NCBI GenBank assembly: GCA_947479085.1
Contig: CANJYB010000027.1
Location: 1 to 56,690 of the forward strand
Direction of reading: 5' to 3'
DNA length: 56,690 nucleotides
Origin: Bacteroidota bacterium
GTDB lineage: Bacteria; Bacteroidota; Bacteroidia; 2-12-FULL-35-15
Part shown: positions 1-56,690 of the stretch, in pieces
How the letters are laid out: each line of letters begins with the position of its first letter
How positions within the stretch are numbered: position 1 is the first letter of the stretch
Notes under the pieces: generated by a model
Databases searched by the model: none
Told to the model about the DNA's origin: nothing
Seen by the model: only the letters and a program-made list of their open reading frames with translations
Program-made: the position numbers and the translations under genes

Positions 1-35
1 GAGAGCGGGTGGCTGCGAAGCAGCCACCCGCTCTC
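1..35. repeat. Perfect 16-bp hairpin at window edge
   Basis: Arms 1-16 and 20-35 are perfect reverse complements (gagagcgggtggctgc and its partner) around a 3-nt loop. The following bases are not a T-run, so this looks more like a REP-type palindrome than an intrinsic terminator. It may extend beyond the left edge. Confidence 0.7.
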
Positions 36-56
36 TCTAATTAATAAATGATTCTG

Positions 57-91
57 TCATTCCGATTCGCCCAGGCGAAGAGGAATCTCAT
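57..91. repeat. GTCATTCCGA...GAGGAATCT dispersed repeat fragment
   Basis: It contains the small hairpin ttcgcc-ca-ggcgaa at 66-79. The word resembles the short intergenic repeat family that recurs at about 7005-7045 (gtcattgcgag ... gaagcaatcc). No function is visible. Confidence 0.4.
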
Positions 92-117
92 AAAAAAGTA
101 TGATAGTTTAATCCTTA

Positions 118-867
118 TCAGAGTTTTGAAGAATATTCCAGGAATAATTTCAATGCCTTCTTTTTATTTTCATCATAATCATACTTAATATTCTGATAAA
201 GGTATTTATTTATATCTGTTAAATATTTTTTGTTAGCTGTCAATTCTTCTATTAATAAAGGCCGTTGGTCCAAACCATACTTAAGTGATTTGTTGAACTC
301 ATTAATAAATTCATCCGGTAATTTTTTGTTGGCTACCCAACATGCAAACACAAAAGGCAACTGGGTAAACTTTTGCCATTCTTCGGCCAGGTCATAAGCA
401 AAGGTATATTTGTTTTCCAATCCGAAAGTCCGGTCGCCAATAATTACTGCAGCGGTGGTTCCGGATATAGTATTTTCAAAATCGCTTTCCGCATTCACCC
501 ATTCCGGATTTATTTTCCAATAGTTATTGGCCAGTACTTTCACCAATGTTACTGATGTTCTTGATTGGTAATCCAGTAATATAGTGTCAATTTCATTTAA
601 AGGAACATTACTATATAATATAACAGATGCCACTTTCCCTTCTGCACCTATACAATAGTCACTTATAATATGGTACTCCTTTAATCTTGGAATTACTGCC
701 ACAGGAATTAATCCAACATCCACTGTTCCATCGATTAACTTTTGTGCACATACAAAAGGAATGTCTAATTGCAAATCAATGCTATTGAGAATTTCAGAAT
801 TTTCTAAACCATAAATAAATGGCTTTGAATTAAGGTAAGATACTACAGATATTTTTATTTTTTTCAT
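118..867 (-). CDS. mqnA: Chorismate dehydratase MqnA (menaquinone, futalosine pathway)
   Basis: This 249-residue cytosolic protein is a probable chorismate dehydratase. It makes 3-[(1-carboxyvinyl)oxy]benzoate, the first step of the futalosine route to menaquinone. The N-terminal ISVVSYLNSKPF (about residues 6-17) and the DVGLIPVAVIP stretch (about 50-60) are typical of the MqnA/MqnD periplasmic-binding-like fold, and the length fits the family. The ATG is supported by the MKKIKISVVSYLNS beginning. The EI24 gene upstream ends 8 bases before this start, so the two genes are probably cotranscribed. MqnD is the main alternative, but the N-terminal motif and neighbourhood favour MqnA. The other mqn genes are not in the window. 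Confidence 0.88.
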   Translation of the reverse strand: MKKIKISVVSYLNSKPFIYGLENSEILNSIDLQLDIPFVCAQKLIDGTVDVGLIPVAVIPRLKEYHIISDYCIGAEGKVASVILYSNVPLNEIDTILLDYQSRTSVTLVKVLANNYWKINPEWVNAESDFENTISGTTAAVIIGDRTFGLENKYTFAYDLAEEWQKFTQLPFVFACWVANKKLPDEFINEFNKSLKYGLDQRPLLIEELTANKKYLTDINKYLYQNIKYDYDENKKKALKLFLEYSSKL

Positions 868-875
868 AAACTAAT

Positions 876-1637
876 TTAATGATGTTCCATTTCCACTACA
901 GCCACACATCCTGCAACAGGTGAAAGAACCGATGCAATTATAACTCCGATAATTGGAATATTGAATAATAACGAAAATACAAATCCATTTCCAATTGCCA
1001 GCCCTTTATTATTCCTCATATATTGTATACTATTCGGGATGTTGAGTTTTTTTCGTTCATTCACATAATCAATCATTGAAAAACCATAAAAGTAATACGA
1101 CAGTAGGAGTAAAAACAGAGGGCAAAGCCAGCCAATGATGGGAACCCAAACAATGCAGGAGGTAAGGAGCACCAGTGTTAACTGAAATACCATGTTCCTG
1201 AATGCCAATGCAACTCCCCGTAACACATCTTTTGTAAAGTGCAGGGTGTTAAACGGGTATTTTCTCCCGGTAAGTATGGTTTCTGTTTTCTCAGAAAGTA
1301 TAGCCATTATTGGCGACATGAAAATCAGAACAAGGTATTTGCTGATGGTTGAATAAATAAAAAAGAAAATTATTTTCAACCCGATGGACAAAAAGAAATG
1401 AAGAAACCCTTTGAGGAAACTGAACCAGGAGGCAGCACTTCCGGAATCAATATAGGCCAGTATGGAACTTTCAAGACTATCGGATAAATAATGGATGAAC
1501 TGAAAACCAAGATAAAAGAGGAGAATATAAATAACAACAGGGTAGATAAAATAAATCCACAACCCGTTATTTATAACCAACGACAATGCTTTGATATAAC
1601 TCTTTACTCCCAAACCAAACTGCTCAAACACATTCAT
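876..1637 (-). CDS. EI24-domain (CysZ-like) integral membrane protein
   Basis: This is a 253-residue polytopic membrane protein with hydrophobic segments at about 22-50, 76-115, 140-180 and 215-248. The opening (FEQFGLGVKSYIKALSLVINNGLWIYFIYPV) and the FNIPIIGVIIASVLSPVAGCVAVVE stretch near the C-terminus match the EI24/CysZ-like family of Bacteroidota. CysZ in enterobacteria transports sulfate, but that role should not be carried over because no cysteine-biosynthesis gene is adjacent. It lies directly upstream of mqnA on the same strand with an 8-base gap, which suggests one transcript. Family assignment is fairly sure; the substrate is unknown. Confidence 0.72.
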   Translation of the reverse strand: MNVFEQFGLGVKSYIKALSLVINNGLWIYFIYPVVIYILLFYLGFQFIHYLSDSLESSILAYIDSGSAASWFSFLKGFLHFFLSIGLKIIFFFIYSTISKYLVLIFMSPIMAILSEKTETILTGRKYPFNTLHFTKDVLRGVALAFRNMVFQLTLVLLTSCIVWVPIIGWLCPLFLLLLSYYFYGFSMIDYVNERKKLNIPNSIQYMRNNKGLAIGNGFVFSLLFNIPIIGVIIASVLSPVAGCVAVVEMEHH

Positions 1638-1752
1638 GCATCCAAATTTCGAGCGGCAAAGTTAGAGATTATTTTTTTTAAGCTTCATGTAGGGGCGAGA
1701 CGCTACTAAATAATTTTTCATTCCGAAGTAATCTTGCCGACATAAGAGGTTA

Positions 1753-3030
1753 TTAATAATTCCAATTGAGGCTTACTTTGTTGATTAATATTATTCCATC
1801 ATAAAAATTAATCGGAACTAAATAGTCAATTTGTTTTCCACAGATATATGTTCTAGTTTTTTTATTTAGCCATTCGAAACCTTTAACCCTATAGTTGTGT
1901 TGTAAATCTAAAAACACATCTGTATCACCTTCTGTTAATTTTTTTATTCTTCCTTCCAAACTGTTTTGTTTAGGAGTTTTTATTTCGAAACTATTTTTAT
2001 TATAAAACATTTCGCCAGAATAAGCGTATAAGCCAATAAAATAAGATTCCTTTTTTATTCTTTCAGGCAAAGAGGCAGCAGCATAGTAGTAATTCCAAAT
2101 GTCTGACGGAGATTTTGCAATATGTTCATTAGCCCCCCACAAAATAATTTTTTTATTTTTATATAATGTATCACAAAACCAAAGTATATTATTGCTCATT
2201 ACAGAATCTCTTAATTCATACATTCTTTTCGAATTACCTAAATTTTTTATATAAAATAATTTATTTTGTATAATTCGTTTATAAAGTAAATAATCAGTGT
2301 TATCAATTCCTGTTTTTTTGCTGTCTAATTCGTCTGATAATCTTTCATACAAGTTCTCCAACTCAATTTTCAAGTTTATGTACTGATTATAATTAGGGTT
2401 GTTGGAATCAAGAAAAAGATGGTTGCGTTTAGCAAAATTGTTAAACAGAGTATCTAATTTAAATAACTTTATTGTTAGATTAGTATCTAATGAGAGATTT
2501 AATCCTAAGAAATCCGAATTTGTATTTTTGTATGTTGATGCCTGGTAATCAAACCCTCCAAGGGTAATTTGTTGTGATTTAATATAATTCATTAACTCTA
2601 AAGTAGTCGAAGACCACCATATACCGAATATGGAGTGACGTAAAATCCAAAGACTATCTTTTGTACCTTTTAATTTATCTGAAAAAAAGCAATCTGCGAT
2701 ACCACTTTCGAATAAGATAACATCAAAATTATGTTTCTCATTTAAATATTTTATCAGTTTGTATTTTACTAAGCTATATTCATTAGTGGTATGACTACTT
2801 TCCCCTAAAAAAATTATTCTCGAATTTTTTATACTCGAATCAATATAATTAAAATTACTATAATCATTAAGTGCGTGAATATTTAAATTTAGCGGGCGCC
2901 CAAAAAAACTATTGGACGAATTCGATTGACCGTAAATACTAAAAGACTCAAGTGTACAAAATAAACAGGCAAGTAATAGTTTTTTATACACAATTAATTT
3001 TTTGCCTTTGTTGGGGTTAGATTCTTTCAT
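1753..3030 (-). CDS. Erythromycin esterase-like family protein, exported
   Basis: This 425-residue protein has an N-terminal hydrophobic segment (about residues 15-35, ending near YGQ), which points to export. The family signatures are FLGESSHTTNEYS (GESSH at 76-80), the LFESG motif (106-110), GGFDYQ (158-163) and ILWGANEHIAKS (GANEH at 299-303). These supply the Glu and His residues that form the active site in EreA/EreB and the succinoglycan-biosynthesis relatives. Most chromosomal members in Bacteroidota are not resistance enzymes, so macrolide hydrolysis should not be assumed. A TAnnTTTG promoter lies at 3062-3069 on this strand. It is probably a single-gene unit, since 115 bases separate it from the EI24 gene downstream. 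Confidence 0.82.
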   Translation of the reverse strand: MKESNPNKGKKLIVYKKLLLACLFCTLESFSIYGQSNSSNSFFGRPLNLNIHALNDYSNFNYIDSSIKNSRIIFLGESSHTTNEYSLVKYKLIKYLNEKHNFDVILFESGIADCFFSDKLKGTKDSLWILRHSIFGIWWSSTTLELMNYIKSQQITLGGFDYQASTYKNTNSDFLGLNLSLDTNLTIKLFKLDTLFNNFAKRNHLFLDSNNPNYNQYINLKIELENLYERLSDELDSKKTGIDNTDYLLYKRIIQNKLFYIKNLGNSKRMYELRDSVMSNNILWFCDTLYKNKKIILWGANEHIAKSPSDIWNYYYAAASLPERIKKESYFIGLYAYSGEMFYNKNSFEIKTPKQNSLEGRIKKLTEGDTDVFLDLQHNYRVKGFEWLNKKTRTYICGKQIDYLVPINFYDGIILINKVSLNWNY

Positions 3031-3061
3031 TTCAAATTTTGCAGAAATGTGTTTTCACCTG

Positions 3062-3069
3062 CAAACGTA
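3062..3069 (-). promoter_or_regulatory. TACGTTTG -7 promoter box for the Ere-like gene
   Basis: Read on the minus strand the sequence is TACGTTTG, an exact TAnnTTTG match, about 30 bases upstream of the start at 3030. The same 16-nt context (TACGTTTGCAGGTGAA) recurs at 56390. No good TTTG -33 box is seen. Confidence 0.55.
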
Positions 3070-3146
3070 CGAAATTATATTTTCTTAAAAGCCCGGATTT
3101 TCAATACTCCTTTTCAACTTTTTAATTCATACATATAAATATGTAT

Positions 3147-3164
3147 AAACCTGTCAGGTTTAAC
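3147..3164. repeat. AACCTGTCAGGTT palindrome copy 1
   Basis: The 18-nt word aaacctgtcaggtttaac recurs identically at 23648-23665, beside a second palindromic copy there. It looks like a dispersed REP-type element. Confidence 0.6.
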
Positions 3165-3362
3165 TCAAAATCCCTAAACCCCTCTTTCTTACTTTTTTCG
3201 TAGTCGAGCACTTTTTTCGAAAAAAACACCTCATTTTCAACAAAAGTGACCTCGTTTTTGGCAAAAATACGGTCACTTTTACTGTTTTTTACTTTTTCAG
3301 TTCTCGTATATTTTTCATTGCTTAGCATGCATTTCTCCATTTGGGCTTTGTATGTTATAAAA

Positions 3363-3572
3363 AGTACAAAACACAGTGCACTTAGTATTTTATATAACAT
3401 ATAAAGTACTTTATGTAACATATAAAATACTAAGTGCAGTGCATTTAGTACCTTTTATAGCATATAAAGTACTTTATGTAACATATAAAGTACAAAACAC
3501 AGTGCATTTAGTACAAAGTACAGTGCATTTAGTACTTTATATAACATATAAAGTACTTACGGAGATATGTAA
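3363..3572. repeat. 21-bp-period repeat array (about 10 units)
   Basis: Units start with agtac/aatac at 3363, 3384, 3405, 3426, 3447, 3468, 3489, 3510, 3531 and 3552, exactly 21 bases apart. Two unit types alternate irregularly: one ends in ...aacatataa and the other in ...cagtgcattt. Both strands are open across it and read as 7-residue repeats, but neither encodes a credible protein. On the minus strand the region next to it (about 3190-3300) also reads as heptads (FAKNEVT, FVENEVF), so the 21-base rhythm may extend further. This fills most of the gap between 3031 and 3718; no gene is supported there. Confidence 0.85.
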
Positions 3573-3614
3573 AGCACCTGAAAGAATAATTACCTTTTGG
3601 CATAATTTGGAATC

Positions 3615-3646
3615 AAAAAAGCCTCGCCACAATAGGAGACTTTTTT
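3615..3646. terminator. Possible hairpin with A/T flanks before the helicase
   Basis: An aaaaaagcctc arm and a gagactttttt arm pair with one mismatch around a 10-nt loop. It could terminate transcription leaving the repeat field before the helicase promoter at 3683. Confidence 0.35.
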
Positions 3647-3682
3647 GTGGCAACTATTTTTACTGCCCAACAAAAAACAAAT

Positions 3683-3690
3683 TACATTTG
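3683..3690 (+). promoter_or_regulatory. TACATTTG -7 promoter box for the helicase gene
   Basis: An exact TAnnTTTG match. Transcription would start around 3697, downstream of an in-frame ATG at 3647 and upstream of the ATG at 3719. This is the main reason for choosing the 3719 start. The -33 region (tttt at 3657-3660) is a weak match. Confidence 0.5.
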
Positions 3691-3718
3691 TAACATAATT
3701 AAGACTTTACCATTTCAA

Positions 3719-6700
3719 ATGACCATAAACCAAATCAACGAACATATAGCTTTACTTTCAAAACTGAAAAGCAAAAAGCCTACGGTATTTATTTACAAAG
3801 GGTTCCCGGTTCATTTTTTACAGGAACTGGCTAAAAACATTCCTCATCCTGACGGACTGAGTTGTATTGATTCCAAAGGTCAGCTGGACCTTCAAAAAAT
3901 AATTAAGAATGCTGATGCCTTTCCTGCTAAAATAAAAAAGGCAAAGGAAAACCAGGTCTTTATTACTTATGAGGAATTTCTGCTGATTCCTTCGGCTGAA
4001 CTTTCCGAATTGCCCTTTAACTTTAAAGTTATCCGTAATAATTTTTACGAGTTTTATCCTAATCAGTCACAGCAAAAGTTTCCGGATATAGAAAGCAGCC
4101 TGAACAGCGAAATAGAAATAGAAGAAGACGAAACCTTTATCCGGTTTTATGCCGACAGCAAGGAGATAGCAGGTTATAACTGTTTGCAGTTCCTGGATTA
4201 CGAAACTGATTTAAGCACACTCCATATTGATACAATTGATTTCTTTGATGCAGATGATGTTCGTTTGCCGGAATATAAAACAGATATTTCGAAGGCAAAA
4301 AATGTGGTTCAGTTCCAGGCATCCGATAGTTCTTATTTCGACTTAAAGTTCGGACTTTTTAATAATGTTATTCCCAAAGAGCTGAGTTTGCTGGTAGATG
4401 AAAGCATTGACCATTTGCCGAATGATTTGGCGGAGTTAAAATTGCTTTACAAAATCCTTTCAGAAAGCGATTGTTCCATCTCCCTTTACCGCCAGCAAAA
4501 GAAATATGAAGACCAGTGGCGGCCCGAACTGGATGCCTTGCTGAAAAAACATTGGGGCGAAAAGGCAGAATTTAAAAAACTGAATATTTACAAAAGTCCT
4601 GATACTAGCAAGGAATTGGTGGAACATTCGCAGGGTGCCATTGTGGAACATATAATTCAGCAGGTGGAAAAAGCACAGGATGATTTATTGTTCGAAGATG
4701 TTTTTTTAACTGCGCCTACCGGTGCAGGTAAATCGCTGTTGTTTCAGTTGCCGGCTATTTTCCTGGCAGAAAGTAAAAAGTTAAATTCCGTTACCATCGT
4801 TATTTCTCCCCTCAAAGCCTTGATGTACGACCAGGTGAATGCCCTGAAAAACGACCGTAACTTTGATAAGGTAGCTTTTGTGAATTCCGACCTTTCGTTG
4901 GTAGAACGTCAGGAAATAATTGACAGAACAGTGAGTGGCGAACTTTCTGTTCTGTATATGTCGCCCGAATTATTACTTGCTTATGAAATTCAACTGTTTA
5001 TTGGTACCCGCGAACTGGGCTTATTAATTATAGATGAGGCCCACCTGGTGACTACCTGGGGCCGCGATTTCCGTATCGACTATTGGTTTTTAGGTAACTA
5101 TATCCGTAAGCTGCGAAGTGCAGGAACGCTGAAAGGGAAAATGAAAAACAAGTTTAAAACCTATCGTTTCCCGGTGGTGGCATTAACTGCAACTGCGGTT
5201 TATAACGGCAAGGACGATATGGTGTTCGATACCATCCGAACTTTAAACATGCAAAACTGCCGCACGTACATAGGAAGGATAAAAAGGGAAGAAATTAAGT
5301 TTGAGTACAATCCGTTTGATGTAGGGAAACACGATATAGAAAAACTGGCCAAAACTATTTCGCGCATCAAGGAGTTTGTGGATGCCGGCAAAAAGTGTAT
5401 TTTCTATTTCCCCTGGGTAAGCCAGATCCGGAGCCTGATGCAAACCATTGATACATCCTTGAAACCTTTTGTAAAAAGATATTACGGAGAACTGAATGCC
5501 ACCGAACGATCGGAAACGATAAAGGATTTTAAATCAGGGAAAGTAAAAATAGTATTGGCCACCAAGGCATTTGGAATGGGGGTGGACATTAGCGATATTG
5601 AAATAATTTATCACCATGCTCCTTCGGGTTCGTTGGCTGACTATGTGCAGGAAATAGGCAGGGGAGCGCGTATCCCCGGTATGCAAGGGGTTGCCATGCT
5701 GGATTTTAATCCTAAAGATTTAAAATACACCAAGGGATTGTTCATCATGTCGTCTTTAAAACAATACCAGGTGGACCTTGTTTTAAAAAAATTAAACAAA
5801 CTATTTCTGCTTAATAAAAAAAGAAACCTGCTGGTTTCCATCGAAGATTTTAAATGGATATTCAGCAGGGACCAGAACCCCGAACAAAAAGTAAAAAGCG
5901 CCATGTTGGTGGTGGAAAAAGATTTGCTGGCCAAGTATGGTTACAATGTATTGATGGTGAAACCTAAAAGCATGTTCTCCACCGTTTATGGCTCGGTAGA
6001 CGATGATGGGTTTGATACCCTAAAGGAAAAATACGGACCCTTTGTACAGGAAATAAAAAAGAGCAAATACCAGCGGGCCGGAACCAAACTAAAAAACGGT
6101 GCAATAGTAATTCGTGAAGAAAAGGAAAACAAAAAGAATGTAAAAATTACCCTCGATAAACTTTGGGAAAATCATTTCCCGGAAGAAAGTTTTCCGGATG
6201 TAAGGAAAAAATATTTTGACAAGCGACTGTTCCCTTACGTGGAACCATTAAAGAAACTAAGGGTTTCGTTTAATTCACCGGTGGATGCCACATTTTCGAA
6301 ACTCGAAAACGGCATCAACTTTATAGGTTCTGTGTTTCACGCATTGGGTGGAAAAATGTTTCGCCAGGAAGATTTGATGCGGCAGTTTCAGACCAGGATT
6401 AAAAACGAAATTACCTGCATTAAGCTTTGCGAACTGCTGCTGGGTTCGTTTGCCGAAAAAGATGGATTTGGCAACAGTGGCAAGCCGGGCATGAGTACCG
6501 GAAATTTTTTGCAGGCAAAATCTTTTGGTGCATTGCAGCAGTTCCGGTTCGATGCCATTGCGTTCAGCAAGGTAAAAACACAGTTGCTTCGTGCCTTCCA
6601 GATTTCCTTTGATGCCATTTCCGAAGGCTCTTTGGAATACATTGGTTTTATAGCAGCGGATATGGAAAAAGCAAAAGAGAAAATAAAACTCATCTTTTTG

Positions 6701-6994
6701 CTCGAGATATTCGACCTTTCGCTGTACGAAATTTCGGGTGGAGAATCTCCACAGCTGATGATTCGACTGAACGACCCGCATAAGGTAACCACCCTGAGCA
6801 AGGAAAAATACCAGAACAATGTGGTGGCGGACATCGAGCGCAGGCACCACCTTTCGATGGATACGATGAATTATTTTTTCACTAACGGAATGAACAATAC
6901 CGAACGATGGGATTATATTGAAGACTATTTCCTGGGGAAAGATGTGAGTGTGGCCAATGTGGAAGAAGAGCTGGAAGAGGCGGAGGGGGAGTAA
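3719..6994 (+). CDS. RecQ-like superfamily II DNA helicase, large
   Basis: An ATP-dependent helicase of about 1,091 residues. A RecQ-type motor lies between about residues 325 and 650: TAPTGAGKS (Walker A, about 331), VISPLKALMYDQV (Ia), LIIDEAHLVTTWGRD (DEAH, about 438), VVALTATA (III), FGMGVDISDIEIIYHH (V) and QEIGRGARIPG (VI). The first 320 residues and the last 440 are not part of a standard RecQ: I see no RQC zinc cluster or HRDC domain. It is therefore not the housekeeping RecQ but a member of a large RecQ-related group. The ATG at 3719 is preferred because a TACATTTG promoter box at 3683 lies downstream of the longer start at 3647. It stands alone between repeat-rich gaps, so its role (repair, recombination or defence) is open. 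Confidence 0.8.
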   Translation: MTINQINEHIALLSKLKSKKPTVFIYKGFPVHFLQELAKNIPHPDGLSCIDSKGQLDLQKIIKNADAFPAKIKKAKENQVFITYEEFLLIPSAELSELPFNFKVIRNNFYEFYPNQSQQKFPDIESSLNSEIEIEEDETFIRFYADSKEIAGYNCLQFLDYETDLSTLHIDTIDFFDADDVRLPEYKTDISKAKNVVQFQASDSSYFDLKFGLFNNVIPKELSLLVDESIDHLPNDLAELKLLYKILSESDCSISLYRQQKKYEDQWRPELDALLKKHWGEKAEFKKLNIYKSPDTSKELVEHSQGAIVEHIIQQVEKAQDDLLFEDVFLTAPTGAGKSLLFQLPAIFLAESKKLNSVTIVISPLKALMYDQVNALKNDRNFDKVAFVNSDLSLVERQEIIDRTVSGELSVLYMSPELLLAYEIQLFIGTRELGLLIIDEAHLVTTWGRDFRIDYWFLGNYIRKLRSAGTLKGKMKNKFKTYRFPVVALTATAVYNGKDDMVFDTIRTLNMQNCRTYIGRIKREEIKFEYNPFDVGKHDIEKLAKTISRIKEFVDAGKKCIFYFPWVSQIRSLMQTIDTSLKPFVKRYYGELNATERSETIKDFKSGKVKIVLATKAFGMGVDISDIEIIYHHAPSGSLADYVQEIGRGARIPGMQGVAMLDFNPKDLKYTKGLFIMSSLKQYQVDLVLKKLNKLFLLNKKRNLLVSIEDFKWIFSRDQNPEQKVKSAMLVVEKDLLAKYGYNVLMVKPKSMFSTVYGSVDDDGFDTLKEKYGPFVQEIKKSKYQRAGTKLKNGAIVIREEKENKKNVKITLDKLWENHFPEESFPDVRKKYFDKRLFPYVEPLKKLRVSFNSPVDATFSKLENGINFIGSVFHALGGKMFRQEDLMRQFQTRIKNEITCIKLCELLLGSFAEKDGFGNSGKPGMSTGNFLQAKSFGALQQFRFDAIAFSKVKTQLLRAFQISFDAISEGSLEYIGFIAADMEKAKEKIKLIFLLEIFDLSLYEISGGESPQLMIRLNDPHKVTTLSKEKYQNNVVADIERRHHLSMDTMNYFFTNGMNNTERWDYIEDYFLGKDVSVANVEEELEEAEGE

Positions 6995-7343
6995 CCTATT
7001 CCGTCATTGCGAGCCCTACTGCTTCTCAGGGCGAAGCAATCCGTTCAGCCATTGTTGTGTTTTCACCAACAATGCAACTAGTTTGATTAATAATTTTTTG
7101 GAAAGATAAAGTCTAACTATTAATAAAGTGCCCTCCCGCTTTCCGTTCCAATCTTTTTCTTTTTGAAAAAAAAAGAAAAAGGATTTCCACTGCAATCGGG
7201 TTTAGATATAAAGTGTAGCGCTATTAATAACCTTTAAGTTTGCTCCTGAAAAATAATGGTTGCCAAGGGTGGTGTTTTCACCAACAGTTCACCTAAGTTT
7301 GCTTGTGAAAAAAAATTGCTCCTGATATGCGGAGCCTTTTTTA
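6995..7343. repeat. Repeat-rich intergenic region
   Basis: No gene is seen. It holds a gtcattgcgag...gaagcaatcc fragment (about 7005-7045) and two copies of a palindrome whose core is ggtgttttcacc or near it (7050-7074 and 7266-7288). A related palindrome is at 56338-56362. It also has a ccctcccgctttccgttcc word followed by an A/T-rich run at about 7130-7180. These look like dispersed repeat fragments. Confidence 0.6.
7318..7342 (+). terminator. Intrinsic terminator upstream of 7405
   Basis: gctcc and ggagc arms with an 8-nt loop are followed by cttttttattt. It isolates the gene at 7405 from upstream transcription. Confidence 0.6.
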
Positions 7344-7374
7344 TTTGCTCATTGTTTGGAATAATGTAGTTTTG
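7344..7374 (+). promoter_or_regulatory. Complete Bacteroidota promoter (TTTG-N19-TAGTTTTG)
   Basis: A TTTG -33 box at 7344-7347 and TAGTTTTG at 7367-7374 are separated by 19 bases. Both match the Bacteroidota sigma factor consensus. The start codon of the membrane protein is 30 bases downstream. Confidence 0.75.
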
Positions 7375-7404
7375 CTGAATATTAAAATGGATTTACATTA
7401 AACC

Positions 7405-9177
7405 ATGTATAGAAAACTAATTTTCATTCTTTTCTTCCTGAGCATTTTTGTATTCAATAGTTCCAAAAGGCATACCCGGCTCGATTGGGATGTGTTTGGA
7501 TACTATCTTTACCTGCCTGCCCAATTTATTTACGATGATATTCACCTGGAGAAAAAAGAAGCGTGGCTAAATCCCATCATCGAAAAATACCATACCACCG
7601 AAGGTTTTTACCAGGCCTATAAAGGACCCAAGGATCAATACGTAATGAAATACACCATGGGTTTATCCATGGTATATGCTCCTTTCTTTTTTGTTGCCGA
7701 TTTTATAGCCATGCTCACTCATGCTGACAGGGATGGGTTTTCGCCCCCCTACCAATGGATGATGATGCTATGTGCCTTGTTCTTTTCTCTACTTGGTATT
7801 TATTACCTGTTTAAAATTCTTTCGCTTTATTTTAACGACACTATTGTATTTGCTACGGTTTCGTTGCTGGTATTTGGCAGTAATTATTTTGTAATGACCA
7901 CTTATGACGGGTTGATGCCCCATAATTTTGTTTTTACCTTTTTTGCCATTATGCTTTACAATACCATTAAATGGTACCAGGAACCAAAAATAAAATATGC
8001 AATTGCAATCGGTTTTTGCCTCGGCATATCTGTTCTCATTCGCCCCACAAGTGCCGTGGTGGTTATTATTCCAGCCCTTTGGCAAGTGTGGAGTATGGAT
8101 ACATTGGTGGCCCGCATAAAACTTTTCCTGAAAAAGTTTTCGCATCTCTTTGTTATTGGTTTTGTGGCTTTCCTTGTTTTACTTCCGCAGTTGGTTTACT
8201 GGAAATCTGTTTCCGGTCAATGGTTGTTTTACAGTTACCCGGACGAAAAAATACAATTAACCAAATCGCATATTATTAATGTACTCTTTAGTTATAAAAA
8301 AGGATGGCTGTTATACACTCCTTTAATGTGCTTTGCTATCTGGGGTTTTGTTAGTTTGTATAAAAAGAAAAAGGAAATATTCTTTCCTCTCTTTTTGTTC
8401 TTTCTGGCTAATGCATATCTGATTTCCTGCTGGGATTGCTGGTGGTACGGTGGGTCGTTTGCACAGCGCCCTTTTGTAGAAAGTTATGTTTTTATGGCTT
8501 TTCCATTAGCCTCGTTTATTGATGCTGTTTCGTTAAAAAGACTAAGAATAATTGTTCCGGCAGGTTTTATTGCTTTGTTTTTAATACATCTTAATATATT
8601 TCAAACTCACCAGGCCATGAATGGAGTATTGCACACCACCTTAACTACCAAAGAATATTACTGGAAAGTATTCTTAAAAGGAGAAACTACAGATGAAAAC
8701 AAACGCTGGCTGGAACCTGCACAATATGCAGATGGAAAGGATGTCCTGAACCCTGCGCTGAAATATGAAAAGGTATATGCCTTTGGTTTGGTGCTGGACG
8801 AAAACACATCCATTTTAAATTCAAACAATGCTTTTTCAAAACCCATCGCTTTGCCTTCCAACCTTGGATATGATGCTCAAGACCATTATTTAATAAGTAC
8901 TGTTTCTATTGATACCACTATTTCCAATACATCTCCTGATATAACTGCTCACCTGGTTACTATCATAAACAAAAAAGGCAAACTCTACGAATACCGTTCT
9001 CATGATTTTAATTACAACGATATTAAAAACAATAAAGGCAATATAGAATTATCTTTACTAATACCACCCCAGGTTAGCGATAATAATTACCAGGTGCAAT
9101 CTTATATTTATATTGACGGGGATAAAAAGATGAAGTTGTTGGGTTTGAATGGTAAGGTGGAGATTCATGCAAAATAG
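7405..9177 (+). CDS. GT-C-type membrane glycosyltransferase-like protein
   Basis: A 590-residue protein with an N-terminal signal-anchor (residues 4-20) and about ten further hydrophobic segments to about residue 400. A soluble C-terminal domain of about 190 residues follows. The acidic first loop (RLDWDVFGYYLYLPAQF, about 25-41) and the later CWDCWWYGGSFAQRPFVE segment resemble Bacteroidota GT-C proteins related to dolichyl-phosphate-mannose mannosyltransferases. Such enzymes transfer sugar from a lipid carrier on the outer face of the inner membrane. The substrate cannot be read from the sequence. It has its own promoter at 7344-7374 and is followed at 88 bases by another GT-C-like gene on the same strand. 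Confidence 0.6.
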   Translation: MYRKLIFILFFLSIFVFNSSKRHTRLDWDVFGYYLYLPAQFIYDDIHLEKKEAWLNPIIEKYHTTEGFYQAYKGPKDQYVMKYTMGLSMVYAPFFFVADFIAMLTHADRDGFSPPYQWMMMLCALFFSLLGIYYLFKILSLYFNDTIVFATVSLLVFGSNYFVMTTYDGLMPHNFVFTFFAIMLYNTIKWYQEPKIKYAIAIGFCLGISVLIRPTSAVVVIIPALWQVWSMDTLVARIKLFLKKFSHLFVIGFVAFLVLLPQLVYWKSVSGQWLFYSYPDEKIQLTKSHIINVLFSYKKGWLLYTPLMCFAIWGFVSLYKKKKEIFFPLFLFFLANAYLISCWDCWWYGGSFAQRPFVESYVFMAFPLASFIDAVSLKRLRIIVPAGFIALFLIHLNIFQTHQAMNGVLHTTLTTKEYYWKVFLKGETTDENKRWLEPAQYADGKDVLNPALKYEKVYAFGLVLDENTSILNSNNAFSKPIALPSNLGYDAQDHYLISTVSIDTTISNTSPDITAHLVTIINKKGKLYEYRSHDFNYNDIKNNKGNIELSLLIPPQVSDNNYQVQSYIYIDGDKKMKLLGLNGKVEIHAK

Positions 9178-9264
9178 GATTTTCAATTTTGCATATATTA
9201 AAATTTGACGATTATGAGTTATTTTATTTAGTACCCTTTTATTTATTTTATGATCAATTAATTT

Positions 9265-10614
9265 ATGGTAATAACGAGGAGACTTATTCTTTATTTGTTT
9301 TTCATTGCAATCGGGTTTCTTATATGTTTTGCATTGATTTATAAATCGCTTGAAAATTCCAGAGTCTACAATGCTTACTTTTCATCATTCATGCCAACTT
9401 ATGAAAATCAAAATGGCACAATTTGTAGTGTAAATAAACCTTTTACAAAAATTGAAGAAATAGGTTATATAGCGATGGATGCAGCGAGTTACTGGTATAT
9501 CAGAAATAACTTTTATACTATTGATCCAAATAACATTGAAACAAATTACACTTTCGGGTTTTTTCCATTGTTTCCTGTTTTATGGAAATTCTTTTCAGGT
9601 CAGGGCATAATAATCATAAATTATTTTTTACATTTTATTGCCATTGTTATTTTAGCATTTACTTTTTGTCGTAAAAAAATAGTATTTGCAATAATAACAG
9701 TTCTTGCCCTTCCTACATTATCAGTGTTTTTGCTCCCATATACTGAATCATTATTTATGTTTTCAATCAGCGTAGCATTATTGGGTTACACTAAAGAAAA
9801 TAAGTATTTATATACAATTGGTTTAATTTTGGCATCGGCAACCAGACCGATTTTTCTTTTATTTTTATTTGCATTGATTGCAACAGAAGTATATCAATAC
9901 CTGCGGAATAAAAAAATTAATTACAAACATTTGCTTTTTACTTCAGCTATAGTCATTTCAGTCACGTTGCTAGTTTCTCTTTTTCAATATTCATATCACA
10001 AATCTTCTTTATTTACGTTTATGTCAGTACAGAGACATTGGGGAACTTATTTCAGAATACCTAATAAAATCAGTGATTGGTCATGGGAAGGATATGGAAT
10101 GAATGTTTGGGCATTGCTATTCTGCTTCATTTTTGGGATTGCCAGTTTAATTTCAGCTTTATTTAAAAAATTAAAAACTGAATCCGGTTTTGAATATTGG
10201 TATTATTTTTCCTGGATATACCTAATTGCTGTTTGCGGATATGTACTATTTTTTCAGGGGGGGTGTTTACATAGTTTGTATAGGTATACACTTTGTTGCC
10301 CTTTCTTTTATGTTATCATATTTAATCATATTAACAGTATGGAAAGGTTACCGATTGGGGGGGCACTTATACTATTTATAAGTTTTGTTATTGTATGTTA
10401 TTTGTTTTTTCACGCTGTAGAATATCCGGCTAAAGGGGGATTTGACAGAACCGGATTTATTTTATTAACAATTAATTTGTTGTTTTTTATTTTAAGTGCC
10501 AAAGTAAGTGACCGAATTAAATATTTTAGTTATATCCCGCTTATTATAGCGGGAATTATATGGAATTGCTATTTATACAATATGTTCTTTTCGAAGGCGT
10601 GGGTTTTTTTATAA
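9265..10614 (+). CDS. PIG-V-like mannosyltransferase family membrane protein
   Basis: A 449-residue polytopic membrane protein. The motif GFFPLFPVLWKFF (about residue 98) preceded by AMDAASYWYIRNNFY resembles the N-terminal half of the GT-C family that includes the GPI mannosyltransferase PIG-V and bacterial relatives. The Asp in the first luminal loop (about residue 73) is the expected catalytic acid. About eleven further hydrophobic segments follow. The start is an ATG with no obvious ribosome-binding site, which is usual for this phylum. It converges with the gene ending at 10649. Function is inferred from family resemblance only. Confidence 0.55.
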   Translation: MVITRRLILYLFFIAIGFLICFALIYKSLENSRVYNAYFSSFMPTYENQNGTICSVNKPFTKIEEIGYIAMDAASYWYIRNNFYTIDPNNIETNYTFGFFPLFPVLWKFFSGQGIIIINYFLHFIAIVILAFTFCRKKIVFAIITVLALPTLSVFLLPYTESLFMFSISVALLGYTKENKYLYTIGLILASATRPIFLLFLFALIATEVYQYLRNKKINYKHLLFTSAIVISVTLLVSLFQYSYHKSSLFTFMSVQRHWGTYFRIPNKISDWSWEGYGMNVWALLFCFIFGIASLISALFKKLKTESGFEYWYYFSWIYLIAVCGYVLFFQGGCLHSLYRYTLCCPFFYVIIFNHINSMERLPIGGALILFISFVIVCYLFFHAVEYPAKGGFDRTGFILLTINLLFFILSAKVSDRIKYFSYIPLIIAGIIWNCYLYNMFFSKAWVFL

Positions 10615-10648
10615 CCCTCTTTACTGGAGATAATGAAAATGAATTGAA

Positions 10649-13459
10649 TTATTTATATCCTGAAAAAATAATTTTTACATCATCTATCTTAGCATTATTC
10701 TTTCCTAAGTTCCATAGATAAGTATTGATAACACAATCTTTTGAAATCCGGAAATTCTTTAAATTCAAATTCGACTTAAATTTATTCCATTGACTTTTTT
10801 TGAAATCTTTAAATTCAATTTTTATTTGCTCTCTGCTGATTATGTTACCCTTGTTATCACTAATCTGAAAAACCCAAAATAAACCCTTAGGCGCATTTTC
10901 TGCAAATAACTGGCTTTCTAAAGAAAATTCACTTATCCAATTTATCCCTTTCAAATCCTTCTCAGAATTCTTAATAATTACCCCATATTCTGCATCGGGG
11001 TTGACAGCACAACTATTTATCCCGGAATATGATTCTGTATTAAATATACTTTGGGCATTATCAAATTGCAATTTATTTTCAAAATCATACGACATTTCTA
11101 TATATAATTTTTGAAGCGGAGAAGAAAGGTCGTATATATAAATCGGATCATTTTTATAAATAAGTTTTTGAGTGAAATGCTCAACAGCAGTGTCTGTCAA
11201 TATACTCGGGTCACTAACGATTAAATATTTTGCTCCTTTTTTTATTCTATCCTTAAACCCTGCCGCTGTTCTTGGTTGCGGAAACCCCCAGTCCGTGTCT
11301 CCTTTTCTATCAAGAAAGTATAACGAAATATTAATACTTCCATCAGGCATGCTAATAACCCTATCAGTCTTTTTTATCCCCAATGAATCCATTACATGAG
11401 AAAGTTTTCCAAGAGGCTCTATGTTATGACTTGAGTACAATTTTAACCAACGGATAAATTTCACATTTTCTTCGCTATAACAACTAGGATAATTTTCCTT
11501 TGGAATCCCCATAAAGTATTTTACCGCTGTTTTAGCAGAAGTGATGTATATATTATACGATAAAATAAGCACTATAGCTATTTTTAGCCATTTAGAATAA
11601 AATATTTCTTTAAATCTTTCTTTGAGAAACACAAAGAAAGAGATAAGAATAAAAACGATAAATATCAAAAGATTTGTAAGATAATAATCGTGTGTGGTAC
11701 AAGCACCAAACCATAATGTAAAATATGCAAGAACTTCAATAAATAAAAAAATGGTAAGAGTAAAAAGAAAATGATTGGTCTTTTTAATGAAAAATAATTG
11801 TATTAAGAAAAAAACAAAAATTAAGAATAAGGTTTCTATATTAAAAAACTGGTCGACCATCATTCCTGACCATAGCGTTTGTAAATCAACATTAATTTGC
11901 TGGAATGTATAATCCCAAATGGGCATAATGCCAACCAAAAATATTCCGGAAATGTGTTCCTTATTATAATGTTGCGCATGAATATACCACGATGCCTCGA
12001 TTAATAGAACTATAACAAATGGAAGTATTTGTTTACCGAAACTTGTGAATATTTTCCCTCCTTTTTTTAACTTTACTTTAAATATCGTTTCGAAAATGTA
12101 AATACCTATTATTGCACAAAAACACATCATTGAAGAAATTTTAAGCAATCCTCCAATCATAAAAAACAATAAGGATAAATATAATTTTTTGTTTTCAGAT
12201 GTTTCATAAAATTTCCCAAAGAAATAGAGTCCAATGAATGCGAAGGACAGTCCTAACGGGTCCATTATAAAACCATTTGAATAATAAACGAAAATTGGCG
12301 AAGTAAAGACCAATAAAACAACCATAATAGCAAAAAAGGAATGTTTCAACCATGATTCAATAAAACGAAACAGGTAAAACAAGCCAGAGAAAACAATAGC
12401 CAAGTTTACCAGACGGAAAATAATTTCATGTTTGCCAAAAATTTTCCAAAGCAAGGCTACTATATAATAAACAATGGGGAATTCGCTAACTGTTCTGCCA
12501 GTCCCGTCATCGCCTGCCCAATAAACAGCTGGCTGAAAAAAATTCATTCCTTCATTGTAGAAGTTAGAAGCAAATGCAAGGCAATCACATTGTCTCCATT
12601 GATGCCCGCAACCTGGTGGCTCAAAAAGAATTTGATGATAATTATAAATTACTGAAACAAATAATAGTAGTATCCAAAATGCCAGCTTAGCTTGTTTTGG
12701 GAAATAGAATTTCGTTTCTAAACCTGAAACTGATTCTTCATTTGAAAACAAATTATACTTAAAGATACACCACATCGCCCTGAACCCATCTTTCCATCCT
12801 ATCTTTTTTCCTTCTTCATAAGTTCTTCCGTAATACGAAATACCCACTTCATAAATTCGTATTTTAGGAACACGCGATATTTTTGCGGTTACTTCCGGTT
12901 CAAAGCCAAAACGGTTTTCTTTTAGTTTTATACCTTGAATAATATCTGTTTTAAATAGCTTGTAACAGGTTTCCATATCAGAAAGGTTCAGGTTGGTAAA
13001 CATGTTGGAAAGCATGGTAAGAAAACGGTTGCCTATCGTATGCCAGAAAAACAAAATACGGTGAGGCTTGCCTCCCATAAAACGCGAACCATATACCACA
13101 TCAGCAAAATCATTTACTATTGGTTTCAGCAGGATATTATATTCTTCCGGGTCATATTCCAAATCAGCATCCTGGATAATTAAATATTCACCTGTTGCCA
13201 GCGAAATTCCTTTATGCAATGCAGCACCTTTACCCTGATTATATTCCTGGTTAAATAGTCTTATGTTTGCAGCACTGTGTTCCTTAATATAAGTTTCTAT
13301 TACCTCTTGCGTTTTGTCTTTCGAACAATCGTTCACAATGATGATTTCTTTTTCAATATCATTGATTAATTTAACAGTAAGCACTTTATTCAAAATAAAA
13401 TGAATGGTAGCCGCTTCGTTATAAGCAGGAATAATGATGGATAGTTTAGTTATTTTCAT
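10649..13459 (-). CDS. GT2 glycosyltransferase fused to a GT-C membrane domain
   Basis: A 936-residue two-part protein. Residues 1 to about 230 form a GT-A family 2 domain of the polyprenyl-phosphate glycosyltransferase (DPM1-like) kind: [13 protein letters not shown] (7-19), NDCSKDKTQ and the catalytic [14 protein letters not shown] near 95-108. About twelve membrane segments follow from about 258, with the loop [15 protein letters not shown] shared by many Bacteroidota GT-C proteins, and then a soluble C-terminal domain. The first half may charge a polyprenyl phosphate that the second half uses, but this is inference. It is separated by 8 bases from scoB upstream on the same strand, so it may sit at the end of that operon. 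Confidence 0.7.
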
Positions 13460-13467
13460 TTTGTTTT

Positions 13468-14124
13468 TTAATCAATAATCATTTCAGGTATATCCCCTTC
13501 TATAATCAATCTTCCCAAAGTTGCATTTTTTATTTCCTCCACACTTACCCCCGGAGCGCGTTCAAGCAATCTGAATCCTTGCGGAGTAACATCCAGCACA
13601 GCCAGTTCAGTTACTATTTTCTTCACACATTTTACACCTGTCAGCGGCAGTTCGCATTTTGGCAGCAACTTCGACTCACCCGCTTTATTCACATGTTGCA
13701 TCGCCACAATAATATTTTTAGCAGAAGCCACCAGGTCCATCGCACCACCCATCCCTTTCACCATTTTACCGGGTATCTTCCAGTTCGCAATATCTCCATT
13801 ATCCGACACTTCCATTGCCCCAAGAATAGTCAAATCTACCTTCCGCGAACGAATCATTCCAAAGCTCATTGCGGAATCAAAAAAAGCAGAACCGGGAACA
13901 GTTGTTATCGTTTGTTTCCCTGCATTTATCAAATCAGCATCCTCTTCCCCTTCAAACGGAAAAGGCCCCATTCCCAGCAATCCGTTTTCCGACTGCAGCA
14001 CCACATTCATTCCTTTTGGAATATAATTAGCCACTAGTGTTGGAATACCAATTCCAAGATTTACATAATAACCGTCTTTTATTTCTTTTGCAATTCGTTT
14101 TGCAATTCCAACTTTGTCTAACAT
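13468..14124 (-). CDS. scoB: 3-oxoacid CoA-transferase subunit B
   Basis: The 218-residue beta subunit of succinyl-CoA:3-oxoacid (acetoacetate) CoA-transferase. The [10 protein letters not shown] motif (about residues 45-54) carries the catalytic Glu that forms the enzyme-CoA thioester. [13 protein letters not shown] near the start and [19 protein letters not shown] in the middle are typical. With scoA, 9 bases upstream, it should move CoA between succinyl-CoA and acetoacetate or similar acids. Length is as expected. AtoA (acetate/butyrate CoA-transferase) is a close alternative. There is no regulator or thiolase beside it. Confidence 0.92.
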
Positions 14125-14133
14125 ATTCTTAAC

Positions 14134-14841
14134 TTATTTTTTTCTTACAGTTCTTTGTTCAATTCGTTTTTCATAATTACTACCTTGAAAAATACGATGT
14201 ATATAAATTCCGGGAGTATGAATCTGATCGGGTTCTAATTCTCCTGCCTCCACTAATTCTTCTACCTCTGCAATTGTAATTTTCCCAGCCATCGCCATCA
14301 TAGGATTGAAATTCCTTGCAGTCTCCCTGAAAACCAAATTCCCCTGCGTATCTCCCTTCCAAGCCTTTACAAGCGCAAAATCCGCATCAAAAGCCATCTC
14401 CATCAGAAATTCTTTTTCTTCTCCCTCAACCATAAATTTTCTTGTTTCTTTTCCAATGGCTACCTCTGTTCCAACACCAGCAGGAGTATATATAGCTGGC
14501 ATTCCGTATCCTGCAGCCATACATCGCGTAGCCAAAGTCCCTTGCGGAATTAATTCCACCTCCAGTTCTCCGCTCAATAGTTGGCGCTCAAACTCAGCAT
14601 TCTCCCCCACATAACTCGAAATCATTTTTTTTACCTGTCGTGTTTTCAGCATCAGCCCAATCCCGAAATCATCCACGCCTGCATTGTTCGAAATGCACGT
14701 CAATCCTTTTACACCTTTTTTTACTAAAGCGGTAATACAATTTTCCGGGATACCGCATAATCCAAAGCCACCGAGCATTAGGGTTACATTATCCCCAATA
14801 TCAATTATCGCTTCATCTGCATTTTTTACTGTTTTATTCAT
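14134..14841 (-). CDS. scoA: 3-oxoacid CoA-transferase subunit A
   Basis: The 235-residue alpha subunit, partner of the beta subunit immediately downstream. The CoA-transferase family I motif is seen as [16 protein letters not shown] (about residues 21-36). The [21 protein letters not shown] segment (about 168-188) is characteristic. It starts with ATG 20 bases after the PBP1A stop, so PBP1A, scoA, scoB and the GT gene may be one long transcript. AtoD is the close alternative. Confidence 0.92.
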
Positions 14842-14861
14842 ATTTTAATAATTACTTTTTA

Positions 14862-17120
14862 TTACTCTTCCTCATTAAATTTCTCCTCTCCGCTTTCCGT
14901 TTCCTTATCATACTTATCACAATTCATTTCGATTTCTATTTTCTTAGCCGGCTTTTCAAAATCACCTTTCGAAATTTTTATGGTCTTATCAGCATATACC
15001 TTCTGCATGTATTTTGCAAATATCGGCAATGCCATACTTGCTCCTTGTCCCTGGTCGGTACTGTTAAAATGTACCGAACGATCTTCAGCACCCACCCAAC
15101 ATCCCGAAACCAAATCCGGAGTAATTCCCATAAACCACCCATCCGAATTATTTTGTGTCGTTCCGGTTTTACCCGCCATCGGATTTTCTAATTTATACCT
15201 GAAACGTAGTCGCGCCCCTGTTCCGGAAGTGACAACTCCCTTCATTAACTGCAACATTATATAGGCCTTCTCTTCACTCATTACCTCTTCCGTTTTTGGA
15301 TTAAAATCCGCCAACACCTTCCCGTTCTTATCTTCTATCCTGGTGATAAATGTAGGTTGTATCCAGGTGCCTTTATTTGCAAACGTTGCATTTGCCCCTG
15401 TCATTTCAAACACAGATATTTCGGGAGTACCCAAACAAATAGAAGGAACAGCTTCTATCGGACTAACAATACCCATCTTTCTTGCAAGTGTTACCACCGC
15501 CTGCGGGCTAAACTGTTTTATCAAATAAGCAGAAATATAATTGAGAGAATGAGCCAACGCATATCTCAACGTAACAGGTCGCCCCTCCAATTTTTCATCT
15601 CCTGATGAATTATCCGGGCACCAGGCCGGCTGTCCTTCCGGCATATCAATGCAGGTTCTTACATTCGGCAATTTGTAACAAGGAGAATACCCTTCCTGTA
15701 TTGCCAATGCATAAATAAATGGTTTAAAGGTTGAACCCACCTGCCGTGAATGTCCTATCTGCACATGGTCATACTGAAAGTACTTATGGCTATTACCACC
15801 CACCCATGCTTTTATATAACCCGTTTGTGGTTCCATTGACATAAAACCGGTTTGAAGAAAACCTTTATAATATTTAATTGAATCAAAAGGAGACATCACC
15901 GTATCTATTATTCTCTTCCACGAAAAAATACTCATCGCTATCGGTGTACTGAAAATCTTTTCAATCTCCTCATCACTTGCTCCGCCTTTTTTCAAAACAC
16001 GGTAACGTTCCGAACGTTTCATTCCCTGGTGAAGAATATCTTTTATTTCTGCTTTGCTAACATTGTAGGCAAACGGAGCATTCTTTTTTTGTTTACAATC
16101 TTTATCAAAGGATGCTTGTAGTTCGGTCAGGTGTTCGGTCACTGCTTCTTCCGCATATCTTTGTAATCTCGAATCAATAGTGGTATAGAGTTTCAGTCCG
16201 TCACGGTAAACATCGTATTTGCTTCCATCGGGTTTCAGATTTTCCTCACACCATTTTTTCATAAACACATCCCTGATGTATTCCCTGAAATAAGGTGCCA
16301 TTCCATCATTATGATCAGCCGGATGAAAGCTTAATACCAGCGGAATTTTTTGCAATGAGTCCAGTTGTGCATTCGTCAGATAGCCGTATTTGTTCATCTG
16401 TTGCAATACCGTATTCCTTCTTCCTTCGGATTTTAATTTAAACCGGTTCGGATTAAACATGGATGGATTCTTAGCCATACCAACCAGTACAGCAGCCTGT
16501 TCAATCCGCAGGGAATCAGGTGTGGTGCCAAAATAAATTTCTGCAGCCGATTTAATTCCAACGGCATTGTTTACAAAATCAAATTTGTTGAGGTACATCG
16601 CAATGATTTCCTGCTTGGTGTATTCGCGCTCGAGTTTTACTGCAATAATCCATTCTTTAAATTTCCTTATCACCAGTTTAAAACCATGCAAATCCTCTCG
16701 CGGGAACAGCATCTTGGCCAATTGTTGTGTAATGGTGCTTCCTCCACCACTGCTTTCGCTATGACGTAAAGCGCCAAACACGGCTCTTCCAAGTGCACGT
16801 ATATCCACCCCCGAATGGCTGTAAAATCTGGCATCCTCCGTTGCCACCAATGCATTTACCACATTTGGCGAAATGTCCTTAAACTTTACATTGGTTCTGT
16901 TTTCAGCAAAAAATTTCCCGAGTACTTTCATATCCGAAGAAAATACTTCGGTTGCCAGGTTGGTTTTCGGATTTTGCAATGCTTCTGTATCCGGCAAATC
17001 AGCAAACAGGCGAACACCCAAAACAAACAATAACAAAGAAATCATAGGCATTGTAAATAATATCCAAAACCAGATGATGAATCTTTTTTTCTTTTTATTG
17101 TCTTCCTTTTCTTTAACCAT
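14862..17120 (-). CDS. Penicillin-binding protein 1A, bifunctional
   Basis: A 752-residue class A PBP that polymerises and cross-links peptidoglycan at the inner membrane. After a short Lys-rich tail and one membrane anchor (about 13-35) comes the GT51 transglycosylase, with EDARFYSHSGVD (catalytic Glu about 93) and GGGSTITQQLAKML. The transpeptidase has GSTFKPF (SxxK), SLN and KTGTT. A C-terminal tail rich in Glu and Lys ends the protein. Order holB-ricT-gldH-PBP1A is conserved in Bacteroidota; here the GxxExxY cassette sits between gldH and this gene, ending 27 bases before its start codon. Confidence 0.93.
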   Translation of the reverse strand: MVKEKEDNKKKKRFIIWFWILFTMPMISLLLFVLGVRLFADLPDTEALQNPKTNLATEVFSSDMKVLGKFFAENRTNVKFKDISPNVVNALVATEDARFYSHSGVDIRALGRAVFGALRHSESSGGGSTITQQLAKMLFPREDLHGFKLVIRKFKEWIIAVKLEREYTKQEIIAMYLNKFDFVNNAVGIKSAAEIYFGTTPDSLRIEQAAVLVGMAKNPSMFNPNRFKLKSEGRRNTVLQQMNKYGYLTNAQLDSLQKIPLVLSFHPADHNDGMAPYFREYIRDVFMKKWCEENLKPDGSKYDVYRDGLKLYTTIDSRLQRYAEEAVTEHLTELQASFDKDCKQKKNAPFAYNVSKAEIKDILHQGMKRSERYRVLKKGGASDEEIEKIFSTPIAMSIFSWKRIIDTVMSPFDSIKYYKGFLQTGFMSMEPQTGYIKAWVGGNSHKYFQYDHVQIGHSRQVGSTFKPFIYALAIQEGYSPCYKLPNVRTCIDMPEGQPAWCPDNSSGDEKLEGRPVTLRYALAHSLNYISAYLIKQFSPQAVVTLARKMGIVSPIEAVPSICLGTPEISVFEMTGANATFANKGTWIQPTFITRIEDKNGKVLADFNPKTEEVMSEEKAYIMLQLMKGVVTSGTGARLRFRYKLENPMAGKTGTTQNNSDGWFMGITPDLVSGCWVGAEDRSVHFNSTDQGQGASMALPIFAKYMQKVYADKTIKISKGDFEKPAKKIEIEMNCDKYDKETESGEEKFNEEE

Positions 17121-17146
17121 TATCAGTTGTAATTTTTTTTTCTTTT

Positions 17147-17183
17147 ACCACATAGCCACATAGAAACATAGAAAAACACATAG
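17147..17183 (-). repeat. 37-bp repeat, left copy bracketing the GxxExxY gene
   Basis: Its reverse complement matches the copy at 17606-17642 at 35 of 37 positions. It ends one base short of the stop codon of the GxxExxY gene. The unit is built from ctatgtg-type 7-8-nt words. Confidence 0.9.
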
Positions 17184-17184
17184 A

Positions 17185-17601
17185 TTAAATTTTAGGTAAT
17201 GCTGAATAATATTCATTTACTAATGTTTTTTGTCCTTCTTTGAAAATGTTTGTACAATTAAAATTAATAATTATTCCCTTAGGTTTGGCTAACATTCTCA
17301 TATATGTTAACAATACTGCTTCGTAAACAGGAATAATAAGTTCAGTTGATTTCAACTCTACAATGATAAGATTTTCAACGAGAATATCGTATCTTAATTC
17401 AGCCTCCACTTTTATTTCTTTATACTCAAGTGGTACTTTTTGCTGAGACATACACTGAAGACCGATTAACCGAAGTTCATAAACCAAACATTTTTCATAA
17501 ACACTTTCTAACAATCCGGGACCAAGGTTCTTGTGAACTTCAATTGCACATCCAATTATTTTATAACTAAGTTCATCTATATATTTCTGCGTAACAATCA
17601 A
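17185..17601 (-). CDS. GxxExxY family protein (PD-(D/E)XK nuclease-like), cassette
   Basis: A 138-residue protein with the family name motif GPGLLESVYEKCL (about residues 28-40) after IIGCAIEVHKNL. The segment LRYDILVENLIIVELKS, with its conserved Asp and Glu-Leu-Lys, resembles a PD-(D/E)XK nuclease core. The biological role of the family is not established. The only in-frame start is TTG at 17599-17601, which matches where relatives begin; an upstream ATG is lacking. The gene is bracketed by inverted 37-bp repeats, one base after its stop and four bases before its start, and lies between gldH and PBP1A, which are usually neighbours. This strongly suggests a mobile or recently inserted cassette. 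Confidence 0.85.
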   Translation of the reverse strand: MIVTQKYIDELSYKIIGCAIEVHKNLGPGLLESVYEKCLVYELRLIGLQCMSQQKVPLEYKEIKVEAELRYDILVENLIIVELKSTELIIPVYEAVLLTYMRMLAKPKGIIINFNCTNIFKEGQKTLVNEYYSALPKI

Positions 17602-17605
17602 TTTA

Positions 17606-17642
17606 CTATGTGTTTTCCTATGTTTCTATGTGCCTATGTGGT
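17606..17642 (+). repeat. 37-bp repeat, right copy bracketing the GxxExxY gene
   Basis: An inverted partner of 17147-17183 (35/37). It is identical over all 37 bases to the solo copy at 24952-24988. It begins four bases upstream of the TTG start, so it forms the whole translation-initiation region of the gene. Confidence 0.9.
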
Positions 17643-17648
17643 GAAGTA

Positions 17649-18128
17649 CTATTCTGCTTTTGCAATCCTTAACCCCACATCCATTATCAGCAGCACAGGG
17701 TCTATTCTCATCCCGTGTTGTATTTCAAACTTGTAAGTTCCAGCCTGCGGGAAACGAACATTTCGTTTAAATAATATCTGGTTGTCATAAATATCTCCCA
17801 GCCCGCTTCCGAGCCATTTCCCTTTTTCATCCGCCAACACACATTCCAATGTGTCGTTCGACATTTTTCCATTCGGGAAAGTAGTTTTGATAAACAAATA
17901 TAAATTGCTAAATGGATATCCATCCGCATTGCGCACATTGATATAAAAATTAGTGGGAGTAGCAGGGTCCTTAATATCCACATCAAACTTTACCACATTG
18001 TCTTTCTTCCATCCGGCCTCCGGAATATCCTGGTTTTTCTCAAAAATGCGCGCGCGGTCGCAAGATGAAAGAAACGAAACAGAAAGCAACAGGAGAAACG
18101 TAAAATAATTAATAGTCGTCTTATACAT
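17649..18128 (-). CDS. gldH: Gliding motility lipoprotein GldH
   Basis: A 159-residue lipoprotein with a signal peptide ending in the lipobox LSSC (Cys23). The body begins DRARIFEKNQDIPEAGW and contains the GldH-type VDIKDPATPTNFYINVRNADGYPFSNLYLFI stretch and GSGLGDIYDN. GldH is needed for gliding and for type IX secretion component function in Flavobacterium johnsoniae; how it acts is not known in detail. Six bases separate the ricT stop from this gene's start, so they are cotranscribed. The T9SS substrate at 43499 fits with a working T9SS. Confidence 0.88.
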   Translation of the reverse strand: MYKTTINYFTFLLLLSVSFLSSCDRARIFEKNQDIPEAGWKKDNVVKFDVDIKDPATPTNFYINVRNADGYPFSNLYLFIKTTFPNGKMSNDTLECVLADEKGKWLGSGLGDIYDNQILFKRNVRFPQAGTYKFEIQHGMRIDPVLLIMDVGLRIAKAE

Positions 18129-18134
18129 TGTTAA

Positions 18135-19574
18135 CTATGCATTCTCCTGCGGAGGTTTGTTATTACTATTGTTCGGCTTCGGACGATTATTATTCGGTCG
18201 TGGCCGGTTGTTGTTATTGTTCGGCTTTGGTGTTCCCTGGTTTTGTTTTGGAGAAGCATTGTTTGGCCCCGGTCCGTTACTGTTTGGCCGTGGTCCGCGG
18301 TTGTTTGGTTTCGGTCCTCCAGTATTTGGTTTCGGTCCACCGGTATTTGGTTTCGGTCCGGCTACGGCATTCGGGTTAGGTGCACCTCCTGCAGCTGCAT
18401 TTGGTTTATTTGCCGAATTCGGATTACGCCTTTTGTTTTTATTGTTTTTCTTTTTCTTGCTTTTATCAAATCGGGTTAAACTATCCTGTCCTACCACATT
18501 TTCATAATCGTGTTTCTTCTCCACAATTTTTGTTGGAATTACTTTGATAGTCAGGTCAGCAGGTTTTTCACCGGTTGCATTCATTGCCATTACTTCCTTA
18601 ACCCGTTCAATAGACAATGCGATAAAATTATCAGGTTCGCTGGTATAAGAGAAAAACATTGTTCTTCTGAAAATATCGGTCTTCTGATGAAAAGCTCTTC
18701 CTTTCTCTGTTTCAAGTTTTACATTACTTACTTCAGGAAAATCTCTTAGTGCATCCAGGTAACTGTCCAGTTCATAATTCAAGCAGCATTTCAATTTTCC
18801 ACATTGCCCTGCAAGTTTCAACGGATTAAGTGATAACTGCTGATAACGGGCAGCACTGGTAGAAACAGCACGAAAATCCGTTAACCAGGTAGCACAGCAT
18901 AATTCTCTTCCGCATGAACCGATGGCACCCAAACGTCCTGCTTCCTGACGCGAACCAATCTGTTTCATTTCAATCCTCACTTTAAATTCCGCACCCAATA
19001 CTTTTATCAGTTCACGAAAATCCACACGGTCGTCAGCGGTGTAATAGAATATGGCTTTTGTTCTGTCGCCCTGGTATTCCACATCCGATATTTTCATTTG
19101 CAGTTTTAATTTTACTGCAAATGTGCGGGCGCTATACATGGTAGGTTGTTCCAGACCTTGCGCTTCCTGCCATTTTTCAATGTCCACTGGTTTTGCTTTA
19201 CGGTAAATCTTTTTTATTTCCTGCGAATCGGATTTTACATTTTTCTTTTGCATCTGCAAGCGCACCAACTCACCGGAAATGGATATCACCCCGATATCGT
19301 GACCCGACATGGCTTCTACTGCCACCACATCGCCCACGTTAAGTTGAACTCCTATAGTGTTTCTGAAAAATTCCTTGCGGCTGTTTTTAAATCGCACTTC
19401 TACTATGTCGAATGGCGCCTGCCCTCCGGGCAATTCCATATTTGCCAACCAATCGAATACGTTTAATTTATTACAACCTCCTACTCCGCACGATCCATTA
19501 TTTTTGCATCCTCCCGGCAAAGCCGGGCTGGCAGTACTGCATCCTCTGCCTGTTGAACATCCGCTACATCCCAT
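18135..19574 (-). CDS. ricT: PSP1/RicT family protein with Pro-Asn repeat tail
   Basis: A 479-residue protein homologous to B. subtilis YaaT/RicT. The N-terminus is Cys-rich (Cys 3, 6, 12, 23, 29 and 34). The PSP1 core follows with GSCGRELCCATWL and CGKLKCCLNYE, the Cys pairs linked to Fe-S binding in RicT. From about residue 375 the protein becomes a basic then Pro/Asn/Gly-rich tail with 7-residue (21-bp) repeats such as GPKPNTG, likely disordered. In Bacilli the RicTAF complex affects RNA maturation; the role in Bacteroidota is not settled. It lies between holB and gldH as in other members of the phylum. Confidence 0.87.
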   Translation of the reverse strand: MGCSGCSTGRGCSTASPALPGGCKNNGSCGVGGCNKLNVFDWLANMELPGGQAPFDIVEVRFKNSRKEFFRNTIGVQLNVGDVVAVEAMSGHDIGVISISGELVRLQMQKKNVKSDSQEIKKIYRKAKPVDIEKWQEAQGLEQPTMYSARTFAVKLKLQMKISDVEYQGDRTKAIFYYTADDRVDFRELIKVLGAEFKVRIEMKQIGSRQEAGRLGAIGSCGRELCCATWLTDFRAVSTSAARYQQLSLNPLKLAGQCGKLKCCLNYELDSYLDALRDFPEVSNVKLETEKGRAFHQKTDIFRRTMFFSYTSEPDNFIALSIERVKEVMAMNATGEKPADLTIKVIPTKIVEKKHDYENVVGQDSLTRFDKSKKKKNNKNKRRNPNSANKPNAAAGGAPNPNAVAGPKPNTGGPKPNTGGPKPNNRGPRPNSNGPGPNNASPKQNQGTPKPNNNNNRPRPNNNRPKPNNSNNKPPQENA

Positions 19575-19586
19575 ATATTCAGTTTA

Positions 19587-19682
19587 AAGTTCCAGGTTCC
19601 AAGTTTAAAGTTGGTAGTTTGGAATTTTGTTTAATTGTTAAATTACTAATTATCTATTACCTAATGACCGTTGACCAATTAA
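19587..19682. repeat. Low-complexity spacer of dispersed repeat words
   Basis: The gap between ricT and holB reads as short imperfect words such as agttcca/ggttcca/agtttaa followed by A/T-rich text with attgttaaatt. It resembles the heptamer-based families seen elsewhere in the window. No gene is supported. Confidence 0.4.
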
Positions 19683-20813
19683 CTAAATTGGTTTTGGTAA
19701 ATTTAGTAATTCATTGAACTTAAAAGCCAAATCCATAAACAATATTTTGGAATTGGCATTTCGTTCCATGTGAAAATAGGCTTTATTAAGTTCCACTATA
19801 AACTGCTCCACGTTGTTGGCATGGATAAAAGGAGAAAACTTTTTTACAAACTCTTCTTCGTTTCCTCCCAGTTTTATAATGCTTTGATCAGCATAACTCA
19901 ACATCAGGCTTTCGCGCATAATGTGTAAAGCATACTTCAGGAAATTCTTCTGGCGCTCTCTTCCGGTAGCTGCTATTTCATCAATCCAGCTCATTACTGC
20001 TTTCGGGTCAAATTTTAAAGAAGCCCTCATGAGTTTCTGAAAGCTCGCCAGGTTTTGTGCAGCGTTTTCATTTTCATTAATCAGCATTAGGGCTTCCGAA
20101 TAATTACCATCCGCCAGGTGTGCTGTGCTTTGTGCCGATTCGGGCGATAACCCGTTTCGCTGAATTAACGCTTCAATTAAATCTTCATCCTTTATTTTCG
20201 GGATTTTAATTAATTGCGTCCGCGATAAAATGGTTCTCAGCAACTGGTCTTCGCTTTCGCATACCAGTAAAAACAATGTTTTATCAGGTGGCTCTTCCAG
20301 TATTTTCAGCAGCTTGTTAGCCGCACCAATATTCATTTTATCAGCCTGCCAGATAATCATTATTTTATATTCACTCTCGTAAGTGGTAAGGCTTAGTTTA
20401 CGTAATATCTCTGCACTTTCTTCCACACCTATTACTGCCTGTTTGTTTTCTGCATCCAGCTGTTCGAACCAGTTGTAAAGGGTTATGTAAGGGTCTCCGG
20501 AAAAAGCTTCCCTCCATTCAGCTGCCACATCGGTACTTACGCGCACCGCTTTTGAAAGCGCCACCGGGTAAACAAAATGCAAATCGGGATGAATGAGTTT
20601 ATTGTACTTAATGCAGGAAGAACAGGTTCCGCAGGAATCGGTTTCCTGTTTGTTGTTACATGAAATGTATTGCGCATACGCCAACGCAAGCGCCAGACTT
20701 CCGCTGCCCTGCGGGCCCAGAAACAACTGAGCATGACTGATTCGCCCATCTTTAATGGAACGCACCAACCGTTCTTTCACGGCACTCTGTCCTATTATTT
20801 CTTTAAATAACAC
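19683..20813 (-). CDS. holB: DNA polymerase III subunit delta-prime
   Basis: A 376-residue clamp-loader subunit. The P-loop position reads LFLGPQGSGSLALALA (about residues 31-46): the catalytic Lys is replaced, as expected for delta-prime, which does not hydrolyse ATP. A zinc module CNNKQETDSCGTCSSC follows (about 53-68), then ILEEPPDKTLFLLVCES and ILSRTQLIKIP, typical of the AAA+ clamp-loader core. It heads the holB-ricT-gldH-PBP1A cluster. A TATCTTTG promoter box lies at 20858-20865 on the minus strand. Confidence 0.9.
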   Translation of the reverse strand: MLFKEIIGQSAVKERLVRSIKDGRISHAQLFLGPQGSGSLALALAYAQYISCNNKQETDSCGTCSSCIKYNKLIHPDLHFVYPVALSKAVRVSTDVAAEWREAFSGDPYITLYNWFEQLDAENKQAVIGVEESAEILRKLSLTTYESEYKIMIIWQADKMNIGAANKLLKILEEPPDKTLFLLVCESEDQLLRTILSRTQLIKIPKIKDEDLIEALIQRNGLSPESAQSTAHLADGNYSEALMLINENENAAQNLASFQKLMRASLKFDPKAVMSWIDEIAATGRERQKNFLKYALHIMRESLMLSYADQSIIKLGGNEEEFVKKFSPFIHANNVEQFIVELNKAYFHMERNANSKILFMDLAFKFNELLNLPKPI

Positions 20814-21200
20814 CTTTTCGGATATTAGCTATTGGATTTTATTTTTTTTAGCGATTTCAAAGATAAGAAATGATTTGATACCTTATTTTAGGAGGGGAAG
20901 ATAAGATATGAGTCGGGGATTGTTAGTTGTTTTTATTATATTTGGTTATTGAGAAAGTATGGGGTTTGCCTTCATACTTTACTAAAAAAATTGGAACGCA
21001 GATGACACTGATTGTTTATGATAAAAAATGATTTTTGTTTTAATAATGGGACTAAAGTCCCTAAATACTGAAAGTTCCGTTTACAACCCCAGCCTTAAGG
21101 CTGGGGTTAATGAAACTAAACCTACCAGGGCTTTAGCCCCTCGACATTTTATATTCAGTTAGTAGTGATATCTTGATTTGTTGTGTATCGTTTTTTTTAC
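20814..21200. repeat. Intergenic region with REP-like palindromes
   Basis: No gene is seen. Three short palindromes are clustered: gggactaaagtccc (21048-21061), a perfect 24-nt palindrome with arms aaccccagcctt (21085-21108) and agggctttagcccct (21127-21141). This pattern of ACTAAAGT/CTTAAGG/CTTTAG-cored palindromes looks like a composite REP element. Confidence 0.65.
20858..20865 (-). promoter_or_regulatory. TATCTTTG -7 promoter box for the holB operon
   Basis: An exact TAnnTTTG match on the minus strand, 45 bases upstream of the holB start. No clear -33 box. Confidence 0.5.
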
Positions 21201-21230
21201 AAAAAAACTCCCGCCATTTCTGCGGGAGCC
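21201..21230 (-). terminator. Intrinsic terminator for the gene at 21262
   Basis: Read on the minus strand, a 7-bp stem (ctcccgc/gcgggag, loop 7) is followed by a run of seven T. It lies just beyond the stop codon at 21262. Confidence 0.8.
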
Positions 21231-21261
21231 TTTATGTCCTGTAACTTCAAAAATATTAAAT

Positions 21262-22203
21262 CTACCTTTCTTCCACCATCCTGATATTCAGATTTACTAT
21301 ATGTTTAGAAGCAATAACCAAAGTAACCGGCTGGTCCACACAGCCGGGACACTTAAACACACCATGCCATGTTCCTATTTTTAATTTAATCAATGGTATT
21401 TCACCCATCGTATTTGTTTTTCCTTTCTTTGGTGTCGCCACCGGTGGATAATTCAAAATTTCGAACGTACCTATACTATTAATTACTTCACCAGATTCTG
21501 CATACTTCATAGTAGCAGTTATACCCTGATGACGTCTTCCTATTACATTCACTTTTTCTACAATAGCTCTGAACTCACTCACAAAATCAGGGAAGGCAAA
21601 TTCCAAATCTGTTAAAAAACCTTCCATGAAAGTAATATGTTCTTTCATTTCAGGAATGAAAGCGATTTTGAAATCTTTTTTGGCGGTGTCAATGTCTGAT
21701 TTGGCAGCTTTAAATTTATTTAACTTTCCGGTAAAAGCTGTTTTATCATTTTGCATCGATGTTAATTGCAATGCTGTAAAATAATCAGGTGTGCCGGTTG
21801 GGTCGCTTGCAATAAAAGGAAATAAAGTATCATAAATATTTTGAATTACCCCTGCATAATCAGGGTCGTTAGTTTTGTACAAAAAAGCTTGAGTCCATTG
21901 CTCCATTTGTTCTTTCAACTCCACATTGTTTTTCGTAATGGCATACGATTCCCCTTTTCCCGTAATGCCTCCGGCCGATTTGCTCGAAGTTTTTTTAGCT
22001 CCGTTTTTTGCAGAAGTAAAACCTAACGTAGTACCATTGGCTGCATCGCGATAGTTGTAGCCTGTTTGCAGGCTGTTACCATAGAATGTTCTTCGCCCTG
22101 CAAAAGCCCCATTAGCAGCCACTGCCGAAGTGTTGTTAATAAATAATAAATCCAACTCAGTAAATTGAGTAAGATAAGCCAAACTGATTTTGTTAAGTGC
22201 CAT
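21262..22203 (-). CDS. Unknown protein under a LytTR-type regulated promoter
   Basis: A 313-residue protein I do not recognise. It has no signal peptide or membrane segment. It begins with an Ala/Asn/Gly-rich stretch (to about 85), continues with a probably helical middle (about 95-220, with many Lys and Asp), and ends in a beta-like domain (about 235-313) containing FKCPGCVDQP with a CxxC pair. The C-terminal part resembles an Ig-like or carboxypeptidase-regulatory fold by pattern only. The promoter is unusually clear: -33 and -7 boxes at 22230-22261, with a 21-bp-offset direct repeat just upstream. The LytTR gene lies 162 bases upstream on the same strand, so the regulator very likely acts on this gene. 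A terminator follows at 21201. Confidence 0.65.
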   Translation of the reverse strand: MALNKISLAYLTQFTELDLLFINNTSAVAANGAFAGRRTFYGNSLQTGYNYRDAANGTTLGFTSAKNGAKKTSSKSAGGITGKGESYAITKNNVELKEQMEQWTQAFLYKTNDPDYAGVIQNIYDTLFPFIASDPTGTPDYFTALQLTSMQNDKTAFTGKLNKFKAAKSDIDTAKKDFKIAFIPEMKEHITFMEGFLTDLEFAFPDFVSEFRAIVEKVNVIGRRHQGITATMKYAESGEVINSIGTFEILNYPPVATPKKGKTNTMGEIPLIKLKIGTWHGVFKCPGCVDQPVTLVIASKHIVNLNIRMVEER

Positions 22204-22229
22204 AATGTTTTTGTTTTAAAATGATGGTA

Positions 22230-22261
22230 CAAAATTACATCTGCCCTACATCATCCTCAAA
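22230..22261 (-). promoter_or_regulatory. Complete promoter (TTTG-N20-TAATTTTG) for 22203
   Basis: On the minus strand TTTG (22258-22261) and TAATTTTG (22230-22237) are spaced by 20 bases. The start codon is 27 bases downstream of the -7 box. Confidence 0.7.
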
Positions 22262-22281
22262 TTTCCGCTTACTTTGCAGGT

Positions 22282-22319
22282 TTTTGTGTCTTTACGACAT
22301 TCTTTTGTGTCTTTATGAC
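22282..22319 (-). promoter_or_regulatory. Direct repeat, 21-bp offset; candidate LytTR operator
   Basis: Two copies of ttttgtgtctttaygac at 22282-22298 and 22303-22319 match at 16 of 17 bases and are exactly 21 bases apart. LytTR proteins usually bind direct repeats about two helical turns apart. The pair lies 20 bases upstream of the -33 box of the 22203 gene. Confidence 0.6.
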
Positions 22320-22365
22320 GGAAAAAAGAAACCAACCCAACCATTCGATTTAAAAAATAACCGCT

Positions 22366-22824
22366 TCATTTCGTATTCCTTGGCGGAAAACCAATAGCAA
22401 ATGTATTTAACGAATCAACTAATTGGTCTTTAAATCCCCGCGTTACCGGAATTATAGCATTCATATTCATCTCCAGGTGGGGAGGATCTCCCGGCTTATA
22501 TTTTTTAATATGGTGCATGTTTACTATAAAAGACTCATGCGGCTGGCAAAAATGATTCTTCGGAAAAAGAGGCAAAGCTTCCCATATTGCTCTGTCCAAT
22601 AAAGCAGGAACTTTTCCCGGCAAATGTATATGCAGAGCCCTGTTCTGCTTTTCTAAATAAGTGATATCCCGAAGAAATTCAAAGTAAAAATCCTTTTTAT
22701 TCGGAATTTTTATCTTTTTATGCAAATATTCTTCCAGGCTCATTTCGCACTCCCCATGCAAAGGGGAAGTATTTTGATTTATCACCTCGCCAGTTGCGGG
22801 TATATAAATGTAATTCAGTTTCAT
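22366..22824 (-). CDS. LytTR DNA-binding domain protein (no receiver)
   Basis: A 152-residue DNA-binding protein. Residues about 45-145 match a LytTR domain: FLRDITYLEKQNRALHIHLPG, a FPKNHFCQPHESFIVNMHHIKKY core and IPVTRGFKDQLVDSL near the C-terminus. Unlike AlgR/AgrA-type regulators it has no response-regulator receiver domain; the first 45 residues are too short for one. It lies 162 bases upstream of the unknown gene at 22203, and a LytTR-like direct repeat is between them. I see no clear promoter for this gene itself. What signal it senses is unknown. Confidence 0.8.
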   Translation of the reverse strand: MKLNYIYIPATGEVINQNTSPLHGECEMSLEEYLHKKIKIPNKKDFYFEFLRDITYLEKQNRALHIHLPGKVPALLDRAIWEALPLFPKNHFCQPHESFIVNMHHIKKYKPGDPPHLEMNMNAIIPVTRGFKDQLVDSLNTFAIGFPPRNTK

Positions 22825-23199
22825 TCCAGGAGTGGATTAAATTGAACAATAAAACAATAAGTCAGGACACAAACCATATCCCGGTTTCATTCTAAAAACC
22901 CGTCATTCTACTGAGAATAGCGGGGCATGCGCACGCTTTTAAAGGATTTGATTTAAACTATAGAGGGTAAAGTTGTATTCAAAATAATAGAGTTTTAGTG
23001 AGTACTATTTTTCATGCTTCTAAATATATAGACGCAGGCGGAGGTGAAAAGGTTGCATGCTCTCGAAAAAATAAATTCATTCATTATAATAGAGTACAAA
23101 AATGCCGTTTTCCCAAATCATTCTTCCCCAACCAAACCCCTCTTCTTTGATAATACAAATCCACTTTCCGAAATGCCAAATCCAAACCATTCCCCTCAA

Positions 23200-23475
23200 A
23201 ATAATTTCCATAAAATACCAAACGAGTGCCTTGAAATGGTAAATGACTTCCTCGCGAAACCAAATGACATCCATGAAATACCAAATGACGTTCGTGAAAA
23301 ACAGGATGACATTCAAAATATGCCAACGTATTTCATGAAAAACCAAATGACTGCCTCGCGAAACCAAATGACTGCCTCGCGAAATGAAATGACAACCTCG
23401 CGAAACCAAATGACTTCCATGAAATACCAAACGACAACCGTGAAAAACAGGATGACTTCCTCGCGAAACACTTGG
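23200..23475. repeat. 21-bp-period array, cctcgcgaaa/ccatgaaat units
   Basis: About twelve degenerate units with the shape nccaaatgac-ttcctcgcgaa recur every 21 bases (clearest at 23342, 23363, 23384, 23405, 23426 and 23447). One step near 23280-23342 is 62 rather than 63 bases, so the array changes register with respect to any reading frame. The forward frame reads MTASRNQ-type heptads but this is probably not a real protein. Confidence 0.8.
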
Positions 23476-23628
23476 GCGCCAAGAAAAAACACCCCTTTTC
23501 ACCCCCAAACCCCAACTCAAAAAAAAATTACCCCCTTTATTTCCCCTTAAACCCATTTTCCACCCCTCTATAGTCTTTTCTCATTTTTATTCAAAAACTC
23601 AAATAAAAACGATTTTAACAAATCATCA

Positions 23629-23665
23629 AAAACCTGACAGGTTTTCAAAACCTGTCAGGTTTAAC
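23629..23665. repeat. Tandem AACCTG(A/T)CAGGTT palindromes
   Basis: aaaacctgacaggtttt at 23629-23645 is followed by an 18-nt copy at 23648-23665 that is identical to 3147-3164. A hairpin is likely. Confidence 0.65.
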
Positions 23666-23725
23666 CCCATGCAAATACCAGTTCGGGCTTACAAATCACT
23701 TTACTTATTACCTCTATTAAAATAT

Positions 23726-23823
23726 TGCTCCTCTGGAGCATTTTAATCTTTTCTTTCAGCTCCGTTAGGAGTCTAATCTTAATAGAAAATAAAACTTAGC
23801 ACATCTTAAAGCTCCATAGGAGC
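23726..23823. repeat. Cluster of ctcc...ggag palindromes
   Basis: tgctcctctggagca (23726-23740), agctccgttaggagt (23759-23773) and agctccataggagc (23810-23823) share a ctcc-loop-ggag design, like the hairpins at 54087-54181. Confidence 0.55.
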
Positions 23824-23929
23824 GAAATTTATCATGGCTTTACAGGTTTCAACAAAAAACATTATCCTTAATTCATTTGTATTTTGCAACCAAACATTTG
23901 CAAGAAAAAACCATTTACATTTAATTTCT

Positions 23930-23937
23930 TACGTTTG
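23930..23937 (+). promoter_or_regulatory. TACGTTTG -7 promoter box for 23974
   Basis: An exact TAnnTTTG match 37 bases upstream of the start. The context TTTCTTACGTTTGCAG is the same as at 56390. No -33 box at the usual distance. Confidence 0.5.
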
Positions 23938-23973
23938 CAGCTCAATCCACTTGTAAAGACTTAATCTGGAAAA

Positions 23974-24501
23974 ATGAATTATTCTAATTATTGGTCAATA
24001 TTAGACAGTCCATCTAACAGTACAAAACCCGATTCGGTTTTCTTAATCATCGGTCTCGTAAGTTTGGCTTTAGGATTGCTCATTAAGAAATACAAAACAC
24101 CAAGTGACGAAGGTGATAAAACTATTTTATTGTGGGGTGCAGCTGTTTTTGGCGTTATTTCATTTGCAGGATTTTTCTACTTCAAATTTGCTTATGTTGA
24201 CAAAAGCGATGAACAATTGGTCAATCTGTTAAACTCATCAAAATTGGAAAGAATAGAAGGAATAATTTCAAACTTCAATAGAGAATATAGAAATAATAAA
24301 ATTGGAAGCGTTACCATAGAGAGTTTTAATGTGGATACGGTTTTCTTTAAATATGAAGATGCTTTATTTGGTCGTTTTAATTCCTTTGCTAAAACAAACA
24401 ATGGAATTTTCCACAATGGTTTACCTGTTAGGATAACATACAACAAAACTACCACTAACTTCTATCCTAACAGCATTATGAAAGTTGAAATCGGGAAATA
24501 A
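23974..24501 (+). CDS. Unknown small membrane protein
   Basis: A 175-residue protein without a recognisable family. It shows two hydrophobic segments (about 21-38 and 50-70) and then a soluble domain of about 100 residues on the outside or inside of the membrane. It has a plausible promoter at 23930. It converges with the short gene ending at 24575. It could be species-specific; a real gene is likely because codon use and length look ordinary. Confidence 0.6.
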   Translation: MNYSNYWSILDSPSNSTKPDSVFLIIGLVSLALGLLIKKYKTPSDEGDKTILLWGAAVFGVISFAGFFYFKFAYVDKSDEQLVNLLNSSKLERIEGIISNFNREYRNNKIGSVTIESFNVDTVFFKYEDALFGRFNSFAKTNNGIFHNGLPVRITYNKTTTNFYPNSIMKVEIGK

Positions 24502-24574
24502 AACATTCCCTTTATAAGCTAAGCCGAAGTATTTGAATACGCTGTGGGACTTATGCTACTTATAATTTTAACCC

Positions 24575-24901
24575 TCACACCACCTTCTCAAACTTCAATT
24601 GCCATTTCTCCTGATGATCTTTCTTTCCCGGATTTTTAAACTCACCAAACACCATTTCCATTTCATTTGCAGATAAAACATAAAACCTCGGTTCAGCTTT
24701 AAAACACAGGTAATCTTCATCCCAATCAGCAGCAGCATCAAACGAAATTTTATACTTCCGCTCATCATTTACAAATAGCAGCAGATTAACCTCTTTCGCA
24801 TTAATCGTAATCTTCCCATTATAATTAGGAAACAGTTTATTGGGAATACTTTTCCATGAAGCCTGAAGCGAGCTTTCAGTTAATTGTTTGGTTTTGTCCA
24901 T
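24575..24901 (-). CDS. Unknown 108-residue soluble protein
   Basis: A small acidic protein with no signal peptide or membrane segment; I recognise no family. It reads as a probable beta-rich fold (KITINAKEVNLLLFV, YKISFDAAADWDEDYLCF, RFYVLSANEMEMVFGEF). It starts with ATG; the solo 37-bp repeat copy is 51 bases upstream. It is convergent with the gene at 23974. Confidence 0.55.
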   Translation of the reverse strand: MDKTKQLTESSLQASWKSIPNKLFPNYNGKITINAKEVNLLLFVNDERKYKISFDAAADWDEDYLCFKAEPRFYVLSANEMEMVFGEFKNPGKKDHQEKWQLKFEKVV

Positions 24902-24951
24902 AATAGAATTAGGAATAATTATTTTTTCAAATATAAGAAAAAGTAAAACCC

Positions 24952-24988
24952 CTATGTGTTTTCCTATGTTTCTATGTGCCTATGTGGT
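24952..24988 (+). repeat. 37-bp repeat, solo copy
   Basis: Identical over all 37 bases to the copy at 17606-17642, but with no GxxExxY gene beside it. It lies between two divergent genes (24901 and 25096). Confidence 0.9.
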
Positions 24989-25095
24989 ATAAAACAAAGT
25001 AAATAATATAACTTAATAACCTTTCCATGTAACACCCTAATTTATCTCAATCCTCACCTTTGCTAATTATTTACTGAACGTAAGTATTGTAAAAT

Positions 25096-26775
25096 ATGGA
25101 GAAGAAATTTATTATTCCAAAAGGAGTTCGCATAGCATGTTACATTCTGTTATTTTTTATTGGCCTGTTTGCATGCGCTGCTATTTATGTAAATGTGTAT
25201 CTTGATAAAAAAGTAATTGAATTTTTAGAACAACGTGTATCCGAATCTACCCATGGGGAATATGCTTTATCGGTAGATAATTTTACAGTTCAGTTGCTGG
25301 CGCAAAATATTGTAATAACTAACCTGGTGGTGGCACCCACTGGCAAGGCAGCACCAGGCAGGGTGCAATATGTTTTTAAGGCAGCTACTATTAAATTTAT
25401 CGGCTTCTCCATTTTTTCTTATTTGAAAAATAATAACCTGATGATAAACAGGGTAGAGGTGGAAAAGCCGGAAATTTCGATATTCCAGGGAAAGGAGCGG
25501 TTGCAAAACAAAATAAGTGATATTGATGCTCCACGGTTTTCCATATATGCCATGTTTTCAAAAAAACTTAATTCGGTTTCCATCGGCCAGATAGATATTA
25601 TCAATTCGCGCTTCACTATCTATAAAAGTAGTACAGATACACTTCCTGTTTTTTGTACCAATGAGAATACCATGTCTATTAAAAATTTTAATATTAATGC
25701 ACTTACAGATAAAAACAAAAGTTTGTTTGATGCTGAAAAAATGGAGATGGTGATGAATAAATTTTCGTATCACCTGGATAATGGATTATACACCATGTAT
25801 GGCAACAGCCTTCATGTGTCGTATCTCGATTCGTTGTTAACCATCGATTCGTTGCAACTGGTGCCTATTTTCAGTAAAAAGGAATTTGCAACGGAAGCTG
25901 GGAGACAAGTAAGCCGGGTAAAAATAATAGCCGCCAAAGTGGAAATGCAAAAGATGGATGTTAAACTGTTTTTTGAATACAACTGGCTGGTGATACATAA
26001 AGTGGAGTTAGATGGATGCCTTATAGATGTGTTTCGCGACAATACATTAGCGCTTGCTCCCATTGTTCGTCCGTCCGTTCAGGCAATGATAAAAGACCTG
26101 CCGTTTTTTGTAAAGATAGATACCGTTGAAATGAAAAATGGCGAAACTGTTTTTCAGATGCGTAATCCGGGCCAAGATATGGCGGGAAAAATAACAGTAA
26201 CCAATATGAATGTAACCATTACGGGAGTGCAAAATGATACTACGTTGTATTCCGACAAAAGCAGCATCATTGCCAAAGTAACAGGAAAGCTTTTGAATGA
26301 AAGTAAGTTTAATTTAAACTATATCTTTCCGCTAAAGGCCCGGAAAGAATTCTTTTATTGCTCGGGAAGTTTAGCAGCTATGGATATGACCGTATTCAAC
26401 CCGTTAACACAAAATGTAAAACACCTGCTAATTAAAAGTGGTAAATTAGATTCTGCAAGTTTTGCTTTTACAGCAGGCGAGTTTACCAGCAGTGGCACCA
26501 TGAAAGTTATTTATCACGACCTGGATGTAGAGGTTATGAATAAGGAAGGAGAAACAAGTAAATTAAAAGAAAAGATACGAACCATGGTAGTGAATGCCTT
26601 GATAGTTAAAGACAGCAATCCGGGTAAAGACAATGTGGTAAGAATTTCTCCCATTCATGCGGAGCACAATCCTTATCGTTTTTTTATGAATTACTCAGTA
26701 CAGTCCATACTCAGCGGAATAGCACCATCTATGGTGAATGAAAAAAGGGTACGGATGTTTAAAAAGAATAAATAA
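25096..26775 (+). CDS. AsmA-like/DUF748-type membrane-anchored protein
   Basis: A 559-residue protein with one N-terminal membrane anchor (about 11-33) and a large periplasmic domain. The region after the anchor (YVNVYLDKKVIEFLEQRVSESTHGEYALSVDNFTVQL) and repeated short beta-strand patterns resemble AsmA-like proteins. Such proteins are linked to outer-membrane lipid or protein assembly, and several related ones form hydrophobic grooves across the periplasm. The assignment is by pattern, not a strong motif match. It is followed, across a composite palindrome, by a PagL-like gene that also acts at the outer membrane. Confidence 0.5.
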   Translation: MEKKFIIPKGVRIACYILLFFIGLFACAAIYVNVYLDKKVIEFLEQRVSESTHGEYALSVDNFTVQLLAQNIVITNLVVAPTGKAAPGRVQYVFKAATIKFIGFSIFSYLKNNNLMINRVEVEKPEISIFQGKERLQNKISDIDAPRFSIYAMFSKKLNSVSIGQIDIINSRFTIYKSSTDTLPVFCTNENTMSIKNFNINALTDKNKSLFDAEKMEMVMNKFSYHLDNGLYTMYGNSLHVSYLDSLLTIDSLQLVPIFSKKEFATEAGRQVSRVKIIAAKVEMQKMDVKLFFEYNWLVIHKVELDGCLIDVFRDNTLALAPIVRPSVQAMIKDLPFFVKIDTVEMKNGETVFQMRNPGQDMAGKITVTNMNVTITGVQNDTTLYSDKSSIIAKVTGKLLNESKFNLNYIFPLKARKEFFYCSGSLAAMDMTVFNPLTQNVKHLLIKSGKLDSASFAFTAGEFTSSGTMKVIYHDLDVEVMNKEGETSKLKEKIRTMVVNALIVKDSNPGKDNVVRISPIHAEHNPYRFFMNYSVQSILSGIAPSMVNEKRVRMFKKNK

Positions 26776-26896
26776 CGCCTCACCCCCGAATAAGTCGGGG
26801 CTGTGAGCCCTTAATCCCCTCTCCGAAGGAGAGGGGGAAGGTCGTTATAAAGAAACTTCTCCCCTCTCTTTTGGAGAGGGGCAGGGGGTGAGGCGT
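26775..26896. repeat. 122-bp composite palindromic element with 13-bp inverted ends
   Basis: Perfect 13-bp inverted ends (acgcctcaccccc and its partner, 26775-26787 and 26884-26896) enclose two hairpins of the form cccctctc-loop-gagagggg (26816-26836 and 26861-26881). Fragments of the same family lie at 40405-40445 and 52304-52342, and a degenerate one is possible at 32305-32350. Confidence 0.8.
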
Positions 26897-26911
26897 TTTA
26901 ACTTTTATCAT

Positions 26912-26919
26912 TACATTTG
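26912..26919 (+). promoter_or_regulatory. TACATTTG -7 promoter box for the PagL-like gene
   Basis: An exact TAnnTTTG match 18 bases before the start codon; the gap is short, so transcription would begin just before the gene. The -33 region is weak. Confidence 0.45.
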
Positions 26920-26936
26920 AAACCGTAATTCAAACT

Positions 26937-28139
26937 ATGTTTTCAAAATCTGTAACGCGGTATCGTTTCTTTTTTCTTTGCGTTCTTTGCGTCTTTGCGG
27001 GAAACCATTCTTCCTTTTCGCAAACAGATACAGCTACATCTCCACCCAGGTCCGTACTTGTTATTCAGCCCCAGGTGCATATTGGTAAGCTGGTAAAGAT
27101 ATACCCTGTTTTTCCGGAAACGGATTTTTCGGCTTTGAATGAATTGAACATAGCCGTGCAAACTGCCGGTAGCAAGGAGTGGCATCAGTCGTTTCATTAT
27201 CCGCAGGTGGGTGTTGCTTTGTTTTACGGGTATTTGGGCAATAATGAAGTGATGGGTCAGAATTTTTCCATCGTGCCCAATCTTGCTTTTAATAATCGCA
27301 GAGGAAAACGTTTCTGGCTGCAAACACGTTTCGGAATGGGGTTTTCTTATTTTACCAAACATTATAATGCCATTACCAATCCTACCAATTTGGTTGTTGG
27401 TTCATCCATCACCAACATGACTTTTATAGCCCTGGACGGGCAGTTTAAGTTGTCTTCTCATTTTAATTTTAACATCGGTTTGGCCACCATGCATTTCTCT
27501 AACGGGCATTATCAGTTGCCTAACCTTGGCGCCAATATACCAAGCGCAACCATTGGTATCAGTTATTTTCCCACCGCAAGGCCGCAGTATTACAAGCGCG
27601 ATAGTATAACAAGGCCGGTTAAAAAGTTGTTGTTTAATATCAATGTTGGTTATGGTCGTCATGAGTTTGGCGGTGCCACCAAGGCAACAGGGGGACCTAA
27701 ATACAATGTGTTTCAGGCGGCTCTCTATGTATCCAAACGCTGGAGAAAAGTCAGCAATGTGCATGCAGGTGTGTTTGTATCCTACTATGCCGACTATTAT
27801 GATTTTATAACGAGTGAAGAATTGTTTGACAAACAGCAGCGGTTAAAAGCAATGGTGGTAACGGTATTTCTGGGGCATGAGTGGATGATAGGAAATTTCG
27901 GGTTGGTGGCACAAAGCGGAATAAATGTGTATTCTCCTTTTTTAAAAGAATACCGTAAGCAGGAAGATGCCAAAACTACTGCAGATTTGGGAAGATTTAT
28001 TTCGAACAAAGTGGGGATACATTATTATCCGTTTAATCCTTATAAAACCACCAGTAAAAAATTATACTTAGGAATGTATCTTAAAGCCAACTTCGGAACT
28101 GCGGATTTTGCTGAGGTGGCAGCGGGATATACATTTTAA
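26937..28139 (+). CDS. PagL-like lipid A deacylase / acyloxyacyl hydrolase family
   Basis: A 400-residue outer-membrane protein. A signal peptide (about 1-29, ending in SFSQ) is followed by a beta-barrel region with the PagL signature ATMHFSNGHYQLPNLGANIPSATIGISYF near residue 185: the HxSNG His-Ser pair is the catalytic dyad of lipid A 3-O-deacylase. Many Bacteroidota relatives are annotated as acyloxyacyl hydrolase. It probably trims acyl chains from lipid A, but the specificity is unproven. The signal-peptide core (FFFLCVLCVFAGN, about 11-23) is encoded by a CTTTGCG-type dispersed repeat, which is unusual. It converges with the gene ending at 28145. Confidence 0.75.
   Translation: MFSKSVTRYRFFFLCVLCVFAGNHSSFSQTDTATSPPRSVLVIQPQVHIGKLVKIYPVFPETDFSALNELNIAVQTAGSKEWHQSFHYPQVGVALFYGYLGNNEVMGQNFSIVPNLAFNNRRGKRFWLQTRFGMGFSYFTKHYNAITNPTNLVVGSSITNMTFIALDGQFKLSSHFNFNIGLATMHFSNGHYQLPNLGANIPSATIGISYFPTARPQYYKRDSITRPVKKLLFNINVGYGRHEFGGATKATGGPKYNVFQAALYVSKRWRKVSNVHAGVFVSYYADYYDFITSEELFDKQQRLKAMVVTVFLGHEWMIGNFGLVAQSGINVYSPFLKEYRKQEDAKTTADLGRFISNKVGIHYYPFNPYKTTSKKLYLGMYLKANFGTADFAEVAAGYTF
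26973..27000 (+). repeat. CTTTGCG-type repeat inside the PagL-like CDS
   Basis: It shares cgttctttgcgtctttg (26981-26997) with the intergenic copy at 31788-31804. It encodes the hydrophobic core of the signal peptide. Confidence 0.75.
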
Positions 28140-28144
28140 GCACC

Positions 28145-29122
28145 TCACCTGTTCAGCCTGTAAATCTTACCTCCCTGCGAAGAAACATAAACTTTGTTTC
28201 CGCGAACGCAAACGGAATAATAAGTGTCGGAATTTAATTTGGTAACAGCGCTCCAGTCGTTTCCGGCATTGGTGGTAAATGCTATTAATCCATTAGTCCC
28301 AACAGCATAACCGGTGATTCCATCTCCAAACTGAATATGATTAAAATGGCGGGAACTCACCAGGCTGTTGCTATTTTTCAACTTGTTTTCCCAGTTATTT
28401 CCTGCATCTGAAGATTTGTAAATACCCCCGTTATAACCACAGGCAAAGGCAGTGCGACTATCGGTAAAAAAGAGAGAAGTGAAAAAATCATTGTCAATAT
28501 TCAGCCTGTGAAAATTAGTTGCACTGTCGTAAGTCTGATAAATAGCGCCATAGCCGGAATAAAATCCGTTGTATTTATTATCAAACCAAACACTTCGCAG
28601 TTCGAGGTCGAAGGTATTGTATATCCATTCGCTACCGCTGGTGTAGGTTTTATAGGTAATGCCCACATTAAAATTGGCACCACCAGCCACATACACTGTA
28701 TTGTTTCCTACACAAAATAAGTTATGCAACCTGCCGCTGTAACCCTGCGGAGGCTGATAAAGAGATTGAGTTAGCCAATGCCCCCCGCCATCTGTTGTTT
28801 TAAGTATCAGTAAATTTTCCCCGCAGGCATAGCCAAGTGTGTCGTTTACAAATTTTATATCATAAATGCATTGCGAAGGAATGGAATATTGTTTTTGCCA
28901 GGAGTTTCCGGCATCGGTGGTTTTATATATAGCTCCCGATTCTGATTTTTTTCCCCCGCAGGTATACCCTGTATTGTCGTTTGTAAATATCACCTTTTCC
29001 ACATTGATGTCTTCGTGAATATCTAAGGTGGTATAATCCACATCTACACCGTCTTTTTTGCAGCCGGAGATAATAAGGAGGAAGAAGAAAACGAAGAAAA
29101 TGGCTGATTTGATAGGAGACAT
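28145..29122 (-). CDS. Ycf48-like BNR-repeat lipoprotein
   Basis: A 325-residue protein with a lipoprotein signal peptide (lipobox ISGC, Cys21) and a beta-propeller of repeats such as IYKTTDAGNSW, ILKTTDGGGHW and IYKSSDAGNNWE. These are the Asp-box-like repeats of photosystem II assembly factor Ycf48 relatives, common as secreted or surface lipoproteins in non-photosynthetic Bacteroidota. Function is unknown; photosynthesis is not implied. It converges with the PagL-like gene, 5 bases apart. Confidence 0.75.
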   Translation of the reverse strand: MSPIKSAIFFVFFFLLIISGCKKDGVDVDYTTLDIHEDINVEKVIFTNDNTGYTCGGKKSESGAIYKTTDAGNSWQKQYSIPSQCIYDIKFVNDTLGYACGENLLILKTTDGGGHWLTQSLYQPPQGYSGRLHNLFCVGNNTVYVAGGANFNVGITYKTYTSGSEWIYNTFDLELRSVWFDNKYNGFYSGYGAIYQTYDSATNFHRLNIDNDFFTSLFFTDSRTAFACGYNGGIYKSSDAGNNWENKLKNSNSLVSSRHFNHIQFGDGITGYAVGTNGLIAFTTNAGNDWSAVTKLNSDTYYSVCVRGNKVYVSSQGGKIYRLNR

Positions 29123-29250
29123 CTTATATGTTCTGCAAAGATTTTATAAAGAATAAATTTCTGCTCATTAATTTAAAGTGTTTAAAGAAGCCAACTGGCA
29201 TTCATTAATTCAATGGTAAAAGTAAAAATAAAATTCATTTCCGGTAAAAC

Positions 29251-31671
29251 TTAAAAGGATAACGTCAAAGATACACGGTAAGCCATGTTATCCTTCATAT
29301 CCGGATAAGCATACGCACCGTATCTTGCAAAAGCACCACCACCTATACCTATATATATAGTGTTGTAATATTTATACCTCAGTATATTATTAATTACCAA
29401 TCCGCTTTCGTAAAAACCTTTTTCCATGGTTTTAAACGGTATGTTGGCATGTTGTTCGGGGTTTCTGAGACTGCCATAACCTGCATTTGAAAAAATAACA
29501 AACCGCGGCTGAAACTTAGGGCGCTTAAACAACAGGGAACCAAAATCGTGGGAAAAGAAAATGTTAGCATATTGATCAGATAAAAACTCGTACAAGCCCA
29601 TGGTCTGAAAAGTATTGTCCACATAAATGTACTGTTGGGTAGCGTTGCTTCCGTTTCCGTTAAATAAATAGGAAAAAGGAACTATACCTTGCAGGTAGCC
29701 GCCTTCCACCAGCAGATTTGTTCGGCCAATGTTTTTAATAAGGAAGGACTTTTGTATGCCCAGCGAAATTTTTTGATAATCGTAATCGCCATAGGTGTTT
29801 ACTTTAAACCCTTTGGTATAACCAGCATAAATTACCGGGTATTTGGTTCCATCCGAAAGCAGTTGCCCGAACGACTGCACCAGTTTTTCCTTGTAGGCAT
29901 AGCGTGCTTTTATTCTTAATTCGGCACTGTTAAATTTGGTGGATACAAGTGTATTGTCTTTTTCGTTTGGCAGAAAAAGGTAATCATAATAAGGCATCCG
30001 TATGGATTTATTAACGTCAATATTTGTTACCAGGTATTTAAACGCCCTGAAATTTAAACTTACTTCATGCTGTTCAATGTAATCCATCCTGTATGTAATA
30101 AGGTTGCGGTTATAGTTATTTCTCGAATAAAAGTATTGCGTTTTGGCAGGCTCCGCAAGGTCTTTCGAATAAGCGTATTTAAAATAAAAATCTTTGTGTC
30201 CGGGTTTAAAGTTGAGTTTTATATCTCCTCCGTATTTAATGATGGAGTCTTTAATGCCGTATCCTATATAGCCTCCCATGCTAAACCATTTAGATAGTTT
30301 ATCGTTGGTATGAAGCCCCATTCCCAGCCGCAACTGTTCATAATCGTTCAACCCTATTATTTTATTCAGGTCGATACTGATAATGGAAATGGGTATTTGA
30401 AAAGTAAACAACGATTCAATTATTTTTAAAGTCCGGTCCAGATGTTGGGCTTTGCCTATGCTGTCTATTACGCGGTAGGTTTTCTTTTCTTTATTGTCAA
30501 GGGGATCTTTGCGGTGCAGCTGCCAGTAGGCATCATTTTTATCAGCAGCATCAGGCACCATCACCAAGGTTTGGTAATCAAAATCTTTTTTCAGGAGTGC
30601 TGTATCAAATACCACATTACTAATGTAACTCTTGCCGGTAAGCCGCATTCCAAGGTTTTTAGTAGGGTAGTTTTTAAAATACACTTCGTAATTTAACTGG
30701 TCGGGGAACCATTGTTTATTGTTTACAAAAGTGTATTGTTGCTGAATTTTCATGTCAATCAACTGTTCATCATAAGGCGAAGCAATTACATTTTGAATAG
30801 CATATTGATTGGTATTAATATACAGCAAGCCTTTCAAACCATCAAAATTGGTCTCCTTTAGCGGGCGAAAGGAAATGATATAAACGGTATCCGTTTTCTG
30901 AAACAGGGTGTCTTCAATATTAAAATAATATTTATTGGTACTACCGGAAGTAACGGGGTTGAGGAAATCCTTACCGAGGACTTTAAAATAATCTTCATAA
31001 AAACTAAAGGGTTGAAAATCGGTGGCGGTGGTAGAAAAGGAAGGGTTTTTAAACCCTGAAACTTTAGTGGCCACTACCTTTTCGTTCAGATTTCCCGGAA
31101 AAAGAAAGGTGCGTTCTGTTACCGATTCCATCATCAGAATATGGGCGTTATCAATGTATTTCCGGAACCTGTTTTTTACTGAATCCACTCTTATCGAATC
31201 CTGCCGGTTGCCAATTTCACTCAGCTTGGGCACAATGTCGTAATACGTTTTGCTTTAGGTATTGCATACATAGGTTTGAATTTTTTCAGGATTGTTTTTA
31301 TCCCTGTTTTTTGAAACTTTCCGTATAATTGGGTTGGCTGGGTTTTCTGTAGGTTTTACTTCCACTTCCGAAAGTTCTATTGTTTTTTTGTTCATTTTAA
31401 TGGCCAGGTACTTTTCGTTCCAGACAATGTATTTTATCTCTTCGTAACCCACATAGCTGAATATAATTTCGGAGAAAGGCTGTGAGGAGGTAAGTTTAAA
31501 TTTACCATCTATATCAGTAGAAGTTCCGTGTTGGGTGTCGGCAATTCCGACATTAACAAAAGCAAGAGGCTGTTTGGTATGTGCATCAATTACTTTTCCT
31601 TCCAATACATATTGAGAGAAAGCATTTGAGGAACAAATAAGAAATAAGACTAAAAGAGTTTTAAATTTCAA
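29251..31671 (-). pseudogene. DUF5686 family outer-membrane protein, broken by an in-frame stop
   Basis: Read from 31671 down, the first 138 residues hold a signal peptide and a CarboxypepD-regulatory-like domain (YVLEGKVIDAHTKQPLAFVNVGI, then YVGYEE). A TAA stop at 31255-31257 follows QTYVCNT. Reading on past it in the same frame gives SKTYYDIVPKLSEIGNRQDSIRVD and then the DUF5686 domain, with many beta-strands and an aromatic-ended C-terminus (YRVSLTLSF). Together they would be about 806 residues, the usual length. The frame is continuous, so one base change (TAT or TAC to TAA, most likely a Tyr codon) explains the break. It is either a recent nonsense mutation or a sequencing error; the domain is otherwise intact. 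Confidence 0.82.
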
Positions 31672-31735
31672 GTTGAAAAAGTTTTGCTAAAAATACAGTT
31701 TTCGTTGTAATGGTTGGCGTACAAAGTATGATTTC

Positions 31736-31812
31736 TCGCAAAGACACAAAGTTCGCAACGGGAAAATTGTTGAAGTTTACTGCTCTTCGTTCTTTGCGTC
31801 TTTGGGTGAAAC
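31736..31812. repeat. Inverted pair of CTTTGCG-type dispersed repeats
   Basis: A minus-oriented copy (31736-31764, tcgcaaagacacaaag...) and a plus-oriented copy (31786-31812) face each other across about 20 bases, just upstream of the B12-binding gene. The plus copy shares 17 bases with 26981-26997. Confidence 0.65.
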
Positions 31813-31858
31813 TTTTATTACAAATCCCAACACTTTAAATAGGAAACCAACTTTTGCT

Positions 31859-31866
31859 TATCTTCG
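31859..31866 (+). promoter_or_regulatory. TATCTTCG -7-like box for the B12-binding gene
   Basis: One mismatch to TAnnTTTG, 27 bases before the start. The same TATCTTCG word lies on the minus strand upstream of the DUF2723 gene (49073-49080). Confidence 0.35.
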
Positions 31867-31893
31867 CAACTAATTCAAAAACAATTTCTTTAT

Positions 31894-32301
31894 ATGAATC
31901 GCCCGATACGTGTGTTAATTGCTAAAGTGGGACTGGATGGTCACGACAGAGGAGCAAAGATTATTGCCAGTTTTCTGAGAGATGCAGGAATGGAGGTGAT
32001 TTATACCGGGCTGCGACAAACACCTGAGATGGTTGTGAATGCAGCTTTGCAGGAAGATGTGGACGCTATAGGAATAAGTATTTTATCAGGTGCTCACAAC
32101 ACCGTTTTCCCGAAGATAATAAAACTGATGAAGGAAAAGGGGCTGGATGATGTGCTGCTTACCGGGGGAGGAATTATCCCTGAACAGGACATGAAAAAAC
32201 TCCAGGAACTGGGCGTAGGCAAACTCTTTCCTCCCGGAACCAATACCGATGAGATAGTTACTTATATAAAGGAATATACCGAGAAGAATCGTAATTACTA
32301 A
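31894..32301 (+). CDS. Cobalamin-binding subunit of an acyl-CoA mutase
   Basis: A 135-residue stand-alone B12-binding domain. The [10 protein letters not shown] loop (DxHxxG, about residues 14-19) provides the His that ligates cobalt from below, and [11 protein letters not shown] and [11 protein letters not shown] are typical of the methylmalonyl-CoA mutase C-terminal domain. It would pair with a separate catalytic subunit, as in isobutyryl-CoA or methylmalonyl-CoA mutases; that gene is not in the window. It is followed by a crotonase on the same strand, which fits short-chain acyl-CoA metabolism. Confidence 0.88.
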
Positions 32302-32368
32302 TACACCTCACCTCTTAATCGCCTTACTAAAGGAAAAGGGGTAACAGGTGATAAACTCAATAATAAGA

Positions 32369-33154
32369 ATGTCAACTTTCCAAAACATTATAACCGAAAA
32401 CAAAGAGGGAATATTAACTATCACCATTAATCGCCCTGATAAGTTAAATGCACTTAATAAAAATACAATAGAAGAATTAAGTACTGCTCTCAAAACAGCA
32501 GAAACAAATGATTCAGTAAAAGTTATTATTTTAACCGGTTCCGGTCAAAAAGCATTTGTTGCAGGTGCCGATATTTCTGAATTTGCAAACTACAACGGGG
32601 AGCAGGGCAAGGCATTGTCGGCTGACGGGCATGTTAAATTGTTTGATTTGTTACAAAATCTTACCAAGCCTGTTATAGCGGCCGTTAATGGTTTTGCACT
32701 TGGGGGAGGGTTGGAACTTGCCATGGCTTGTCATATTCGAATTGCATCAGACAATGCAAAGATGGGGTTGCCGGAAGTGTCGCTGGGAGTAATTCCGGGA
32801 TACGGAGGCACACAACGTCTTACCCAACTGGTAGGGAAAGGCAAAGCATTAGAAATGATAATGACTGCAGATATGATAACGGCTGAAGATGCTTTGAAAT
32901 GGGGCCTTGTAAATCATGTTACTACCCAGGATAATTTACTTATTAAGTGCAATGAAATGGCATCTAAAATAATTTCCCGCTCACCATCAGCCATTGCAAG
33001 CGCCATTCGTTCGGTAAATGCAAATTTCCAGGATGGTGTAAATGGTTTTGAAGTGGAGATAGAAGAGTTCGGAAAGTGTTTTGTTACCCAGGATTTTAAA
33101 GAAGGAACCACTGCATTTTTAGAAAAAAGAAAACCAAAATTTACAGGAAAATAA
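32369..33154 (+). CDS. Enoyl-CoA hydratase/isomerase (crotonase) family
   Basis: A 261-residue crotonase-fold enzyme. AFVAGADISEF forms part of the CoA-binding oxyanion hole. Both hydratase Glu residues are present, in GGGLELAMACHIRIAS and LPEVSLGVIPGYGGTQRL. It should hydrate a short-chain enoyl-CoA. The ATG at 32369 is preferred over a GTG at 32348 because relatives begin near MSTFQNIITENKEGIL. A degenerate palindrome with ggggtaacaggtg lies just upstream. Confidence 0.88.
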   Translation: MSTFQNIITENKEGILTITINRPDKLNALNKNTIEELSTALKTAETNDSVKVIILTGSGQKAFVAGADISEFANYNGEQGKALSADGHVKLFDLLQNLTKPVIAAVNGFALGGGLELAMACHIRIASDNAKMGLPEVSLGVIPGYGGTQRLTQLVGKGKALEMIMTADMITAEDALKWGLVNHVTTQDNLLIKCNEMASKIISRSPSAIASAIRSVNANFQDGVNGFEVEIEEFGKCFVTQDFKEGTTAFLEKRKPKFTGK

Positions 33155-33159
33155 AAATG

Positions 33160-33239
33160 ATGTACCGATATAGAGATGTGCGGATGTACCGATTGCACCT
33201 CATAATTGGTACATCTGCAATTGGTAAATCTAATAATCA
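33160..33239. repeat. Low-complexity gatgta(c/g)cg-type spacer
   Basis: Short words such as gatgtgcg, gatgtacc and ggtacatctgcaa repeat in both orientations before the flippase TTG start. No gene or clear promoter is seen. Confidence 0.4.
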
Positions 33240-33242
33240 AAA

Positions 33243-34721
33243 TTGAACCCACTAAAAAAACTTGCTTCTCAAACTGCAATCTATGGTTTACCAACCATTG
33301 GGGGCCGGCTACTCAATTACTTATTAACTCCCTTATATACTTATAATTTCTCTCCTGCCGAATTTGGAGTCAATACTACTGCTTATGCTTATGTTTCTTT
33401 TTTGCTTGTTTTTTTAACTTATGGAATGGAAACCACTTTATTTCGGTTCTCTCAAACGGAAACGGATAAAGCAAAAGTATATACAACTTCTTTAATTTCT
33501 TTATTTATTACCTCCACACTGTTTATTCTCCTTGCAAGTTTGTTTTCGGGCAGTATAGCCGAAGCGGTTAAATTTACCGGGCACCCGGAGTATGTTGTTT
33601 GGTTTGCTATAATCATTGGTACCGATGCTTTTGCCGCAATTCCTTTTGCAAAACTGAGAGAACAAGGAAAAGCAAAACGCTTCGCAACTATAAGAACCAT
33701 TAATATTGTAGTGAATATCGGATTGAATTTATTTTTTATTTTATTTTGTAAACACATCCACGAATCTGCTCACTCGTCTTTAAAACCCTTTATAGACAGT
33801 ATTTACAATCCGAAAATAGGAATTGGATATATTTTTATTTCAAATCTTATAGCAAGTTTAGTAACGTTATTATTGCTTTCTCCGGAAATTTTCAGGTTTC
33901 AATATGTATTCGATTCGCATCTTTGGAAATTGATGATGCGTTATTCTGTTCCTCTTCTGATAGCAGGTTTGGCAGGAATGGTGAATGAAACGCTGGATAG
34001 AATTTTGCTCTCGCATTTGCTTCCTGAAAAAACTGCCATGATACAAACCGGTATTTACGGGGCATGTTATAAGATTTCAATCATCATGACTATTTTTGTT
34101 CAAACGTTCCGGTTTGCAGCCGAACCTTTCTTTTTCAATCATTCAAAAGAAAAAGACCCGCAAAAAACTTACTCGGAAGTAATGAATTACTTTGTAATAA
34201 TTTGTTCCATTATTTTCCTGGGAACAATGATGAACATGGAGTGGATTCAATATTTTGTGGGTAAAGAATTCCGTTCCGGGCTGCAGGTAGTTCCTATTTT
34301 ACTGCTGGCAAATATGTTCCTTGGTGTTTTCTTTAACCAGTCCATCTGGTATAAACTCACCGGTCAAACTCATTACGGAGCATTTTTAACAATATTTGGG
34401 GCGGTGATAACTATTGTTCTTAATATTTACTGGATACCTCGTATAGGCTATATGGGTAGTGCCTGGGCAACATTAATTTGCTATGCAAGCATGATGATAG
34501 CCTCTTATTTTTTAGGTAATAAACATTATCCTGTTAATTATGATTTAAAACGCATATTGGGTTACATTGGTTTATCTGTAACTTTGTATTTTATCAGCCT
34601 GTTGGTTAAAACAGATTCCAATGCAATTAATTTGTTTGTTAAAAATTGCCTGCTGATTGGTTTCGGTTTTGTTGTTTGGAAAATGGACGTAAAAAAATTA
34701 ATGCCTTCAAGGATTAAATGA
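33243..34721 (+). CDS. Polysaccharide flippase (MATE/Wzx-like)
   Basis: A 492-residue protein with about 14 membrane segments. The beginning [30 protein letters not shown] and later [19 protein letters not shown] are typical of Bacteroidota oligosaccharide flippases, which move lipid-linked glycans across the inner membrane. The start is TTG at 33243-33245, giving MNPLKK. It overlaps dut by 4 bases (ATGA), so translation is coupled. It heads a six-gene envelope cluster that is conserved in the phylum. The glycan is unknown. Confidence 0.85.
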
Positions 34722-35152
34722 AAATTAAAATAATAAATAAATCGAAACATGAACTGCCGGCTTATGCAACAGGCGCATCTGCAGGAATGGATTTGAGAGC
34801 CAACCTGGAGGAGCCTATTGTTTTGAAATCGCTGGAACGAACATTGGTTGCTACTGGTTTGTTCATTGAACTGCCGATTGGTTATGAGGCACAAATACGC
34901 CCGCGAAGCGGATTGGCATTTAAACATGGATTAACTGTGCTTAACTCCCCGGGCACGATAGATGCAGATTACAGGGGAGAAATAAAGGTAATTTTAGTGA
35001 ATCTTTCACCTCAAGATTTTACAATAAATGATGGCGAACGGGTGGCGCAAATGGTTATTGCGAAACACGAACAGGCCGAATGGATAGAAGTTGAACAGCT
35101 GGAAGAAACCGCAAGAGGCGAAGGCGGTTTTGGAAGCACTGGAAAAAAATAA
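34718..35152 (+). CDS. dut: dUTP diphosphatase
   Basis: A 144-residue trimeric dUTPase. All five motifs are visible: AGMDLRA (1), [11 protein letters not shown] (2), [11 protein letters not shown] (3, with the catalytic Asp), GERVAQMVI (4) and the flexible GEGGFGSTG tail (5). It hydrolyses dUTP to dUMP. Start overlaps the flippase stop; 7 bases separate it from the nucleotidyltransferase. Confidence 0.97.
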
Positions 35153-35159
35153 AAAATTT

Positions 35160-36158
35160 ATGAAGATTATTATTCCGATGGCAGGAATGGGTAAGCGTAT
35201 GCGCCCGCACACATTAACAACTCCAAAACCATTAATTCCTATTGCAGGAAAACCAATGGTTCAGCGTATTGTTGAAGACATAACCAAAGTTTGTGATGAA
35301 CCGGTAGATGAAATAGCTTTTGTTATCGGTCGTTTTGGACAGGAGGCTGAAAATAATTTGGTAAAAGTAGCTGAGAGCCTTGGTGCAAAAGGAAGCATTC
35401 ATTACCAGGATGAACCGCTTGGAACAGCACATGCAATTATGTGTGCAAAGGAATGTTTAACCGGGAAAGTAGTTATTGCCTTTGCGGATACATTGTTCAA
35501 AGCTGATTTTAAAATGGATTCTTCACAGGAGGGAATCATTTGGGTACAAAAAGTGGATGACCCTAAACCTTTTGGTGTGGTTAAGATCGATGCAAACAAC
35601 GTGATTACTGATTTTGTGGAAAAACCTCAGACATTTGTTTCCGACCTTGCCATTATTGGTATTTATTATTTTAAGGATGGTGAATATTTGAAAAGTGAAT
35701 TAAAATATCTGCTGGATAATAACATAAAAGAAAAGGGAGAGTTTCAACTTACCAATGCGTTGGAAAATATGAAAGCAAAAGGAACAAAATTCAACCCGGG
35801 TAAAGTAACGGAGTGGCTGGATTGTGGAAACAAAGATGCAACAGTATATACCAATCAGCGAATCCTTGAGTTTAATAAAGACCAGAAAAGAACTTCTAAA
35901 TTTACCAATGATAACTCAATAATTACGGAGCCTTGTTTTATTGGAGAAGGAGTTCAGCTGATTAATTCAAAAGTTGGCCCGCATGTTTCCATAGGGAATA
36001 ATTCGGTGGTGGAGAATTCAATAGTTAAGAACACCATTATTCAAACAAACAGTAAAATAAAAAATGCGGAATTAAGTAATTCCATGATTGGTAATTATTC
36101 GGAATTTACGGGTAAATCAGAGGATACAAGCATAGGTGATTACAGCACTATACGTTAA
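35160..36158 (+). CDS. Sugar-1-phosphate nucleotidyltransferase with left-handed beta-helix tail
   Basis: A 332-residue enzyme with the nucleotidyltransferase signature IIPMAGMGKRMRPHTLTTPKPLIPIAGKPM (about 3-32), including the LTTPKPL site. The C-terminal part carries hexapeptide-like repeats (VSIGNNSVVENSIVKNTII). It could be glucose-1-phosphate thymidylyltransferase or mannose-1-phosphate guanylyltransferase; the base used cannot be told. The ATG at 35160 is chosen over a start inside dut because the motif must begin there. Confidence 0.82.
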   Translation: MKIIIPMAGMGKRMRPHTLTTPKPLIPIAGKPMVQRIVEDITKVCDEPVDEIAFVIGRFGQEAENNLVKVAESLGAKGSIHYQDEPLGTAHAIMCAKECLTGKVVIAFADTLFKADFKMDSSQEGIIWVQKVDDPKPFGVVKIDANNVITDFVEKPQTFVSDLAIIGIYYFKDGEYLKSELKYLLDNNIKEKGEFQLTNALENMKAKGTKFNPGKVTEWLDCGNKDATVYTNQRILEFNKDQKRTSKFTNDNSIITEPCFIGEGVQLINSKVGPHVSIGNNSVVENSIVKNTIIQTNSKIKNAELSNSMIGNYSEFTGKSEDTSIGDYSTIR

Positions 36159-36170
36159 TAAAACAAATAA

Positions 36171-37937
36171 TTGAAAAATAGAATCATACATTTTTTTAAT
36201 TGCAATGCAATTGTCATAATTGTTGCGTCATTTGCTTTTTCTTTCTCTTCCTGTAAAACCGTTGGAAAAGGAACTTCTTCGTCAAAACAAAATACTGACC
36301 CTGCATCACAGGACAGAAAGAGGATTGTTTTCGAAAATAAATTTTTTGATGCAAACAAGGAAAAGCTATTGGGTAATTACGATAACGCAGAAACATTGTT
36401 TTCCGAAGCACTTAAAATAGATCCTAATAGTGCAGCTTCCATGTATGAACTGGCAAGTATTTATGCAATAAAAAAAGACAAACCAAAAGCTCTTGCATTC
36501 AGTAAACAGGCTGCTTCGCTCGACCCATCCAATGTCTGGTACCAGGTATTGTATGCCGACTGCCTGAAACAAAACAAACAACCTGTCGAGGTAGCAGCTG
36601 TTTACGAACGACTGGTGAAAGATAACCCCGACAAAGTTGAATTTTATTATGAGTTGGCTAATGCCTATTTGTATTCAAATAAGGTGAACGATGCTTTAAA
36701 AGTATATGATAAAATGGAAAACCTTTTTGGAGTTACCGAAGAAGCTTCCATGCAGCGATTAACCATTTATAAGTCCACTAAAAATTTTGAAAAGGGAGTC
36801 AACGAAATACGTAAACTGATAAAAACATTCCCCAAAGAACCTAAGTATTATGGTATGTTAGGTGAGCTGTATCAATCGAATGGGCAGAATGATAAAGCAA
36901 TGCAGGCATATAATGATTTGTTAAAAATAGATTCAACCAATGCTTATGTTCATTTGTCATTGGCTGATTTTTACCGGTCTCAAAAGCAAAACGATAAAGC
37001 TTTCGAAGAAATAAAAATTGCCTTCAGAAGTAGCGAACTGGATATCGATACAAAAATAAAAATTCTTTTATCTTATTATGATATCAGCGAAAAGTTCCCG
37101 GAGCTAAGGGGAGATGCAACAGAACTATGTAAGATACTAATAGCAGTTCATCCCAATGAAGCCAAGGCTTTTGCTATGTACGGAGATTTTTTGTTCAGAG
37201 ACAAAAAGAATGAGGAAGCAAGAATACAATATAAAAAGGCCATTGCACTTGACAAGGAAAGGTATGCGATTTGGGATAATCTGATTCGCATTGAAGCTGA
37301 TCTTAACGATTTAAACTCACTGGAGAAAGATACCAGAGAAGCAATGGACCTTTTCCCGAATCAACCGGTTCCTTATTTTTTTAATGGATTAGCTAATGTT
37401 CAGAATAAAAAATACAAAGAGGCAATTGATGCACTAACAGAAGGGAAAGAATTTGTTATTGAGAACAAACTTTTTTTAGCTCAGTTTTACAGTTTAATCG
37501 GGGATTCGCAGAATGCTTTAAAAAACAACCCTGCTTCTGATGCCGCTTATGATAAAGCTTTGGAACTGGAACCTAACAATGTAGGGGTGTTAAATAATTA
37601 TGCTTATTATTTATCATTACGAAAAGAAAATTTAGAAAAAGCTAGTTCAATGTCTAAAAAGAGTAATGAATTGGAGCCTAATAATAACTCTTACCAGGAT
37701 ACTTACGGCTGGATTTTATTTCAACAGAATAAATACGATGATGCCAAGGTGTGGGTAGGTAAGGCCCTTGATAACGGAGGAAGAGGAAATGGAACTTTGT
37801 TGGAGCATTACGGAGATATATTATACAAACTGGGAGAAACTGAAAATGCTTTAAAATACTGGATGGATGCTAAAAAAGCTGGTGGAGCTTCCGACTTAAT
37901 TGATAAAAAAATTGCTGATAAAAAACTATATGAATAA
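36171..37937 (+). CDS. TPR-repeat lipoprotein
   Basis: A 588-residue lipoprotein that starts with TTG (36171) and has a signal peptide with lipobox FSSC (Cys28). The rest is made of about 13 TPR units (for example YNDLLKIDSTNAYVHLSLADFYR and AYDKALELEPNNVGVLNNYAYYLSL). It probably scaffolds a complex at the periplasmic face of the outer membrane. It lies between the nucleotidyltransferase and the DUF4292 lipoprotein in the conserved envelope cluster; the stop overlaps the next start. Confidence 0.85.
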   Translation: MKNRIIHFFNCNAIVIIVASFAFSFSSCKTVGKGTSSSKQNTDPASQDRKRIVFENKFFDANKEKLLGNYDNAETLFSEALKIDPNSAASMYELASIYAIKKDKPKALAFSKQAASLDPSNVWYQVLYADCLKQNKQPVEVAAVYERLVKDNPDKVEFYYELANAYLYSNKVNDALKVYDKMENLFGVTEEASMQRLTIYKSTKNFEKGVNEIRKLIKTFPKEPKYYGMLGELYQSNGQNDKAMQAYNDLLKIDSTNAYVHLSLADFYRSQKQNDKAFEEIKIAFRSSELDIDTKIKILLSYYDISEKFPELRGDATELCKILIAVHPNEAKAFAMYGDFLFRDKKNEEARIQYKKAIALDKERYAIWDNLIRIEADLNDLNSLEKDTREAMDLFPNQPVPYFFNGLANVQNKKYKEAIDALTEGKEFVIENKLFLAQFYSLIGDSQNALKNNPASDAAYDKALELEPNNVGVLNNYAYYLSLRKENLEKASSMSKKSNELEPNNNSYQDTYGWILFQQNKYDDAKVWVGKALDNGGRGNGTLLEHYGDILYKLGETENALKYWMDAKKAGGASDLIDKKIADKKLYE

Positions 37938-38811
37938 CCCCCAATCAGGTTACTGTTTCTCTGTTTCGGGAAGTAGTATTCATCTGGTCATTGTTGTTTC
38001 TCTTTTTCTTTTTACATTTTCTTCCTGTAAGAATCAAAAAAAGATAATACTGAATAACGGAAAATGTATTTTGGATTATAAAAATGCAAGAACATTAACT
38101 ACAAATTTAAAAGCAAATGAATTTCAGTTCGAACGACTTAATGCAAAACTTAATGTTGAATCACTTATCGACAGCAGTTCAAATTCATTTACTGTAAATT
38201 TAAGGATGAGAAGAGACAGTGTAATTTGGATGTCTATTTCCAAGTTTGGAATAGAAGGAGCAAGGGCGTTGATTACCAAGGATACAGTGAAACTGACCAT
38301 TAGTTTCGGGGATAAAGAATATTTTATTGGCGATTTTTCATACATCAGTAAATTGTTAAATGCCGATTTGGATTTTGAAATACTGCAATCGCTGTTTATT
38401 GGCAACAGTGTTTCATTTTATGATGAAGACAGTAAGATAAAACCAGGTTCAGATAATTGCCAGTACACATTGGGAACCATCCGGAAACATAAATTAAAGA
38501 GGGTAATGGAAAGAGGGAAGGAACTAAGAGAGTCAGCGCAGAGTATTTATATGATTCCCGAGTCGTATAAGATTTCGAGAATACTGTTTTATGAATTTAA
38601 TCCTGACAGAAGTCTTGATGTTCGATACAACGAGTATTCAAAAGTGGATTCATCACAACTCCTCCCCTTGAAAATGAATTTAGCCTTTAAGGCACAAAAA
38701 AATGTCAGCATAGATATTACGTATTCTAAAATCAGTTTGGATCAGGAACAGACGTTTCCATTTAAAATACCTGAAGGTTATGAGCAAATTATTTACAATG
38801 AGAAAAAATAG
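37930..38811 (+). CDS. DUF4292 family lipoprotein
   Basis: A 293-residue lipoprotein from the ATG at 37930, overlapping the TPR stop by 8 bases. A signal peptide with lipobox FSSC (about Cys34) is followed by a domain with VNLRMRRDSVIWMSISKFGIEGARALITKDTV, typical of DUF4292 and similar to LolA/LolB-type lipid-binding folds. Function is unproven. It overlaps the next gene by 14 bases. Confidence 0.85.
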   Translation: MNNPQSGYCFSVSGSSIHLVIVVSLFLFTFSSCKNQKKIILNNGKCILDYKNARTLTTNLKANEFQFERLNAKLNVESLIDSSSNSFTVNLRMRRDSVIWMSISKFGIEGARALITKDTVKLTISFGDKEYFIGDFSYISKLLNADLDFEILQSLFIGNSVSFYDEDSKIKPGSDNCQYTLGTIRKHKLKRVMERGKELRESAQSIYMIPESYKISRILFYEFNPDRSLDVRYNEYSKVDSSQLLPLKMNLAFKAQKNVSIDITYSKISLDQEQTFPFKIPEGYEQIIYNEKK

Positions 38812-40033
38812 TTTACTTATTCTGATACTTGTTTGTGGTTTTGTTTTGCAAAACCCCGTTGCTTCTTTTGCCCAGAAAACAAAAAAAGAACTGGAAAATA
38901 AAAAGAAACAACTCCAGAAAGAAATAGAATATACCAATCAATTGCTTGACGAAACCAAGAAGAATAAAAAGCTCTCCTTAATTCAATTGGTCACTCTTAA
39001 CAAAAAAATCAGCGTTCGTGAGGAGCTGATAGCGACCATAAATAATGAGGTGGCAAACCTGAACAGGCAGATAAACGAAAATAATAATTCTATAAAAAGC
39101 CTTCAAAATGATTTGGCACGTTTAAAATCAGAGTATGCTAAAATGGTTTACTATGCCTATAAAAACCAGGATGCTTACAGCCGCCTGATGTTTGTATTTG
39201 CTGCCAAAGATTTTGAACAGGCCTTTAACCGCCTAAAATATTTTCAACAATACAGTGAATACCGCCACAAACAGGCCGAAATGATTATTAGTACAAACAA
39301 AAACCTGCAGGAAAAAGTAAAAGATTTAGAAGTAAAGAAAGCAGATAAACGAATTTTATTAGGCAGCCAGGAAACTGAAAAGCAAAGCCTGACTGTTGAA
39401 AAGGATGAAAAGGAACAAGTGTTTTCGCAACTTCAGGAACAGGAAAAGAATCTTAAAAAGGATTTAGATAAAAAGAAAAAAGATGCTGAGAAATTGCAGT
39501 TGGCTATACAGCGCGCCATTGAAAAGGAATTGGAAAAAGCCCAGAAAGAAGCAGAAACCGACAATAAACCAAAGCCTTTAAAATTAGTTTTAACTCCGGA
39601 AGCTCAGGAGCTTTCCAGTTCTTTCGAAAAAAACAAAGCAAAACTTCCATGGCCGGTAGCTAAAGGAATCATCAGCGAGCGTTTTGGGGTACATCCTCAC
39701 CCGCTAATGCCTAATATTGATGTAAATAATAACGGAATAGATATTTCCACCAGTGCCGGTACGCTGGCAAGGGCCGTATTTGATGGAGAAGTAACTGCTG
39801 TTGTAAATATGCCTGGCTCGGGCCAGTTTGTTATTGTTCGGCATGGGGAATACCTTACTATCTACTCTAATTTAAAGGATGTGTATGTAAAGGTGAAAGA
39901 TAAAGTAAAAACAAAACAGAATATCGGGTCTATAATATTTGATGAGGACGACTCTAAAACCTTATTACACTTCGAAGTTTGGAAAGTTAAGACCAGGCTC
40001 GATCCGGAAGATTGGTTATACGATACTAATTAG
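38798..40033 (+). CDS. EnvC-like murein hydrolase activator (degenerate LytM)
   Basis: A 411-residue exported protein: signal peptide (about 1-26, ending SFAQ), a long coiled coil (about 27-250, KKELENKKKQLQKEIEYTNQ...) and a C-terminal LytM/M23 domain. Zinc-site residues are partly lost: NNGID replaces HxGxD's His, YSNL replaces YxHL, and LLHFEV lacks the first His of HxH. It should therefore be an activator of amidases, like EnvC/NlpD, rather than a hydrolase. The ATG at 38798 overlaps the DUF4292 stop. It is the last gene of the envelope cluster. Confidence 0.85.
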   Translation: MRKNSLLILILVCGFVLQNPVASFAQKTKKELENKKKQLQKEIEYTNQLLDETKKNKKLSLIQLVTLNKKISVREELIATINNEVANLNRQINENNNSIKSLQNDLARLKSEYAKMVYYAYKNQDAYSRLMFVFAAKDFEQAFNRLKYFQQYSEYRHKQAEMIISTNKNLQEKVKDLEVKKADKRILLGSQETEKQSLTVEKDEKEQVFSQLQEQEKNLKKDLDKKKKDAEKLQLAIQRAIEKELEKAQKEAETDNKPKPLKLVLTPEAQELSSSFEKNKAKLPWPVAKGIISERFGVHPHPLMPNIDVNNNGIDISTSAGTLARAVFDGEVTAVVNMPGSGQFVIVRHGEYLTIYSNLKDVYVKVKDKVKTKQNIGSIIFDEDDSKTLLHFEVWKVKTRLDPEDWLYDTN

Positions 40034-40049
40034 GCAATCAATATTTTAG

Positions 40050-40057
40050 TATCTTTG
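40050..40057 (+). promoter_or_regulatory. TATCTTTG -7 promoter box for tatA
   Basis: An exact TAnnTTTG match 24 bases upstream of the tatA start, extended by CA as in other boxes here. It suggests tatA can be transcribed apart from the upstream operon. Confidence 0.55.
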
Positions 40058-40080
40058 CAACTCATTAAAAAAATCAACAA

Positions 40081-40284
40081 ATGTTAAATAGTGTATTAAT
40101 TGGATTTTTGGGCTTAGGTGGCTCCGAAATGGTAATCATTCTTGTTATTGTTTTATTGCTTTTTGGCGGTAAAAAAATTCCTGAATTAATGAAAGGTCTT
40201 GGAAAAGGCGTAAAAGAGTTTAAAGACGCTTCCAAGGGCGAAGGCGCGGAAGAAAGCAAATCTTCTGTAGATAAAAAAGACTAG
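40081..40284 (+). CDS. tatA: Twin-arginine translocase subunit TatA
   Basis: A 67-residue protein with the typical plan: a short N-terminal membrane segment (about 14-28, [22 protein letters not shown]), a conserved FGGKK-IPEL turn, an amphipathic helix and a charged tail. It forms the pore-like assembly of the Tat export system in the inner membrane. TatC is not in the window. It has its own promoter box and is followed by a small hairpin. Confidence 0.92.
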
Positions 40285-40308
40285 TCTTCATTTTTAAATA
40301 AACAAACA

Positions 40309-40335
40309 TTTTCCTCTGTCACCACAGGGGATTTT
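40309..40335 (+). terminator. Weak terminator-like hairpin after tatA
   Basis: cctctgt and acaggg arms with a 4-nt loop, followed by attttgtattt. The stem is short. Confidence 0.4.
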
Positions 40336-40404
40336 GTATTTATAATTAAGCGATAATTCTTGAAAAAAGTAACGAACTAAAATTACAAAGACTTCACACA
40401 AAGG

Positions 40405-40445
40405 CTCCCCTCCCCTTTTTTCAAGGGGAGGGGCCGGGGGTGAGG
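40405..40445. repeat. CCCCTCCCC...GGGGAGGGG palindrome of the 26775 family
   Basis: A hairpin of ctcccctcccc with ggggagggg followed by gggggtgaggt. It lies 15 bases upstream of the GTG start of gatA. Confidence 0.65.
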
Positions 40446-40460
40446 TAAAATTTACATACT

Positions 40461-41885
40461 GTGAAAACATACAATTCCCTTTCCGAAATACAATCCGACC
40501 TTGCCACCGGCAAAACCAACTGTGTAAGCTTAGTGAATGATTACCTGCACCGCATTGAAGAAAAAAAACAATTGAATGCTTTTCTGGAAGTATTCACTGC
40601 TTCCGCTCTCGAAAAAGCAAAACAGGTGGATGAGAAATTGAAAACCAACACAGCCGGAAAACTGGCCGGAATGGTGATTGGTATTAAAGACAACCTTTGT
40701 TATAAAAATCATAAAGTATCGGCATCTTCCAAAATACTGGAAGGTTTCGAATCATTATATTCTTCCACCGTAGTAGAACGTTTATTGGCTGAAGATGCCA
40801 TCATCATTGGCAGATGCAACTGCGATGAATTTGCAATGGGAAGTTCTAATGAAACATCGGCTTATGGAAATGTGTTGAATCCGTTGGACGAAACCCGTGT
40901 TCCGGGTGGTTCTTCGGGTGGTGCAGCTGCTGCAGTGGCTGCAGATTTATGTCTGGCTTCTTTGGGAACAGATACCGGTGGCAGCATTCGCCAGCCTGCT
41001 TCGTTTTGCGGGTTAGTGGGACTAAAACCTACTTACGGACGAGTATCCCGGTATGGTGCTATTGCTTATGCTTCTTCTTTCGACCAGATAGGACCTATTA
41101 CCAAAAACATTACTGATGCTGCTTTGATAATGGAAGTGATGGCCGGAAAGGATGAGTATGACAGCACTGTTTCGTCCAAACCGGTGCCGGAATATTCCAA
41201 AATGCTGGATAACCAACCTGCCAAACTCAGGATTGCGTATTTAAAAGACTGTGTGGAAGCACAGGGATTGAATCCTGAAATAAAGGCCTATATATATAGT
41301 GTGATTGAAAAACTAAAAGCAGATGGACATACCGTGGAAGCTGTTGATTTTCCTTACCTCGATTATCTTGTGCCTACTTATTATGTGCTGACTACTGCCG
41401 AAGCTTCTTCCAACCTTGCCCGATACGATGGTATTGGTTACGGTTACCGGAGTAAAAATGCAACCGACCTGGAATCTACTTATAAAAAATCGCGGACCGA
41501 GGGTTTTGGAACAGAAGTAAAACGAAGAATTATGCTGGGTACTTTTGTACTCAGTGCAGGGTATTACGATGCGTATTACTCCAAAGGACAGCGGGTACGC
41601 AGGTTTATTCAAAACAAAACCAATGAGATATTAAATAATTACGATTTTATTCTTTCACCAACTACTCCCGGAACTGCCTTTAAATTTGGAGAACACGCAA
41701 CTGACCCTATTGCTATGTACCTGGAAGATATTTTTACGGTACAGGCACCTATTACCGGAATACCTGCCATATCGTTACCTATGGGAAAACATTCCAATGG
41801 TTTACCTTTTGGCGTGCAGGTAATGGGGAAACCTTTTTCTGAAGGGGAAATGTTTTCTTTTTCAAAGTATTTAATGGAACTATAA
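40461..41885 (+). CDS. gatA: Asp/Glu-tRNA amidotransferase subunit A
   Basis: A 474-residue amidase subunit that converts misacylated Asp-tRNA(Asn)/Glu-tRNA(Gln) to the correct aminoacyl-tRNA, with GatB and GatC. The Ser-cisSer-Lys triad can be read: Lys in GMVIGIKDNLCY, the PGGSSGGAAAAVAA glycine-rich signature and GTDTGGSIRQPASFCG. The start is GTG at 40461. It is followed by a perfect hairpin touching its stop codon and by a bidirectional terminator. Confidence 0.95.
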   Translation: MKTYNSLSEIQSDLATGKTNCVSLVNDYLHRIEEKKQLNAFLEVFTASALEKAKQVDEKLKTNTAGKLAGMVIGIKDNLCYKNHKVSASSKILEGFESLYSSTVVERLLAEDAIIIGRCNCDEFAMGSSNETSAYGNVLNPLDETRVPGGSSGGAAAAVAADLCLASLGTDTGGSIRQPASFCGLVGLKPTYGRVSRYGAIAYASSFDQIGPITKNITDAALIMEVMAGKDEYDSTVSSKPVPEYSKMLDNQPAKLRIAYLKDCVEAQGLNPEIKAYIYSVIEKLKADGHTVEAVDFPYLDYLVPTYYVLTTAEASSNLARYDGIGYGYRSKNATDLESTYKKSRTEGFGTEVKRRIMLGTFVLSAGYYDAYYSKGQRVRRFIQNKTNEILNNYDFILSPTTPGTAFKFGEHATDPIAMYLEDIFTVQAPITGIPAISLPMGKHSNGLPFGVQVMGKPFSEGEMFSFSKYLMEL

Positions 41886-41916
41886 AGGTACTACCTTTTA
41901 AAAAGGTAGTACCTTT
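41884..41916. repeat. Perfect 16-bp inverted repeat at the gatA stop
   Basis: Arms aaaggtactacctttt and its partner with a one-base spacer begin inside the gatA stop codon. Each arm also contains the smaller palindrome aaggtactacctt less one base. Confidence 0.65.
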
Positions 41917-41922
41917 GGTTAT

Positions 41923-41957
41923 AAAAAAAGCCTCCCATTTCTGAGAGGCTTTTTTTA
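41923..41957. terminator. Bidirectional terminator between gatA and 41989
   Basis: aaaaaaagcctc and gaggcttttttt arms with a 10-nt loop give a stem flanked by A and T runs, serving both convergent genes. Confidence 0.8.
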
Positions 41958-41988
41958 TGGGTTGTCTGTAATCAGACATCGGGCATTT

Positions 41989-42666
41989 TTACAAAATCCC
42001 GTTATCAGTTGGTCGTGTCGGGCGACTCATTCCTTTTGCATTTATGGCAGTAGATTGAGATTTCATATCTGATTTTGATTTTAAACCTTCAAAATTTGCT
42101 CTTCTTTTTTTAGCAATCATTACAGAAGCCTGTGTGGTACTGCCATCTTCATTTAGTTTGGTAAATAAAATTTGGTTTCCGCTAAAAGTAACTGTAATAT
42201 CATGCGTGTACACTGCTGTTAAAAATGTTTTTGCATCTGCCTGAGTGGCAATGAAAGTATCTAACCCTCCAACACTATTCGATTTGCTCGATTTTACAAC
42301 TGGCTCGGCCGGAAGTGCTGCCGGAACGCGAGTATCTCTTGTTTTGTGATAACCACTTAAGTCTATGGTAGCACCATTGCCATTGGCAATAGAATCTACA
42401 TAGTTAGCATCCTTAGAAAAACCTGCTATCCAAAGTGTTTCAGCATTTTGCAAAGCATCTAATAACAAAGGATTGTTGTTAAAATTCACATTGGCCACAT
42501 TCAGATTAGTGTTAAGCGTTGTTAAATCTGCGGGTACTACCGTGCAATTTGGAAAAGTGGTGGCAGCTGCAGTTAGTTTGGGTGGTACTATTAACCCAAA
42601 TGCGATTTTGTTGTCTACCGACATCGTTACGAAATCGAAAGAGACATGAATAGGAATTGAACTCAT
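41989..42666 (-). CDS. Unknown protein downstream of a 40-bp repeat array
   Basis: A 225-residue cytoplasmic protein that I do not recognise with confidence. Part of it (FPNCTVVPADLTTLNTNLN..., then YVDSIANGNGATIDLSGYHK) resembles a widespread Bacteroidota family of about 200 residues with a helical part followed by beta strands. The C-terminal 40 residues are basic and Ser-rich. It has no signal peptide. It lies 428 bases downstream of the LuxR-type HTH gene on the same strand, across the 40-bp array. The layout parallels 21262-22824. Two TTAGTTAA words 11 bases apart (42685-42703) lie just upstream of the start. Confidence 0.6.
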   Translation of the reverse strand: MSSIPIHVSFDFVTMSVDNKIAFGLIVPPKLTAAATTFPNCTVVPADLTTLNTNLNVANVNFNNNPLLLDALQNAETLWIAGFSKDANYVDSIANGNGATIDLSGYHKTRDTRVPAALPAEPVVKSSKSNSVGGLDTFIATQADAKTFLTAVYTHDITVTFSGNQILFTKLNEDGSTTQASVMIAKKRRANFEGLKSKSDMKSQSTAINAKGMSRPTRPTDNGIL

Positions 42667-43094
42667 TTTTTTTGATTTTTGGTTTTAGTTAAACATTAGT
42701 TAATTGGCATTTTATAAGTTTAGAACAAGCTTGATTTTTAAAAATCAGTGTTGATTATTTTTAATTAGGCTTAATTTTTAAAAATCAGTGCTAATTATTT
42801 TTAAACAAGCTTAATTTTTGAAAATCAATGCTGATTATTTTTAATTAAGCTTAATTTTAAAAAATCAGTGCTAATTATTTTTAATTAAGCTTAATTTTTA
42901 AAAATCAGTACTAATTATTTTTAAACAAGCTTGTTTTTTAAAAAAGAAGCTTGTTTTGTTATTTATTATTCTTTTCAGGAACAAATACATTCAACGAACG
43001 AAAATCTGGGGCAAAGTAAAAATGAAAATATGGAATAAAAAAATTATTTGGAAGATTGTAGCAATTGCTACAATTTTATAAAAAAAAGGGGTTT
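42667..43094. promoter_or_regulatory. Upstream region of 42666 with TTAGTTAA pair and repeat array
   Basis: No gene is seen. It holds TTAGTTAA at 42685-42692 and 42696-42703 and the array at 42729-42968. No TAnnTTTG box in the right place and strand was found, so the promoter may differ from the standard one. Confidence 0.45.
42729..42968. repeat. 40-bp tandem array, five full units and a partial
   Basis: Units begin with gctt at 42729, 42769, 42809, 42849 and 42889 (exactly 40 bases apart), then a shortened copy from 42929. Each contains gctt(a/g)attttt, an aaaaatcagtg and a taattattttt segment. It is directly contiguous with no spacers, so it is not a CRISPR array. The 40-base period is close to four helical turns. 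Confidence 0.9.
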
Positions 43095-43370
43095 TCAGGA
43101 AGGAATTAAACCTACAGCTATCAAAAGTCGAATATGTGAATCTACATAAAGCACAGTTTCTAATTTATGTCCACGCACTTTTCTGTAAATTACCTGTATC
43201 AGATTATCAATTATTTTGGGAGTATAATCAGCACCCCAGATTATTGCAATTTGCCTTGTATTATTGCCTTCAAACAATAATACAATTAGTTTAAATTGCG
43301 ATTTATCTAACCCTAAAGCGGTGCAAACCGGACGAGCTTTTTCAATAGCAATTTCTTTTTCAGTTTTCAT
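43095..43370 (-). CDS. Small LuxR-type (GerE-like) HTH regulator
   Basis: A 91-residue DNA-binding protein without receiver or sensor domain. LDKSQFKLIVLLFEGNNTRQIA, then DNLIQVIYRKVRGHKLETVLYVDSHIRLLIAVGLIP, follows the four-helix pattern of the LuxR HTH. The start codon lies inside the left arm of a perfect 41-bp palindrome (43364-43404), which suggests autoregulation or control of translation. The 41989 gene lies downstream on the same strand, across the 40-bp array. Confidence 0.65.
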   Translation of the reverse strand: MKTEKEIAIEKARPVCTALGLDKSQFKLIVLLFEGNNTRQIAIIWGADYTPKIIDNLIQVIYRKVRGHKLETVLYVDSHIRLLIAVGLIPS

Positions 43371-43404
43371 GCTTAATAAATATACTATTTATTAAGCATG
43401 AAAA
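43364..43404. promoter_or_regulatory. Perfect 19-bp-arm palindrome over the 43370 start codon
   Basis: Arms ttttcatgcttaataaata (43364-43382) and its exact reverse complement (43386-43404) surround a 3-nt centre. The ATG of the HTH gene is within the left arm. It may be a dimeric operator or an mRNA hairpin that hides the start. Confidence 0.75.
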
Positions 43405-43472
43405 AATGAGGTGGTTTTAACCATAGGTTTTTTTACCAAAAAAATAATAAAGGAGTAATAAAAACTTAGAGG

Positions 43473-43480
43473 TATATTTG
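43473..43480 (+). promoter_or_regulatory. TATATTTG -7 promoter box for 43499
   Basis: An exact TAnnTTTG match 19 bases upstream of the start. No good -33 box. Confidence 0.5.
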
Positions 43481-43498
43481 TGGGATAATTAAAGAACC

Positions 43499-45172
43499 AT
43501 GAAAAAATTAATTCTACTTTCGTTGTCAATAATGTTAGGACTGAACTCGTTTTCTCAAGTAGTTTGGGATTGGGCAAAGTCAGGAAAAGATAGTGACACT
43601 AACGCCTTATGTGAATCATACAAAATTGCCGTAGATACATATGGCAATAGTTTTATTACAGGTTACTTTCAAGATTCGATGACATTTGACACCTGTGTGA
43701 TTTACACAGTTAGTTCTAGTGGCTTTGTTGCAAAATATAATTTAAGTGGTGGTATTGTTTGGGCAAAAAGCATAGGTGGTTTAGGAAGCCGTGTAAGCGA
43801 TGTAGCAACCGATGTTAACGGCAATGTTTACATAGTCGGGAATTTTACCGGGACAATAATTGTTGATTCTTATACATTTACAGCCTCCCTCTCTGACGGT
43901 TTTTTAATAAAATATGACCCCTTAGGAAATGTTTTATGGGCGAAAACTTTTGATACTGATAACATTAGAGGCATTGCAACTGATAATATGGGAAACCTAT
44001 TGATGGCAGGTGTTTTTACAACTCCTACTTTAGTAATAGATACCGTAACAATTGTTAGTTCTGGTTATGAAGATATTTACCTAGCGAAATTTGATTCCAA
44101 CGGAAATATGGTTTGGGTCAAGCACCCAAGCGGAAATTGGGATGATGATATACGTAGCATTACCACAGATGATTTTGGTAACACTTATATTTCAGGAAGT
44201 ACAAGTTCTACTCCTTTAAATTTTGGTGGTGCATCGGTAACATGTACCACAGGTTTGCCTAATTATTATCTGACCAAATTTAACACTTTAGGGAATGTAG
44301 TTTGGGCAAAAACTAACACAGTCAACATCGCATCGAGTGGTCTTGTAACGCCTTTCGTTTTAGCAACAAATCATTTAGGTAAAGTGATAGTAACTGGTAA
44401 CCTAAGTATTAATGCACAACCAGTCGCTACAACGTCATTCGGTTCAATAACTTTAAGTGTTTCCGGTTTCTCAGCCAGTGGTGGTTGTTTTGTTGTTCAA
44501 TACGATTCAACCGGAGCAGAAGAATGGGGCAGATGTTCTACACAAACATCTTCATTTGGCTCTGGTGTTGCCTCTGATGATTACGGCAATGTATATGTTT
44601 CGGGAGGATTTAGCGATTCTTCAATTACTATTGATTCGGTAACATTACCTATTCAAAGTGGAATTGACGATATGTTTGTGTATAAATTTAATACATTAGG
44701 AAATGTTATCTGGGCTCAATCATTTGCAGGCGGTGGTGATGATGCTAACGACATTGCTGTGAATGATTGTGATGTATATATTGGCGGAGATTTTGCCGTT
44801 AATCCCTTCGTTATCGGCAATGATTCATTATTATTAAATAGTAGAGAAGAACCATTTATTACAATGTTTCATTTCGGACAATGTTCTTTTGGCATATCCG
44901 AATTTAGTAATCCACAAACAACAGTCAATATCGCCCCCAACCCCTTCACCTCCCAAACCACCATTTCATTTAGCGAAGCGCAAACAAACACAACTATAAA
45001 AATAAGAGATGTATTAGGAAATACAGTGAATAGCCTAAAGGCATCAGGCAAAAGTATAACTCTTGATATGAGCGGAGTAGCAAAAGGAATTTATTTTGTG
45101 GAGATAACGGATGGTTCGGCAAACTCACCAACCGTGAGAAATGTGGTGAATAAAAAAATTATAATTCAATAA
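43499..45172 (+). CDS. T9SS-exported SBBP-repeat beta-propeller protein
   Basis: A 557-residue secreted protein: signal peptide (about 1-19, LNSFSQ), then a series of beta-propeller repeats of the SBBP type (for example YNLSGGIVWAKSIGG, KYDPLGNVLWAKTF, KFNTLGNVIWAQSFAGGGDDAND). The C-terminal 80 residues (from NIAPNPFTSQTTISF to VVNKKIIIQ) form a type A T9SS sorting domain. It is expected to be passed through the outer membrane and either released or anchored to the surface. The function of the propeller is unknown. Confidence 0.85.
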   Translation: MKKLILLSLSIMLGLNSFSQVVWDWAKSGKDSDTNALCESYKIAVDTYGNSFITGYFQDSMTFDTCVIYTVSSSGFVAKYNLSGGIVWAKSIGGLGSRVSDVATDVNGNVYIVGNFTGTIIVDSYTFTASLSDGFLIKYDPLGNVLWAKTFDTDNIRGIATDNMGNLLMAGVFTTPTLVIDTVTIVSSGYEDIYLAKFDSNGNMVWVKHPSGNWDDDIRSITTDDFGNTYISGSTSSTPLNFGGASVTCTTGLPNYYLTKFNTLGNVVWAKTNTVNIASSGLVTPFVLATNHLGKVIVTGNLSINAQPVATTSFGSITLSVSGFSASGGCFVVQYDSTGAEEWGRCSTQTSSFGSGVASDDYGNVYVSGGFSDSSITIDSVTLPIQSGIDDMFVYKFNTLGNVIWAQSFAGGGDDANDIAVNDCDVYIGGDFAVNPFVIGNDSLLLNSREEPFITMFHFGQCSFGISEFSNPQTTVNIAPNPFTSQTTISFSEAQTNTTIKIRDVLGNTVNSLKASGKSITLDMSGVAKGIYFVEITDGSANSPTVRNVVNKKIIIQ

Positions 45173-45176
45173 CAAC

Positions 45177-45854
45177 TTACTGACCTACCACCCCAAACTC
45201 ATACCCTTCTTCTTTAGCAAATTCAATAAATCGTGGCAGGGCGTATTCCAGTTTTTCCCTGGCTTTATTGCTATCGTGAAACAAAACAATAGAACCATTC
45301 CTTACATGCGAAGTAGTATTCGTCAGGCATTGGCGTTTCCCGGTTTTCAAGTCGTAATCGCCACTTAGTACATCCCACATAATAATTGAGTATTCAGTAT
45401 TGGGTATTGAGTATTGAGTATCGAGCACGGAGACTTTGGACTTTGGACTTTGGACTTTAGACTGAAGGATTTTAATTTGAGACTTTTTTAATTTCCCGTA
45501 AGGCGGGCGAAATAATTTTGAATCCACCAGCCGGGCACAGGTGTTCACATTTTCAATATACTTGGCAGTATCTGTATTCCATCCGTTCAGGTGGTTATAG
45601 GTATGGTTTCCCACGCCATGTCCTTCTGCCAGTATGCGTTTATATATTTCGGGATTGTTCTCTACATTATTTCCCACACAAAAAAAAGTAGCCTTTATTT
45701 CTTCCTGTTTCAGCAGGTCCAGTACCCATGGGGTAACCACCGGAATAGGTCCATCATCAAAAGTGAGGTATATTTTTTTCTGCAAAGCATCCATTCTCCA
45801 AACCGCTGCAGGGAACAGCTTTTTTATTAAATATGGAGGACGAACTAAATACAA
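45177..45854 (-). CDS. NodB-type polysaccharide deacetylase with heptamer-repeat insert
   Basis: A 225-residue NodB-homology enzyme. TFDDGP (31-36), HTYNH (84-88; metal-binding HxxxH), RPPYG (116-120), IIMWDVLSGDYD (157-168) and IVLFHDS near the end match the family. Between KILQ and IIMW about 26 residues (131-156) are inserted that the family lacks; they are encoded by (AAAGTCC)4 and (ATACTCA)5 tracts (minus strand). The motifs around the insert are intact, so the frame holds. It likely acts on an N-acetylated polysaccharide or peptidoglycan; whether the insert still allows activity is unknown. Start is ATG, 72 bases after the DUF2723 stop. Confidence 0.85.
   Translation of the reverse strand: MYLVRPPYLIKKLFPAAVWRMDALQKKIYLTFDDGPIPVVTPWVLDLLKQEEIKATFFCVGNNVENNPEIYKRILAEGHGVGNHTYNHLNGWNTDTAKYIENVNTCARLVDSKLFRPPYGKLKKSQIKILQSKVQSPKSKVSVLDTQYSIPNTEYSIIMWDVLSGDYDLKTGKRQCLTNTTSHVRNGSIVLFHDSNKAREKLEYALPRFIEFAKEEGYEFGVVGQ
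45387..45464 (-). repeat. Two heptanucleotide tracts inside the deacetylase CDS
   Basis: On the minus strand, AAAGTCC repeats about four times and is followed by ATACTCA-type units repeating about five times (with point changes). Seven is not a multiple of three, so gain or loss of one unit would shift the frame. Confidence 0.85.
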
Positions 45855-45864
45855 AGGAGTTATA

Positions 45865-45923
45865 AATTATGAGTTATGAATTATGAGTTGACATTCATAA
45901 CTCATAATTCATAACTCATAATT
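45865..45923. repeat. Perfect 25-bp-arm hairpin between two minus-strand genes
   Basis: Arms 45865-45889 and 45899-45923 are perfectly complementary around a 9-nt loop. The arms are made of attatga/gttatga heptamers. It lies 3 bases after the DUF2723 stop and 10 before the deacetylase start, so it may attenuate read-through. Confidence 0.8.
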
Positions 45924-45926
45924 AGT

Positions 45927-48900
45927 TTATCGTTGTTTCAATTCAGGAAAATGATACGCCTGGTCGAGTTTATTATAGCGTGCTTCCAGTTCTTTGGACA
46001 AGGCATCCTGTTTAAAGTTCTTTGCAAAATAAATCAAACGCTGCATAATATCCTGCGCCTGTTCAGGGTCGCTGCCAAAAGATGCCATCTCTCTTCTGTC
46101 GAAAGAATAATAATACTTGGTATTGCTTTCGTAATTAGCAAATAACTTTTTAGCAAGCGCATTTCCTTTTTCGTTGGCACCTGCCTGGTAATATGCCATG
46201 GTGATGGCATACAAGGTAACATCGTAAGGAACATTTTCCTGCGGAGTTACTTCCATACATTTATCCAGAAGTTTTACTGCTTTGTCTTTTTTGCCTTCGT
46301 CCACCAATGCATTGGCTAACGAGCCGCAACGCTGACGGATATTTAAAGCACATGAACTGATGAATACATTGTCAAGGTAAGTTCCCGGTATTTCCATTCC
46401 TCCCCATTTGAATTTATTCATAATGTTATCGTACATCACTTCGGTATTTATTCTTGTTTCCTGTTGTTGCTCTTCAGGGTTTTGTTTCACCGGAACTAGG
46501 CGATAAGCCAATCCTTCCAATTGTAAATAGGGAGCAAGGTTCAAATAAGATTTGGCAGGAGCAGTAGCCGCAAAATAAATAGGGCGTTTCCAGTTGTTGT
46601 GTGCCAATAAATCCAGCACCATCAAATCATTTTTCTGAACATAGTTTCCGGTCATGGTCCAGTCAATGCTTTTCACCACGCGGTTGGCCAATGCTTTAGG
46701 CACTGTTCCGTTATTCACCACAGTAGCACTATCCACAGATACACTCATGTTTTTAGTAGGGAAATAATTGTAGAATGTTCCGCCACCCATTTCTATTTTG
46801 TTTTCAACGCCATCACTTTTTGCAAATTCCACCAGTTCTTTCACATTAATAAATCCTTTTACTCCCCTGTCGTGGAAAATAACCGCATCGCGAGTACCTT
46901 GTTTGTACTGGTCTTTGGTCAATGAAAAAGGAACCGGGTCCGAATCGTAAGCTTTATGCACCAACTGGTCAATGTACCAATCGGTATTTAATAATTCAAG
47001 ACAGATAACACGTACATCCGTACGTATTCCTTCCACTTCCTGGGCATACCAAAGCGGGAAAGTATCGTTATCACCGTTGGTAAATAAGATGGCATTAGGT
47101 GCACACGAATTCAAATAATTACTTGCAAAATCTCTTGCAATGGTACGGTGACTTCTGTCGTGATCGTTCCATTCTTCTTTAGCCATAATGGTAGGTACAG
47201 CTAATAAACATAGTGCACTAGCTACCAAAGCACTTTGTGTCTGAGCCATTTTCTTTTCAAGGAAATCGTAAATAGCCAATACCCCTAATCCAATCCAGAA
47301 AGCAAAAGCATAAAACGAACCTGCATAAGCATAATCCCTTTCGCGGGGTTCAAATGGTTTTTGATTCAGGTAAATAACAATAGCTACACCGGTAAAGAAA
47401 AATAATAAGCCTACTACAGTTGCATTCTTTTTATCTTTTTTAATCTGGTACCACATACCAAGTATACCCAATATAAGCGGCAAACCATAAAGTGCATTGT
47501 GTCCTTTATTATTATCTGCCCCATCAGGCAATCCGGTTTGCTGACCTAAACGGAATTCGTCATAAGCCTTAATACCGGTTACCCAGTTTCCTTCATGCGG
47601 GCTAGAATGTCCTTGTATTTCATTTTGTCTTCCTACAAAGTTCCATGCAAAATAACGGAGATACATCCATCCCATCTGGTAAACTCCAAAGAAGTAGAGA
47701 TTCTGACCAAAGGTTGGTTTATCAAGTGTTTCCTGTTCTCCCGTTTGCGGATTGTTAACGCTTATGTGCTGGTAGTTTCTGGTGTTGGTCCAGTTTTTAT
47801 ATCCTGTTACGTGGTTCGATTGGCTGCTCCACATACGCGGGAAAATGGTACAAAACCTGTCATCATAAACCGGGATAGAACCTTTTCTGTCATCAATTAC
47901 CACATATTTTTTTGTTTTTTGGTCTTGCTGATAAACAGGATTTCCATCCTTTGATGAAACCTGGGGAGCAGAAAAATATTGTCCGTACATGATAGGCCAT
48001 GTTCCATATTGCTCACGGTTAAGGTAAGATAAAAGGTTTACCGCATTCTCCGGATTGTTTTCATCCATTGGCGTATTGGCCTGCGAACGAATTACCAATA
48101 CAAGGAAAGAAGAATAACCAATTAATATAACCGTGAAACAAAGAATAACTGTGTTCCATACGGGTTTCAATTTTTTGGTAGTATAATATAGTCCCCAGGT
48201 AATGCCGCCAATAACTAACAGGGCATAAATAATGGTTCCACTGTTAAATGGCAAGCCAATGGAATTAACAGCGGTAATTTCGAACCAGGCAGCAAGTTTT
48301 ACAATCATCGGGATAACTCCGGCCTGTATACCACCTAATATTAAGATGGCCAAACCAGAGGTAATAATAACTCCCTTGCGGTTGATGGTATCGAATTTTT
48401 TGAAATAATAAATAAATACTACGGCAGGTATTACCAATAAGTTCAATAAATGGACACCTACGGCCAAACCAATTAAATAAGCAATTAAGATAATCCATCT
48501 GTTGGCATGAGGTTCGTCTGCTTCGCGTTCCCAACGCAATATGGCCCAGAAAGTAATAGCGGTAAAAAAGCTGGACATTGCATATACCTCACCCTCAACA
48601 GCCGAAAACCAGAAAGAATCAGAAAAAGTATAAGCCAAAGCACCTACAGCACCTGCTCCAAATACAGCATACATTCTGCCGGTAGTCAATTCCCCTGATT
48701 TATCCACTATTTTACGAGCCAATGCAGTAATAGACCAAAACAAAAACAAAATAGTGAAAGCACTGCACAGTGCAGATGCACTGTTAACCATAGCTCCTAC
48801 TTTGCTGGTATCGCCAAAAGCAAAAAGACTGAATAATCTGCCAATTAATAAAAATACTGGCGCTCCCGGAGGGTGACCCACTTCCAGTTTATAAGCACAG

Positions 48901-49031
48901 GCAATATATTCACCGCAATCCCAAAAGGAGGCGGTTGCTTCCATAGTACTTAAATATACAAATGCTGCAATCAAAAATACTCCCCACCCGATGATATTGT
49001 TTAACCGTTGATAATTAGCTGAATTATTCAT
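45927..49031 (-). CDS. DUF2723 (GT117-type, TMEM260-like) membrane protein
   Basis: A 1034-residue protein. The N-terminal half (about 14-590) has about 13 membrane segments and the DUF2723 signature FWDCGEYIACAYKLEVGHPPGAPVF (about 36-60); these are treated as GT-C-type protein O-mannosyltransferases. The C-terminal half is soluble and includes repeat-like helices (about 930-1034). Typical for Bacteroidota, where such proteins may glycosylate exported proteins. Length is usual. A TATCTTCG near-promoter box is at 49073-49080 (minus). Confidence 0.85.
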   Translation of the reverse strand: MNNSANYQRLNNIIGWGVFLIAAFVYLSTMEATASFWDCGEYIACAYKLEVGHPPGAPVFLLIGRLFSLFAFGDTSKVGAMVNSASALCSAFTILFLFWSITALARKIVDKSGELTTGRMYAVFGAGAVGALAYTFSDSFWFSAVEGEVYAMSSFFTAITFWAILRWEREADEPHANRWIILIAYLIGLAVGVHLLNLLVIPAVVFIYYFKKFDTINRKGVIITSGLAILILGGIQAGVIPMIVKLAAWFEITAVNSIGLPFNSGTIIYALLVIGGITWGLYYTTKKLKPVWNTVILCFTVILIGYSSFLVLVIRSQANTPMDENNPENAVNLLSYLNREQYGTWPIMYGQYFSAPQVSSKDGNPVYQQDQKTKKYVVIDDRKGSIPVYDDRFCTIFPRMWSSQSNHVTGYKNWTNTRNYQHISVNNPQTGEQETLDKPTFGQNLYFFGVYQMGWMYLRYFAWNFVGRQNEIQGHSSPHEGNWVTGIKAYDEFRLGQQTGLPDGADNNKGHNALYGLPLILGILGMWYQIKKDKKNATVVGLLFFFTGVAIVIYLNQKPFEPRERDYAYAGSFYAFAFWIGLGVLAIYDFLEKKMAQTQSALVASALCLLAVPTIMAKEEWNDHDRSHRTIARDFASNYLNSCAPNAILFTNGDNDTFPLWYAQEVEGIRTDVRVICLELLNTDWYIDQLVHKAYDSDPVPFSLTKDQYKQGTRDAVIFHDRGVKGFINVKELVEFAKSDGVENKIEMGGGTFYNYFPTKNMSVSVDSATVVNNGTVPKALANRVVKSIDWTMTGNYVQKNDLMVLDLLAHNNWKRPIYFAATAPAKSYLNLAPYLQLEGLAYRLVPVKQNPEEQQQETRINTEVMYDNIMNKFKWGGMEIPGTYLDNVFISSCALNIRQRCGSLANALVDEGKKDKAVKLLDKCMEVTPQENVPYDVTLYAITMAYYQAGANEKGNALAKKLFANYESNTKYYYSFDRREMASFGSDPEQAQDIMQRLIYFAKNFKQDALSKELEARYNKLDQAYHFPELKQR

Positions 49032-49258
49032 GTTTTTATTAAATTTATAGTGTAAATTCCTTAAGCGATGGGCGAAGATAAAAAAATTAATTACTTGCCA
49101 ATCGTTAAAAAAACAAAACCGTAAACAGCGTTTTCAAATATTCCGTAAAACTAAGGTGGTGTTGGTTTAGTAATAGTGATTGCTAACTTTAACGGGATTT
49201 TAGCTGATTTTTGTTTTTTTTGAATTTTGATGGAATTAAAGAAGATTAATAAAAAAAG

Positions 49259-49288
49259 TTTGTCGGTACACATTATTTATTATTTTTG
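49259..49288 (+). promoter_or_regulatory. Complete promoter (TTTG-N18-TATTTTTG) for tRNA-Gln
   Basis: TTTG at 49259-49262 and TATTTTTG at 49281-49288 are 18 bases apart. The tRNA starts 29 bases downstream of the -7 box. Confidence 0.7.
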
Positions 49289-49317
49289 CACCCCCAATTA
49301 AGCAATTGATTGGAGAT

Positions 49318-49390
49318 TGTCCGATGGTGTAATTGGCAACACGTCTGGTTTTGGTCCAGAAGAGTTCAGGTTCGAGACCTGATCGGACAA
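49318..49390 (+). tRNA. tRNA-Gln (UUG)
   Basis: The acceptor arms TGTCCGA and TCGGACA pair over 7 bp; a T arm tcagg-TTCGAGA-cctga and an anticodon arm tctgg-TTTTGGT-ccaga are visible. The anticodon is TTG, reading CAA/CAG for Gln. The discriminator is A and CCA is not encoded. gatA is in the window, and the GatCAB complex may be used to charge this tRNA by transamidation. Confidence 0.95.
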
Positions 49391-49394
49391 CATA

Positions 49395-49435
49395 AAACTC
49401 CCTGAAAAAATGATTTTTCAGGGAGTTTCTTTTTT
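49395..49435 (+). terminator. Strong intrinsic terminator after tRNA-Gln
   Basis: A perfect 15-bp stem (aaactccctgaaaaa and partner), a 4-nt loop and a T-run. Confidence 0.9.
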
Positions 49436-49516
49436 AACTAATGTACTTCCATTCGAAATATTTCTTAATATTGTTCAAAATATCTCTGAGCAATACATCA
49501 AAATGAAAGATTTATT

Positions 49517-50038
49517 ATGGGAAAAGTAAATTTTAATTCTCTTCTTGTTATTTTATTCATTTGCTTTCATTTCCCTTCATTTGCCCAGCTTCCACCTCTA
49601 AACGATACTGTTGAATGTATGCATGCAGTTGGCGTAGCTACTTCAGAAGGGGCTTCACTTGACGGAGCAATTGTAACTATTTTTCAAGGCAACGAAGTGA
49701 TAGAGTGGACCGAAATTACAAGCAACCCAAAACACGACCATCACTTTTCTTTCGACCTGTTAGGCAATTCATATTATACCATCCAGGTTTCCAAAGAGGG
49801 GTATGTTACCCGGTCTATCGGAATAAATACCAAAGTGCCTGACGATTATATTATTAATGATGACAATCCGAAAACGAGATTTGAATTTGAAGTAGATGTT
49901 TTTAAAATAAAACCGGGCGTGGAAGATGAATTTATGGACTTTCCGATTGCACTGGTTAAGTTCAACCCAACAAATCGATTATTTGAATTTGATGCTGAAT
50001 ATACCCGCAAGATAAAATTGAAAATGGGTTATAAATAA
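49517..50038 (+). CDS. Unknown secreted protein with a CarboxypepD-like domain
   Basis: A 173-residue exported protein: signal peptide (about 1-24, FPSFAQ), then a beta-sandwich-like region (VGVATSEGASLDGAIVTIFQGNEVIEW..., YYTIQVSKEGYVTRSIGINT) resembling carboxypeptidase-regulatory or Cna-B domains. The role is unknown. It converges with the gene ending at 50042, 3 bases apart. Confidence 0.7.
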   Translation: MGKVNFNSLLVILFICFHFPSFAQLPPLNDTVECMHAVGVATSEGASLDGAIVTIFQGNEVIEWTEITSNPKHDHHFSFDLLGNSYYTIQVSKEGYVTRSIGINTKVPDDYIINDDNPKTRFEFEVDVFKIKPGVEDEFMDFPIALVKFNPTNRLFEFDAEYTRKIKLKMGYK

Positions 50039-50041
50039 TAG

Positions 50042-51136
50042 CTACTCTATATACATTCTGTAAATTTTATCGTCCCCGTCAAGTGGCACTGAAATAGGAG
50101 GACCAATGTTGGAAGAGGAAAAAATCAATGAACCATCCGGAGCCTGAATAATATTTCGCAACCGCATAAATGTTCCCTCTAATGTATCATTTCTTGAAAT
50201 GATTGCATCACCGCTTGCGTTCATTGCAAGCCTCACTAATTTTTGAGCTTTTAATGCTCCAAGAATAAAATTGCCTTCCCAATTTCCCCATTGTTTCCCT
50301 TTTATAAAAGTACATCCTGATGGTGCCCATGTTTCATTTTCGGTGCAATAAATAGGAGGGGTAAAAACTCCCATCGAATCGGTTGTTCCCAATACATCGG
50401 GCCAGCCATAGTTTTTGCCGGGAATAATTAAGTTTACTTCATCATGCGAAAACCAGCCAAACTCACCGGTAGGGCCATGTTCGGTTGCTATCATTTTTCC
50501 CTGTGCATTCCAGTCAAAACCCTGAACATTTCTATGTCCGTAAGTCCATACTAATGTATTAAATGGATTTCCAGGAGGGACATTTCCATCCCTGTCCATT
50601 CGTAATATTTTCCCTGCCAGTGAATTTAAATCCTGTGCCAGCCATCGTTGTGTGGCATCTCCTGTTCCTAAATAAAGATAACCATCCGGCCCGAATTTCA
50701 AACCTCCGCCATCATGGTTATTTGCTTTTGGTATTCCATGACAGATTATTTTATCCTGCGTTAATACATCGTTTTCCATTTTCAGTCTGACCACACGGTT
50801 ACTGTCAACAGTTTCGTAAATATAGATGTAATGATTATTAGTAAAATCAGGGTCGGGAGTGATACCTAATAGTCCCCCTTCAGAAAGTTGAATGTTGCGA
50901 TACATTATCAAATTATAATCTGAACTTCCGTTTTTCTGAAGATTAATATTACCGTTTCTTTCTACAAACAAAAAATCTCCGTTTGGTAAAAATGTCTTTC
51001 CCCATGGGTTTTGCAGATTTTTAAAAAGAACTTTTATTCTGATGTGTGAAGTGATGGGGTCGTCCTTTTTGCAGGTGGTAAAAACAAGGCAGAAACTCAA
51101 ACAAAAAATAACGAGGAACAGGTTTTTGATTTTCAT
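50042..51136 (-). CDS. PQQ-type sugar (glucose/sorbosone) dehydrogenase
   Basis: A 364-residue lipoprotein (lipobox FTTC) with a six-bladed propeller. Motifs GNINLQKNG, HDGGGLKFGPDGYLYLGTGD, TYGHRNVQGFDW, EHGPTGEFG...DEVNLIIPGKNYGWP and APSGCTF match soluble aldose sugar dehydrogenases of the Ylil/glucose-sorbosone family, which use PQQ in the periplasm. The ATG at 51136 is chosen over 51178 because the signal peptide begins there (MKIKNLFLVIFCLSF). Whether PQQ is made by the host is not visible here. Confidence 0.85.
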   Translation of the reverse strand: MKIKNLFLVIFCLSFCLVFTTCKKDDPITSHIRIKVLFKNLQNPWGKTFLPNGDFLFVERNGNINLQKNGSSDYNLIMYRNIQLSEGGLLGITPDPDFTNNHYIYIYETVDSNRVVRLKMENDVLTQDKIICHGIPKANNHDGGGLKFGPDGYLYLGTGDATQRWLAQDLNSLAGKILRMDRDGNVPPGNPFNTLVWTYGHRNVQGFDWNAQGKMIATEHGPTGEFGWFSHDEVNLIIPGKNYGWPDVLGTTDSMGVFTPPIYCTENETWAPSGCTFIKGKQWGNWEGNFILGALKAQKLVRLAMNASGDAIISRNDTLEGTFMRLRNIIQAPDGSLIFSSSNIGPPISVPLDGDDKIYRMYIE

Positions 51137-51232
51137 AGAATAAAAGCAAGGAATTAATAAACCCAAACTAATGAACAAATAAAATGTTTATAAACTTTAA
51201 CAAACCTCTACCAAAACATCATGGTTATATAA

Positions 51233-51240
51233 TAATTTTG
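51233..51240 (+). promoter_or_regulatory. TAATTTTG -7 promoter box for the OmpA gene
   Basis: An exact TAnnTTTG match 29 bases upstream of the start codon. Confidence 0.5.
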
Positions 51241-51268
51241 TGAAGTATAAATAAACCAAAATAGTAAA

Positions 51269-52276
51269 ATGAAAAACAGATTTAACTACCTACCGGTAAT
51301 ATTAATGTCTACAGCTTTGTTCTCATGTGTGCCACAGCGATTAATGGAAGAAGAACAGGCCAAGCACAAAACCTGCGAAGCAGAACTGGCAGCCTTAAAA
51401 ACCACAGCAAGCGATTGCGATTCGAAACTGGCAGAAGCGAGAAAACAATTAACTGAAAATGATAAAGACATTAACCAGTTGAAAAAAGATACTTCCAACC
51501 TTGGCCGCAATTATCGCCAGACAGATGCGAAGTACGAAAAACTAAACCAGATAAATGAACAGTTGCTGGAGAAATACAATCGTTTGCTGGAAGGAAATAT
51601 TAAGGATACTAAAAAAATATCTTCTGAGTTGCAAATGACCCAGGAAGAATACCTGAAAAAGTCGGATGAATTAAAAAGACTGGCAGCAGAACTGGAGAAC
51701 CAAAAGAAAGCTTTGGATGATACCACTTCGGAATTGAAAAAACGGGAAGCTCGTGTGGCAGAACTAGAAGGTGTGCTTAAAAGAAAAGATGAGGCAAGTA
51801 ACGAATTGAAGAAAAAACTATCAGATGCTCTTTTTAATTTTGAAGGAAAAGGGTTGACCATTTCACAGAAAAACGGAAAAGTATACGTGTCGATGGACGA
51901 AAGTTTATTGTTTGCATCGGGCAGCACTAAGGTGGAAGACAAAGGAATAGAAGCATTGAAAAAGGTGGCAAAGGTTTTGGAGCAAAGCAATGACATCAAT
52001 ATCCTTATAGAAGGACATACTGATGATGTGGCCATGAACGGAAAAGGAGAGATAAAGGACAATTGGGATTTATCTGTAATGAGGGCTACTTCCATTGTTA
52101 AAATCATTACAAAAAATTCCACTGTTGACCCTAAGCGATTAACTGCAGCAGGTTGTGGAGAAAACTTCCCGATAGACCCTGCTAAAACTCCTGAAGCAAG
52201 AAAGAAGAACAGAAGAACCGAGATAATTCTTACTCCTAAGTTGGATGAATTATTTAAGGTTTTGGAAACGAAATAA
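51269..52276 (+). CDS. OmpA-family lipoprotein with coiled-coil stalk
   Basis: A 335-residue outer-membrane lipoprotein: signal peptide with lipobox FSC (Cys20), a long coiled coil (about 30-190) and a C-terminal OmpA domain (about 205-330). The motif GHTDDVAMNGKGEIKDNWDLSVMRA carries the peptidoglycan-binding Asp and the conserved Arg (in KNRRTE). It links the outer membrane to peptidoglycan. It is probably cotranscribed only with itself; the YwqK gene begins 75 bases later. Confidence 0.9.
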   Translation: MKNRFNYLPVILMSTALFSCVPQRLMEEEQAKHKTCEAELAALKTTASDCDSKLAEARKQLTENDKDINQLKKDTSNLGRNYRQTDAKYEKLNQINEQLLEKYNRLLEGNIKDTKKISSELQMTQEEYLKKSDELKRLAAELENQKKALDDTTSELKKREARVAELEGVLKRKDEASNELKKKLSDALFNFEGKGLTISQKNGKVYVSMDESLLFASGSTKVEDKGIEALKKVAKVLEQSNDINILIEGHTDDVAMNGKGEIKDNWDLSVMRATSIVKIITKNSTVDPKRLTAAGCGENFPIDPAKTPEARKKNRRTEIILTPKLDELFKVLETK

Positions 52277-52303
52277 AATAAATAACTAACCAATACATTC
52301 GTC

Positions 52304-52342
52304 CCTCCCCCTCTCCTTTGGAGAGGGGATAAAGGGGTGAGG
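52304..52342. repeat. CCCCTCTCC...GGAGAGGGG palindrome of the 26775 family
   Basis: Stem cccctctcc/ggagagggg with a ttt loop, followed by gggg-tgagg, ending 8 bases before the start codon at 52351. Confidence 0.75.
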
Positions 52343-52350
52343 CGATTAAT

Positions 52351-54081
52351 ATGAAAAAAACAATTTCTATTCTTTTATTTTCTTTTCTGATTAATATTTT
52401 AATAGCTCAGCCAGTAACCGAGTATTGGGACAAGGAGTTTAAACAAAAGAAAAGTGAGCAGCAAACCAAGGATGGTATGCAGGATGGAAAATTCATGGCC
52501 TGGTATCAGAATGGGGAAATTGCCAAGGAAGGAAATTACGTGAGGGGGAAAGAAGATGGGAAATTCATTTTATATTATCCCGGAAAGAAAATTAAGATAG
52601 AAGAAAACTATAGCTTAGGGAAAAAGCATGGTGCGTGGAACTATTTTTACAGTAATGGACAAAAGGCAATGGTAAGCTATTTTAAAGAAGATAAACAGGA
52701 CAGTACCTGGCTGGCCTGGTATGAAAACGGTAAACCGAAAAGCATAGAAGCTTATAAGATGGGTAAAAAAACCGGGGAGTGGATTTACTATTATGATAAC
52801 GGACAAAAGGAAAGTGATGGCCTTTTTATAAATAACCTGGCAGAAGGAGCATATAAAGGTTGGCATAAAAACGGAATTAACCAGACAGAAGGACAATACC
52901 TGCATGGAAAAGAAATGGGTACCTGGAAAGAATGGTTTAAGAATGGAACGCCAAAACAGGAATTGCTTTACAAGGATGATGAAGTATTATTAATTAATTT
53001 ATGGACTGAAACGTATGTGCAGATAATTAATAATGGTTTTGGGAAAATGACCACTCAATATGATAACGGGAAGAAAAAGAGCGAAGGGAATTACCGGGAT
53101 GGAAGAATGGAAGGTGAGTGGACCTTTTATTTGAAAACAGGAGAAAAAGATTATAAAGTAAATTATGTAAAAGGAAAAAAGGAAGGTGCCTGTACGAATT
53201 GGTTTAAAAACGGAAAAGTAAAAAGCGAAGGACCATTTGCACATGATAAAAAGAACGGATACTGGAAATGGTACAGCGAAAATGGGAAAATGGAAATGGA
53301 AGGAACATTGACCGATGATTTGCGCAGCGGAAAATGGATGTATTGGTTTCCATCGGGGATAAAGGAATCGGAGGGGTATTATAAAAACGACTTGATGGAC
53401 AGTACCTGGAACTATTCTTATAAAGATGGTTCGAAATGGAAAGCAGGAACCTATGCGGAAGGAAAGAAAATAAATACCTGGACCACCTGGTATGAAAACG
53501 GACAAAAACTGAATGAAGGGAAATTTGCAAATGGAAAAGAAGAAGGTACCTGGTATTCCTGGTACGATGACGGAGTTCAAAAAGATGAAGGGAACTTTAA
53601 AGCAGGGAAAATGGAGGGTAGCTGGAAAGGATGGTTGCCAAATTCAATGCCTATTTACGAAGGATTTTATAAAGATGACCTAAAAGACGGACAATGGAAA
53701 CTATATTACCCGTCAGGAAAAGTGAAAGAAACAGGAAATTATAAAAAAGGAAAAAAAGACGGACATTGGATAGCTTTTACCCCTTATGGTTTTAAAGACA
53801 GTGAAGGGATTTACAAAGAAGAAAAATTTGATGGCCTGTGGACCTATTATTACCAGACAGGAGTAAAATCTATGGAACAAACCTTCAGAGATGGTTTGCT
53901 GGCTGGAGATTGTGCAAGCTGGGGAGAGGATGCAAAACTTCGGAGCACTACTTCTTATACTTTAGTGAAAAGTAAAAACGGAAGAATAGAAAGTAAACCT
54001 AATGGTAAATGGACGTATTACGATAAGAATGAAAATGTAATAAATGAAATTACATATAAAAAAGGAGAGAAGGTAAAGTAA
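52351..54081 (+). CDS. Large MORN/YwqK-repeat exported protein
   Basis: A 576-residue protein: signal peptide (about 1-19, LIAQP) and about 22 repeats of roughly 23 residues built as W-x-x-Y-x-x-NG-x-x-x-x-EG-x-Y-x-x-GK-x-x-G (for example WKEWFKNGTPKQELLYK and WYSWYDDGVQKDEGNFKAGKMEGSW). These MORN-like YwqK repeats form long beta-ribbons. The family name comes from an antitoxin in B. subtilis, but exported repeats of this length are common in Bacteroidota and no toxin partner is present. Confidence 0.85.
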   Translation: MKKTISILLFSFLINILIAQPVTEYWDKEFKQKKSEQQTKDGMQDGKFMAWYQNGEIAKEGNYVRGKEDGKFILYYPGKKIKIEENYSLGKKHGAWNYFYSNGQKAMVSYFKEDKQDSTWLAWYENGKPKSIEAYKMGKKTGEWIYYYDNGQKESDGLFINNLAEGAYKGWHKNGINQTEGQYLHGKEMGTWKEWFKNGTPKQELLYKDDEVLLINLWTETYVQIINNGFGKMTTQYDNGKKKSEGNYRDGRMEGEWTFYLKTGEKDYKVNYVKGKKEGACTNWFKNGKVKSEGPFAHDKKNGYWKWYSENGKMEMEGTLTDDLRSGKWMYWFPSGIKESEGYYKNDLMDSTWNYSYKDGSKWKAGTYAEGKKINTWTTWYENGQKLNEGKFANGKEEGTWYSWYDDGVQKDEGNFKAGKMEGSWKGWLPNSMPIYEGFYKDDLKDGQWKLYYPSGKVKETGNYKKGKKDGHWIAFTPYGFKDSEGIYKEEKFDGLWTYYYQTGVKSMEQTFRDGLLAGDCASWGEDAKLRSTTSYTLVKSKNGRIESKPNGKWTYYDKNENVINEITYKKGEKVK

Positions 54082-54086
54082 CCAAA

Positions 54087-54181
54087 CCTCCGAAGGGGCT
54101 CCAAGCCCCTTTGGAGGTAATATGTATGTTTAATTACCCCAAAGTATAACCTCCAAAGGAGCAAAAAAGCTCCTTCGGAGG
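54087..54181. repeat. Two ctcc(g/a)aagg...ggagg hairpins
   Basis: cctccgaaggggc with gcccctttggagg (54087-54117) and cctccaaaggagc with gctccttcggagg (54150-54181), each one mismatch from perfect. They resemble the cluster at 23726-23823. Confidence 0.7.
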
Positions 54182-54280
54182 AATATCAGGTAATAAAAAA
54201 ATCTCCCCTAAATTCTCCCTCATCTAAATATTAATTGCAAATTTGCAACTCTTCAAACCTGAAACTTTAAACTAAATTAT

Positions 54281-55651
54281 ATGAGCCAAATATTAGATTA
54301 CATTGAAGCAAACAAACAACGCTTCCTGGATGAGTTGTTCGAATTATTAAGAATACCAAGCGTGAGTGCTGACCCGCAATACAAAGATGCAGTATTTAAA
54401 ACTGCCGATGCAGTGAAAGCGGCATTGGTAAAAGCTGGAGCTGACAAAGTGGAAGTATGCCCTACGGCAGGATACCCAATAGTATATGGCGAAAAAATAA
54501 TTGATGCAAAGTTACCTACCGTTTTGGTATACGGCCATTATGATGTGCAGCCGGCCGACCCTTTGGAACTTTGGACATCAGGACCTTTTGAACCGGTTAT
54601 TAAGGATGGTAATATCTATGCACGCGGTTCGTGTGATGATAAAGGGCAAATGTATATGCACGTAAAAGCATTTGAATACATGATGCAAACCAATTCTCTT
54701 CCGTGCAATGTTAAGTTTATGATTGAAGGAGAGGAAGAAGTAGGTTCGAATAACCTGGGCATATTTGTGGCCAATAATAAAGAAAGATTGAAGGCAAATG
54801 TGATTTTGATTTCTGATACGGGAATCATTGCCAACGATATTCCTTCCATCTGTGTTGGTTTGCGTGGACTTACCTATCTGGAAGTAGAAGTAACCGGACC
54901 TAACCGCGATTTGCATTCCGGTTTGTATGGGGGGGCAGTTCCTAATCCTATCAACATACTTTGCGAAATGATAGCAAAGCTGAAGGATGATAATAAGCAT
55001 ATTACCATTCCGGGATTTTATGATGATGTGGAGGTGATATCTACCGAAGAACGTGCTGAGATGGCAAAAGCACCTTTCAGTGTGGATGAATATAAAAAAG
55101 CACTTGACCTGAAAGACATAGTAGGCGAAGAAGGATATACTACCAACGAACGCAATTCCATACGCCCTACATTAGATGTAAACGGTATATGGGGTGGATA
55201 CCAGGGCGAAGGAGCAAAGACAGTAATTGCTTCGAAAGCGTATGCTAAAATATCTATGCGACTGGTACCTTACCAGAAATCAGACAAAACATTTGAGCAG
55301 TTCAAAGCTTATTTCGAATCGATAGCTCCACCTTCGGTAAAAGTTAAAGTAACTCCGCACCATGGTGGTGAGGCAGCAGTAACTCCTACCAATACGATAG
55401 CTTACAAAGCGGCACATAAAGCTATGGAAACTACTTTTGGCAAAAAACCGATTCCTGTTCGCAGCGGAGGAAGTATTCCTATTGTTTCCATGTTTAAGGC
55501 AGAACTTGGATTGGATACCGTATTACTTGGTTTCGGATTGGATTCGGATGCCATCCATTCGCCAAACGAACATTACGGGGTATTTAATTATTTTAAAGGT
55601 ATAGAAACTATTCCTTATTTCTATCAGTATTATGCTGAGATGAGTAAATAA
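54281..55651 (+). CDS. M20-family dipeptidase (CNDP-like)
   Basis: A 456-residue cytosolic metallopeptidase. VLVYGHYDVQPADP (about 84-97) gives the first His and Asp metal ligands, ARGSCDDKGQ (about 117-126) the bridging Asp, EGEEEVGS the catalytic Glu, and DAIHSPNEHYG near the C-terminus a later His. It should hydrolyse Xaa-Xaa dipeptides using two zinc ions. Promoter is not certain; several short repeat words precede it. Confidence 0.92.
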   Translation: MSQILDYIEANKQRFLDELFELLRIPSVSADPQYKDAVFKTADAVKAALVKAGADKVEVCPTAGYPIVYGEKIIDAKLPTVLVYGHYDVQPADPLELWTSGPFEPVIKDGNIYARGSCDDKGQMYMHVKAFEYMMQTNSLPCNVKFMIEGEEEVGSNNLGIFVANNKERLKANVILISDTGIIANDIPSICVGLRGLTYLEVEVTGPNRDLHSGLYGGAVPNPINILCEMIAKLKDDNKHITIPGFYDDVEVISTEERAEMAKAPFSVDEYKKALDLKDIVGEEGYTTNERNSIRPTLDVNGIWGGYQGEGAKTVIASKAYAKISMRLVPYQKSDKTFEQFKAYFESIAPPSVKVKVTPHHGGEAAVTPTNTIAYKAAHKAMETTFGKKPIPVRSGGSIPIVSMFKAELGLDTVLLGFGLDSDAIHSPNEHYGVFNYFKGIETIPYFYQYYAEMSK

Positions 55652-55670
55652 GAAACAGATTGCTCTGAAT

Positions 55671-55707
55671 AAAAAAACTCCTGTGATTATTTCACAGGAG
55701 TTTTTTT
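55671..55707. terminator. Bidirectional terminator between 54281 and 55737
   Basis: A perfect 16-bp stem aaaaaaactcctgtga/partner around a ttatt loop, with A and T runs on the two sides. Confidence 0.9.
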
Positions 55708-55736
55708 ATTGGTTTATTTCTTTAGAAGCCAAATTA

Positions 55737-56225
55737 CTAATACACTTCCCATGTATAGCAGCTTCCGCTTACAGTATAATAATAAGGTCCCCAGGTGTAG
55801 GAACCACTGCTGCATTGCGCAAAAAACTTATGAGAGCCCGGAGTAACATAAGTGGATACACCACCCGAAGCGCCACAGCCGGGATTAGAAGTATAATAAT
55901 AGGAAAGTGTACCTTCATACAAGTCATCAATGTACACATCAATGGCTGCTGTGCCACATGGAAAGGAAGACATTGCGGTCCATACGGTTACTTGGGTGGA
56001 ATATACACAGCTTCCATCGCTGGTATTGGCTGAGGAATTATAATTGGAGGCACTTGCATCTGTGCAGCCATACACTTTAGGGATACAACTTCCATCATCA
56101 ATTCTGGCGCTGGAGTTATAATTAGTGGAGTTTGAATTGGTACATCCTTTCTTTTTAAGGCAACTTACATTGGTGGTAATAACCACTGCCAGAAGGATAG
56201 TTGTGAGTAAAAATGATTTTTTCAT
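55737..56225 (-). CDS. Small lipoprotein with two GCT...DGSC repeats
   Basis: A 162-residue lipoprotein (lipobox NVSC, Cys22). Two adjacent repeats GCTNSNSTNYNSSARIDDGSC and GCTDASASNYNSSANTSDGSC pattern (about 28-48 and 54-74) have a Cys at both ends, so each probably forms a disulfide. Such repeats are common in marine Bacteroidota surface proteins. The last 85 residues are rich in Tyr, Ser and Gly with further Cys. Function unknown. Confidence 0.7.
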   Translation of the reverse strand: MKKSFLLTTILLAVVITTNVSCLKKKGCTNSNSTNYNSSARIDDGSCIPKVYGCTDASASNYNSSANTSDGSCVYSTQVTVWTAMSSFPCGTAAIDVYIDDLYEGTLSYYYTSNPGCGASGGVSTYVTPGSHKFFAQCSSGSYTWGPYYYTVSGSCYTWEVY

Positions 56226-56649
56226 AGTTAGTTTGTTTTAAGTTAATAATGTGTTATAAGGTTTGTACTGCAATAATAATAATTTTTTTTCGGATGGGTG
56301 TTGTTTTCGGATTTATTTTATTGATGGTTCCTTTAGCCTTTGTTGGTGTTTTTCACCAACAAACAGATAAGGCTAAATTTTTCTTTTCTTACGTTTGCAG
56401 GTGAATAATCCCGCACGTGCGGGACAAAGGCATAAATTTTATAGGTAAGAAAAATACTTGTAAAAGGCTATAGTAGTAAGCATAGCTTACACCATTAACT
56501 ACACACTAAGCCCTTCACTTTTGCATTCCCGTCAGCTTAGCGCGCAATGTCATTAAGTTAAGGAGACGAAATTAACATTATAGTTTTAATAAGATACAAT
56601 GAAGTTGGGTAATTCAAGAGGAAACAAGCCCGAATTTTACAAATAAAAA
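56226..56649. other. Intergenic region with palindromes and promoter box
   Basis: It contains a ttggtgtttttcaccaa palindrome (56338-56362), a TACGTTTG promoter box (56390-56397), a cccgcacgtgcggg palindrome (56410-56423) and a gtaagcatagcttac hairpin near 56480. No complete gene is seen. Confidence 0.5.
56390..56397 (+). promoter_or_regulatory. TACGTTTG -7 promoter box near the window end
   Basis: Same 16-nt context (TACGTTTGCAGGTGAA) as the minus-strand box at 3062-3069. Confidence 0.45.
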
Positions 56650-56690
56650 ATGGCAAAAAAAACAATACTCAACTTATTTCAGTATTTAAA
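56650..56690 (+). CDS. Possible start of a gene leaving the window
   Basis: From an ATG at 56650 the frame is open to the window edge and reads MAKKTILNLFQYL. Thirteen residues cannot be assigned to a family. Confidence 0.3.
   Translation, partial: MAKKTILNLFQYL

Follow-up and report, generated by a model that had tools for sequence, protein, structure and literature searches.

The closest described parallel to the locus reported here is provided by RAYTs, whose genes lie between inverted REPs; coevolution and correlated copy number of gene and repeat have been described, and the enzyme resembles that of IS200/IS605 elements (PMC2817692). Extragenic inverted doublets of such repeats are known as REPINs (PMC3116915). 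In the relevant part of a further account, REP clusters and inverted dimers of both orders are given as common and direct REP dimers as absent or rare in most genomes, and CGTC-tagged REPs, some of them in Bacteroidetes, are mentioned as having no known transposase (PMC3733652).

Here, we have analysed a gene of the GxxExxY or PDDEXK_3 family (TIGR04256, PF13366) that lies between two inverted repeats, referred to as arms. The gene is a clear member of this family, whose description gives no function, and no link between GxxExxY and repeats was found in the open-access full-text literature searched.

The arm-gene-arm unit and its insertion site

The window is the whole stretch of DNA that was analysed, i.e., 56,690 nucleotides from a Bacteroidota bacterium (assembly GCA_947479085.1, contig CANJYB010000027.1, positions 1 to 56,690). 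The GxxExxY gene (17185-17601, reverse strand) has a TTG start and encodes 138 aa. It is enclosed by a downstream arm (17144-17183), which reads from its outer to its inner end on the forward strand, and an upstream arm in inverted orientation (17606-17645, reverse strand). Four word copies are present in each arm; those of the downstream arm are CACATAG at 17149-17155, 17157-17163 and 17177-17183 and AACATAG at 17165-17171. A preliminary description, made from the sequence alone, had reported inverted copies at 17147-17183 (+) and 17606-17642 (-), and these core arms were recovered at the same coordinates with 35 of 37 positions matching; in their extended form, the arms are 40 nt long, 93% complementary and 422 nt apart. 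The tight bracketing reported there, with one base between the stop codon and one arm and four bases between the other arm and the TTG, was also confirmed, as was a third, solo copy (24952-24988, reverse strand) that is identical to the upstream, right-hand arm over all 37 bases and lies between ORFs 24575-24901 (-) and 25096-26775 (+). Three arm matches were observed in the window versus none in shuffled windows, and no Rfam match was found between 14000 and 28000.

The window protein scores 127.4 bits against the TIGR04256 GxxExxY model (cut-off 35) and 121.2 bits against PF13366 PDDEXK_3 (cut-off 22). No other NCBIfam or Pfam family matches it at an E value of 0.001, and its gene is the only one found between the arms. 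The gene and its arms appear to form one unit.

The complete unit (17144-17645, reverse strand) is placed between gldH (17649-18128, reverse strand) and a PBP1A family gene (14862-17120, reverse strand), which had been said to be normally adjacent. A search of the genus found gldH in 31 of 36 genomes; 30 loci were fetched, one of which was the window's own and another of which stopped short of PBP1A and was excluded. In all 28 remaining loci, which were readable for both genes, gldH and PBP1A adjoin without a GxxExxY gene, the estimated gap ranging from -1 to 227 bases, and the unit is therefore most simply regarded as an insertion in the window's genome. No target-site duplication was evident by eye at the window site, the relatives' empty sites being too diverged to give exact ends.

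A search of the host genome for the 37-bp word, as had been proposed, returned six sites at three or fewer mismatches, and the inner 24-mer returned 11 sites (0 for the reversed-pattern control in both searches). Nine CACATAG arms were found in this genome beyond the two at the GxxExxY gene, including a pair that makes up an inverted doublet in the interval from the HU gene to the agmatinase gene; this doublet is absent in all six relatives with both genes on the locus, where the intergenic DNA differs widely. For the solo arm at 24952, the empty-site comparison found a flanking gene in only one of eight relatives. The empty site and the repeat copies elsewhere in the genome support the earlier reading of a mobile-looking cassette, and neither of the two findings that had been named as refuting it, the gene standing without repeats in all relatives or the repeat being absent elsewhere, was encountered. 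Another part of that reading, the formation of solo copies by recombination, was not supported. Homologous recombination between inverted arms would be expected to invert the gene and not to remove it. Because of this, and because the dispersed copies mostly occupy places of their own and many are inverted doublets, this process is rejected as the main route to solo arms.

The GxxExxY protein

The motif residues of the window protein are G29, E32, Y35, D72, E82 and K84 (E82-x-K84). Of 144 GxxExxY genes collected from the host genome and related genomes, 139 retain the catalytic D72, E82 and K84. A structural model (pLDDT 95.9), which was built from 51 sequences comprising the window's own and 50 of 80 loci from named genomes, has a PD-(D/E)XK fold in which the second helix (32-45) starts with the E of GxxExxY. 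The best structural Z values were 9.4 to SSO0001, which we take to be Cas4-like, and 7.1 to Hjc, values of 7-9 being weak alone; a Foldseek search with the model returned nothing at an E value of 0.001 or below. The HUH motif was found in none of the 144 genes and none of the 80 named loci. As the named set was retrieved by a GPGLLESVY pattern, its G29, E32 and Y35 are conserved by construction.

Inverted arms across the GxxExxY family

The 144 GxxExxY genes were fetched from the window's genome and relatives in one class, and were taken from the matches listed, so that weak copies are under-sampled. The arm score is the best inverted match between the upstream and downstream flanks of a gene, scores of at least 16 being considered strong. 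Among 142 usable genes, 108 have inverted arms at this threshold and 82 at a score of at least 20, with strong arms missing in 34. When flanks were mismatched, scores of at least 16 were rare, at 2.7% for 664 pairs taken within genomes and 2.5% for 1500 pairs sampled between genomes, and the direct-orientation control, based on the own flanks of GxxExxY genes, gave 12% at score 16. With the GxxExxY gene itself left out, inverted arms were found at none of 42 other ORFs in the window and none of 50 in the gldH loci. In the named genomes, 45 of 80 GxxExxY loci passed the arm test versus 4.7% of 1500 mismatched pairs; the record titles are mostly those of Bacteroidota, and the passing loci include Pyrinomonadaceae, Ignavibacteriaceae, Lysobacterales and Niveibacterium. 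Inverted arms are the rule for the GxxExxY family and not an oddity of the window.

Carriage by phages or other viruses was also considered and was rejected. Phages gave no match to GxxExxY, 105 pattern matches in viral contigs yielded no confirmed relative, and only eight plasmid records matched, every one below 60% identity.

Arm words, protein clades and conservation

An arm typically consists of three or four tandem words (two in some arms) of 6-8 letters, with spacings of approximately 7-13 as judged by eye. The words vary from gene to gene: CACATAG is used in the window, and CACAGAG, CGCAAAG, CACTAAG, CACAGAT, ACGAAT, CATTAAG and others are found elsewhere. A list of 16 word classes, which was drawn up after the arms had been seen, labelled 114 of 116 arms at a score of at least 14. 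On a protein tree of 109 members, from which domains shorter than 95 aa were left out, the words change 32 times, compared with 75-85 times in 100 shuffles (mean 80). Host-genome labels carry no signal on the same tree (92 changes versus a shuffle mean of 90.6), and each of ten genomes contains at least four word classes. The word tracks the protein clade and not the host. The window's CACATAG clade comprises six members with 98% support, one of which comes from another family. Two genes of one genome that are 92% alike (L141 and L143) have different words, CACAAAG and CGCAAAG, respectively. A screen for protein residues responsible for word reading had just three independent pairs per test, too few to have any power.

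In 16 orthologous pairs, the arms are approximately 91% identical and the third positions of unchanged codons 48%. These pairs were picked by hand from 101 and have DNA alignments extending more than 800 bases beyond both ends; other such pairs, most of which have weak arms or come from identical records, were left out. The between-class baseline for arms with the same aligner is as high as 69% because of its free end gaps. The difference between arms and third positions suggests that selection most likely maintains the arms along with the protein, and the conservation of arms at fixed sites implies that the unit is not just a transient insertion.

The word arms have no internal palindrome, with a median self-palindrome z of -0.7 (n=82). 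Between the upstream and downstream arms of the 108 genes, transition differences are asymmetric (110 versus 69), in the direction opposite to that preferred by a transcript stem.

Movement of the unit and dispersed arms

For two genes of one genome that are 94% alike (L142 and L146), the shared DNA begins just beyond one arm and ends just beyond the other. In a pair from different families (L018 and L024), homology likewise ends just outside both arms. Homology that is confined approximately to the arm-to-arm segment at different sites is good evidence that arm, gene and arm travel as a unit, and the many units that are orthologous between species indicate that such movement seems to be rare.

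Dispersed word arms are abundant in several genomes in which a gene of the same word class is present. In a search of 11 genomes, 40 and 37 CATTAAG arms were found in two Flavobacterium genomes that have a gene of this class; two further genomes had 6 and 1, and the other seven, which include Chryseobacterium genomes whose genes have CATTAAG-like arms, had 0. For CACTAAA, three genomes had 110, 84 and 34 arms, and none was found in the window's genome. The genome with 110 (G031) has two genes of that class, and the one with 84 (G029) has no matching gene among the four that were read of its seven GxxExxY genes. Similarly, none of the seven GxxExxY genes of G009 belongs to the class of its 36 CACTAAG arms, and the largest number of CACTAAG arms (61) occurs in a member of the genus (G043) that lies outside the GxxExxY gene search. 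Reversed-pattern controls for the dispersed word arms gave 0-2. Five genomes that have a gene of the CACTAAG class contain more CACTAAG copies than 20 genomes that lack one (p=0.003), and for the window's CACATAG the relation is not significant (p=0.12); both p-values are limited to the genes that were fetched and come from incomplete genomes.

We also collected 86 arm-site loci, which are the best matches of three word searches and represent 77 distinct places. As many as 82 of the 86 lie outside ORFs, whereas only 16-24% of that DNA is intergenic. Nine of the 77 places are within 700 bases of a GxxExxY gene (seven for CATTAAG and one for each other word). A partner arm is present within 160 bp at 49 places, and the nearest partner is inverted in all 49. 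Under strict criteria, close neighbours among the matches listed comprise 21 inverted and nine direct cases, which indicates that tandem clusters exist too and not inverted doublets alone. Rather than products of solo formation, the dispersed arms seem to be small independent elements.

Some further features of these copies were observed. Among the matches listed, direct repeats of word arms 75-160 bp apart, i.e., tandem clusters, occur in G043, G053, G052, G059 and G005. In the CACTAAA doublets of G029 and G038 (L374-L403), the order of the arms is mostly opposite to the usual one, with the outer ends facing each other. Many of the G029 copies look nearly identical, as if recently spread.

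Flanking repeats at other gene families

Ten genomes with word arms were examined for Y1_Tnp, and matches are present in all ten. The Y1_Tnp set comprised 30 loci (L404-L433). Gene placement was poor in two of them, where the ORFs have 42 and 12 codons, and one locus is below the family cut-off. Strong inverted repeats were found at 17 of the 30, many being palindromic as expected for REPs, and none of the four word arms searched for was detected near the Y1_Tnp genes of any of the 30. The median self-palindrome z of 13 Y1_Tnp arms is 2.0, compared with the negative value given above for the 82 word arms, and the direct-tandem z is 3.1 for word arms versus -0.5 for Y1_Tnp arms. Since the arm test recovers the known RAYT layout at Y1_Tnp loci, the GxxExxY system appears to be separate from RAYTs. 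The possibility that the word arms are ordinary RAYT repeats was considered and is not supported, as the Y1_Tnp loci have different repeats of their own.

The four-helix-bundle genes of TIGR02436 were examined in the relatives as well (L344-L373; 30 loci fetched, 25 usable). Inverted arrays of tandem words were found at 17 of the 25 usable loci, and 33 of 600 mismatched pairs passed the same test. Their words are heptad-like and of a different kind from those of GxxExxY, e.g., TTTGAGATATGAGA and GGTTCTA. The same layout at these loci suggests that genes paired with repeats of their own form a more varied group than RAYTs alone would indicate.

The window contains several other repeats. An inverted doublet of heptad words (45857-45923; arms of 25 nt, 100% complementary, loop of 9 nt) has a deacetylase-like ORF on one side and a large membrane-protein-like ORF on the other, both named by eye, and resembles the four-helix-bundle kind of word. 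The deacetylase-like ORF itself contains two heptad arrays, ATTGAGT and GACTTTG (45385-45463), whose translation is a repeat-like stretch. Tandem arrays are found at 23199-23463 (21 bp units, open on both strands), 3357-3556 (63 bp) and 42727-42944 (40 bp).

Proposed mechanism and alternative explanations

We consider it rather probable that GxxExxY is a PD-(D/E)XK nuclease accompanied by its own recognition repeats, resembling RAYT/REP in working but assembled from unrelated parts. On the sequence evidence, recognition of the words by the protein is strongly implied by the coupling of word and clade, and GxxExxY is most likely also what cuts and moves the arms. Several GxxExxY monomers may bind the tandem words of one arm, and the two inverted arms could then meet, possibly in a hairpin or cruciform structure, given that the model resembles the Cas4-like and Hjc folds. 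The protein would nick or cut at the paired or folded arms, and repair or copying might then carry the doublet, and occasionally the complete unit, into the DNA between genes. In addition, GxxExxY might regulate itself through the arm that immediately precedes the start codon.

It is also conceivable, if unlikely, that the words are operators, with GxxExxY binding only to regulate itself and nearby genes and the units being moved by other machinery or by ordinary recombination. One arm in the window does lie 4 bp before the start codon, an arm end is close to a possible start codon in many loci, and arms are conserved at orthologous sites, all of which fit regulation. However, operators would explain neither the inverted arm past the stop codon, nor unit homology that ends at about both arms, nor the dispersed intergenic inverted doublets, and the near invariance of the catalytic residues also argues against a purely regulatory protein. 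Much the same low probability is assigned to arms that serve as cassette ends for some other mobilising enzyme, for example a Y1 transposase of the RAYT/IS200 type, with GxxExxY as mere cargo. The Y1_Tnp matches in all ten genomes examined are compatible with such a mover, as are the four-helix-bundle genes that share the layout but use other words; nevertheless, 17 of the 30 Y1_Tnp loci were found with inverted repeats of their own and none with the searched word arms, and a single shared mover should yield one word per genome, whereas the words follow the GxxExxY clade.

A role of the arms as RNA, in which a transcript stem would serve protection, termination or control and the dispersed doublets would be terminators, is quite improbable. 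The sampled doublets are indeed inverted and intergenic, but differences between arms do not favour G-U pairs (69 favouring, 110 not), the arms are strongly tandem without an internal palindrome, and Rfam gave no match in the part of the window around the unit. Least probable of all is an ordinary IS or MITE of a known family, or chance repetition: terminal inverted repeats, an empty site and small gene-less derivatives are transposon-like, but the only gene found in the unit encodes a PD-(D/E)XK protein with no match to other families at the E value used, and chance is opposed by the lack of matches in shuffles.

If the nuclease-and-repeat explanation is right, it would give a widespread protein family that lacks an assigned role its first testable one, would account for one kind of dispersed intergenic repeat in Bacteroidota, and would suggest an independent origin of the REP/RAYT lifestyle on the basis of a different nuclease fold. 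We regard it as an evenly balanced prospect that GxxExxY proteins at large are a large natural set of sequence-specific nucleases with target words at their own gene ends, driving dispersed repeats independently of RAYTs, with TIGR02436 possibly being an unrelated parallel case. As every gene has its apparent target next to it, protein-DNA specificities could be read directly from the family, which would help in learning how PD-(D/E)XK proteins choose their sequences.

Comparison with known systems

SSO0001, Hjc and lambda exonuclease have the same PD-(D/E)XK fold as the GxxExxY model, with the expected D-ExK residues, but differ in genomic setting; to our knowledge, none of them is tied to cognate repeats. 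Rpn/YhgA-like PD-(D/E)XK proteins are putative transposases that are linked to DNA movement, and their Pfam family differs from that of GxxExxY. The unit resembles IS elements and MITEs in its terminal inverted repeats, empty sites and short gene-less derivatives, whereas it differs from them in that it has no known transposase, its ends vary from gene to gene, and no target duplication is evident.

In layout, the unit matches RAYT/REP systems, as far as the sources cited at the outset describe them. A single small gene lies between two inverted repeats, both in the window and at most GxxExxY genes, and repeat and gene coevolve, as seen in the small number of word changes on the protein tree. 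As in REPINs, the cognate repeats are dispersed extragenically, often as inverted doublets, although nine of the 30 listed close neighbours are direct. Copy number is tied to the gene only in part, in that the relation is seen for CACTAAG but is not significant for CACATAG, and G009 and G029 are exceptions. On the other hand, the enzyme here is of the PD-(D/E)XK type, whereas RAYTs are HUH/Y1 enzymes related to IS200/IS605, and the arms consist of tandem words, whereas REPs are palindromes with a GTAG tag. Since the layout and the coevolution are shared but the enzyme and the palindromic repeat are not, the GxxExxY system appears to work like RAYT/REP without being a member of it.
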